A stretch of DNA of 38,341 nt, taken from positions 1 to 38,341 of the IMG/VR virus record IMGVR_UViG_3300035682_000085, one strand, 5' to 3'. Both the position numbers and the translations under genes were made by a program. The notes below the pieces were generated by a model. That model saw only the letters and a program-made list of their open reading frames with translations. It did not search any database and was not told the origin of the DNA. Of this stretch, positions 1 through 38,341 are shown in pieces. The first letter of the stretch is position 1; every line of letters starts with the position of its first letter. Source of the DNA: a virus.

Positions 1-1642
1 TCCGCGCCTGCACCGTAGCGGAATCAAAAGCGGCAATCATCCCTTCCTCGAACTGCTCGGCGGTGATCCCCTTGAGCAGCTTCTCGCCGTATGTGCGGGC
101 GAAGCTCTTGGAGCTTCCACGAATTGCCTGCCGTGCGGCAGTGCCGACAAGCTGTTCGCCGACGGATTCCAGACCTCCTGCCCCAAGCAGGCTGAAAGTC
201 CCGGTGATGACACCTTCCGTTGCGCCAGCAAGCGTTGCCAACTCGCCAGCTTCCTCTTCCGACATCCCGGACTTGATCGCCTGCTCGTAGGTGGACGTGC
301 CAGTCTGCGCCATCGCGAGACCAATCGACGGCGACGATCTCATCACGCTGTTCGCACCGTTGAGCATCCGCAACGCCGATGGCCCCATTGTGGCGACGCG
401 AGCAGAGCTGACCGGAAGCGCGAGACCGCCGGTTGCCATCCCCAGTCCCACTGCTGTCAGGACGCTTCCAGCCCCCTGACCGTAGGCTGACGCATCGACA
501 CCCCAGAGCGTGCCTTGGTTCTTGTAAAATTCCTGCGAGAGCTGGTTGACCGATTCTTGAGCGCGACGGGCAAAACCGGTGACACGCTGGCTTTTGTCCC
601 TCGCTTCTTGAGCAGCTTGCTCCGGGTCACGACCCCCTTTTGCGGCTTGCATACGCACGTTGGGGTCGAGGTAAGCCGCCGCAGGAGCGACTTGTTGCGC
701 CACTCCGAAAGTGTAGCCCGTAAACCCACTGGCGAACTTCTCGTAGCCCGTCTTGTTCAGGTCGGACATCAACAGAGCGAACCCGTTTTGGGGGTCGTCA
801 ATCTGGTCCACTCCGGTCAGCCGCGCCAACTCCGGGTGGTTCTTTTTCACGCCCTCCATGGTGGCCTTGTAGTAGCCATCCATGCGCTCTTTGAGAGCAC
901 CCTGCTCCGTCATCCGCTGCTTCTCACGCCACGGTAGGTCGGACTCCAAGATCGCCTTCTTCACCGCATCTGGACCCTGTGCCAGGATCTCGGGCTTGAT
1001 GAAGGGGTTGCCGATCGGATCGAGCGACACCGGCTTGTCGAGCATCCCCAGCCGGGGTTTGACCAGTGCGTCCACCTCATCCGGCTCCAGCCCGTAGTCT
1101 TTGGCGGTCTGCTCTCGCAAGGCGGCGTAGGCGTCCTTGCTGGCGTCTTCCGCTCCAAACACGCGCTGCATCAGCGGAGCCGATCCGAAAACGCCGCCGG
1201 TGATGGCGGTCTGCTCCAAGCCGTCGAGGCGAAGAGTCAGCGCCTTCTGTTTGGCCGGGTCGTCCGAAAACAGATCCCGCGTCTTGTCGAGCTGAGACTG
1301 CCGCTGGGCACGCTCAGTATCGCGCACCTTCAGCGCCTCGGCGTAGCCGTCCTGGGTCAAGCGACCCTGCGCCAGTTCGTCCCCGAGAGACAAGTCGAAC
1401 GCAAGATCCTGCACCTGAGTGTCAAGGAAACGACGCTGCACCGATGGCGCGTCATTGCGCTTGGACTTGGCGTCGAGCAACGACTTTGAAACGTCCCGGA
1501 TTCCCTTGTAAAACTCGGCCTGATCAGGTCGCTCCGTAGCGACTTCGTCCCAGTAGCCCGAGGCCACGACCTGCTGGTCCTCCGGTGGCAGGGCTTTGAA
1601 TTCGGGAGACGAAGCGAGATCCGTGAAAGGGATGCGGGGCAT
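1..1642 (-). CDS. Large virion protein, probable internal/ejection protein (3' end outside window)
   Basis: Reads leftward from ATG at 1642 (start MPRIPFTDLASSPEF) and runs off the left edge; about 547 residues are visible. An in-frame TAG lies 12 bases before the ATG, so the start is secure. The first ~380 residues are charged and helical. Gly/Ala-rich hydrophobic stretches follow at about residues 386-430 and 466-488, with TYEQAIKSGMSEEEAGELA between them. That mix of long helical protein and membrane-compatible patches is usual for the large internal or DNA-ejection proteins at the end of podovirus structural operons. The gene starts 46 bp after the coiled-coil protein at 1689-3044. The role is inferred from position and composition; no catalytic motif is seen in the visible part. 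It could instead be the N-terminal part of a large polyvalent protein. Confidence 0.75.
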   Translation of the reverse strand, partial: MPRIPFTDLASSPEFKALPPEDQQVVASGYWDEVATERPDQAEFYKGIRDVSKSLLDAKSKRNDAPSVQRRFLDTQVQDLAFDLSLGDELAQGRLTQDGYAEALKVRDTERAQRQSQLDKTRDLFSDDPAKQKALTLRLDGLEQTAITGGVFGSAPLMQRVFGAEDASKDAYAALREQTAKDYGLEPDEVDALVKPRLGMLDKPVSLDPIGNPFIKPEILAQGPDAVKKAILESDLPWREKQRMTEQGALKERMDGYYKATMEGVKKNHPELARLTGVDQIDDPQNGFALLMSDLNKTGYEKFASGFTGYTFGVAQQVAPAAAYLDPNVRMQAAKGGRDPEQAAQEARDKSQRVTGFARRAQESVNQLSQEFYKNQGTLWGVDASAYGQGAGSVLTAVGLGMATGGLALPVSSARVATMGPSALRMLNGANSVMRSSPSIGLAMAQTGTSTYEQAIKSGMSEEEAGELATLAGATEGVITGTFSLLGAGGLESVGEQLVGTAARQAIRGSSKSFARTYGEKLLKGITAEQFEEGMIAAFDSATVQAR

Positions 1643-1688
1643 GACGACGGACTTCTACCCGTTGCCGCCGCCGCGATCAACCAGCAAG

Positions 1689-3044
1689 TTACTGGCTGTT
1701 GCGCTCCTGCGCGGCTTTGATCCGGTCGATCTCCTGCTGCGCCGGAGTGGCTGCCGGAGCGGGGGTTGCCGCTGGTGCCGTGGGTGACGTTGGTGCCTTC
1801 GTCGGTGCCGGTGCCGTGGGTGACGTTGGTGCCGCACCTTCCGCACCTTTGCGACCAGTATTGCGAGCGTCGTTCCAGAGCTTCTTGCGTTTGGTCACCA
1901 CTGCGGTGGGTAGCTTTGCGATTTCGGCTTTGATCTCCTCGGCCGTCTTGGCGACCCACTTGTCTTTCTCCCACTTTGTCGGAGCAATCATTTTTGCGAC
2001 GTAGTCGTCTGCGGTTTCAGAATCCAACGCAGCCTGAAGCTCAACCGCCGGACGGTTGGCGTCCATTGCCTGCGCTTGCGCCAACGCCGTATCCCGCGCT
2101 TCTTTGGGCATCGACGAAGGGACGTAAGAGCTTGCGGGTGGAAACGCCGCAGCATCAGACAGGACCAGTAATTCCACGGCCGCAGTTGCCTCCTTGCGAG
2201 ATTGCTCCGCCGCCTCGGTAGTCTTCTTCTCCGCAGCCTCCTGCTGCCGTAACGTCCGGTCCTCCTTGAAGATGTCGAGCCGCTCGCGGGTTGTGCGCTG
2301 GGACTCGGTCAGGCCCTCGGTGCCGATACCCAACTGGCGAAGCTCGCCTCGGAGTCGAGCAGCTTCCCCTGTTGCGGCGGTGAACTCTGGAGCGTTGCCG
2401 ACCCGATGGGCCGCTACAGCTCGGGTCTCGGCTTGCGCCAGACGCTCTTCGATCGATCCAGCCGCAGCCGGTGCGGCAGGTGCGGGAGTGGTGCCGGTCA
2501 TCGGAGCGGGCAAAGGGCTACCGGGAGCCGCTGGGGCTACGGGGGAGAACAAGGACTCGGGCGACATGCGGGACGGCGCGGCCGCAGCCCCGGTGGCCGA
2601 CGGCTGGGCGAGGATGTCGCGGCTGAACTGCTCGTCCTGACGACGCTTCTCCATCGCCAGATCGGTTTCTTCCCGTTTGAGATTATAGTCTCGGTTCGAC
2701 TCGTTCACGTTGAACAGGTCCATCGCCATCTGGCGCTGCTCCTGCCGCGCCTGATCGGCGTTCACGTCGGCGAACTGCCGGTCGGATGTAAAGACATCGC
2801 GGGCGAAGTTGCGGTCGGTGTTGGCCTGCTGCATGGCCACCTCGCCACGGCGCTGCATCAAGTCATCCATCCGCTTGCGCTCGCCGAGGAAGTCGCGCTC
2901 CTGGGCGAACTGGTTGTTGGCAGTGTCGCGTCCCACTTGGATCACGTTGTTGAGCGCGGAAGCGAGCGCGTTTTGCCCGCCCTGGAGGAACTGGGCGATG
3001 CCGCTGCCTTGAGCCTGGAACAGTGAGATCGGGGTGAGGGCCAT
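1689..3044 (-). CDS. Coiled-coil internal virion protein
   Basis: 451 residues from ATG at 3044. The N-terminus (MALTPISLFQAQGSG) is followed by a long Gln/Arg/Asp/Glu-rich helical region, about residues 20-145, with many QANTDRNFARD-type heptads that predict coiled coil. A Pro/Ala/Thr low-complexity segment comes next, then a second helical part rich in EAAEKKTTEAAEQSRKEA. The C-terminus is a PTSPTAPAP-type repeat linker, visible in DNA as near-identical repeats around 1775-1830. There is no enzyme motif. It sits between two other putative internal proteins, 2 bp after the gene at 3047-3895. Podovirus ejection proteins are often long helical proteins like this, but the assignment is inference from context. 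Confidence 0.75.
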   Translation of the reverse strand: MALTPISLFQAQGSGIAQFLQGGQNALASALNNVIQVGRDTANNQFAQERDFLGERKRMDDLMQRRGEVAMQQANTDRNFARDVFTSDRQFADVNADQARQEQRQMAMDLFNVNESNRDYNLKREETDLAMEKRRQDEQFSRDILAQPSATGAAAAPSRMSPESLFSPVAPAAPGSPLPAPMTGTTPAPAAPAAAGSIEERLAQAETRAVAAHRVGNAPEFTAATGEAARLRGELRQLGIGTEGLTESQRTTRERLDIFKEDRTLRQQEAAEKKTTEAAEQSRKEATAAVELLVLSDAAAFPPASSYVPSSMPKEARDTALAQAQAMDANRPAVELQAALDSETADDYVAKMIAPTKWEKDKWVAKTAEEIKAEIAKLPTAVVTKRKKLWNDARNTGRKGAEGAAPTSPTAPAPTKAPTSPTAPAATPAPAATPAQQEIDRIKAAQERNSQ

Positions 3045-3046
3045 GA

Positions 3047-3895
3047 TTATTCTCCGGTGATGAGTCTGCGAGCTGCTGCGTCGGCCTTATTAAACCGATT
3101 CTGGAGCCCTTGGCGAAACTTTTTCCTCGACGACCGGCCCTTGTCCACTTCCTCCCACTCGTAGGATTGCCGAGCCGCGCTGAACTTATCCAGTGCTGCC
3201 GGGTCTTTTGACAAGGTGCCAATCAACTCGCCGTAGTCCTCTGCTTCAGAACCCGTGGCTCTCTGAAGGACACGGCGGAGACCCCCTTCGCCCCGGTGGT
3301 GGACCGTGTCGGCGAGCTGAAGCTGGAGTCCTGCGTTGTCGGTGAAGCGGGTGAACGGAGCCGACCGGCGGCGGTAGAAGTCCTTGGCCTCGGCCTCGGC
3401 TTGGTCAGTCTGCCCCGACTCCACCAGCGCCTTGAGACGGGCGGCTTCTTTCGGTTGGAACCGGGCGGTGATCCCGGCCACCTCGAACGAGCCGCCGCCG
3501 TCGCCGGAAGGCGGGGTGTAGACCTGCAAACGCCCTTTGGCATCCCGCCGGGCTTCGGACTGAAAAATGAAGTCCTCCGGGCTGCTCGGCGCAGACCCCA
3601 GCGGGGCGTCGTAGATCCCCATGTCCGGGTATTCGCCGGGAGTGCTGGAGCGAGCCGCACCGGGTGCCGGGGAGTTGGACTGCTTCGGCATCGAGAACAG
3701 GTCAGCCCCACGCTCGGGATCGAACAGGCTCTTCGGAGTGAAGCCCCCCGGCTCAGAGGATTCTTCCGGGGCTTCGCGCTCCATCGCCTGCGAGCGGGCG
3801 ACCACCGATCCGTTGAAAATCTCCGCGACCGGAACCCCGGAGAAATCCATGATTCGTCCGGGGTCCGGGGAAAAGATTTCGATGGGTCGGATCAC
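3047..3895 (-). CDS. Internal virion protein with possible muramidase-like C-terminal domain
   Basis: 282 residues from ATG at 3895, overlapping the upstream stop by 4 bp. Residues 1-120 are Pro/Ser-rich and look disordered. From about 122 there is an ordered region with FQPKEAARLKAL, KDFYRRRSAPF (171-181) and LADTVHHRGEGGLRRVLQRA (194-213). The last pattern, a buried helix with Asp, then HRG, then LQRA, resembles the C-terminal half of GH108-type phage muramidases, where D-x-x-V-N-x-G precedes LQRA. The usual N-terminal catalytic Glu region is not obvious, so activity is doubtful. Virion-associated cell-wall enzymes are commonly encoded among podovirus internal proteins, which fits the location. 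A plain structural role is equally possible. Confidence 0.65.
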   Translation of the reverse strand: MIRPIEIFSPDPGRIMDFSGVPVAEIFNGSVVARSQAMEREAPEESSEPGGFTPKSLFDPERGADLFSMPKQSNSPAPGAARSSTPGEYPDMGIYDAPLGSAPSSPEDFIFQSEARRDAKGRLQVYTPPSGDGGGSFEVAGITARFQPKEAARLKALVESGQTDQAEAEAKDFYRRRSAPFTRFTDNAGLQLQLADTVHHRGEGGLRRVLQRATGSEAEDYGELIGTLSKDPAALDKFSAARQSYEWEEVDKGRSSRKKFRQGLQNRFNKADAAARRLITGE

Positions 3896-4953
3896 TTCGC
3901 GTAATTGATGTCAGGACGTTCCGAAGCCGACCGGCCGCCGGTGATTCCCGGTTGGCTGAACCCGGTTTGCGGCTGCGGCGGGCCATAGAACCCGACCCCC
4001 GCCGCCGAGCCAATCGGGTCGCCAATCGCCGACGCGACGGACTTGACCATCGGCTCCAAGATCGCCGCGTAGTTGGGGACGAAGGTGTTGACCAAGGTCG
4101 CCTTGTTCGCTTGGAACTGGAGGCGGGTGATGACCTTCTGGATCTTCGTCTGAAGCTCGGCCATCAGGTGCGGTGCCTTCTGCGCCTGCTGGTTGTAGAG
4201 GTTCTGGAGGCTGTTCTGGATGAGCTGCGCCTGGGTGAGCGCGAGTGCGATGCGCTGGGCGGGCGTCTGCACCATGTCGCGGATGTCGCCGAGGCGGGAC
4301 AGCGGCGAGACCGACTGCGAGATGAACGAGTGGTGGCTACGAAGCTCCTCGCGGCCAGCCGCCTGCGACCGCAGCTTGGACAGCCCGAGGTCACGCGCCG
4401 TTGTGCGTCGGGTCGCCCCGATGCGCCCGGTGAGTGCCGCCAGCTCGGCGTTGTCGGTGAGGATCTCGACCACATCGCCGACCGGCAACTTGCCGCGCAG
4501 CAGGTCGCTGATCTGCACCGACGCGAGATCCATGCTGACGAGGAACCGAGGGTCGAACGTGATGGCACGGACGACCGAACTCTGCTCGTGGTAGCGGCTC
4601 AGGGACGAGGCGTAGACATCCGCCCGAGGCATGGTCGCGATGTTGCACTCAATGGTCGCACGCTGGATGCAGCAGGCATCGATCGGGACATACTCGGCGG
4701 CCTGCGGCACGTCCGGGTAGGCATCGTCGAAGAGAGGGATCAAGGCGTCGATGCCGTTGATGTATTGGTTGACCGCGGCGTCGAGGAATGACCGCTGCTG
4801 ACTGACGATGCTGTCGTAGTCGGACTTCTGCTGCTCCATGAGCAGGATGTTCGCAGCGGCCTGAATCCCTGGCACGAGGAGAGCCTGCGCCCAGGAGAAC
4901 ACGTTGGACCCGGCTTGAATCGTGGCGGCGGCGGTAGCATCGTAACTTCCCAT
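3892..4953 (-). CDS. Helical internal virion / DNA-ejection-type protein
   Basis: 353 residues from ATG at 4953. The protein is mostly helical. It begins MGSYDATAAATIQAGSNVFSW, then a Gly/Ala-tinged hydrophobic segment (AQALLVPGIQAAANILLM), then long amphipathic helices rich in Gln and Ala (IALALTQAQLIQNSLQNLY). The C-terminus is a Gly/Pro-rich tail (GFYGPPQPQTGFSQPGITGG). There is a Cys-Cys pair near residue 93. It lies 4 bp after the GNAT-like gene and overlaps the next gene by ATGA. The composition is like that of podovirus internal core proteins; no enzymatic motif is present. The functional call is inference from position. Confidence 0.75.
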   Translation of the reverse strand: MGSYDATAAATIQAGSNVFSWAQALLVPGIQAAANILLMEQQKSDYDSIVSQQRSFLDAAVNQYINGIDALIPLFDDAYPDVPQAAEYVPIDACCIQRATIECNIATMPRADVYASSLSRYHEQSSVVRAITFDPRFLVSMDLASVQISDLLRGKLPVGDVVEILTDNAELAALTGRIGATRRTTARDLGLSKLRSQAAGREELRSHHSFISQSVSPLSRLGDIRDMVQTPAQRIALALTQAQLIQNSLQNLYNQQAQKAPHLMAELQTKIQKVITRLQFQANKATLVNTFVPNYAAILEPMVKSVASAIGDPIGSAAGVGFYGPPQPQTGFSQPGITGGRSASERPDINYAK

Positions 4954-4957
4954 GACT

Positions 4958-5404
4958 TTAGTTCTTGAGGTGTTTCACGTAGACGACTTCCTGCCGCTCG
5001 AAACCGAGGCTGCGCCAGAACGGGCCGATCCCACGGCTGCCGCGGTATTCCCACGACGAAGCGACGATGGCGTCCCGGCGGTGGACCTCGCAGTATTTCT
5101 CGATGATGTTCTTGAACGCGGCGGCGGTCTCCGGCTTCAACCGGTCCTCCTCCAGCGAGTAGACGAAGTTGACGTAGATCAGCTCCTCCTTGGTCGCGAA
5201 ACCGGGGTATCGCCCGAAGATGATGACTTGCCGCGGCGACTCGACATTGTCCACGTAGGCGTCCATCGACTGCGTGATGTAGCCCTGCGCCAGCCGTTCG
5301 AGGCAGTGCTCGACGGTCGTCCGCTCGGCGCACGAGGACTCGCCGATGAAGGCCCGGATGAGGGGTGCGATCGCGGTCAGCTTGGATTGGGGGAGCGGGA
5401 TCAT
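4958..5404 (-). CDS. GNAT-like acetyltransferase-fold protein in the tail module
   Basis: 148 residues from ATG at 5404, overlapping the previous stop by 4 bp. The C-terminal half reads like a GNAT core: strand ELIYVNFVYSL (74-84), helix with AAFKNIIEKYCEVHRRDAIV, then RGIGPFWRSLGFERQEVVYV (124-143), the usual penultimate helix, GF turn and last strand. The classical acetyl-CoA loop (Q/R-x-x-G-x-G/A) is not clear, since the expected region shows SLEEDRLKPETAA. It may therefore be a degenerate or non-acetylating GNAT fold. Small GNAT-like genes are often seen beside tail and internal protein genes in podoviruses, and their substrate is usually unknown. Confidence 0.7.
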   Translation of the reverse strand: MIPLPQSKLTAIAPLIRAFIGESSCAERTTVEHCLERLAQGYITQSMDAYVDNVESPRQVIIFGRYPGFATKEELIYVNFVYSLEEDRLKPETAAAFKNIIEKYCEVHRRDAIVASSWEYRGSRGIGPFWRSLGFERQEVVYVKHLKN

Positions 5405-6399
5405 TTGTAGCCGGGAAGATGCTTGGTGCGGCGGGGCAGCGGACGCCCCTTGTAAGGCGTGTTGTCCTGAATGGCGTGCCCACGGTGCCGGGAGACCAGA
5501 CCGTTGAGGTAGTTGGCCATCTCGGTCTTGTGATAGGCGGCGGTGCGGATCTCGTTGGCCTCCACGGTGTTCTCGCCGTATTTGAAGAAGCGGGCGGCGG
5601 ACTCGATCACGAGCTGGTCGCCGACCTCGACGATGTCGGAGTCGAAGTAGATGGGCTTGAAGCGGCGGGTGCCTTGGATCTTGACCGCGCCGGACGGGCA
5701 GGTGCTTGCGATCTTGAACCGGCGGTAGCTCGGCACCGTCTCGTCGGGGGAGTAGATCGACAGCTCGTAGCCGTCCTGCTGGGCCAACGTGACCGAGCCG
5801 ATGCGGCCGATCGGCAGCGCGACGCTGCGGATCTCGCGGACCCGCTCCTCGACGGTCACCCAGCCACCGGCTGCCAGCTCGAAGTCGAGCTTGCGGAGCT
5901 TCCAGTCGCCGTCGATGACCTCGATCACGACGTGCTTGCCCGCGTCTTCATCCCGCTCGCACCACACCTTGAGGGCGCAGATGCTGTTTGGGTCGCGCTC
6001 GGTGGAGAACTGCTCGGCCATCTCGATCACCTCGACCCTGGGGCCGACGGTTCCGAGCCCCATCATCGCCTCGCGCCAACGGGAGCGGATCTTGAGCGCG
6101 TCGCCAGACGACCACACGGCTTCGACCGCTGCGACATCCGCCGGGAGCGTGAAGCCTTGGTAGGTGTCAGGGTCGGAGCAGGTGCCGGTGGCGCACCGCT
6201 CGCGGAACGTGGAGATGCAGATGCAGTGAAAGACGTTGCCGAAAAGTTTGAAGTCCTCGTAGCTGTTGAACAGCAGGTTCCGATACTTGTTGAGGTAGCT
6301 GACCACCTCCGGGCGGTCTTCCGGCCAGCGCAAGCCTTTCGCCGCGGCGAGGATCGGCCCTGCGCGGTCAACGGTGGTTGGGTCCAGTCCAATGCTCAT
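5401..6399 (-). CDS. Tail/neck structural protein, unknown fold
   Basis: 332 residues. I chose ATG at 6399 (MSIGLDPTTVDRAG) because it overlaps the preceding stop as ATGA; the open frame extends 23 codons further upstream inside the previous gene. The protein is mixed alpha/beta with a beta-rich middle (GSVTLAQQDGYELSIYSP) and a C-terminal helical part followed by a basic tail (RPLPRRTKHLPGYK). Cysteines cluster near residues 60-80 (CICIS, CATGTC). The place between the beta-propeller tail half and the internal proteins fits a tail-tube or tail-completion component. No family is recognised with certainty. Confidence 0.75.
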   Translation of the reverse strand: MSIGLDPTTVDRAGPILAAAKGLRWPEDRPEVVSYLNKYRNLLFNSYEDFKLFGNVFHCICISTFRERCATGTCSDPDTYQGFTLPADVAAVEAVWSSGDALKIRSRWREAMMGLGTVGPRVEVIEMAEQFSTERDPNSICALKVWCERDEDAGKHVVIEVIDGDWKLRKLDFELAAGGWVTVEERVREIRSVALPIGRIGSVTLAQQDGYELSIYSPDETVPSYRRFKIASTCPSGAVKIQGTRRFKPIYFDSDIVEVGDQLVIESAARFFKYGENTVEANEIRTAAYHKTEMANYLNGLVSRHRGHAIQDNTPYKGRPLPRRTKHLPGYK

Positions 6400-6626
6400 G
6401 TCCAGGAAGTGCCGTTGAAGGTTTTCATCGCACCGACCGGAGACCCGTAGGCGTCGGTCGGCTGCCACCGCTTCGAGGTATCGAAAGGAGCGGTGGCACC
6501 AAAGTAGACCAGCTCGACGCCGGGGTCGAGCTTGACCGTGAAGCTGCGGGCCAGGTCAATGAGCTGCTCCGCCGTGAAGTGGTTCAGGGCGGGCGCGTTC
6601 TGCTTCAAGCGGAGCTGGAGTTCCAT
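6396..6626 (-). CDS. Small tail-associated protein
   Basis: 76 residues from ATG at 6626 (MELQLRLKQNAPALNHF). This start overlaps the upstream gene by 22 bp; the frame is open a further 22 codons upstream, but that would lie entirely inside the neighbour. The middle carries an amphipathic helix (AEQLIDLARSFTVKL). The end has the pattern YFGATAPFDTSKRWQPTDAY plus GxMKTFNGTSW. That ending resembles small phage proteins describing a fibre or tail C-terminus, where AP-DTSKLW-QPTD and a final NG-W repeat are common. The function is unknown; structural is the likeliest. Confidence 0.7.
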   Translation of the reverse strand: MELQLRLKQNAPALNHFTAEQLIDLARSFTVKLDPGVELVYFGATAPFDTSKRWQPTDAYGSPVGAMKTFNGTSWT

Positions 6627-8035
6627 CGGTCGGCGGCGGGTGAGGAGTTGATCTCGAAAAAGTCTCGTTCCGGCGCTCCGATCACCGAGCACTGGTGCCT
6701 TCCAGACTTGACGGTCCCGGGGCTAAAATCAAGGTCAATCACCCGGATCTCGGCGGCACCGAGTCCCTCGACCCGGACTTGGAACCATGTCGCCTCGCGG
6801 CAGGCGGCAGGCGGCTGGCCAAGTGGTTCGGACACGAGGTAGCTCTGGCCCATCGCCTTGACCTTGTCGCAGGGTGCGAACTCCTTCCAGACCTTCCACG
6901 CGGTGTTGAGGTCGGTTCGGATCAGCACCCGCACCTGCTGCGACGACTCGCTGAACACGCCCTCAAGGCGACCCTCTCGAACCGTCTTGAGCGTGGCCAA
7001 CCCGTCGAAAGCAAATCGGCCGGTTTCAAAGGACCACTCGATTGGCAGATGAACGCCGTCCCGGAAATCCTTCAACGCATCGCGATTAACTGATGCGAAA
7101 TAGAGATTCCCGGCTCGGTCGGACACCACCGCGCCGAAGCTGTCTGGCATCGGGACCACCGTTGCGTCGCCGAGCCAGTGGGCTCCTGCGATGCCGTTGT
7201 CGAAAGTCCAGAGACCCTCCCACACCGGCGACGGCGTCCGGTCCTCGGTGAACGTGGTCGCTTGGTTCCAGACCACCATGCCGCGACCGGCGGCGGTAGC
7301 CGTGACCTCGCTGGCAACAAGCCCGGTGGTCGCCATCATGCGGCTTCCTTCGAGCCAGTGACCGGCGGCGGCTCCGCGCAGCAGGACTGGCAGATCCTTC
7401 TCCAGAATCGGGTCCACATCCTGCGAGATCCGGTTGGTCTGCTCGGTGTTGAAACTACCCTCGCCGATCGTGGTTTTGAGGAAGTGCAGACCGAAGGCAG
7501 ACCGGAAGAAGTGATCGCGGGTCAGCACGGCGACCGCGTAGCGGCCGGTGGCACTCACCCGGTTGAGGAGGTGGTTGACGAGACGTTTGGTGTCCCAGCC
7601 CTTCTGGATGATGGCACCCTTGCCGTCGATCCGCGTCTCCCTCGGCGACTCGAAGGTGTTGAAAGACACCACGCCATTCTCGTAGTAGGCGATGAGGTCG
7701 CCCTCGCCGTTGGCCGTGCTCATGGTCGGCAGGACCGCCATCGCAGTGATCCGCCCGAGACGGCTGGGGGCTGAAAGAGGGTCGCTGTGCGCCAGGGTGC
7801 ATTGCTCCTCCATGAGCAGCACGTCCTCGGTGCTGGCGTGCCCGCGCTTGTGGATCATGTCCCCGACGTAGATCAGGCGGCCGACCTGCTGGTGGACCCG
7901 CCCGTGGGCGTAGATGCCCAGCCCCGCGCCGTTGGCGAGCCAGTTGGAGAACTTCGCGGAGTCGAAGGTGTCGTGCGTGGACTCCACCACGACCTGCGCT
8001 TCATCTCCGCCGCCGATTTCAAAGTTGTCGCTCAT
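6605..8035 (-). CDS. Tail beta-propeller-type protein, apparent C-terminal part of a split gene
   Basis: 476 residues from ATG at 8035 (MSDNFEIGGGDE); a TTG five codons upstream is the alternative. It reads like the second part of the large podovirus tail or stabilisation protein: YAHGRVHQQVGRLIYVGDMI, then a LAHSDPLSAPSRLGRITAM segment, then LIAYYENGVVSFNTFESPRE and DHFFRSAFGLHFLK. In undivided relatives these blades (inspection of environment, start-up grace values, voltage-like blade strands) follow an N-terminal part with a G-x-D-x-R-x-NP motif. Here that N-terminal part is encoded separately at 10053-11249, with two sugar-modification genes in between. The start overlaps the end of the methyltransferase gene by 17 bp. 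The family call is by eye; the split is inference. Confidence 0.7.
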   Translation of the reverse strand: MSDNFEIGGGDEAQVVVESTHDTFDSAKFSNWLANGAGLGIYAHGRVHQQVGRLIYVGDMIHKRGHASTEDVLLMEEQCTLAHSDPLSAPSRLGRITAMAVLPTMSTANGEGDLIAYYENGVVSFNTFESPRETRIDGKGAIIQKGWDTKRLVNHLLNRVSATGRYAVAVLTRDHFFRSAFGLHFLKTTIGEGSFNTEQTNRISQDVDPILEKDLPVLLRGAAAGHWLEGSRMMATTGLVASEVTATAAGRGMVVWNQATTFTEDRTPSPVWEGLWTFDNGIAGAHWLGDATVVPMPDSFGAVVSDRAGNLYFASVNRDALKDFRDGVHLPIEWSFETGRFAFDGLATLKTVREGRLEGVFSESSQQVRVLIRTDLNTAWKVWKEFAPCDKVKAMGQSYLVSEPLGQPPAACREATWFQVRVEGLGAAEIRVIDLDFSPGTVKSGRHQCSVIGAPERDFFEINSSPAADRWNSSSA

Positions 8036-9311
8036 GAAGGAACTTTTCAAACCTAGCGTTTTCCGCTGGATTCAAAAGCTCAAAAACCCGGTCACCATAC
8101 CAGAGCGTCTCGTTGCGGCCCCGCAGACTCTCGACCCCGTGGTAGAACTTGTGCCCCAACCACATCTCGGCGTGCATCCGGACCCACGGGTTCCCCGCAA
8201 TCTCCGGGCCTCCGTTGTTCCGGTGAACCCACGGCGGAGTCAGCGAGGCAACCCAGTCGCATCGAGCCATCCAGAAGTTCCCGCAAAAATGAGGTATCGA
8301 AGGATTGTCCATCCAACTGAGTCCGACCATGTCGTGAATCGCGAGCTTTTCAAGGTTCTCGCGCCACGGGCGGATGACGGTTTCCTCCATCAAAATCCGC
8401 CATGCAATCTTCCCGGTGTCGCCGGGGTTGCTGACGCCTTTCGTGTGGCAGTAGAGGACCGCAGCGCCGGGGTTCTCCGACGCCCAGCCGTGAAGGGCTT
8501 GCAGGGTGGGCGTCTCGTAGTCGCGCAGGTCGCTTCCGGCGTGAACGGCATCCGGGCACCGAGCGAGGACATCGAAGTAGTTTTCAACCGACCCGAGAAC
8601 GTAGCAGCGCGGCTCCAGACCGCACTCGTCGAAAAGAGCCATCTGGTCCGCGAACACCTGCCGCCAGTTGCCCATGCACGCGACGTGGTAGAAGACCTTG
8701 AGTTCCGTCGGCGGAGTCGGGTTTGCCTTCCGCAGCCGCATCCGCTCCTCCTGCGCGTAGCCGGAGTGGTAGTCCACCAGCATCGGCGACGGCGCGGCGA
8801 CGGCGCGGCCCCAGGGTGGTTTGACCCCCGCGTAGAAGACGCCGGGGGCGCTGCTGTCGTGATCGTCGCCGAGGTAGATCGGACGGTAGTCCGCGAACAT
8901 GCACCCGAGATCCTCCGGGCTGTAGCGCCAGTGGTCGGACGGGTATCCGTGGAGCGGGAACCCCGGCGACCGGGTCGTCATCAACAGGAGCCCACCCGGC
9001 TTCAAGACCTGCCGCATCTGATCGACTACGGCAGACCAGTTCGCAACGTGCTCCATCAGCTCGGTGCTGATGACGATGTCGAACGCCTCGGGACCAAAGG
9101 CTTCGACCAGTCGATCGGCGCTGGCGACTCGGTCCACGAAACGGTCCTGCGGCTCGATGTCCACGCCGAGGTAGCTGGCGGGCTTCAGATCCTCGACCAA
9201 GTCCCGGACGCTGCCGTTGACGTTGTAGGAGCCCACTTCGAGCACGGATCTCCCGGCGACCCGATCACGGGTCAGGATTCGTTTGGCAAAATCAAGAACG
9301 CTCTGGTGCAT
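8019..9311 (-). CDS. Two-domain SAM methyltransferase / glycosyltransferase-like protein
   Basis: 430 residues from ATG at 9311, one base after the upstream stop and preceded by a G-rich GGGGGA stretch. Residues 20-145 form a class I methyltransferase: motif I LEVGS (24-28), acidic LGVDIEP (48-54), FDIVISTELMEHV (77-89) and VLKPGGLLLMTTRSPG (102-117). From about residue 200 comes a different domain: ELKVFYHVACMGNW, AAVLYCHTKGVSNP (283-296), a Trp-rich helix, then HFCGNFWMAR (341-350) and a final AEMWLGHKF. The HTKGVS / GNFW pair is typical of a GT-A-like family in surface-glycan clusters. The likely role is making or modifying a sugar on the virion or host surface. It is co-transcribed with the GT25 gene. 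Confidence 0.8.
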   Translation of the reverse strand: MHQSVLDFAKRILTRDRVAGRSVLEVGSYNVNGSVRDLVEDLKPASYLGVDIEPQDRFVDRVASADRLVEAFGPEAFDIVISTELMEHVANWSAVVDQMRQVLKPGGLLLMTTRSPGFPLHGYPSDHWRYSPEDLGCMFADYRPIYLGDDHDSSAPGVFYAGVKPPWGRAVAAPSPMLVDYHSGYAQEERMRLRKANPTPPTELKVFYHVACMGNWRQVFADQMALFDECGLEPRCYVLGSVENYFDVLARCPDAVHAGSDLRDYETPTLQALHGWASENPGAAVLYCHTKGVSNPGDTGKIAWRILMEETVIRPWRENLEKLAIHDMVGLSWMDNPSIPHFCGNFWMARCDWVASLTPPWVHRNNGGPEIAGNPWVRMHAEMWLGHKFYHGVESLRGRNETLWYGDRVFELLNPAENARFEKFLHERQL

Positions 9312-9312
9312 A

Positions 9313-9996
9313 TTATTTCCCCCATCCTTTGTCCGGCCACCACATGTCGTTGGCATTCTCGCCGCCGCTGATGCTGGATTTTCCGGAGGACTGACCACAG
9401 ACCCACGGGTCGATTGCAAGAATCCGGTGCTGCCGCCACTCGTGCAACCGCCCGAGCTGGTGGTCGATGTGCAGCGGCTCCTTCGACTCGATGTAGTCCG
9501 GGGCGTGCATGATGTGCTGCTGGAACTGCGCCATGAACCGGTCGCTCACTGCGAAGGCGTGGGTCCGGTTCACGTTCTGGCAGCGCACGACGCCCCTACA
9601 GAAAGGCCACGGCGGGCCGGACTCCCGGAACAAAAATTGACCGCCGAGGTAGAGCATGTCCCATTGGACGCCGTCGAGCCGCAGCATGGTCGATGGCAGT
9701 CGATCGGCGAAGTCCTCCGAGAACACGGCGTCGTCCTCGAAGACGACGTAGCTCGGGAGACCATCGAGCAGCGCGTCCTGGGCGATCCGAAGGTGGGACA
9801 TCAGGCAGCCCCAAGCCCCGTTGCCCGCCCGCCACCACGCCGGGTGCGGACACTTGTCGCCCTCGATGGCACGGACGCGCTCGAACCCGGTGATGCCAGC
9901 AGCGGCAGCGCGTTCCTGAAACGCGACCCAGCGATCCGGCCGGTTGTCGAGATTGATGACGTAGGCGCGTCCGAAGTGGTGTCGAAGGTCGATCAT
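9313..9996 (-). CDS. GT25-like glycosyltransferase (LPS/LOS type)
   Basis: 227 residues from ATG at 9996. The frame stays open upstream to a GTG at 10089 inside the previous gene, but the conserved family start lies just after 9996. Recognisable GT25 blocks are AYVINLDNRPDRW (11-23), a helix GITGFERVRAIEG (34-46), GAWGCLMSHLRI (60-71) and YVVFEDDAVF (83-92), whose EDD is the metal and nucleotide-sugar site. These enzymes transfer galactose-like sugars to lipooligosaccharide or protein. It forms a pair with the methyltransferase-glycosyltransferase gene 1 bp downstream. A promoter-like sequence lies just upstream. In a phage tail operon this could alter host LPS or decorate tail proteins; substrate unknown. 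Confidence 0.85.
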   Translation of the reverse strand: MIDLRHHFGRAYVINLDNRPDRWVAFQERAAAAGITGFERVRAIEGDKCPHPAWWRAGNGAWGCLMSHLRIAQDALLDGLPSYVVFEDDAVFSEDFADRLPSTMLRLDGVQWDMLYLGGQFLFRESGPPWPFCRGVVRCQNVNRTHAFAVSDRFMAQFQQHIMHAPDYIESKEPLHIDHQLGRLHEWRQHRILAIDPWVCGQSSGKSSISGGENANDMWWPDKGWGK

Positions 9997-10024
9997 CAGC
10001 GGCAGAAATCTGGCCGATTGACCG

Positions 10025-10052
10025 ATATTCGTCCAGTTAATTGCCCGATCAA
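10025..10052 (-). promoter_or_regulatory. Promoter-like sequence ahead of the glycosyltransferase cassette
   Basis: TTGATC (10047-10052), a 16-nt spacer, then GAATAT (10025-10030), followed by CG. The spacer contains GCAATTAAC (10036-10044) two bases after the -35. The leftward promoter at 33077-33104 has the same 9-mer at the same place. The -35 directly abuts the stop codon of the preceding gene. The -10 is weak against the sigma70 consensus; the case rests on the shared layout. Confidence 0.45.
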
Positions 10053-11249
<1,197 letters not shown>

Positions 11250-11254
11250 GAGGA

Positions 11255-12118
11255 TCAGGCGTCTTCGACCCAGTGCGGCCCGTCGGCGGAGGTCCACTTC
11301 AGTGTCCAAGTGTCGTTGCCGGTCGGGAATGGCAGGAAGCTGGCGACCGAGGATACCGCGGCGACCGGGTCACACCCTGGACAATCGCAGCTCGAAGGCG
11401 TGGTCGGCACCTGCTCGACGACGATCATACCGGAACCGGCCAGCGTCTTGAAATTGCGGATCTCCGCGCCAGTCCCAGTCACTGCGATGGCTTCGATGCC
11501 GATCAGTTCCAGGGTCGCCGCCCGTTCGAGATGTCCCCGTTTCGAGTAGGCACGATCGGCTTCAGCGCGAACCTCCCACTGCGCCAGCTCGGCGTTCCAC
11601 ACTTGGCTGGAGTCTTCCTCGCCGCCCTTGATGCCGTGCAGGTTGCCCTTGTCGTCGGCAATGACTGAGTGGTAGAACGGAAGCGGAGCACCGAGGGCCG
11701 GACGGGCATTGATCCCGGTAGGCTTCCACCACTGGTGCCAGAGCGTCGCGATCTTGATCGGGACCGAGGCCACGATGAACGCATTGCCGTCCACGATGCG
11801 GATAAACCCGGAGCCGGTCAGCTTGGCGAGCTTCGAGCCGATGCGGCCCAAGAGCGTGACACCCTCGCCGTTCCGATCGTTGATCGGGTCGGTGAAGCCG
11901 TTGGGCAGCGTGTAGCCGCAGCTCGCCGACGACCGCAGCGCGTTGCTGTCGGCGCAGCGAGACGCGGGGCTGCCGGTGACACTCGCCGGGGTCGTGCCGA
12001 GGCACTCGTCCGTCGCGCAAAGCGTGGTGTCCGCGCAGGCTTGCGACAGCGCGGAAAGGGTCGGCAGCTCCGGGTTTACCGGAGCCACCGCTGCGGGCGT
12101 GGTGCAGTTGCAGCTCAT
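11255..12118 (-). CDS. Cysteine-rich virion protein, unknown
   Basis: 287 residues from ATG at 12118, ten bases after the preceding gene. The N-terminus is Cys-rich (MSCNCTTPA, then CADTTLCATDEC and CADSNALRSSASCGY). The middle is beta-rich with GSGFIRIVDGNAFIVAS and a Trp pair (LWHQWWKP). The C-terminal part has CDCPGCDP, and the protein ends with WTLKWTSADGPHWVEDA. There is no signal peptide and no enzyme motif. It lies between a large beta-rich protein and the N-terminal tail-protein part, so a head-tail or tail-surface role is likely. The CxC and CxxC motifs could bind metal or make disulfides. I do not recognise the family. Confidence 0.7.
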   Translation of the reverse strand: MSCNCTTPAAVAPVNPELPTLSALSQACADTTLCATDECLGTTPASVTGSPASRCADSNALRSSASCGYTLPNGFTDPINDRNGEGVTLLGRIGSKLAKLTGSGFIRIVDGNAFIVASVPIKIATLWHQWWKPTGINARPALGAPLPFYHSVIADDKGNLHGIKGGEEDSSQVWNAELAQWEVRAEADRAYSKRGHLERAATLELIGIEAIAVTGTGAEIRNFKTLAGSGMIVVEQVPTTPSSCDCPGCDPVAAVSSVASFLPFPTGNDTWTLKWTSADGPHWVEDA

Positions 12119-12127
12119 GAGGTGGGA

Positions 12128-13837
12128 TTATTGAAGGCGAATCCAAGTGCCGGTGCCTGCGGTGCTGACGCACTGCCAAGCATAGGTGGTGTCGGCGGCA
12201 ACCAAGGTCAGCGCGGCACCATTGATCGTGCCCCCGCCAGAAACGGTGACCGTGAAAGCCGTAGAGCCGATGGCTTCGGTGGAATGGAGCCGGACGATCT
12301 GCCCCGCACGGCTGGTGGCCGCAGTCGGGAGGACGAACGCGCCATTGGCCAAAGCGCCTGCGGGGGTCAGGTAGTGGGTCTGATCGGTGTAGCGAGCCGC
12401 CGTGATCGTGAAACCTGTGGTTGGTGTGACTGCAACTATGACGGGGAAGAGTGCAAGGGTTCCATCGGCGTCGGATGCCAAAACGATTCGGTTCCCTGAT
12501 ATGGTATTGAATGCCCGCAGCTTGAAAGAGAAACTAGCTCCGCTGTCGAACAGGGAATACTCGTAAGACGATTTAAGCTCACCGCTCAGACCAAACTTTG
12601 CAACCAACCCGTCATCATTTGACGCATTCCCACCGAGACTTCCATCGATAACGGCACCCGAACTCGTTACCATTGGCCGGAGCTTCCAAGTGAGGTTGTT
12701 GGTGCTGCCGTCCGGGTTTGTCACACCGTAGTTGTCAGGGCGGATCGTGGTCGGGGAACTCTCGGCGTCGGTACCGGCAACCAGCTCCATACCGTAGGCG
12801 TAGCCCGCATTTTCAACGATCTCGAAACGTCCGATGTCATGGGTCGTGGTGACCGCAAGGCCGTCGAGCTTGGTGGCTCCGCCGCCGGTAAGACCGACGA
12901 TTGCGGGGTCGTGCCGAATCGAGTTCAGGACGGTCGTGATCTCGCGCCATGTGCTAGGCGAGGTATCGATGGCTTCCCAAACGCGGGGACCGAACTGGGC
13001 GTGTTGACCGACCCGTTGGGCGACGGTTCCGGCCACGGTAGCGATACCGGTTTGCGTGGCGGTGCTGGTGCCGTCGGGAGTGACCCCGGTGGCCGTGCCG
13101 TTGGCGATGGCCAGGTTCAGCGTGCCGTCGTTGGCCGCTTCGACGAGCCGGGTCAGCGCGAAGTCCGCGCCGATGTTGTCCGCCTCGAACCGGGCCGCGA
13201 CGGCTGCGTTGCCCGAGAGCGCGGCAACCGCCTTGGCAGCAACTGCCGAAGGGATGTCCCCGGCGTCCACGTTGAATGAGATGGCCAGAGGTGAGCCAGT
13301 CAGGCCCGCATTGGTGACCGTGAGGGTCATCGAGCCGCCGGTGGCAACCGTGCCAATGACCGTCTGGGTCGTGATTTGCTTGCGCCCAGCGGTGCCGTTG
13401 GATGGCACGGCGGTGAGTTCGAGAACGTCCCAGGTGTCCAAGTCGTCCTGAACCTCGTCGATGTTGGTTTGCAGCGCGGTGTCGGCTGCGGTGCGGGCCG
13501 CGATTTCGTCGTCGAGCGCGTCGCGGAGCACCTCGCAGCAGGCGATGGCCGAAACATCGGTCACGTCGCACACGTTGAGCACGGTGGCCGCACCATCGAG
13601 GTCGTCGGCTTCATACTCAAAGGTGTAGGAGGTGCCTTCCACCACGCATCCGCCGGACACGAGGTTGACCCGAGTGATCGGGTTCTGCGCAATCCCATCC
13701 ACGAACTCGGGGAACGCGGGGTTTGCGACTTGATTGAGGAAAAGCCGGACCTCGTCACCGGCCGCGATCTCCGCGCCTCCCGGTGAAACGAAAAGGGCTC
13801 CGGCGACTTGGAAATTGCGAAGTGTTTTCTTGGCCAC
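12128..13837 (-). CDS. Beta-rich head or tail surface protein
   Basis: 569 residues from GTG at 13837 (MAKKTLRNFQVAGALFVSPGG). It comes directly after the major capsid gene, behind a strong hairpin. The N-terminal ~85 residues form a small beta domain ending in a Cys-containing segment (NVCDVTDVSAIACCEVL). A short coiled coil follows (LDDEIAARTAADTALQTNIDEVQDDLDTW, quoted only in part by residues 106-133). Next come several Gly/Thr-rich beta repeats (TQTVIGTVATGGSMTLTVT). The last domain has a fibre-like ending with GGGTINGAALTLVAADTTYAW and GTWIRL. The build (short head domain, coiled coil, beta modules, fibre-like tip) suggests a virion decoration or fibre. The function is inferred from gene order and composition only. 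Confidence 0.7.
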   Translation of the reverse strand: MAKKTLRNFQVAGALFVSPGGAEIAAGDEVRLFLNQVANPAFPEFVDGIAQNPITRVNLVSGGCVVEGTSYTFEYEADDLDGAATVLNVCDVTDVSAIACCEVLRDALDDEIAARTAADTALQTNIDEVQDDLDTWDVLELTAVPSNGTAGRKQITTQTVIGTVATGGSMTLTVTNAGLTGSPLAISFNVDAGDIPSAVAAKAVAALSGNAAVAARFEADNIGADFALTRLVEAANDGTLNLAIANGTATGVTPDGTSTATQTGIATVAGTVAQRVGQHAQFGPRVWEAIDTSPSTWREITTVLNSIRHDPAIVGLTGGGATKLDGLAVTTTHDIGRFEIVENAGYAYGMELVAGTDAESSPTTIRPDNYGVTNPDGSTNNLTWKLRPMVTSSGAVIDGSLGGNASNDDGLVAKFGLSGELKSSYEYSLFDSGASFSFKLRAFNTISGNRIVLASDADGTLALFPVIVAVTPTTGFTITAARYTDQTHYLTPAGALANGAFVLPTAATSRAGQIVRLHSTEAIGSTAFTVTVSGGGTINGAALTLVAADTTYAWQCVSTAGTGTWIRLQ

Positions 13838-13854
13838 GGCTTTGAAAGGGGAAG

Positions 13855-13881
13855 GGGGCGGGGTCGCTTGGACCCCGCCCC
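13855..13881 (-). terminator. Hairpin after the major capsid gene
   Basis: An 11-bp perfect GC stem (13855-13865 with 13871-13881) with a 5-nt loop. On the minus strand it is followed by CTTCCCCTTTC, so the T tract is poor. It lies 24 bp after the capsid stop and 17 bp before the next start. It could be a partial terminator or an mRNA-stabilising hairpin that sets capsid expression apart from the next gene. Confidence 0.6.
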
Positions 13882-13904
13882 GGTTGATGGTTCAGACCAT
13901 CCGA

Positions 13905-15746
13905 TTAGGACAGGTCGCGGATGTCTACGGTCGCCACGGTGCAGGTGCCGAGCGTGTCGCCGACCGCAGCACTGATGGTGACGGTGAACCGATCCGCAGT
14001 CCCGGAGACGGCTTCGGTGAAGCCAGCGAGGATCGGAACGGTGATGTTCTTCGGAGCGTCGTCGCCAGCGTCCCACGCCAGGACACCGGTGGTGTCGAGG
14101 AAGTCGGAGTCGTTGGTGGTGACGTGTGCCGAGGTCCAGGTGACCTGAGCAGCCGCGCTGGTGTCGCCGGTGCGGGTGACCCGCAGGACGATGTTGTAGG
14201 CGTCGCCGAGGAACACCGAGTCGATGCTGCCGCAGGGCTCCAAGTTGAGGACTGCGGAGGTCGAGCTAGGCTCGACGCACTCGCCCTCATCGCCGGGAAC
14301 CTTGCCGCACTGGGCGCACTCGGCGGTCTGGCAACCGGTGTCGTCGTGGCAAGCGTCGAAACGCTCCACGTTCGCCGGAGTGTTCGGACCCGCAGCGTAG
14401 TTGCGAGGAGCGACTTCAATGGCGTAGCCAGCGCGGCGACCGTGACGGTAGGCGATGAAGCCGGAGAACTCCGGGTAGATCGACTTGAACCGGAACTCGT
14501 GGCGAGCGACGAGCTTGAACTTGTCGTTGAAGTCGTTGCAACCGAGGTGAGCGCCGTCGATGACCTTGACCTGGTAGTTCACGCCTTCGTTGGCAGTGCC
14601 CACCGGCTTGAGCGGCTTCATCAAGCCGTAACGCTTGAAGGAGCGCGGGTCGATGTGCGGCATGAGGGTGCACATGTCGTAGCTCACGCCATCGACGGTG
14701 ATCTCGTCCTGACGATACTGGTGGTTCACACCGGTCACGATGCCCCCTTCCTCGTCCTGCTTGTTGATCCAGGGGTAGACCCGGACGAAGTTGTAGACGG
14801 GGTTGCCGGACGCGATGGCGGTCTGCACGAAGTAGCCGCGGATCGGCTCATCGGTGAAGTAGCAGCGGATGCCACCGTAATCGGCGAACTGGCGTCCGCG
14901 CATGGCACTCTCTTCGTCCTTGAAGACCTCGGTGTTGTAGGTGGTGCCGGTGGGGTTGCGGGCGACCTGGTCGGCTTTGACCGCGTCCAACCAGTCATCC
15001 GTCGGCATTTCGACTTCGAGCATCCAAGCCTCACCGACTTCCATGCCGCGGCCCTTCATTTCGGCCTTGATGTGATCCTTGTAGTCCTGGAGGAAGTGGA
15101 TCGAGATGCGCTTGGTGGGAGGAGCTTGCCAGCCACCGGTGGTGACGTTGAACTGGTTGGCACCGAGCACCGAGGCGTTCGACTCCGACTTCTGGATGAC
15201 GAGGTTCAGCAGGTTGTCGCTGAAGTTGTCCAAGCCCCACATGGAGAACTGGTTCTTAAATCCAGTGAAGAAACCAGTGATGTGCTCCTTGCCGAGGCCG
15301 TCGAGTTCGCGGGCGCACTTGATCGGGGTGGTGAGATCGAGGCCGTAGTCAACCGTGCCGCGGCGGCGGAAGCCCTGGGCGAAGTCGATCTCGCACTGCC
15401 CGTGGCAGGCGTTGTCGGCGATGTCGTTGATCGGGGCGCTGAAGAGACCGGACGCTCCGTTCTCCTTGCGACCCCTCATCGCACCGGCGACCAAGGACCC
15501 ACGCGGGTCCCCCTGCGCCTCCCCCTGCGCCTTGTAAGTAAGTTCGTTGTATGCACGGGAAGCCTGGCGGGCCTCACCGTAGATGATGGTGTCGTTGTTG
15601 TCGTGGCGATCGACGACCCCACCGTCGGGGATCATGCGGAGGGCCATGCGATCGGATTTCACGATCTTTTCGCGGACGATGTCCGTCACGATGTCGGCCT
15701 CTTCGTGGAGGGCGGCTTTGATTTTGTCAGGATTGCAGGTGCTCAT
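13905..15746 (-). CDS. Major capsid protein with C-terminal Calx-beta-like domain
   Basis: 613 residues from ATG at 15746. It follows scaffold and portal in the standard order, so the major capsid role is well supported by context. Residues ~1-460 form the capsid part: N-terminal arm with DGGVVDRHDNNDTIIYGEAR, then long mixed regions (DNFSDNLLNLVIQKSESNAS, about 178-197; FKNQFSMWGLDNF). Residues ~470-505 are a Cys-rich linker (CHDDTGC, CAQC, GEC). Residues ~506-613 read as a Calx-beta/Ig-like module: LRVTRTGDTSAAAQV, a Gly-Leu strand (TGVLAWDAGDD), ITVPILAG, RFTVTISAAVGDTLG and final ATVDIRDLS. Such surface domains can bind glycans or stabilise capsids. At 613 residues the protein is longer than a bare HK97-type capsid protein, which agrees with an added domain. 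Confidence 0.8.
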   Translation of the reverse strand: MSTCNPDKIKAALHEEADIVTDIVREKIVKSDRMALRMIPDGGVVDRHDNNDTIIYGEARQASRAYNELTYKAQGEAQGDPRGSLVAGAMRGRKENGASGLFSAPINDIADNACHGQCEIDFAQGFRRRGTVDYGLDLTTPIKCARELDGLGKEHITGFFTGFKNQFSMWGLDNFSDNLLNLVIQKSESNASVLGANQFNVTTGGWQAPPTKRISIHFLQDYKDHIKAEMKGRGMEVGEAWMLEVEMPTDDWLDAVKADQVARNPTGTTYNTEVFKDEESAMRGRQFADYGGIRCYFTDEPIRGYFVQTAIASGNPVYNFVRVYPWINKQDEEGGIVTGVNHQYRQDEITVDGVSYDMCTLMPHIDPRSFKRYGLMKPLKPVGTANEGVNYQVKVIDGAHLGCNDFNDKFKLVARHEFRFKSIYPEFSGFIAYRHGRRAGYAIEVAPRNYAAGPNTPANVERFDACHDDTGCQTAECAQCGKVPGDEGECVEPSSTSAVLNLEPCGSIDSVFLGDAYNIVLRVTRTGDTSAAAQVTWTSAHVTTNDSDFLDTTGVLAWDAGDDAPKNITVPILAGFTEAVSGTADRFTVTISAAVGDTLGTCTVATVDIRDLS

Positions 15747-15891
15747 AGAGGTGTGTTGCTGATGCTGGAACGAAGGACACGAATGTCCGGCTTCCCCAAA
15801 CGATCAGCGAGCCACCAAAGATCCACTCTGCTTGGTCCTGCAATGGCGGGGCACCACGTCCGCCGGTAGGTTGCTGCAAGAATTGAGAGCT

Positions 15892-15945
15892 GCGGGTTGG
15901 GAAACCCGCTAGGCTGCGAAGATGCAGCCACAAAGCGGGTTTCCC
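15892..15945 (-). promoter_or_regulatory. Possible two-state RNA element in the capsid gene leader
   Basis: The 210-bp gap before the capsid gene contains a 12-bp perfect stem (15899-15910 with 15934-15945). It encloses a smaller 6-bp stem (15912-15917 with 15924-15929). The downstream arm of the large stem can instead pair with 15892-15898 to make a 7-bp hairpin with a 4-nt loop. The two structures exclude each other, as in attenuators. There is no T tract, so termination is not shown. No good promoter was found in the rest of the gap. Confidence 0.4.
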
Positions 15946-15956
15946 GTCAAGCCCGT

Positions 15957-17282
15957 TTACGTATCGTCGTATCTGTCGCCGAACAGCTCGGTGAGAACCG
16001 AGTTCCTGCGAGCGCCCGCCACGGCAGGCTTTTTGTCGGGAGCCGGAGCCGGTTTGGTAGACCGAACCCGGCGCATGGCGTCGAACTCGTCCTCGTCGGC
16101 CTTGTTTTCCTGCTCGTATTTCGCCAGTTTCTTGACGACATCGGCAAAGACAGCCCGAGTTGCCAGTCCTTGAACCAGCAGGGGGATTAGCTTTCTGCGC
16201 TTCTCTGCCACGAGCTTCTGGCGATCGGCGTAGAATGTCTTCAGATCGGTACCATTGGCTTTGAGCTTGTCGGCTTCTTCCGGCGTCAGCGCCCTGGGGC
16301 CGAGGATGACTTCCAGCACGTCGGCCTTGGCTTTTTCCACCCGGCGGCGGGCTTCCGGCGTTTCCTTGACCATGCGGGCCACGACCGACGAAACGCTGTG
16401 CGGGTCAGCGGCGATCACGTCATCCGGGAGATCCCCGATGGCATCGAGAACCGGCTGGAACTCGGCCACGGCGGTTTGATATTCGCGGGTGCCGACGGCG
16501 AGCTGTCCGGTTTTCGATCGGGACTTGAGCCCTTCAGCCAGTTCGATCGCCTTGCGGGTTTCCGGGACGGCCCGCTCGATGACCGCCAGAGCCTTGTCGG
16601 CGATGATGTCGGCTTTGGCTTGCTCGGTGTAATCGAGATCCTCGTAATCGTCCTCGAAACCGCCGACTTCCTTGATGATCTGCTTGCGGAGTCCTGCGAT
16701 GGCGGCGTCAAACTCCTCCCCTTCGAGCGGGTCGGCGTCCATGAAGCTGTTGATGTAGACCCCGAAATTGTCGCGGAAAACCTTCGGATCGCGGACGCCG
16801 AGCATCGCGGCTCCGCGCTTCACGTCGTTGAGGACCTTGTCGCGCAGAGTCTTGACCTCGGGGAAGTCCCTGGGATCGACCTGCACCGACTCGATCTCCT
16901 CGCGGCGGGCCTTCTCGGTCTCCAGATCAGCCTTGAGCCGGTCAAGCTCCAGCTCGTATTCGGTGACCTTGGCCTCGGCGAGCTTGGCGCGGCGACCATT
17001 CTCCTTGGCCATCTTGCGGGCGACTGTCTCGTTTTCCGGTTCCGGCTCGGCATCGGCTTCCGTGGGCTTCTTGACCACCGGGGCCTCGTAGTCCTCCTCG
17101 GAGTCGTCGTCCGGCAAGATGTCTGGCTCCGGTGTCGTGGACTCCTGCTTCGCAGGTTCCTGTTTATCGGGCTCCTGTTTTTCCGGCTCCTGCTTCACGG
17201 GCTCATCATCTCCGAAGAGGCTGGCCAGATTGTTTTCGTGTCGGGCTTCGTGCCCAGGTTCGATCTTTTCGATGGGTGGCAT
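15957..17282 (-). CDS. Scaffolding protein
   Basis: 441 residues from ATG at 17282, directly after the small gene between it and the portal. It is strongly acidic at the N-terminus with a repeated KQEP motif (EKQEPDKQEPAKQE, about 30-45) and DDDSEEDYE. Residues ~85-130 are a charged coiled coil (KVTEYELELDRLKADLETEK). The rest is helical, and the C-terminus is basic and flexible (RRVRSTKPAPAPDKKP, then RRNSVLTELFGDRYDD). An acidic, helical protein placed between portal and major capsid is the standard profile of a podovirus scaffold, which acts inside the procapsid and leaves before packaging. There is no protease motif. Confidence 0.85.
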   Translation of the reverse strand: MPPIEKIEPGHEARHENNLASLFGDDEPVKQEPEKQEPDKQEPAKQESTTPEPDILPDDDSEEDYEAPVVKKPTEADAEPEPENETVARKMAKENGRRAKLAEAKVTEYELELDRLKADLETEKARREEIESVQVDPRDFPEVKTLRDKVLNDVKRGAAMLGVRDPKVFRDNFGVYINSFMDADPLEGEEFDAAIAGLRKQIIKEVGGFEDDYEDLDYTEQAKADIIADKALAVIERAVPETRKAIELAEGLKSRSKTGQLAVGTREYQTAVAEFQPVLDAIGDLPDDVIAADPHSVSSVVARMVKETPEARRRVEKAKADVLEVILGPRALTPEEADKLKANGTDLKTFYADRQKLVAEKRRKLIPLLVQGLATRAVFADVVKKLAKYEQENKADEDEFDAMRRVRSTKPAPAPDKKPAVAGARRNSVLTELFGDRYDDT

Positions 17283-17564
17283 TTAGGTGGTAGTTGGAGG
17301 CTTGGCTGACTGCTCGGACTTCATCACGGCGCGGCCCTTTGTGGTGAAAAGGAAGAACGCATCCCGGACAAGCTGGAGAGCCAGCAAGGTCGGGCCGCAG
17401 TTATCGCGGTTCTCCGGCGTGACGTGATCCAACTGGATCTGCGCCAAAACCAGGTCGATCTCCGGGGCGACGGCGTCGAGCTTCTTGCAGAGGCTCGTAT
17501 CACCAACGAGTTGTGAAACCCCAGCGGTGATGGGGAGTGCCGGTCGGCGTGTTAATTGCATCAT
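17283..17564 (-). CDS. Small unknown protein between portal and scaffold
   Basis: 93 residues from ATG at 17564 (ATGATG, overlapping the portal stop by 4 bp). It abuts the scaffold gene with no gap. The sequence is helical in the middle (DLVLAQIQLDHVTPENRDNCGP) with a C-terminal segment LQLVRDAFFLFTTKGRAVM and a Thr-rich end. No motif or family is recognised. The tight coupling on both sides argues that it is a real gene in the head-assembly operon. Confidence 0.65.
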   Translation of the reverse strand: MMQLTRRPALPITAGVSQLVGDTSLCKKLDAVAPEIDLVLAQIQLDHVTPENRDNCGPTLLALQLVRDAFFLFTTKGRAVMKSEQSAKPPTTT

Positions 17565-19852
17565 TGTTGCGCTGATTGTCCAGAGACAGCCTGCGTTTCG
17601 ATCCGCTTGTTGTCAAGCTGGAGCCTCTGGGACTCCCCGACCTCGCGGGCGTATTGACTGCGCTGCGAGAGCTTATTCCGCGCCTCACGGCTCGCCCAGA
17701 GACGCTGGGTGTCCTCGATCTTGAGCCCCAGGGCCTGCGCCTTGAGCTGGAGATCCGCGGTCTTAAGTTCAACCTCGGCCTGCTCCCGAGCCGTGAGCTG
17801 ACCCTGTTCGGAACCGAGGCGCTCCTCGACCTCTTGCACGACCGACTGCGCGGACGCGACAATGTTCTGGTAATCCTTGAGGAACGACTTGGCTTCCGGA
17901 TTGGTCAGCGGGTTGCTCATCAGAACCTGAAGATGCTCGCCGGTGTGCTCGGCCAGACCGGCAAACTGAAGCACGTCGAGCTTGTCCCACGGCCGCATCT
18001 GGGCCATCGCGACCATCGCCTGCATGTCCACCAAATGGACCGGGATGTGATCCTGGTGGATGTCGTCGGGCGCGATCGGGATCGTCTGACCGAGGGCGGC
18101 ACGGCGCTCGATCGTGGAATACTCGTTTTCGGCGGTGATCTTCTGGGCGTTTAGGATCGCCTGCGGCACCTTGACTAGATACTCGGCAAGGTCCGGGTCT
18201 TGAGTCCGCAGCGCGGTGGCCTGCTGAACCACCAATGGCCGGGTGGCCGGGGCGTAGTTCATGATGTTGTTCATGAGCCAATCCGCCGTCTCGACCCGCT
18301 GCTGGGAGTCGCCGTTCCCGATCACCCGTTTGGCCCGGACCCGGATGTATTGGAACCGGTTGTGCTCGCGTTTCGCGAGTTCCTTGTAGGGGATGTCGTA
18401 GCGATCGAGGTAGGCACGGACCCACATCGTCTCGTGATAGCCTTCGGTGCCGGGCTTCACGTCGCCCGCCAGCAGTCGCCAAACCAGCGTCTCCAAGATG
18501 GACTCCAGGTGGTTGTAGCTCTCGGCCAGCCGGTTCCCGATAAGCTGCGAGGAGTTTTCCTGCCGCTCAAGGGCCTGCTGCCGCAGCTCGCCACCGCGGC
18601 CGGAGTTCGCCACCGAGGATGATGCGAGGCCAGCAGCGTTCTGCCGAAGCAGCGAAAACGGGGTCATCAAACCTTGGGAGTTGCCCCTGAACTCCATCTC
18701 GGACACACCTGCGGGGGCATACATGTCCTCGACGATGTTCCACCGGGCGACATCGTCTGGGTTTGCGTCACCGATCTGGATCTTTGGCTTGGCCCGGATC
18801 TTGTCGCCTTCAAGAGTGAGATTGATGAGATCCTCCAGCTCCAGTGCCGACGGGTAGATCAGCTCCGCGATGCCGCGGCAGGTGTCGAGGGTCTTCACGC
18901 CGCCAATCTCGGAGTCCACAAACACCATGTGGAGCCAGTCGGTCGCGCTCGGGTATGCTTTCTCGACATAGTCGATGATCCTGGCCGATGCACGCCGTTG
19001 GTTGTCTTCGCGGTCACCCCGCTCGGTAGTTGCGGTGCCGTCAATGCCGTCGGTGAAGAGAGTCCGGCTGACATACTGGTTTCCCTTGTCGTCGTATTTG
19101 ACCTCGAAGTAGTCCCATGCGGAGACCGTTGTGGATCGCTCGGACTTGCCATCGCGGACGGCCTCGGTGACCTCGAAACCGTGGGAGCTTCCTTGGTCCT
19201 TGCGGTTGTCGCGGACCTGCTCCTCCAGAATCTCAATGAGGTGCTCGACGTTCTCCCGGACAATGTAGCGGCTCTGGCCCGCGCCGATTGCCGCCAGCAT
19301 GTGCCTGAGATCGTGAATCGAAAGCTCTTTCGGGTCGAATGCGTAGGAGACGTGCTCGGCGTCAAGCGGGGTCGCTTTCGGGAAAAACATGTCGGCACGG
19401 ATTTCGGGAAGCCAACCGTAGCGAGGATTGTTGGTCACCGGAGTTCCACCAGCGATGGTGATTTCACCGCCGACTTTTCGCCACAAATTTGCGAACTTGC
19501 CTTTGAAGTGGATGGCACCGCGGTTGATTGCCTCCGAGATCCGGATACTGGTCTGGTAGTCCTTCTCGGCGTTGTCGGTGTCCACGATGACCTCGACGAG
19601 AGCATTGGTCGTGGTCACCATCGAGGTAATCTGCGACTCGATCTGGAGCATGTCGCGGTGTGAGAGACCGAAGTTGGTGATCTCCGTGCGGCCGAGTTTT
19701 TCGGCCTCATCGTCGGTCATCAACCGCTGCATGTTTGTGAACTTGCGGATGATGTCGAGCCGCTCGCGCCTGGTCTTCACGCCATCCCACGCATCGTCCT
19801 TGGCGCGGACCAGATCGTCCGCCGTCTCGAAGTATTCAGATTTGAATTTCAT
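17561..19852 (-). CDS. Portal protein
   Basis: 763 residues from ATG at 19852, overlapping the previous gene as ATGA. It has the long helical layout of podovirus portals: N-terminal helices (TRRERLDIIRKFTNMQRLM), a beta-containing clip and wing region (VSAWDYFEVKYDDKGNQYVS), RAKPKIQIGDANPDDVARWN and MEFRGNSQGLMTPFSLLRQNA. A Gln/Glu-rich C-terminal coiled coil follows (ELKTADLQLKAQALGLKIED), which would form the barrel. It sits downstream of terminase and upstream of scaffold and capsid, which fixes the role. Twelve copies form the channel through which the terminase pumps DNA. Confidence 0.88.
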   Translation of the reverse strand: MKFKSEYFETADDLVRAKDDAWDGVKTRRERLDIIRKFTNMQRLMTDDEAEKLGRTEITNFGLSHRDMLQIESQITSMVTTTNALVEVIVDTDNAEKDYQTSIRISEAINRGAIHFKGKFANLWRKVGGEITIAGGTPVTNNPRYGWLPEIRADMFFPKATPLDAEHVSYAFDPKELSIHDLRHMLAAIGAGQSRYIVRENVEHLIEILEEQVRDNRKDQGSSHGFEVTEAVRDGKSERSTTVSAWDYFEVKYDDKGNQYVSRTLFTDGIDGTATTERGDREDNQRRASARIIDYVEKAYPSATDWLHMVFVDSEIGGVKTLDTCRGIAELIYPSALELEDLINLTLEGDKIRAKPKIQIGDANPDDVARWNIVEDMYAPAGVSEMEFRGNSQGLMTPFSLLRQNAAGLASSSVANSGRGGELRQQALERQENSSQLIGNRLAESYNHLESILETLVWRLLAGDVKPGTEGYHETMWVRAYLDRYDIPYKELAKREHNRFQYIRVRAKRVIGNGDSQQRVETADWLMNNIMNYAPATRPLVVQQATALRTQDPDLAEYLVKVPQAILNAQKITAENEYSTIERRAALGQTIPIAPDDIHQDHIPVHLVDMQAMVAMAQMRPWDKLDVLQFAGLAEHTGEHLQVLMSNPLTNPEAKSFLKDYQNIVASAQSVVQEVEERLGSEQGQLTAREQAEVELKTADLQLKAQALGLKIEDTQRLWASREARNKLSQRSQYAREVGESQRLQLDNKRIETQAVSGQSAQQ

Positions 19853-20583
19853 GTCCAGTGGTTCGCGGTGGCAGCTTGTTCAAAGGTCAGTTCCGGCACG
19901 CCCTTCCGGGTGTTCGCTCCATTCATCACCCGCCACAGCCAGTCACGGGCTTCGGCCTGGGTGTAGCGGGGGCGGTTGCGGAGATCGGCGATCGCGGCCC
20001 CGAAGTGAATGAAGCACTCCGCGCAGCCGGTCGAGGGGTTGAGATTCGGGTCGAGCCACTTCCGCAGCTCGGATGCCAGCATGAGCAGGGTGCCGAACTC
20101 ATAGGTGTCCAGCGCCAGATACATCTGGAGCATCCCCCAGCCCTTGCGCCCCCAGACGGCGGGACCGATCTGCGGGCGGGCGCGGGTGGGTGCGTGCTCG
20201 GGCGGAACGGCGGAGCCGGATGCGGCGGTCATCAGGTCGCTCAGACGCACCACCTGATACTTCTCGGTGGCCCTGTTGAGCCACTGGATGTTCAGGTTGA
20301 GCCAGAGATCGAGATCGGAAAATAGCAGCCCGTTGAGCTGAAGCAGCCTGACCACTTCGTCGTGGACCGCTTGCCCGTTCGGGCCGTCGGCCTCGATGTG
20401 CTGGCCATTGACCAGCAGCGAGACCCGCCAGCCGCCGGTTGGCTTCCGCCCCGATGGAACGAGAGTTTTGCTGATCTGGTAGCGCACGCCATCGCGCCCG
20501 ACGACGCTCGCCGCGGTCGCGCTGTAGACCATCGCGGCTGCTGGAGCCGCTGTCGCAGATTTGTTGCAGGTGTCGCAAGCCAT
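19849..20583 (-). CDS. Unknown protein between terminase and portal
   Basis: 244 residues from ATG at 20583, one base after the terminase stop and overlapping the portal start by 4 bp. It starts MACDTCNKS and has a second pair TGCAECFIHF near residue 185, so two CxxC pairs could hold zinc. The middle has a beta segment (GWRVSLLVNGQHIEADGPNG) and then a helix with DEVVRLLQLNGLLFSDLDLW. Near the end there is PRYTQAEARDWLWRVMNGAN. The function is unknown. Position suggests a packaging or head-completion accessory. Confidence 0.7.
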   Translation of the reverse strand: MACDTCNKSATAAPAAAMVYSATAASVVGRDGVRYQISKTLVPSGRKPTGGWRVSLLVNGQHIEADGPNGQAVHDEVVRLLQLNGLLFSDLDLWLNLNIQWLNRATEKYQVVRLSDLMTAASGSAVPPEHAPTRARPQIGPAVWGRKGWGMLQMYLALDTYEFGTLLMLASELRKWLDPNLNPSTGCAECFIHFGAAIADLRNRPRYTQAEARDWLWRVMNGANTRKGVPELTFEQAATANHWT

Positions 20584-20584
20584 G

Positions 20585-22639
20585 TCAGACGCGCTTCACT
20601 ATCCTTTTTTTGCCCAGACCGCGAGACGTAATTTCGTCCCACACGCTCCGGCCTCCGTTGGCCGACTTCTGGCCGACGACGCTCTGCCGGAACCCGCGCT
20701 TCAGGGCTACGCCGGTCAGCCCCATGAGAACGTCCCGGTGGTCCGGCGAGACCTGCTGCCAGCGGGCCTTGTATTCGCGCTTGCCCTCCGCGACATACTT
20801 GCGGTTGACCGTCTGGTAAAGGGTTCGCGAGAGCTGCGTGGTGGCTGTCTCGATGAAGCTGCCGCCGCGGACCTGCCGGGTGAGGAACAGGTCGGCGGAA
20901 AGGAACGCCAGCTCGGTGCAGCGGTTCTTGCAGCACTCGTCGGAGGTCTTCTTGATGTTCTGGATCATGTGCCCCTCCGGCCCTTGGTTGTAGTCGAAGG
21001 CGAGGCAGTTGAACCCCATGATCTTGTTGATCGAGCTGACGATGTCCGGACGCATCGAGAAGTCGTAGCCAAAGTTGGCAAACGGGACGTTGTTGGCAAG
21101 GCACAGCTCCCGGCACTGGATGGCGATCTGGTCCTCGTAACTGATCTCCGCGCCCGCGGTGTAGTCCGAGATGTCCATTCCGCAGGCTTTCATGCGATCC
21201 GGCCAATAGTTGTCGTCCCCAGGGAACCATGCCCCTTTGACCAGCTTCAGGGACCGGAAGTGCTCCTTGAACACGAAAAGCTCCTGAAGCTCCTGCTTGC
21301 CCTCGCCGTCGGTGACGTAGGCTTGCCCGATCTCGGCCCAGCCGAAGACCGCCTTGTCCCGGCCGCCGAACGCCGGGTCGCAGAATGCCACGCGACCGGT
21401 GACCCGGACCATGCTGAAAAACGTGTCCTTGTGCCGGGAGGCACTCAGCTTGGCGCGGGACAACACGGAGTTCGTCTCGTCGCCGCGGACGGGGAACGAT
21501 CGGACCTGCGAGTAGTAGTCCGGCGACTGCACGCCGTAGTCGTCGCGCATCCGCTGAAGGTTCTCCATCTTGAAGAGCTTCGGGTAGATGGTCCGATTGG
21601 CCAGCACGTTCGGGCTCCGGTGGCCATCGAAACGCAGCGTGATCGAGGATTTCGAGCTGTGCCACCACACGTCGAACTCGATGTCGAGGTCGTCGAACGA
21701 TGACGGGCCGCCGAACAGTCCGACCGGCTGGGTGAGCCGCCCGCCCATGTCCTCTTCGTCCTTGAAGTTCTGGGAGGTGATGGCAAAGAACTGGTCCTGC
21801 GAGACCAGATTGTTAAGCATGGTCTCGAACGATGGATTCTCGATTTCGTTGACCTCGTCCACGAGCAGGAGCATGACCCCTCGGGTCGGGTCCTTGCCGC
21901 GGCCCTTGGACCCCTTGAACTTGCCGACGTGCTTGACGTTCCGCAGGACGATCGTCCCGGCTTTCGGGATACCCGGCACGAGGTCGAGCTGCCGGTTGGC
22001 GTATTTCTTCCCCCATGGGAACAGCCACGTCGCGTCCTCGTAGCCCTTGCCGGTGTCGTTCGGGTGGTGCTCGCAGAGCTGATCCCACAGCTCCTCCACG
22101 TCGCCCCAGACCGTCGAATCGGCGGCGTTATCGAACGGGTTGGCGACGAAGACCGCCGAGTATTCGGGGTCGATAATCATGATTGCAAACGCGATGCGAA
22201 TCGCGCCTGCCGACTTCCCCGAGTTCTGGCTCCCGATCAGGTGCTGCAACTTCTTGTTCCCTCCGCCGATGCCCATGCAGAACAGCATGACTGCATCGGC
22301 CAAGGACGGCGTAATGTCGGTGTCCGGGAATGCCAGCTTGATGAGCGAGAGCATGTGCCGGAAGTAGGGCTTTCCCCACTTGCTCGTCCCGCCCCAGTTC
22401 GGCCGCTTGGCGTCGAACAGGATCTTCTTCTCGATGCCGATTCGGTGCTTCGCCAGCTCCTGCGGCGTCGCATCGATGGGCTCAGGCCCGCCGTATTCCG
22501 GCTCGTCGTAGTAGTCGTGGAAATCCAGCAGACGCATCGTGATGGCGTCCGCGTCCAACAAAGGGTCGGACCAGTTCAAAAGGTCGTGGTTGAGCACGAC
22601 CCCGGCGAACGGGTCCGACCTTGGAGCTGCTTCGATCAC
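20585..22639 (-). CDS. terL: Terminase large subunit
   Basis: 684 residues from GTG at 22639; GTGA overlaps the preceding stop. The ATPase domain has a Walker A-like GSQNSGKSAGA (136-146), a hydrophobic Walker B strand MLLLVDEVNEI (256-266) with Asp261-Glu262, and a coupling motif near FFAITSQN (284-291). The nuclease domain begins at VAFCDPAFGGRDKAVFGWAE (417-436), with Asp421 as a probable metal ligand. A late acidic site is in SPDHRDVLMGLTG near the C-terminus. This is the motor that packages DNA through the portal and cuts it into genome lengths. Its length is within the usual range for podovirus-type large subunits. Confidence 0.9.
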   Translation of the reverse strand: MIEAAPRSDPFAGVVLNHDLLNWSDPLLDADAITMRLLDFHDYYDEPEYGGPEPIDATPQELAKHRIGIEKKILFDAKRPNWGGTSKWGKPYFRHMLSLIKLAFPDTDITPSLADAVMLFCMGIGGGNKKLQHLIGSQNSGKSAGAIRIAFAIMIIDPEYSAVFVANPFDNAADSTVWGDVEELWDQLCEHHPNDTGKGYEDATWLFPWGKKYANRQLDLVPGIPKAGTIVLRNVKHVGKFKGSKGRGKDPTRGVMLLLVDEVNEIENPSFETMLNNLVSQDQFFAITSQNFKDEEDMGGRLTQPVGLFGGPSSFDDLDIEFDVWWHSSKSSITLRFDGHRSPNVLANRTIYPKLFKMENLQRMRDDYGVQSPDYYSQVRSFPVRGDETNSVLSRAKLSASRHKDTFFSMVRVTGRVAFCDPAFGGRDKAVFGWAEIGQAYVTDGEGKQELQELFVFKEHFRSLKLVKGAWFPGDDNYWPDRMKACGMDISDYTAGAEISYEDQIAIQCRELCLANNVPFANFGYDFSMRPDIVSSINKIMGFNCLAFDYNQGPEGHMIQNIKKTSDECCKNRCTELAFLSADLFLTRQVRGGSFIETATTQLSRTLYQTVNRKYVAEGKREYKARWQQVSPDHRDVLMGLTGVALKRGFRQSVVGQKSANGGRSVWDEITSRGLGKKRIVKRV

Positions 22640-23127
22640 GCCTTGGCGAGTTCAGCCATCTCGATGAGACGGGCGGCCGTGGTGCCGTGCAAGGCGCGGC
22701 CGGGGCTTCCGGCACGGAGTTCGATCAGGTCCACCGTCACGGTTTCACCTTTGACGATGATGGTCACCAGATCCTTCAGGCGGGGTTCTTCGAGAACCAC
22801 GGTGCCGTTCTTGGAAGCGATCACTTCCAGCGCGGCGACGGTGCCGTCCGGGCGGCGGAGGCAGTAGGTGGCCGCAGCCGGAGCAGCGGCGGGCGGGGCG
22901 GCTTTCGCGACCTTTTTGGCGGCCTTCTTCGCCGGTGCGGCGGGCTCGGGTTCCGAGTCGCCGTAGATGTCCGGCCAGCGGGCCTTCAGTGCCTCGACGT
23001 AGGCGTCCACTTCCTCGACATCGTCGGGGTCAGCGCCAATCTGCTTGGCAACGTCGATCTGTTCGGGCGATCCGCCTTTGACGAGGTAATCGTGCAAGGC
23101 GACCAATTTCTCTTCTTCGATTTTCAT
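22636..23127 (-). CDS. Small protein directly upstream of terL; candidate terminase small subunit
   Basis: 163 residues from ATG at 23127. The N-terminal ~50 residues form an acidic helical domain (EEKLVALHDYLVKGGSPEQI). Residues 60-85 are a Lys/Ala/Pro hinge (PAKKAAKKVAKAAPPAA). The C-terminal ~75 residues form a beta-rich domain (ATYCLRRPDGTVAALEVIA, TIIVKGETVTVDLIEL). It is coupled to terL by a 4-bp overlap, which is where many phages encode the small subunit. It lacks a clear helix-turn-helix, so the assignment is weak; the HTH protein at 33845-34546 is a competing candidate. Confidence 0.6.
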   Translation of the reverse strand: MKIEEEKLVALHDYLVKGGSPEQIDVAKQIGADPDDVEEVDAYVEALKARWPDIYGDSEPEPAAPAKKAAKKVAKAAPPAAAPAAATYCLRRPDGTVAALEVIASKNGTVVLEEPRLKDLVTIIVKGETVTVDLIELRAGSPGRALHGTTAARLIEMAELAKA

Positions 23128-23248
23128 GGTGTGGTTTGAGGTTTGCTGGCTCCGGGTTGCAATTCAACCAGGGGACGGCGCACCCGACCCTGTCAGGCTT
23201 TACTACCTGCCCTGTAACTCCCCCAGAGCCAGCGCAGGCACTCTGCCT
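23128..23248 (-). other. Structured 121-bp leader before the terminase operon
   Basis: The gap between the endolysin stop and the small terminase-linked gene holds a long-range inverted repeat. GCTGGCTC and GAGCCAGC lie at about 23147-23154 and 23228-23235, extended by further pairs. Inside are smaller stems, including GGTTG with CAACC and CAGG with CCTG. No promoter with both boxes was found. It could be a leader RNA fold or a protein site. Confidence 0.3.
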
Positions 23249-23800
23249 TCAGAGGATCGGTCCTTCAAGGAGGATATACGGGAATGTCTTTTGCCCTGCC
23301 GCCTTCAGCTCCTTGGTCAGCAGCGCGTGGAAGGCGTCCCACTGCGCAGGTGGCACCGTCTGGCATCCTTTGCTCGACGTGGTGGTCCTGCCGCCGCGAT
23401 GGATATTCATCGCCACTCCCGGCCACGGCGCAGCGACGCCGTCACGAGTGACCGGCAGCTCTTCGTTCTTGGTAGCGGGCCGGAACGCTGGGTATCCGCC
23501 GCCGGGGCGGGAGATGCCGTGATTGCCGGGGCGGTAGAGGTGGACACCGGGGACGAGCGTTGCGATGCCTTTGTGGGAGACCGATGGGTCGGTGTTCCCA
23601 TTGAAGGCGGCGAAGGTTTCCGGCCCGACGATGAACAGCGCGTCGTCGTAGAGTCCCCGCCCCTTCCCACCTGGGTCGAACGAGTCCGTGTAGTAATCGC
23701 GGACTCCGACAAGGTAGACGACCGGAAGCTCCTTCGCGGCTTTCTTCGCGAGGCGCTCGATCAAAGCGCGGGTAGCGCGTGGGCGGGATGCTGGAATCAT
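23249..23800 (-). CDS. Probable endolysin with L,D-transpeptidase/YkuD-like active-site motif
   Basis: 183 residues from ATG at 23800 (MIPASRPRATRALIERLAKK); the open frame upstream of it runs through a hairpin and is unlikely to be translated. An N-terminal helix (residues 8-25) is followed by a beta-rich core. The key segment is AMNIHRGGRTT (130-140) then SSKGCQTVP (142-150). This His followed by S-x-G-C arrangement is like the H-x-(14-17)-S/T-H/N-G-C-h site of YkuD-fold peptidoglycan enzymes, with Cys146 as nucleophile candidate. A second His (His86 in PGVHLYRPGNHG) is nearby. The place at the end of the lysis cassette supports a cell-wall role. There is no signal peptide, so it would need a holin. 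It could hydrolyse rather than cross-link; not shown. Confidence 0.65.
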   Translation of the reverse strand: MIPASRPRATRALIERLAKKAAKELPVVYLVGVRDYYTDSFDPGGKGRGLYDDALFIVGPETFAAFNGNTDPSVSHKGIATLVPGVHLYRPGNHGISRPGGGYPAFRPATKNEELPVTRDGVAAPWPGVAMNIHRGGRTTTSSKGCQTVPPAQWDAFHALLTKELKAAGQKTFPYILLEGPIL

Positions 23801-23810
23801 GGGATGAAGG

Positions 23811-23844
23811 AAAAGGAGCGCGGCCGATTTCGCAGCCACGCTCC
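23811..23844 (-). terminator. Intrinsic terminator-like hairpin before the endolysin gene
   Basis: A 10-bp stem (23815-23824 with 23835-23844, one G-T pair on the RNA strand) with a short loop. On the minus strand it is followed directly by TTTTCC (23809-23814). It lies between the Lys-rich small ORF and the endolysin start, which is only about 10 bases further on. A true full terminator here would leave no room for an endolysin promoter, so read-through is likely. Confidence 0.6.
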
Positions 23845-23853
23845 TGGGTCGGA

Positions 23854-23946
23854 TCACTTCTTCTTGGCCATCTTCGTAGCCATCTTCTTGGCGACCTTTT
23901 TGGCGGCCATCTTTTTGCCGTATCCGGCCATCTTGCTGTTTTTCAT
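23854..23946 (-). CDS. Very small Lys/Met-rich peptide
   Basis: 30 residues from ATG at 23946 (MKNSKMAGYGKKMAAKK...), ending in MAKKK. It is highly basic with Met-Ala-Lys repeats and one Gly-Tyr-Gly. Similar tiny basic peptides appear next to lysis or late genes in many podoviruses; their role is unknown. It lies 14 bp after the gene at 23961-24221 and just before a terminator-like hairpin. There is no independent proof that it is translated. Confidence 0.5.
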   Translation of the reverse strand: MKNSKMAGYGKKMAAKKVAKKMATKMAKKK

Positions 23947-23960
23947 GGGGAAGGGGGTTC

Positions 23961-24221
23961 TCACCATTTCACTTTATCCGCCCAGAAGGCCGCGGACATC
24001 TTGCCTTTGGAGATATTCCCGGCGTGACGAGCCTTGAACGCTTGGTTCCGCTTGCTCCCGTCGGGCGAGCCGCTGACGCCCTGCTGGCCGAAGCGGATCG
24101 TCTTCACCTGGTCGCCCGACTTGGCCACGACGACGTGGCTTTTGGTCGGGTGGCTCGGAGTCTTCTTCGGCTTGTTGTAGCCGGAAACACCTGCGCGGGT
24201 GAGTCGGGAATCCTTTTTCAC
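23961..24221 (-). CDS. Small basic conserved phage protein of the lysis region
   Basis: 86 residues from ATG at 24221 (MKKDSRLTRAGVSGYNKPKK). The pattern is KKTPSHPTKSHVVVAK, then KTIRFGQQGVSG and finally ARHAGNISKGKMSAAFWADK. This is a recognisable family of small basic proteins found near lysis genes of many podoviruses and of bacteria carrying their remains. I recall it only as a domain of unknown function. It lies 3 bp after the lipoprotein gene. It may bind nucleic acid (pI is clearly high), but no function is established here. Confidence 0.75.
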   Translation of the reverse strand: MKKDSRLTRAGVSGYNKPKKTPSHPTKSHVVVAKSGDQVKTIRFGQQGVSGSPDGSKRNQAFKARHAGNISKGKMSAAFWADKVKW

Positions 24222-24224
24222 GGG

Positions 24225-24377
24225 TTACTTCTGGTTGAAGAGTTCGATCGCCTTGGTGGCTTGTGCAGCATCGATGCTGAACGACTTCGCACCGTCCGGG
24301 GAAACGGACAGCGAGCAGCTTGAAAGCGCGAACACGAGCAAGGCGGCGAGGAGAATCCAAATGGAGCTGGTTTTCAT
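24225..24377 (-). CDS. Small lipoprotein, candidate outer-membrane spanin
   Basis: 50 residues from ATG at 24377. It has a short basic N-terminus, a hydrophobic signal segment (SIWILLAALLVFALSS) and a lipobox L-S-S-C with Cys21. The mature part is only about 30 residues (CSLSVSPDGAKSFSIDAAQ...). A small lipoprotein directly downstream of a single-TM helical protein is the arrangement of a two-component spanin, in which the lipoprotein sits in the outer membrane. Classic Rz1-type proteins are Pro-rich and this one is not, so another lysis-related lipoprotein is possible. It is absent from standard long-ORF lists because of its size. Confidence 0.6.
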   Translation of the reverse strand: MKTSSIWILLAALLVFALSSCSLSVSPDGAKSFSIDAAQATKAIELFNQK

Positions 24378-24397
24378 GGGATTGGCGGGTTTGGAGA

Positions 24398-24703
24398 TTA
24401 TTTCGGGGATTCGATGAAAGCCCTTCGGTGGGCCTCGTCGATGGTGTCCTGCATACTCCTGAGCTGGGAGGTAAAGGCGTCCATTGCTTGGATGTTGGCT
24501 TGGTAGGCAGCTAGGAGGAGCTGCTGGTCTTCACGCTGGTGGGTGTAGACGACACTCGTTGCCCATCCGCAGACCACGGCAATGACGGCCCAAGGGCCGA
24601 GCTTAACCGTGACCCATGCGAGGATGCCAGGCCATGATTTCGGGAGATCCACGTAACTGGGGCTGTCACGCTGGGCGGCGTTGTATAGGTCGTCTTTGCT
24701 CAC
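24398..24703 (-). CDS. Single-TM helical protein, candidate inner-membrane spanin
   Basis: 101 residues from GTG at 24703, whose GTGA overlaps the stop of the holin candidate. One membrane segment lies at about residues 27-52 (ILAWVTVKLGPWAVIAVVCG). It is followed by ~48 residues of Gln-rich amphipathic helix (HQREDQQLLLAAYQANIQAM). N-terminal anchor plus a long C-terminal helix is the layout of i-spanins. The next gene encodes a small lipoprotein, which would be the partner. A pinholin-like role is the alternative. Confidence 0.6.
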   Translation of the reverse strand: MSKDDLYNAAQRDSPSYVDLPKSWPGILAWVTVKLGPWAVIAVVCGWATSVVYTHQREDQQLLLAAYQANIQAMDAFTSQLRSMQDTIDEAHRRAFIESPK

Positions 24704-24918
24704 GGTTTCGGTTGATTGCGGGTGAAGTAGATCACGATCCCGCCAGCAATGGCGGCGATGGCCGATCCCCATGCGGAAATCAAAAGCTCGGGCTGGAACA
24801 TCGTGGTGGCGCTGGTATCGGTGGCGTCGGCAAGTTCGGCAATGGTCAGGTTCCATGCAGGACCAATGGACGCGCTGATGATCAGCAGAACGGCGAGGAT
24901 GACGGCGTTGTCTTTCAT
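24700..24918 (-). CDS. Candidate holin, two membrane segments
   Basis: 72 residues from ATG at 24918 (MKDNAVILAVLLIISASIG); a TTG ten codons upstream is a less likely start. Two hydrophobic segments, about 5-23 and 46-63 (LLISAWGSAIAAIAGGIVIY), are separated by an acidic loop (AELADATDTSATT). A short charged tail follows. Small two-TM protein next to spanin and endolysin candidates is the class II holin profile, which would permeabilise the inner membrane. It overlaps the next gene by 4 bp. Confidence 0.6.
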   Translation of the reverse strand: MKDNAVILAVLLIISASIGPAWNLTIAELADATDTSATTMFQPELLISAWGSAIAAIAGGIVIYFTRNQPKP

Positions 24919-24929
24919 GTCGGATTGGG

Positions 24930-24992
24930 TCAGAAGGCTATCGTCCAAAGGACGTAGGCGGCTAGAAAGGCGAGGGTAAGGATGGTTTTCAT
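24930..24992 (-). CDS. 20-residue hydrophobic peptide
   Basis: A minimal ORF from ATG at 24992, coupled to the stop of the SGNH protein by ATGA. It encodes Met-Lys then an almost wholly hydrophobic stretch (TILTLAFLAAYVLWTIAF). Length and composition suit one short membrane helix. It precedes the holin candidate by 11 bp. It may be a lysis regulator or only a translational coupling device. There is no proof of expression. Confidence 0.35.
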   Translation of the reverse strand: MKTILTLAFLAAYVLWTIAF

Positions 24993-26458
24993 GGCCAAGT
25001 GGCGATGGCCACGCGCTTCCATGTGTTGGTCGCGGTGCAAACGTAGATGTAGTTTGCGTCCCATGTGATAGTCCCCGCGCTCCCAGCAGCAGCTGCGCTT
25101 GCTGGTGTCTGTGTCGGAATAACTAGCAGTCCAGACGGAAGCAAGTTGCCCGTGAAAGCCCAATTTATATCAACCGGATTTGAAGGGTCGGCTTCAAATT
25201 GAACGCTGTATTCCGCAGCGGTGATGTAAACCGCCCTGCCTCCCGGCCCCATGCGAAGCATGAGCGCGTCGGACTGCCTGTAAAGTTCGCGAGACAGCAT
25301 TTCACCGACAAAAGCCATTTTGTATCGGTCTCCCGAGTCGGTTGGATGAATTTCATCACCCGAAGCCATAAACCCGAGGGACTGAGCCGTGTCCCAATCC
25401 CTCCAGCGTGGGTAAAGGTCGAGAACGTTTTGGTCCTGCCGCTCCGCCCATGCGATCATCGCTTGACGGATCAAAAGCGCGTATTCACCGTTTGAATACG
25501 TCGCGTTAATTGCCGATGCCGATGGTCCCATAGGGCCGGGAGTCAAAAATACCCAATCTGCGACAATGGCGGCGTCCACGACGGTCTTCACATCGTCGAA
25601 GATGTCTCCGGTGTCCCAACATGTAATCGGGTCCGACCACGAACTCAAGATCATGTTGACCTGCATCGCAGCAAGCGGCGTGCTGATCGACGTGGGTGCC
25701 ACAAGCGCGTTGGTGACGGGAGTGAGAGCTAGACCAGAAAGCCATGCGTCGATAATGACAAACCCGCCTTGACCTGCGAAGTTCTCGGTATCCCCATACC
25801 ACGCACCACAACCAATGATTTTAGCTGACTGCCCACCCGTGGTAACAACGCGCACGCGGGTGTTGGTGAGGGTGTTAGCTAGGTTGAACTCAAACCACTC
25901 AACATTCGACGCTGCAACCGAGGTGTCGATAGCAGACCCGGCATTCAACCACGAAGAGCCGTTGTTTTGGGAATACTGAAGCTGGAACGTGTTCGCAGCC
26001 GACGCGCCTTTGTGATACAAGACACCGACTCGGTTGGCTTTGGTGCCGACCGTTGCACCGCTGGGAGGGGTCCATTCCACCGTAGATGACGCAGCCACCG
26101 CTCGGTAAGCATTGTGCAACCACACCCCGTCCGACGCGAGCGGTGCTGATCCAGCAACAATCGTGGCGCGGTCGGGACGCATCAGCTTGTAACCATTGAA
26201 CCGCATATTGGGGAGCAACTCATTAAAGTCGATACCTTCCATGAGGCTATCACCCCACAGTAGCACATTGAGAGGCGGACGGGCGGTGGCAACGCGACCC
26301 TCTTTCCAACTCCGGCAGATAGAAAGCGGGAGACGGGAGAGTCCGGCGAACGAGTCGCCGATGTCGATGGTGTCCCGAAACGCCCCCGCATCCGTGACTC
26401 CCGTGCCGTCGCCGGAGACGCCGCCGCGAACAAACCCTTTACCTTGGAGGAAACTCAT
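24989..26458 (-). CDS. Tail protein with SGNH/GDSL hydrolase domain
   Basis: 489 residues from ATG at 26458. It has a short N-terminal attachment part, then a GDS block NVLLWGDSLMEGIDF (64-78) with Ser71 as nucleophile. The last catalytic block is DEIHPTDSGDRY (368-379), giving Asp368 and His371. Between them is a beta-sandwich insertion (about 120-220; FQLQYSQNNGSSWLNAG). The C-terminus is a fibre-like module (AGTITWDANYIYVCTATNTW). Phage SGNH proteins remove acetyl groups from surface polysaccharides. This one probably acts on the host glycan during adsorption. It lies 5 bp after the small gene at 26465-26710. Confidence 0.85.
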   Translation of the reverse strand: MSFLQGKGFVRGGVSGDGTGVTDAGAFRDTIDIGDSFAGLSRLPLSICRSWKEGRVATARPPLNVLLWGDSLMEGIDFNELLPNMRFNGYKLMRPDRATIVAGSAPLASDGVWLHNAYRAVAASSTVEWTPPSGATVGTKANRVGVLYHKGASAANTFQLQYSQNNGSSWLNAGSAIDTSVAASNVEWFEFNLANTLTNTRVRVVTTGGQSAKIIGCGAWYGDTENFAGQGGFVIIDAWLSGLALTPVTNALVAPTSISTPLAAMQVNMILSSWSDPITCWDTGDIFDDVKTVVDAAIVADWVFLTPGPMGPSASAINATYSNGEYALLIRQAMIAWAERQDQNVLDLYPRWRDWDTAQSLGFMASGDEIHPTDSGDRYKMAFVGEMLSRELYRQSDALMLRMGPGGRAVYITAAEYSVQFEADPSNPVDINWAFTGNLLPSGLLVIPTQTPASAAAAGSAGTITWDANYIYVCTATNTWKRVAIATWP

Positions 26459-26464
26459 GGTGGA

Positions 26465-26710
26465 TCAGTGTTGGAGTGCGATGCGGATGTTCGCGGTGGT
26501 AGCGGTCGTGATGCGGGCCTTGTAGCTTGGCACGCTGACCTCTTCACCCGGCGTGGAGATGACCTGGGTGGCTCCGAACGTCTTGGTGTTCGGGTCGAAC
26601 CAAGCCAAAGCCAGCTCCGCGCTGGTCTGAATAAACACCGTTCTGCCCACGGGCATGTTCGGCACGTCCTTGGATGCGGTGACAAGTCCTTCGTCGATGA
26701 GCAGGCTCAT
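26465..26710 (-). CDS. Small tail-associated protein
   Basis: 81 residues from ATG at 26710. It is beta-rich: a short N-terminal helix (LLIDEGLVTASKDVPNMPVG), then TVFIQTSAELALAWFDPNTK and VSVPSYKARITTATTANIR. The pattern suggests a small beta-sandwich cap or adaptor for the SGNH tail protein encoded directly downstream. The family is not recognised. A terminator-like hairpin ends about 37 bases upstream of the start. Confidence 0.65.
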   Translation of the reverse strand: MSLLIDEGLVTASKDVPNMPVGRTVFIQTSAELALAWFDPNTKTFGATQVISTPGEEVSVPSYKARITTATTANIRIALQH

Positions 26711-26747
26711 GCCCGCTGTCTATCCGATCGGAAGACCCGTGGCAACA

Positions 26748-26783
26748 GGAAAAGGCCGCGCCGAGGGGGAGCTCGGCGCGACC
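26748..26783 (-). terminator. Intrinsic terminator
   Basis: A 12-bp stem (26754-26765 with 26772-26783, one G-U pair in RNA) with a 6-nt loop, followed on the minus strand by TTTTCC. It begins right at the stop of the 58-residue gene at 26785-26961. This is the best terminator of the set. Confidence 0.75.
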
Positions 26784-26784
26784 T

Positions 26785-26961
26785 CTAACCCAATGAACGG
26801 GCAAGCAACTTACCAAGATGCTTGCGACCAACCATGACCGTCGCTTCGTCACCGACCTTTTCCCGAAGCTCCGCGACGGTCATCGGCACCAGGACGGTGT
26901 CGCGTTTTCCGCCGCGCTTTTTAGGCTCCGGTTTCGGGAGGTTGACTTTGAGGACGGCCAT
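26785..26961 (-). CDS. Small basic protein, unknown
   Basis: 58 residues from ATG at 26961 (MAVLKVNLPKPEPKKRGGKR). The N-terminal half is Pro/Lys-rich. The C-terminal half is a compact segment VPMTVAELREKVGDEATVMV then GRKHLGKLLARSLG. It looks like a small nucleic-acid- or protein-binding module. It has its own promoter-like sequence (26972-26999) and is followed directly by a strong terminator, so it appears to be a one-gene transcription unit inside the fibre block. That layout would suit a small regulator. No family is recognised. Confidence 0.65.
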   Translation of the reverse strand: MAVLKVNLPKPEPKKRGGKRDTVLVPMTVAELREKVGDEATVMVGRKHLGKLLARSLG

Positions 26962-26971
26962 TGACGGCGTG

Positions 26972-26999
26972 ATAATCGACCGATTATCTCACCGGTCAA
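26972..26999 (-). promoter_or_regulatory. Promoter with overlapping palindrome
   Basis: TTGACC (26994-26999), 16-nt spacer, GATTAT (26972-26977), then C. The start codon is only about 10 bases further, so the mRNA would be nearly leaderless. A palindrome, GATAATCG-AC-CGATTATC (26971-26988), covers the -10 and half the spacer and could be an operator. The -35 overlaps the stop of the upstream fibre gene. Confidence 0.55.
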
Positions 27000-28123
27000 G
27001 GAGAATCACCCAGCCGGACAGCGATCAGACCGGCGAATAGCGGGGTCAGATCCACCGACCCACCGTGACCGTGCCAGATGCCCATCTTGACGTGTCCGTC
27101 GGTCCCTGCCACGCTCGCCACGTCGATGATCGCCGTGCCGCCCATGAAGTGCCGGTCAGACGAAGTTCCGAGCTTGGTAGCCGCCTGCCCGGAAGCAACC
27201 ACGGTGCTGTTGACTATCACCCCGCCATACACCTGGACGTTGTTGGTGCCCGCCGCGACGGTCATGGACCAGTCCACCTTGTAGCGGCCGGTGCGGGTGA
27301 TCTCGACACGGTTGTTGACCTTGTTCGGGGTGCAGTCGTTGGACGCGTCATTGAACCCCTTGGCCGTGTTGAACGCGGTGACGACCTGCGCGGTCGTGCC
27401 GTTCGGAACCGTCTGAGCCGTGACGCCATCGTCCACCCCGATCCCGGCGTAGCTGGACGGGTGCGGGTCGAACGGTGAGGCGATGTGGGCCGCGATGTCG
27501 GCGGCGATCGGGTCGAGGGCGTCGAACGCCGCCTCGAAGGTGGTCGTCTGCACCGCGGTTGTCAGCATCGCGAGATAGGCATCGCTGAAGTCGTTCTTGG
27601 ACAGCCCCTTGCCCGCGACCTTGTCCACCTTGCCGCTCAGGTCCACACCCGGCTGCCAGACGCCGTTGGTCGAGTCCCAGTGGTAGACCTTCAGGTCGGT
27701 GCCGAGAACCTGGACATGGGCATAGTCGCCCGCGTTGCCCGCCGGAACCGCAGCCTGGAGGTTCGCCAGCGTTGTGTAAGACCCACGGTATGTCGCAGTG
27801 CCCAGGGCGTCGAGCTTGGCCTTGAGCGCCGTCGTGAAGTCCTGCTCGGACAGACCCTTGCCTGCCACGGTGTTCTGCTTCCCGGCAAGCCCTGACGCTA
27901 GCGCGGCCGCGGTAGCCAGCGCCGAGAGCAGCACGTTCGAGTTCTTGAGCACGTTGCCCGTGGTGCCATTGAACAGGGCAATGGCGTCTGCCGTGGCGCT
28001 GCCAGGACCGGTCATGCTGCCGGGCGTGCCTGCTGCGCCTGCTGGACCTGCGGGTCCGTTGTTGCGGACTACCGTTCGGGTGGCTCCACTGTTCTCGATG
28101 CGGATGGTGCGGGTGCTGCTCAC
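26996..28123 (-). CDS. Tail fibre protein with short collagen-like repeat
   Basis: 375 residues from ATG at 28123, overlapping the previous gene by 4 bp. Residues ~23-36 are a collagen-like GPAGPAGAAGTPGS. Two fibre repeats follow with VAGKGLSEQDFTTALKAKL and VAGKGLSKNDFSDAYLAML. Between them is a YRGSYTTLANLQAAVPAG / HWDSTNGVWQPG module common in phage fibres. The C-terminal ~150 residues are beta-rich with NRVEITRTGRYKVDWSMTV and end in IAVRLGDSP. They resemble a trimeric C1q/TNF-like tip, which would be the receptor-binding end. The family assignment of the tip is inference. Confidence 0.8.
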   Translation of the reverse strand: MSSTRTIRIENSGATRTVVRNNGPAGPAGAAGTPGSMTGPGSATADAIALFNGTTGNVLKNSNVLLSALATAAALASGLAGKQNTVAGKGLSEQDFTTALKAKLDALGTATYRGSYTTLANLQAAVPAGNAGDYAHVQVLGTDLKVYHWDSTNGVWQPGVDLSGKVDKVAGKGLSKNDFSDAYLAMLTTAVQTTTFEAAFDALDPIAADIAAHIASPFDPHPSSYAGIGVDDGVTAQTVPNGTTAQVVTAFNTAKGFNDASNDCTPNKVNNRVEITRTGRYKVDWSMTVAAGTNNVQVYGGVIVNSTVVASGQAATKLGTSSDRHFMGGTAIIDVASVAGTDGHVKMGIWHGHGGSVDLTPLFAGLIAVRLGDSP

Positions 28124-28557
28124 GGCTCGGGTTCAGGCTCGGGTTCAGGCTCGGGTTCAGGCTCGGGCTCAGGCTCGGGCTCAGGCTGCGGGATGTCGGT
28201 CGCGACGAAAGCGCCGTTGATGACCTCCAACGTGCGGCCCTGCGCTGCGAGCTTGTCGGCCACGCTTCGGGTATCGACGCGTCCGATTGATCCATCAGGC
28301 GCACCTGTAGCCGACTCGCTGCTGGCAGCCGCTAGGTTAAGCGCGTCGCCGGTGATGCCGTGAGCCTCAAACTCGGCAAGCCGCTGTTGCAGCGGGCGGG
28401 CGTTAAGCCACTCATTGATCTCGGTAGTCGTCAGATCCAACACGTGGCCGACGATGCGGTTGGCGAGGTGGATCGCGTTGCGGAGGTGGCAGGCAAGAGC
28501 GACTGCATCCGAGGAGATGGCGGCGGTGACGGATTCGGTAGGGGTGAGTAGGGACAT
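28120..28557 (-). CDS. Small tail-region protein with Pro-Glu repeat tail
   Basis: 145 residues from ATG at 28557, four bases after the previous stop; the open frame upstream lies inside the neighbour. Residues ~8-60 are helical (SDAVALACHLRNAIHLANRI then LTTTEINEWLNARPLQQRL). The middle is Ala/Ser-rich. The last ~22 residues are (Pro-Glu)n, encoded by near-perfect 12-bp repeats at 28123-28190. It is coupled to the downstream fibre gene by a 4-bp overlap. The PE tail is likely an extended spacer or attachment arm. The function is otherwise unknown. Confidence 0.7.
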   Translation of the reverse strand: MSLLTPTESVTAAISSDAVALACHLRNAIHLANRIVGHVLDLTTTEINEWLNARPLQQRLAEFEAHGITGDALNLAAASSESATGAPDGSIGRVDTRSVADKLAAQGRTLEVINGAFVATDIPQPEPEPEPEPEPEPEPEPEPEP

Positions 28558-28561
28558 AATT

Positions 28562-30601
28562 TTAGTCGGCTTGACCTGATAGATATTGGACGGATACATA
28601 AACAGCTCCGGCGGTGAAGTTGCTGCCGTTTGCGGTCAGGATGAGAGATGTGGCGGCGGGGAAGCACTCAACGGTTCCGCTCGTCCAGTTGCGGTTGTCG
28701 GATGTGGTTGCCAAAGCAATCGCGACTGCCGCGCCGAAACGGTCGGGGTCTGCTGCGGTCCCGATCTGGAACGATGTCGCGCCCGTTATGGCTGTCGTCA
28801 CCTTGCAAGTAACCCCGACGACTACAGCGCCCGCCGGGATGATGTTGGTGAGCGTAACGCTCGCACCCGACATTGCAGTGGCAGTTGCGCGTGCTGTCGC
28901 AATTGCGAGACGGTGGTAGTCGGTCGCACTAGTGTAGGTGTCGTAGAACCGCGAGGTTTGCGCTGCGGTGCCGTTGCGCTGGGCTAGGGTGTTGGCGGCT
29001 CCGTCGCGGAGAATCTGTAAATCAAGAGCGCCTGTGGCATCTGCAGAAGCCGAAAAACCCAAATATCCAGTGTTTGAAATCCCGAGTCTGCCGCCAGCCT
29101 GCAAGAACACCCCTGTAGAAGAAGATGTAATGCTGGCAAAATTCGATCCGCTAGAAGATGCGTTAATGGATGCGCATGTGAGCAACCCATCTTTTCTGAA
29201 TTTAGCCTGACTGACCCCACCCACCTGCAAGTCCATCAGCAGCGATGCAGGATCGCTATTGCTGTCGGTAACGTTGATATTAAAACCCGTGAAGATGGAT
29301 GCGATTGAATTCCAAGTTTGAGTTGAGGTGATTGTTCCCCCTGTTGTGGCCGCACCACCTCCGTTTCGTCTTACCGTAAATCCGTTAGCTAACGTTACAT
29401 TCTGATTACCCTCAGTCGCAATACTCAACGAATTACCTGCACATGTAAAACTGCACGGATTAGCATCACCGCCGTTAATAATGATTTGAGCAGTAGTCGC
29501 CCCCGAGTTTTTAACCACTTTGAACCGACTGATGCCATTTTGCTTTACGTCAAAAAATGCCGATCCGTTTGCAGAATTTGTTGTCGTGATGTCCACTACT
29601 TGCGCTGCAAACGTAACGCCAGCTGCATTCCACGTCTGGGTGAGCGTCAGCGGCTGCGACGTGGCGATGCTGCCGGTCGAGAATGTCGCGTTGCCGAATG
29701 TGGGCGAGTCGGTGGTGCCGAGGCCCAGGGCGATGCGGTGATCCGATGCGCTGGTGCCGTTGTAAGTAAACGTGGCACCACCTGATGCTTCGTATGCATC
29801 GAAAAAAAGGCTAGTAGTCTCAACAGTGGTGAAACCGCCGTCTTGAAAATATGAGGGGCCAGTGACTGTCAGGCCGCTAAATGTCGGTGAGTCCCCCGTC
29901 CCCAGCCCCAGCGCCGTGCGGTGTGCCGACGCGATGCCCGTGCCGTAAACAAACGTGGTGCCGGTCGCAAGGTTCAGTGCCCCGGTGTTGGTCAGCCCCG
30001 CAAATGTCGGACCCGTAGCGAACACCAGCGCCCCGGTGCCGGTCTCGTCGGTGACCAACGCCCGAAGGTTGGTGCTGCTCGGCGTGGTGCTGAAGGTGTC
30101 GAAGCCCGCGGCTCGCGTGACCCCGGCCCAGCTCGTCAGGTCGGCGTCGAGCGGTTGCTTGCCGTTGAGCGCGGCTTGGAGACCGGTCACGTCGGCAATG
30201 ACGTGGGTGTGCATGACTGCACCGCCGCCGCCGGGGACGAAGTCGTAGGTCGAGTTGGCCGGGTCGGTCGGGTTGTCCCGCACCGCGATTGGCTCGGGCT
30301 CCACGTAGACATAGTCATCGCCTGCTGCATCGGTGGCGACGATGTCCCACCAGTAGTCCCCGGTGGCGAGGCTGCGCGTGAAATCGCGCTCGTGACGGAT
30401 GGCCACGGTGCCAGACGCTGGCACGGGGAAGGTGACGTTGAGGTTCGCCACCAGCTTGTTGCCGACCCGCGTGCGGATCTGGCTGCGGATCGTCCACCCG
30501 GTGTGGTTCGTCGGCACGTTGCCCGGATCGCCGTCTTTGACGTAGGTGTCAAAGATCGTGGCGTCGAAGGCCCAAGTGCGGTTGCGGACGATCGTGAGCA
30601 T
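28562..30601 (-). CDS. Long tail fibre protein
   Basis: 679 residues from ATG at 30601. The N-terminal ~110 residues form a beta-sandwich attachment domain (RNRTWAFDATIFDTYVKDG then GWTIRSQIRTRVGNK), a common phage fibre N-terminus. Then come fibre repeats: VIADVTGLQAALNGKQPLDA, DLTSWAGVTRAAGFDTFST, FATGPTFAGLTNTGALNLA and two variants of SAHRTALGLGTGDSPTFSGL. The C-terminal ~150 residues have a DYHRLAIATARATATAMSGA segment and a final beta part ending VYVSVQYLSGQAD. It is likely the main adsorption fibre. Codon use is more AT-rich in 29000-29640 than in neighbouring genes, suggesting an exchanged segment. Confidence 0.85.
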   Translation of the reverse strand: MLTIVRNRTWAFDATIFDTYVKDGDPGNVPTNHTGWTIRSQIRTRVGNKLVANLNVTFPVPASGTVAIRHERDFTRSLATGDYWWDIVATDAAGDDYVYVEPEPIAVRDNPTDPANSTYDFVPGGGGAVMHTHVIADVTGLQAALNGKQPLDADLTSWAGVTRAAGFDTFSTTPSSTNLRALVTDETGTGALVFATGPTFAGLTNTGALNLATGTTFVYGTGIASAHRTALGLGTGDSPTFSGLTVTGPSYFQDGGFTTVETTSLFFDAYEASGGATFTYNGTSASDHRIALGLGTTDSPTFGNATFSTGSIATSQPLTLTQTWNAAGVTFAAQVVDITTTNSANGSAFFDVKQNGISRFKVVKNSGATTAQIIINGGDANPCSFTCAGNSLSIATEGNQNVTLANGFTVRRNGGGAATTGGTITSTQTWNSIASIFTGFNINVTDSNSDPASLLMDLQVGGVSQAKFRKDGLLTCASINASSSGSNFASITSSSTGVFLQAGGRLGISNTGYLGFSASADATGALDLQILRDGAANTLAQRNGTAAQTSRFYDTYTSATDYHRLAIATARATATAMSGASVTLTNIIPAGAVVVGVTCKVTTAITGATSFQIGTAADPDRFGAAVAIALATTSDNRNWTSGTVECFPAATSLILTANGSNFTAGAVYVSVQYLSGQAD

Positions 30602-30649
30602 GGAAAGAGAAAGGGTTGCGGCGGCACGGGGAGGGCTCGTGCCGCCGCA
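30602..30649 (-). terminator. Hairpin with T-rich tail directly before the long fibre gene
   Basis: A 12-bp perfect stem (30617-30628 with 30638-30649), 9-nt loop, followed on the minus strand by ACCCTTTCTCTTTCC and then the fibre ATG at 30601. It starts 12 bp after the stop of the gene at 30662-31048. Confidence 0.6.
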
Positions 30650-30661
30650 GGAGTGGGTGGA

Positions 30662-31048
30662 TTATGCCTCGGCGGTCCAGGTGCCTTGGTAGTTCACCAC
30701 GTCCCAGGAGCCTTTGACGAGGCACACCAGTTCGACCGTGGCAGCCAGTGCCGTGGCAGAGATGTACTTGCCAGCGACAGCCTGAACGCCGGTGGACGGC
30801 AGGGCGACCGTCTCGGTCCCGTTCGGGTCAAGCCGTAGTGGCTGCGCGGCCTCGACGATCGCGGAGACCCGGAGACCCGGCTCGGCTTTCGGCAGGGCGA
30901 ACACGGCAGCGGCAGCGGCACCGGTGTTGGCCACGTAGACGTGGCGGAGGGCTTGCTCGCGGGTGATGGTGCCGCCGGTGGCGGACACGATGACCGGAGC
31001 GATCTGGTTGGACTGGAGCCTGGTGAGCCAGGCGAGGATCGTTTTCAT
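30662..31048 (-). CDS. Small tail-associated protein
   Basis: 128 residues from ATG at 31048 (MKTILAWLTRLQSNQIAPV); 30 further open codons upstream have no good start context. It is beta-rich: REQALRHVYVANTGAAAAAV, FALPKAEPGLRVSAIVEAAQ, LRLDPNGTETVALPS, AGKYISATALAATVELVCLV and finally KGSWDVVNYQGTWTAEA. That order of short strands with LRLDPNGTE and a final GxW is familiar from small virion proteins next to phage fibres. It stands alone between two hairpins. Virion decoration or fibre chaperone are both possible. Confidence 0.7.
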   Translation of the reverse strand: MKTILAWLTRLQSNQIAPVIVSATGGTITREQALRHVYVANTGAAAAAVFALPKAEPGLRVSAIVEAAQPLRLDPNGTETVALPSTGVQAVAGKYISATALAATVELVCLVKGSWDVVNYQGTWTAEA

Positions 31049-31138
31049 TGTTTCGATGTGGTTGCGGTTTGACGGACGCCTCCGCAGGAGTGCGGAGGGA
31101 TGCGAAGGCAGTAGAGCCGAAGGGGTGCGGTTTGCCAA

Positions 31139-31174
31139 GCAGAAAGCCCCGGCCTTGATAGACCGGGGCTCTGC
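31139..31174 (-). terminator. Terminator-like hairpin
   Basis: An 8-bp perfect stem (31145-31152 with 31163-31170), extended after a 2-nt bulge by 4 more pairs (31139-31142 with 31171-31174). The T tract on the minus strand is short (TTTCTGCTT) and partly inside the stem. It lies between the genes at 31230-31553 and 30662-31048. Confidence 0.5.
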
Positions 31175-31229
31175 GTGGACCGAGAGATGGCTGCCCCGTT
31201 ATCCGGGCACCCGTCGTTCCGGCTGGAAA

Positions 31230-31553
31230 TCAGGCATCGGCGTCTTTCGCCGCTTTCTTCTTGGCCACCTTCTTCTTGGGCTTGGGCTCGGGCTCATCGA
31301 GGTCGGACGGCGCGGTCGAGAAGTGTGGCTCGGATTTCATCTCGTCGAGCAGCTCCTGATACTCGTCCACCACGAGCAGCAGCGGCTTCTCCGGCGCGGG
31401 CGGCTCATCGAACACGAGGTCTTCCGTCGGGACGGTCACCGAGATCTCCTTGGCGGCTCCTTGAACCACGCAGGCCCGGACGCCACGATTAACCACCTCG
31501 ACCACCACGCCCGCTGCCAGGCCCATCTGTGCTGTCTTCAATGTTGCTTTCAT
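31230..31553 (-). CDS. Small protein with Lys-rich tail, unknown
   Basis: 107 residues from ATG at 31553, only 13 bases after the tmRNA 3' end. The N-terminal half is a small beta domain (KTAQMGLAAGVVVEVVNRGV, then KEISVTVPTEDLVFDE). The C-terminal third is acidic then strongly basic (DLDEPEPKPKKKVAKKKAAK). There is no motif for a known family. It could bind nucleic acid through the Lys-rich tail. The 5' side is A/T-rich and lacks a Shine-Dalgarno sequence. Confidence 0.65.
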   Translation of the reverse strand: MKATLKTAQMGLAAGVVVEVVNRGVRACVVQGAAKEISVTVPTEDLVFDEPPAPEKPLLLVVDEYQELLDEMKSEPHFSTAPSDLDEPEPKPKKKVAKKKAAKDADA

Positions 31554-31566
31554 GTTGTCAAAAATA

Positions 31567-31950
31567 GGTGGATGTGGAGGGAGTCGAACCCTCGTCCTGA
31601 ACCGCTACCACCACAGCTTCTACACGCTTGTCCGGGATGACGCCCGGCACCATAGGGCGACCGTTTCGGGTCACCTCCACCATTCGGCTATTGGCAGCGC
31701 CGACGCTGTTTGCTTGCCCGGTTTGTTTCCCTGCGCGGAGCGGGCGCTGCGCAGGGCGTGTTCCCTCAAACGAGCGCGAGATTGCTGAAGCGGGCGAGGA
31801 TCTCGTCAGCTTCAGCCAGGCTCGGCGCGTTGTCAGGGATCTGGTCATTGTTGCCAGTTGGTCTTTTGATCGGCTTTTTAGGAGGCCAACCGATCAACCT
31901 CCGCGTGCTACTGTAGTGGGTCGTGATCCAGTCGAAACCTTTACACACCC
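31567..31950 (-). ncRNA. ssrA: Phage-encoded tmRNA (one-piece)
   Basis: Rescues ribosomes from broken mRNA and tags the stalled protein. The 5' end GGGTGTG (31944-31950) pairs with CACATCC (31570-31576) in a 7-bp acceptor stem. Its third pair is G-U, the alanine identity element. GGTTTCGACTGG after the acceptor matches the tmRNA 5' signature. The T arm is GAGGG-TTCGACT-CCCTC (31577-31593). Helix P2 forms between 31911-31919 and 31608-31616, and between 31903-31908 and 31622-31627. Pseudoknot 1 is complete: 31898-31902 with 31881-31885, and 31890-31895 with 31868-31873. Two more pseudoknot-like folds lie at about 31690-31765, and a hairpin GGTGACC/GGTCGCC follows. The 3' CCA is only partly encoded (ACC then T). 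It is on the same strand as the phage genes and flanked by them. Confidence 0.9.
31766..31855 (-). other. tmRNA tag reading frame
   Basis: Starting at the likely resume codon GGC (31853-31855), 12 nt after pseudoknot 1, the frame encodes 29 residues: GNNDQIPDN at the start, an acidic middle (SLAEADEIL) and ARFSNLALV before TGA. Bacterial tags usually have about 8-20 residues and end in ALAA or a close variant. From memory, the mycobacteriophage Bxz1 tmRNA also has a long predicted tag ending ALV. The resume codon was placed by spacing and could be shifted by a codon. Confidence 0.65.
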
Positions 31951-32795
31951 GAAACTTCCGGGAGATCCCTAACCGGAACCGGGATGTCGGTCAACTTCCC
32001 CGTCTCCCGGTCCATCCAGGACTCGCAAAGGACGACCCACCCGTCGGGGTAGTTCAAGACGACCCCGTAGTCGGGAGCGGTTCGGCCGCTGCGGCACCAC
32101 CTCTGTCCCACGTAGACGAGATCCGGCTTGGCCGCCACCTCCGCCGGGGGCTCGGGTGGCGTGTTGCGGGCCAAGGTCTCGTTCTCGCTCTCCAACAACC
32201 GCACCCGGTTCCACATGGCGTGGTGATCGTCCTTCACCGCGGCGTTCTCTCGCACCAGCTCGCCGTTCTTGCAGACTTCCTTGTCATACCGCTCGCGCCA
32301 GGTCGTCACGTCCGCCAGTAGCTGCTCGATCCGCTTGGGCAACCGGTTCAAATGGGACTGAACCCCTGTCAGAACGTCAATTTCCATCGGGAGTCCGTCC
32401 GATCCGAGGACGCGATAGATGTCGTTTAGCACGTTGTAGCGGCACACATCGTAGTTGCCGTTGGTAACCAGCTTGCCTTGGAACGACTGGTTCTCGCGAC
32501 GAAGCCGGTCGTTCTCGGAGACCAGCTCATCCCAAGTCCGGTTGACCTCGTTGGCCATCCGCAGCCGCTCCAGCAACCGATCGAACTGGGGGCGATAGTC
32601 ATCATCCGCCGGAACCGGTAGCAGCTCGGCGATCCTTTTCTCCATCATCAAGCGGCGATCGACTTCTCCATTAAGGCTCTCGGATGCTCTCTTGAGGCGG
32701 GACTCCAGCTCCTTCTCGCGCTCGATGGCGCGGGCGGCGGTTTCCATCAGGTCGGCAGTTTGGCGCAGGTGCGCGGCGTGGTCATCGTGGTTCAT
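31941..32795 (-). CDS. Coiled-coil protein with small C-terminal domain, stop inside the tmRNA 5' end
   Basis: 284 residues from ATG at 32795, overlapping the first gene by ATGA. Residues ~5-200 are charged helix and coiled coil (AARAIEREKELESRLKRASE, ENDRLRRENQSFQGKLVTNG, RVRLLESENETLARN). The last ~60 residues form a compact domain (LVYVGQRWCRSGRTAPDYGV then YPDGWVVLCESWMDRETG). The final codons GGT GTG TAA lie in the acceptor stem of the tmRNA. If RNase P cuts at 31950, the gene loses its stop codon. No family is recognised. Confidence 0.75.
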   Translation of the reverse strand: MNHDDHAAHLRQTADLMETAARAIEREKELESRLKRASESLNGEVDRRLMMEKRIAELLPVPADDDYRPQFDRLLERLRMANEVNRTWDELVSENDRLRRENQSFQGKLVTNGNYDVCRYNVLNDIYRVLGSDGLPMEIDVLTGVQSHLNRLPKRIEQLLADVTTWRERYDKEVCKNGELVRENAAVKDDHHAMWNRVRLLESENETLARNTPPEPPAEVAAKPDLVYVGQRWCRSGRTAPDYGVVLNYPDGWVVLCESWMDRETGKLTDIPVPVRDLPEVSGV

Positions 32796-33061
32796 GGTCG
32801 GTTGTTTTGTCGGTGGACGACCGCGTCGTAGCGGCCTTGTTCTGCGTTATAGGCGTGGTCGTAGGCTTTGGCGGATGCCAACCACTCCTCGGCGGCGGCG
32901 ATGGCGGCATGTCGATTCCCGCGGCAGACCCCGTGCATGAAGGTTTCCACATTACCACTCGCGCTCCCCACAATCAGCAGCCCTTGGATGTTCGGGGCGA
33001 TGTCGAGGACCTCGTCGGCCTTGGCCGCGATTATGAGCTGGGTTTCTTCCGGGGTGAGCAT
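32792..33061 (-). CDS. First gene of the leftward operon, unknown
   Basis: 89 residues from ATG at 33061. Content: PEETQLIIAAKADEVLDIAP, IQGLLIVGSASGNVETFMHG, then AIAAAEEWLASAKAYDHAYN. It looks like a small alpha/beta domain. It starts about 15 bases after the -10 of the best promoter of the window, with no Shine-Dalgarno. The function is unknown; as the first gene after an early-type promoter, a regulatory or host-takeover role is possible. Confidence 0.7.
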   Translation of the reverse strand: MLTPEETQLIIAAKADEVLDIAPNIQGLLIVGSASGNVETFMHGVCRGNRHAAIAAAEEWLASAKAYDHAYNAEQGRYDAVVHRQNNRP

Positions 33062-33076
33062 GTGCTAGTTGGCGCG

Positions 33077-33104
33077 ATAATAGGGACGTTAATTGCTTCG
33101 TCAA
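33077..33104 (-). promoter_or_regulatory. Leftward sigma70-like promoter
   Basis: TTGACG (33099-33104), 16-nt spacer, TATTAT (33077-33082), then CG. The spacer contains GCAATTAAC (33088-33096). Transcription should begin near 33070, leaving a leader of only about 8-10 bases before the ATG at 33061. It would drive two small genes and the tmRNA. Repeats at 33124-33171 and 33201-33320 lie directly upstream. Confidence 0.7.
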
Positions 33105-33123
33105 TAGCGAAGATAACTGGGGG

Positions 33124-33171
33124 TTCCTTGATGCCCCCTATGGGGGGTTCCTTGATGCCCCCTATGGGGGT
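33124..33171 (+). repeat. Two tandem 24-bp repeats with dyad
   Basis: Two near-identical copies, 33124-33147 and 33148-33171. Each contains TTCCTTGATG followed by CCCCCTATGGGGG, a G/C dyad around TA. They end 20 bp upstream of the -35 of the leftward promoter, a usual place for an activator or repressor. A diverged third copy (CCTTGACGCCCCCATG) is at 33423-33450. Confidence 0.75.
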
Positions 33172-33200
33172 CGGATATTCGCTGAGATCGAATTTCCAGG

Positions 33201-33320
33201 CTCTCCGCCTATCAGCAGCGCGGATTCGGAGGTCGCCAGCTTCCCCGCTTATCTGTAGCGCGGATTTGGGGGTCGCCAGCTTCTCCGCCTATCTGTAGCG
33301 CGGATTTGGGGGTTTAGCGG
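33201..33320 (+). repeat. Three 40-bp tandem repeats (iteron-like)
   Basis: Copies 33201-33240, 33241-33280 and 33281-33320 keep an exact 40-bp period. The common core is CCGCYTATCTGTAGCGCGGA, a dyad in which TCCGC pairs with GCGGA, followed by TTTGGGGGTCGCCAGC in most copies. The period is not a multiple of three and no ORF fits, so this is not a protein repeat. Spaced repeats with dyads are typical of replication-initiator or regulator sites. There are no unique spacers, so it is not a CRISPR. Confidence 0.75.
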
Positions 33321-33559
33321 CTAGGAGCGAAAATGGTCTCAGTCTATCCCCACCGCTATCGGTCTCGGTCTCGCTGGCCAATCGCCTCGCCAAGCCCCCG
33401 CACCCCCTCGCCCCTCACTCCCGGGGGTCCCTTGACGCCCCCATGTCCCCCTCCCCCACCCTCCCAGTCCCAGAAAGCCCGCGCCGCTACCCTCCCGAAC
33501 CCTAGAAACCGTGCCCACGCGCCCGGCCGGAGCCGATGGACACACCGAAACGCGGAATT

Positions 33560-33842
33560 GCCGAGCCCGCGCCGCCAGCCTCCCGAGCTGCCGGAGCCCC
33601 GGCCGATCCGGTGAGCCGGAGCCCCGGCCGATCCGGTGAGCTGCCGGCCGGTGAGCTGCCGGCCGGTGAGCTGCCGGCCGATGGACGCGCCGGCCGATGG
33701 ACGCGCCGGCCGCCAGCCTCCCGAGCCGATGGACGCGCCGGCCGATGGACGCGCCGGCCGATGGACGCGCCGGCCGCCAGCCTCCCGAGCCGATGGACGC
33801 GCCGGCCGGTGAGCCGGTGAGCCGGTGAGCCCCGGCCGCTAC
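33560..33842 (+). repeat. GC-rich short-repeat patch
   Basis: Mosaic of short units: GCCGATGGACGCGCCG (16 bp, six or so copies between 33678 and 33810), GTGAGCTGCCGGCCG (15 bp, about three copies from 33635), GAGCCGGT (33807-33830) and CGCCAGCCTCCCGAG (three copies at about 33574, 33712 and 33775). Unit lengths of 15 and 16 bp mix reading frames, so it is probably non-coding. It lies directly after the stop of the HTH gene. Confidence 0.7.
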
Positions 33843-33844
33843 CC

Positions 33845-34546
33845 TCACACCTCATCATCCCCGACCAGCTCGACAAGCGGAGCCGGGACACGCTTGGCGA
33901 ATACGCCACCCGCCGACCCGCCGGAGCCGATGACCCGCGCCCCATCTGGCCCCGCCATCCCGGCCGCCTCCTCCGCCCTTAGTCGCAGCTTAGCGCGGCC
34001 GCTTGCCAGGGTTTTCTCGCGAGTCTCAGCCACGCTTTGCAGCGATTCAATACCCGCCATTTTAGCCCAGTGAGATTGAAGCTTGAGAAGGTGCAATTCC
34101 CCAGCTTTCCGACTTCCGTGAAGCCCGATAAATGATTGGACGAGCGAAAGCACCGCCTCCGCCGCTCCCGCGTCACTTTGCGATTTCGCGCACGCGTCCG
34201 CGATGCTCAAAAGCCGTTTTTCGAGGATAGGAAGTCGTTCTAATTCAACGATTTGCGCATCAATACATGAACGAATTTTCATGCAATCGGATTCATGCTT
34301 GGCCAGCGTTTCAGCGTTTAAGCGAAAAACTAGGCCGTTTTCGGCGCTATTTGCCGCCAATTTATCCGCCTCCGCCTCCCATGCCGCCAAATGCCGCCGG
34401 ATAGTCTCCACCCGGCACCCCGCCAGCTTCGCCAGCCGATCCACATTCAGGACACGCTGGCCATCGCCAGAGCCGAACAAATACAGCCGCCGCGCCTCCC
34501 GGACCTCCGGGGTTTTCCCGTGCCTTGTAATCTCACCTAAGGACAT
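33845..34546 (-). CDS. HTH DNA-binding protein; candidate terminase small subunit or replication/regulatory protein
   Basis: 233 residues from ATG at 34546 (MSLGEITRHGKTPEVREARR). Upstream open frame through a Gly/Val-rich shadow region is not credible. Residues 31-56 fit a helix-turn-helix: VLNVDRLAKLAGCRVETIRR, then HLAAWEAEADKL. A helical region follows (AQIVELERLPILEKRLLSIA) and then LHLLKLQSHWAKMAGIESLQ. The C-terminus is Gly/Pro-rich. HTH plus oligomerisation helices is the layout of terminase small subunits, but the gene is far from terL and next to repeat arrays, so an origin- or operator-binding role is just as likely. The codon use is less GC-rich than in neighbouring genes. Confidence 0.7.
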   Translation of the reverse strand: MSLGEITRHGKTPEVREARRLYLFGSGDGQRVLNVDRLAKLAGCRVETIRRHLAAWEAEADKLAANSAENGLVFRLNAETLAKHESDCMKIRSCIDAQIVELERLPILEKRLLSIADACAKSQSDAGAAEAVLSLVQSFIGLHGSRKAGELHLLKLQSHWAKMAGIESLQSVAETREKTLASGRAKLRLRAEEAAGMAGPDGARVIGSGGSAGGVFAKRVPAPLVELVGDDEV

Positions 34547-35350
34547 AGGCCCGCACCATGCCGCAACCGGCCGCCGATGACAAGCGCCCAGGACGAGCAC
34601 GACGCCACCGGCACCAGCACCAGCACCACCAGCACCACGCCACCACGCGACCACGCGACCAGGACGACCACGCCCGCCCGCCGTTCCCGCCCGCCCGGAT
34701 CTTCGCCAAAATCGAAAATCTCGAAACCGCCCGTTTTTATCCGCTGGCAGACGATGAAAGATAGTGCCAGAAGATTAGGCCAGTCGGAACCCGCTGAAAA
34801 TGAACCACTTGCACCAATCTCACCAGTTGAGTCGATCTTAGTGCCACCACTTAGTGCCAGGCTTTTCCCTATCTCAAAACATTGAAATTTCAACGACTTA
34901 CGACTTGCCAACCTCCAATTTTATATCTTCTGGCCTAATCTTACCCATTTGCGACTACTACACAGGGGGGTAAAAATATTCCGACCCATGATTTTTTTCT
35001 ACCCCCCGCCGGAGTTTTCGGAAAACCCGGCACGACGTGCCAGATATACAAATCGAATCCACAACCCCCTCATTCCCAACGCTTTACGTGCCCTTTGCAT
35101 AACTGGCTCACAACTGGCACGCAACTCCCCGCCCTCCGCCTCCCCGTCACAAGTGACTCATTTCCAGGCACTTGCAGATGGACTAATCTGCTGGCCATAT
35201 CTCTTATCAGATTCCAGCGAATAAAACCCCTCATTCGCTCAAAAAACATAAACCCGTAACCCGTTGAAAACCAAGTATGACACAATCAAATCGTTTCCCG
35301 CCGTCAAATTCACTTGCGTTTATCCGCTGAAATTCTACTTTCCCGCCACC
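34547..35350. other. Divergent intergenic region between the leftward and rightward genes
   Basis: About 800 bp without a credible gene. 34560-34720 is CAC/CCA-rich low complexity. From about 34735 it is AT-richer and full of short repeats: AGTGCCA three times (34763, 34840, 34853), an inverted pair AAGATTAGGCCAG (34771-34783) and its complement (34930-34942), and a dyad GGCACG-A-CGTGCC (35029-35041). These may be operators. A rightward promoter is likely near 35260-35340 (for example TTGCGT with TACTTT, 16-nt spacer), but no strong match was found. Confidence 0.5.
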
Positions 35351-35755
35351 ATGAACCGCAAACGCTACACCGCCGCCCGCGCCTCCGCCGCCCGCATTGC
35401 TACCGCCTCCGCCCTTGCCGGAGCCCTCACCCTCGCAGCCCTCGCATGGACGGCATGCGCCGCCGCCTCCGCCCGATGGACCGACGACGCCACCGCCAAG
35501 GCCGCCGCCGCCCTCATCCACGGCGAATCGTGCACCCTTGGAGGTATCCACCACGCCCCCCGCGCCGTCCGAGATGCAGTCTGGGACAAGTGGACTTCCC
35601 GCGCCGTCACCGCCCCACGCGACCGCAACCCGGCCGCCTCCGCCCGCGTGCTCGACTTCGCCCGAGGCTACGCCGACACCGTCGACGAGCGGGACCTAAT
35701 GGACGCCAGCCCCTCCGCCGTCCGCGCCGCGGTCGACTCCGGCCGCCTCGACTAA
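35351..35755 (+). CDS. Small unknown protein with N-terminal hydrophobic segment
   Basis: 134 residues from ATG at 35351 (MNRKRYTAARASAARIATAS), chosen because the leader CGCCACCATG resembles those of the next genes; the frame is open 29 codons further upstream with AT-rich, unlike codons. Residues ~15-35 are hydrophobic (ASALAGALTLAALAWTACAA), so it could be exported or membrane-anchored; the segment contains a Cys in TACAAA. The rest is Ala/Arg/Asp-rich (RAVRDAVWDKWTSRAV, ARVLDFARGYADTVDERDLM). First gene of the rightward arm. No family is recognised. Confidence 0.65.
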   Translation: MNRKRYTAARASAARIATASALAGALTLAALAWTACAAASARWTDDATAKAAAALIHGESCTLGGIHHAPRAVRDAVWDKWTSRAVTAPRDRNPAASARVLDFARGYADTVDERDLMDASPSAVRAAVDSGRLD

Positions 35756-35764
35756 TCCCCACCC

Positions 35765-35791
35765 GCGGCCGGAGTTCGACCCTCCGGCCGC
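35765..35791 (+). other. Intergenic hairpin with T-loop-like loop (copy 1)
   Basis: A 10-bp perfect stem (35765-35774 with 35782-35791) closes the 7-nt loop TTCGACC. The loop has the U-U-C-R-A order of a tRNA T loop. It lies between two rightward genes, 10 bases after a stop codon. There is no T tract, so it is not an ordinary terminator. A second copy is at 37187-37209. Confidence 0.6.
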
Positions 35792-35818
35792 CCCACCACC
35801 ACCACACACCCCGACACC

Positions 35819-36160
35819 ATGACCACCACCGACACCACGCCCGCCCGCCCGAAGACCTACACCAAGCAAACCCGCCCTTGGGGACTTTACGCCCGAAGTG
35901 GGCACCGCGCCCTTTGTTCCGATGGAGTAATCCGCGCCGTTGAGATGGCAGAAACCGCCGACACTTTCTTTTCAGTCCCCGCCCGCGCCCGCATTTCCGG
36001 CCGCTGGATTTCTGGCTACGTGACCACTGACGAACGCGAAAACGACGGAGCCCGAATTTACACTTTCCGCCACCACACCAACCAGACCCCACCGGCACCG
36101 CTCCCAGAATGGCCCGAGAGCTACACGCCCGAGCGGGCCGCTTTGCTTGCCCTTGCCTAG
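35819..36160 (+). CDS. Small unknown protein
   Basis: 113 residues from ATG at 35819, preceded by ACCCCGACACC. Beta-containing domain: RPWGLYARSGHRALCSDGVI, FFSVPARARISGRWISGYVT, DGARIYTFRHHTNQ, then a Pro-rich segment and a short helix (ERAALLALA). It may be a small single-domain protein such as a beta-barrel binder. It is followed after 32 bases by the next gene with the same leader. No family is recognised. Confidence 0.65.
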   Translation: MTTTDTTPARPKTYTKQTRPWGLYARSGHRALCSDGVIRAVEMAETADTFFSVPARARISGRWISGYVTTDERENDGARIYTFRHHTNQTPPAPLPEWPESYTPERAALLALA

Positions 36161-36192
36161 ACCAACCCACCACCAGAACCAACCCCGACACT

Positions 36193-37173
36193 ATGAACGC
36201 ACTCGAAATTTGCCACCAATTCGCCGCCGAGAACTACGGCCGCACAAGAACCCGCCAAGCCGGGAATGTCCGCGCCGAGGAGCACAGCCGCACGCTTTAC
36301 AGCTACGCGGTAGCCATCGCCCGCCACACTGGCAACCCCGCGTTGCCCGTGCTCATCACAAGCCGCACGTACAGCGCCACGACGAGCAGACACACCGCGC
36401 TTGCCCGCCGTGCCCTCCACCATCTCCGCCCGTTCGAGATTTACGACCCCGCCGCCGCCACCACATCCGCCCACGCCAATAACGTCCGCCGCATTTACGC
36501 CGACGCCCGCCACGCCCTGCGCACCGCCACCGAGACCCGACGCAAGCCCGAGACCCGCGCCGCCGCCCTTGCCAGCGCCTCCGCCCTCCATGCCCGCGCG
36601 GAAACCTACCGCGCAGCGTTCAAAGTTCCGCCGGCAGCACTGGACGCCGAGACCCGCGCCACGCGGGACACATGCCGCCGGATTGACCCCGGCCAGCTCG
36701 ACAAGGCCGCCGCCCTGATTACCCAGGCGACCGCAGCCGCCGACAAGCGCCGAGCCGCGGCCGAGGCGAAGCGCACCGCGGCCCAGCGTGCCGCCCTTGC
36801 CGAGCAGGAGGACCGCGACAAAACCCGCCGCGAGGAATGGCTTTCCGGAATCGGGACATACTACCCACGCGAGCATTACCGCGCCCCCGCCCGCCTCCGG
36901 GTAGTGGGAAACGCCGTTGAGACCAGCCACGGAGCCCGCGTGCACGTCCGCGCCGCCGCTCGACTATGGGAGATTGTAGAGGGAGCCCACCGCACAGGTT
37001 ACACATTCCGCCCCACGCGACGCCACCCAATCGGCCCCTACACGCTGGACGAGGTAAGCCCCCAAGGCGTCCGGATTGGCTGCCACGCTATCGCCTTCGA
37101 AGAAATACAGCGCATCCGCGACCAGGTGCTCGCCGCCGCCGCGATCCACACCGACGAGACCGCCGACGTCTAA
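36193..37173 (+). CDS. Ala/Arg-rich helical protein, unknown
   Basis: 326 residues from ATG at 36193 (MNALEICHQFAAENYGRTRT). The open frame extends 28 codons upstream into the previous gene, but the conserved leader AACCCCGACACT marks this start. The first ~110 residues contain EEHSRTLYSYAVAIARH and TSRTYSATTSRHTALARRAL. A long Ala/Arg/Glu helix follows (DKRRAAAEAKRTAAQRAALA). The C-terminal ~100 residues form an alpha/beta domain (GIGTYYPREHYRAPARLRVV then YTLDEVSPQGVRIGCHAIAF). The C-terminal part could be a nucleic-acid-binding module. The function is unknown. Confidence 0.65.
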   Translation: MNALEICHQFAAENYGRTRTRQAGNVRAEEHSRTLYSYAVAIARHTGNPALPVLITSRTYSATTSRHTALARRALHHLRPFEIYDPAAATTSAHANNVRRIYADARHALRTATETRRKPETRAAALASASALHARAETYRAAFKVPPAALDAETRATRDTCRRIDPGQLDKAAALITQATAAADKRRAAAEAKRTAAQRAALAEQEDRDKTRREEWLSGIGTYYPREHYRAPARLRVVGNAVETSHGARVHVRAAARLWEIVEGAHRTGYTFRPTRRHPIGPYTLDEVSPQGVRIGCHAIAFEEIQRIRDQVLAAAAIHTDETADV

Positions 37174-37186
37174 ACCCACAACCCAA

Positions 37187-37209
37187 GGCGGAGGTTCGAC
37201 CCCTCCGCC
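37187..37209 (+). other. Intergenic hairpin with T-loop-like loop (copy 2)
   Basis: An 8-bp perfect stem (37187-37194 with 37202-37209) closes the loop TTCGACC, identical to copy 1 at 35765-35791. It lies 14 bases after a stop codon and 21 bases before the next start. Confidence 0.6.
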
Positions 37210-37230
37210 GCCCTTCCCACCTTGCGACCC

Positions 37231-38022
37231 ATGAAGACCACACCGAAACTTGCCGCCATTGCACGCGCCCTACGCAACCGCACCAGCAAAGCCGCCACGC
37301 TCGCCCGGTGGCACCGCCTCCGCCCCGCCGCCCAGCTCGCCAACCTCCGGAGCCTCCCGAGCTACGCAGGGGAGACCCTTGCCGAGCGTCGCGCATACCG
37401 CCTCCGGGTATACCACTCCGGGCCGGAGCTTTCCGCCCCCGACGCGGAAACCCCGATCCTATGGACCAATACAGACAGCCCCGAGATCCTCGACGCATAC
37501 CCCGGCCGGGAATTTTTGAAACATCGCGGATGGCACACCGACGACGACGAACGCGAAACCATAGAAGCGTACGCCGCGATTCTCGCCGACTTCCCCGGCC
37601 TTATTTTTGAAGCCGTCCGCGAATCGTGCTCAGGGGGAATCCGCGTGGACCTTTCGACCGCTTCCGCTATCGACTACAGCGAAGCAGATAGCGACTACAA
37701 CGCCAGCGAAGCCCGCGAGGATGCAGCCCGCGAAACCGTCCGGGCAGCGGACTCCACCGCCGAACGCGACGCCGAGAGAGAGCGAGACTATCAGGACACC
37801 GAATGGCACCGCGCCAGCCTTGAGGAAGCCCGCGCCGACCTTGCCGACAACCGCGCCAAGTTCCGCCGCCTCCGCTGCGAACTCCGAAAACTTTGCACGC
37901 CAGCCATGCGCGAAATTTACCCCGCCGCGGCCGACGCTATCCGCGCCCAGGTTAAAGCGATCCTCCGTCGCCGCACTGAAACGCTCGACACCATCGCCGA
38001 GCACAAGCAAGCCCTTTCCTAA
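37231..38022 (+). CDS. Unknown protein, Ala/Arg/Glu-rich
   Basis: 263 residues from ATG at 37231 (MKTTPKLAAIARALRNRTSK); TTG three codons upstream is an alternative. N-terminal basic helix, then a segment typical of small phage early proteins: YTSGPELSAPDAETPILWTN-like strands (about 70-90) and LDAYPGREFLKHRGWHTDDD. A conserved-looking ADFPGLIFEAVRESCSGGIR follows. The C-terminal half is charged coiled coil (AERDAERERDYQDTEWHRAS then RAKFRRLRCELRKLC). No family is recognised. It is separated from the preceding gene by the second T-loop-like hairpin. Confidence 0.65.
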   Translation: MKTTPKLAAIARALRNRTSKAATLARWHRLRPAAQLANLRSLPSYAGETLAERRAYRLRVYHSGPELSAPDAETPILWTNTDSPEILDAYPGREFLKHRGWHTDDDERETIEAYAAILADFPGLIFEAVRESCSGGIRVDLSTASAIDYSEADSDYNASEAREDAARETVRAADSTAERDAERERDYQDTEWHRASLEEARADLADNRAKFRRLRCELRKLCTPAMREIYPAAADAIRAQVKAILRRRTETLDTIAEHKQALS

Positions 38023-38032
38023 CCCCGACACC

Positions 38033-38341
38033 ATGACCACCACCTACACCAACGACACCACCGCCCGCGCCCTCATCGACTCCGCCGCCGCCGCCCTTGG
38101 ATGGACGACGGCAGGCCCCCGCCGAGCCTATCAGGACGACCCGGAGCCCGGACCCATGCCCGCGACCGTCACCGACCCCGCGACCGGCCGAGCCTTGCAC
38201 GTCCGCCGCATCAGCTACCCCGCCGCGCAGGCGGGCCGCTTGGCCATCTCGCCAACCTACCCCGCCGACCCCATGACCGGCCGCACCACGCTCCCGCGCA
38301 CCGTGCACCCCGCCGCAACCGTTGCAGGCGACACCGCGCCC
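38033..38341 (+). CDS. Unknown protein, runs off the right edge
   Basis: 103 residues visible from ATG at 38033 (MTTTYTNDTTARALIDSAAA), preceded by AACCCCGACACC, the same leader as two earlier genes. The rest is Pro/Thr/Arg-rich: GWTTAGPRRAYQDDPEPGP, TDPATGRALHVRRISYPA, RLAISPTYPADPMTGR. No stop codon is reached. The family is not recognised. Confidence 0.6.
   Translation, partial: MTTTYTNDTTARALIDSAAAALGWTTAGPRRAYQDDPEPGPMPATVTDPATGRALHVRRISYPAAQAGRLAISPTYPADPMTGRTTLPRTVHPAATVAGDTAP

Follow-up and report, generated by a model that had tools for sequence, protein, structure and literature searches.

Complete tmRNA genes have been listed in phage genomes since the mycobacteriophages (PMC4131195). 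In a survey from 2021 they were present in 2.3% of 18,146 phage genomes, and it was proposed there that the phage RNA helps to keep the hijacked translation machinery in working order (PMC9004378). Described examples include mycobacteriophages Bxz1 and Wildcat, Bacillus phage G, several Streptomyces phages and the phage Melnitz. The tags encoded by the Streptomyces phage tmRNAs are short (ANSKFAFALAA, ANSNVASAYALAA), and among tmRNAs at large, of which the tmRNA database holds 97,179 sequences, 10 aa is the commonest tag length (2025 database paper, PMC11915505). The tag of Escherichia coli is made of two parts, an inner AANDENY that binds the adaptor SspB and a terminal ALAA that binds ClpX (PMC8512704).

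Here we describe a tmRNA gene in a virus record of 38,341 nucleotides (IMG/VR IMGVR_UViG_3300035682_000085, positions 1 to 38,341), which was analysed over its full length and is referred to below as the window. Like the phage genes named above it is complete and lies in a phage genome, although it is a one-piece gene whereas the tmRNA of Melnitz has the two-piece form. Phage tmRNAs as such are already known, and the gene is a new member of this known kind. The novelty lies in the tag, whose conserved module makes the window gene a new variant among known phage tmRNAs; we found no description of this shared module in the open-access literature searched, and a report elsewhere is possible. An earlier sequence-only reading of the window had described phage tmRNAs as rare and known in a few large phages; the survey figure shows that they are not limited to these.

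The tmRNA gene and its RNA structure

The only RNA gene that ARAGORN found in the window is a one-piece tmRNA (Table 1), at the very coordinates that the sequence-only reading had proposed. That reading had named ARAGORN and the Rfam tmRNA models as the way to check its proposal, and both were positive: family RF00023 matches the locus over the full model (31950-31566, model positions 1-374) with 127.4 bits and an E value of 1.1e-49, against a gathering score of 47 bits, and is the only Rfam family with a match in the window above its own gathering score. We regard it as practically certain that the locus is a real tmRNA and, from its conserved stems (below) and by analogy with described tmRNAs, as highly likely that it functions in trans-translation.

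Table 1. Positions of the tmRNA gene, its parts and neighbouring features in the window.
Feature	Position	Strand	Basis or remark
One-piece tmRNA gene (mature RNA)	31567..31950	-	ARAGORN; Rfam RF00023
Acceptor stem, 5' strand, GGGTGTG (G3 of the alanine G-U pair)	31944..31950	-	sequence
Acceptor stem, 3' strand, CACATCC (U70)	31570..31576	-	sequence
T arm, GAGGG-TTCGACT-CCCTC	31577..31593	-	sequence
PK1 with TTG insertion, GGAGG-TTG-ATCGG-TTGGCCTCC-TAAAAA-GCCGATC	31868..31902	-	Rfam alignment; pattern scan
Tag reading frame, GNNDQIPDNAPSLAEADEILARFSNLALV + stop	31766..31855	-	ARAGORN coding part 96-185; codon tests
Conserved tag module, APSLAEADEILARF (class A)	31787..31828	-	same motif in 59 viral contigs, all tmRNA genes
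Upstream gene, 284 aa, coiled-coil-like	31941..32795	-	stop codon at tmRNA bases 8-10
Downstream gene, 107 aa, no assigned function	31230..31553	-	start 13 bases past tmRNA
Segment missing from relatives G001-G003	31554..31950	-	clean empty site, six bases instead
Probable large terminase (Walker A GSQNSGKS, Walker B LLLVDE, nuclease CDPAFGGRD)	20585..22639	-	sequence motifs

The structural elements named in the sequence-only reading were largely recovered. The acceptor stem forms 7/7 pairs and includes the alanine-type G3-U70 pair, the T stem forms 5/5 pairs, and both the sequence and the Rfam alignment give a T arm without an anticodon arm. The P2 helix and pseudoknot 1 (PK1) are well aligned in the Rfam match, while the at least two further pseudoknots that had been claimed are plausible but weakly resolved, since the alignment posteriors for the later ones are low (about 0.3-0.6). 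At the 3' end the discriminator A (31569) is followed by CCT, and CCA is not encoded.

Complete stems are a common property of these RNAs. The tmRNAs of the window, of three related viral contigs (G004, G005 and G007, see below) and of three further loci (L146, L124 and L133) each show 7/7 acceptor pairs, 5/5 T stem pairs and G3-U70; since the stems vary in sequence yet pair fully in all seven, they bear the signature of structural selection on the RNA. On the other side of the balance, CCA is also unencoded in the three related contigs, and the discriminator of G004 is a C. ARAGORN overlooks the tmRNA in G004, G005, L160 and L168 and cuts the tag short in L161, L162 and L165, so that phage genes of this sort are undercounted.

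Genomic setting, relatives and likely host

The tmRNA lies within a cluster of phage genes and on their strand, as had been noted from the sequence; the record is classed as viral and the gene is shared with relatives. A search for sigma-70-like promoters between 31200 and 32300 was negative. Because genes on the same strand flank the tmRNA on both sides, and the upstream one ends at tmRNA bases 8-10, co-transcription of the tmRNA with its neighbours followed by processing appears likely.

The description of the genome as podovirus-type could not be confirmed, as no portal, terminase or capsid family match was obtained among the window proteins and the two AlphaFold models made for phage typing were poor (pLDDT 46.7 and 38.4). 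A search with the probable large terminase (Table 1) retrieved seven related viral contigs (G001-G007), and a terminase profile search returned no further viral contigs and none in bacterial genomes. Elsewhere in the window, a 418-aa protein contains a stretch of over 80 residues, most of them serine (10053-11309, minus strand), and a methyltransferase-domain protein and a glycosyltransferase family 25 protein are encoded among the phage genes (8019-10089, minus strand). From about 33000 to 38341 the GC skew is strongly negative and genes probably lie on the plus strand, which suggests divergent early and late arms.

Among the relatives, G004, G005 and G007 have tmRNA genes. That of G004 is syntenic with the window gene and 79% identical to it over 369 bases, close to the 76-80% of its flanks, which fits joint inheritance with them. 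The tmRNAs of G005 and G007 lie at other sites, beside early-type genes (AAA_24, VRR_NUC). The terminases of G001, G002 and G003 are 98-99% identical to that of the window, yet these contigs have no tmRNA in their available sequence and show an empty site instead (Table 1); the sequence of G006 stops before the region that holds the tmRNA in its near-twin G007. Since the more distant G004 has the gene, loss in G001-G003 would be the simplest reading, with transfer as the alternative. With three close relatives lacking it and a more distant one carrying it, the tmRNA is a dispensable cargo gene.

Different HNH_3 endonuclease genes are found directly downstream of the tmRNA in G004 (L011, 1935-2462, plus strand) and G007 (L009, 1929-2384, plus strand). 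The one in G004 is flanked by copies of TTTTTG, a sequence that is single in the window, as if it had been inserted between the tmRNA and the next gene. We considered a mobile tmRNA-HNH cassette and rejected it, because the HNH gene is absent in the window and from most other phage tmRNAs.

The TTG insertion in PK1 bears on the host. A pattern for this PK1, in a form whose A-run is longer (G007 fits it, the window itself does not), matched 77 bacterial contigs, mostly titled Verrucomicrobiales, Akkermansiaceae or other Verrucomicrobiota. The ARAGORN tags of 75 bacterial tmRNAs with the PK1 mark, nearly all from Verrucomicrobiota, have 9-11 residues, and 60 of them read ADSNELALAA. The window tmRNA shares with this Verrucomicrobiota ssrA (RF00023) the full-length covariance match, G3-U70, the T arm, the TTG insertion and the place of the resume codon, and differs from it in the longer tag with a conserved insert and in CCA, which most of the sampled host genes encode.

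A bacterial genome, that of the cultured Luteolibacter pohnpeiensis KCTC 22041, has in addition to its own tmRNA a second one in a phage-like region (L146, 1219-1585, minus strand; L156), with terminase-like and recombinase genes near. Overlooked by ARAGORN, this second tmRNA resembles the window gene in the PK1 mark, G3-U70 and a long tag (GKQNASFSRSRVVSDDLVLSN, 21 aa), but the tag has neither the APSL module nor a hydrophobic end, and CCA is encoded. Together with the PK1 mark and the tag of G007 (ADSNE-FAPSLEEANAILSFHGFVER-ELAAA), which resembles the Verrucomicrobiota host tag with about 20 residues inserted, this phage-type tmRNA makes a Verrucomicrobiota host likely for the phage of the window. 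The strain, with a host-type and a phage-type tmRNA, is a possible laboratory system.

The tag and its conserved module

The tag frame, which the sequence-only reading overlooked while naming the other parts of the RNA, proved the most informative part of the window tmRNA. With 29 residues the tag is roughly three times as long as usual, and it ends in the hydrophobic LALV. Its inner stretch belongs to what we call class A, in which the extended tag is defined by a core EAD[EA]IL with APS[LV]x before it and G-[WYF]-x-E after the helix. The window has the core with APS[LV]x in front; G-[WYF]-x-E is absent from the window and G004, while a G followed by an aromatic residue is present in G007 and in the remaining listed class A tags, and the tag of G005 is without the module. 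Some tags thus lack the module, and others have it in part. The stretch APSLAEADEILAxFG reads like a capped helix, with S-x-x-E at its start and G at its end. A PDB search with the tag gave no match, nor did tblastn of tag peptides against isolated phages; a mycobacteriophage tag intended as the positive control gave none either, so that the tblastn result is uninformative.

In order to examine the specificity of the module, 2.9 million viral contigs were scanned with DNA patterns derived from the core peptide EAD[EA]ILAxFG alone. The pattern matched 59 viral contigs, some of them near-copies and thus not independent, and tmRNA 5' or 3' sequence adjoins the motif in 59/59; an order-reversed control pattern of like composition gave one match in all. 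With the stricter pattern APSLxEA..IL...F, 14 viral contigs were matched and the motif is in a tag-like frame in each of the 14. Of these, G004 was known beforehand; the remaining 13 class A loci were submitted to Rfam, which supports 11, and the other two are cut at the locus end. The window tag is more similar to those of L161, L164 and L182 than any of 20,000 shuffles, and 55 of 20,000 shuffles equal its similarity to the tag of G007.

A second motif, AEYIFNN (class B), is unrelated to class A and matched 101 viral contigs. Among the 80 matches listed, 78 have adjoining tmRNA sequence and one, cut at the locus end, has a tag-like frame, while one (L253) is not a tmRNA, so that 79/80 are consistent with a tag. 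The similarity between the two classes is not significant, 1,421 of 20,000 shuffles being equally good; we therefore rejected the idea that they form one module and handled them separately.

The module was found in 0/388 Verrucomicrobiota and 0/399 Pseudomonadota genomes (787 bacterial genomes from two phyla). It is found almost only in phage tmRNA tags, and such a near-exclusive conserved stretch suggests that the phages have a use of their own for the tag.

Conservation extends beyond the class A positions fixed by the search pattern, to A, P, S, [LV], an aromatic residue and E, with varying codons: the serine is kept in 46 of the 47 distinct tags, encoded by five codons from both serine boxes, and leucine is encoded by six. 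The pN/pS ratio in the tag frame is 0.33 for class A (47 tags, pattern-fixed positions left out) and 0.21 for class B (62 tags), versus 0.93-1.78 in the other two frames. The tag frame is thus under purifying selection, and these codon patterns indicate that the module is very probably selected as a peptide. In a quick tree of tmRNA bodies, with the tag excluded, class A tags appear in a main clade, L164, L182, the window together with G004, and G007; they may therefore sit in several places, though the backbone of the tree is weak, and a single origin is the alternative.

It might be argued that this is an ordinary phage tmRNA with a neutral long tag, whose length drifts and of which only the last residues matter. 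Tag length does vary: besides the commonest tags of 10 aa others occur, down to 2 aa (PMC11915505), and phage tags sampled by PK1 alone, to which those of the window and L146 were added, comprise 24 distinct tags of 8 to 35 aa with a median of 26, in a set that differs from the PK1-chosen bacterial one in taxonomy and partly in pattern. The close relatives of the window, moreover, do without the gene altogether. Neutral drift, however, fits poorly with a module that is conserved among tmRNAs with otherwise divergent bodies, with the silent codon changes, including those at the almost invariant serine, and with a pN/pS that is low in the tag frame only. We consider a neutral tag unlikely.

Possible partners of the module

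The reading that we favour, and hold to be probable, is that the phage tmRNA is functional and that its tag places a helical docking element, specific to phages, ahead of the degradation signal. The RNA would be transcribed with its neighbours and excised by host tRNA-processing enzymes, with CCA added post-transcriptionally. We infer from tmRNA biology that the host alanyl-tRNA synthetase would charge it and that, during infection, host SmpB would bring it to ribosomes that had stopped on broken mRNAs; these would be released, and the unfinished chain would receive the 29-residue tag, in which LALV would act as the usual hydrophobic degradation signal. As the sequence-only reading put forward, the RNA may rescue ribosomes that stall when the phage brings about mRNA cleavage, which is a reasonable proposal.

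A search for SmpB genes was negative in 33 phage records and positive in 10 of 14 control genomes, so the window tmRNA presumably uses the SmpB of the host. An SspB-like adaptor was likewise found in none of 30 phage records (the control being positive in E. coli and Caulobacter), which makes a phage-encoded SspB unlikely as the partner of the module. Given these results, a phage-encoded SmpB or SspB was rejected as a partner. Clp-protease family proteins occur in 10 of the 33 phage records, none of them in the group of the window, and match PHROG head maturation proteases. In two class B phages (L314 and L315) such proteins, of 184-209 aa, adjoin the ribonucleotide reductase small subunit gene and are not obviously among head genes. 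With the head-protease matches on one side and these two genes on the other, a phage ClpP would be at most a candidate for a dedicated tag protease.

Within the favoured reading, the inserted stretch would fold into a short helix and serve as the docking site for a partner, probably one of the host's protease adaptors or unfoldases, so that the phage could influence what becomes of the tagged chains. The docking reading is drawn from the E. coli tag, in which an inner adaptor element precedes a terminal hydrophobic signal; in SspB-ClpXP recognition, too, the tags are two-part, with an adaptor site and a terminal protease signal (PMC8512704). The differences are that the module is unlike AANDENY and that no SspB was found in these phages, and adaptor binding is hypothetical here; docking on an adaptor or unfoldase is, in our estimate, possible but somewhat short of probable. 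More tentatively still, phages may have recast trans-translation as a delivery system that adds phage-specific modules, of at least two unrelated kinds, to each rescued chain, so that the modules, beyond ribosome rescue alone, would be what the phage needs. If true, the modules would either pass the chains on to a protease of the phage's choice or serve as effector peptides that are produced only when ribosomes stall. Hosts already own a tmRNA, and the conserved module makes the reason for the phage copies testable; the tag peptide, e.g. APSLAEADEILAKFGWAEE, provides a specific lead to the partner.

An effector role could also be envisaged without docking for degradation, the module being a peptide that inhibits or redirects a host factor such as a protease or an mRNA-cutting defence nuclease. 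The near-exclusive presence of the motif in phage tags, and its place after the resume codon and ahead of a degradation end that can still be recognised, agree with this. Most tags, however, keep a hydrophobic end such as LAA, which implies rapid destruction, and there is no known target; we rate an effector peptide as unlikely. Less credible is a decoy, in which the phage tmRNA would take SmpB or alanine charging away from host tmRNA and thereby shut off trans-translation in the host. Strong inhibition of tmRNA, perhaps by titration of SmpB, was reported for a molecule resembling the tRNA-like fragment of phage DS6A (PMC4131195), but DS6A has little beyond the tRNA-like domain, whereas the window keeps the whole mRNA-like part with a peptide under selection, and a decoy therefore seems improbable. 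As to a host ssrA carried by chance, through imprecise prophage excision or as an integration-site copy, genetic elements often integrate at ssrA (PMC11915505), but the position inside a phage cluster, the same place in G004 (79%), the different tag and the grouping, though weakly supported, with phage rather than sampled host tmRNAs make it very improbable, and the integration-site copy was rejected.

Long tags were also seen in other phage tmRNAs. Six further ones (L118, L119, L121, L136, L137 and L144) lie in tRNA clusters and have 26-residue tags of the type GNRIVNAVRGIANRVFAPQGELALAA. Finally, Synechococcus phage S-SSM7 (GU071098; L308, 1441-1792) has a two-piece tmRNA, with the 31-residue tag AKSSDTAANNIVAFSRILTREFARTDELVTA, and this RNA gene overlaps the annotated hypothetical protein SSSM7_025, probably a misannotation.
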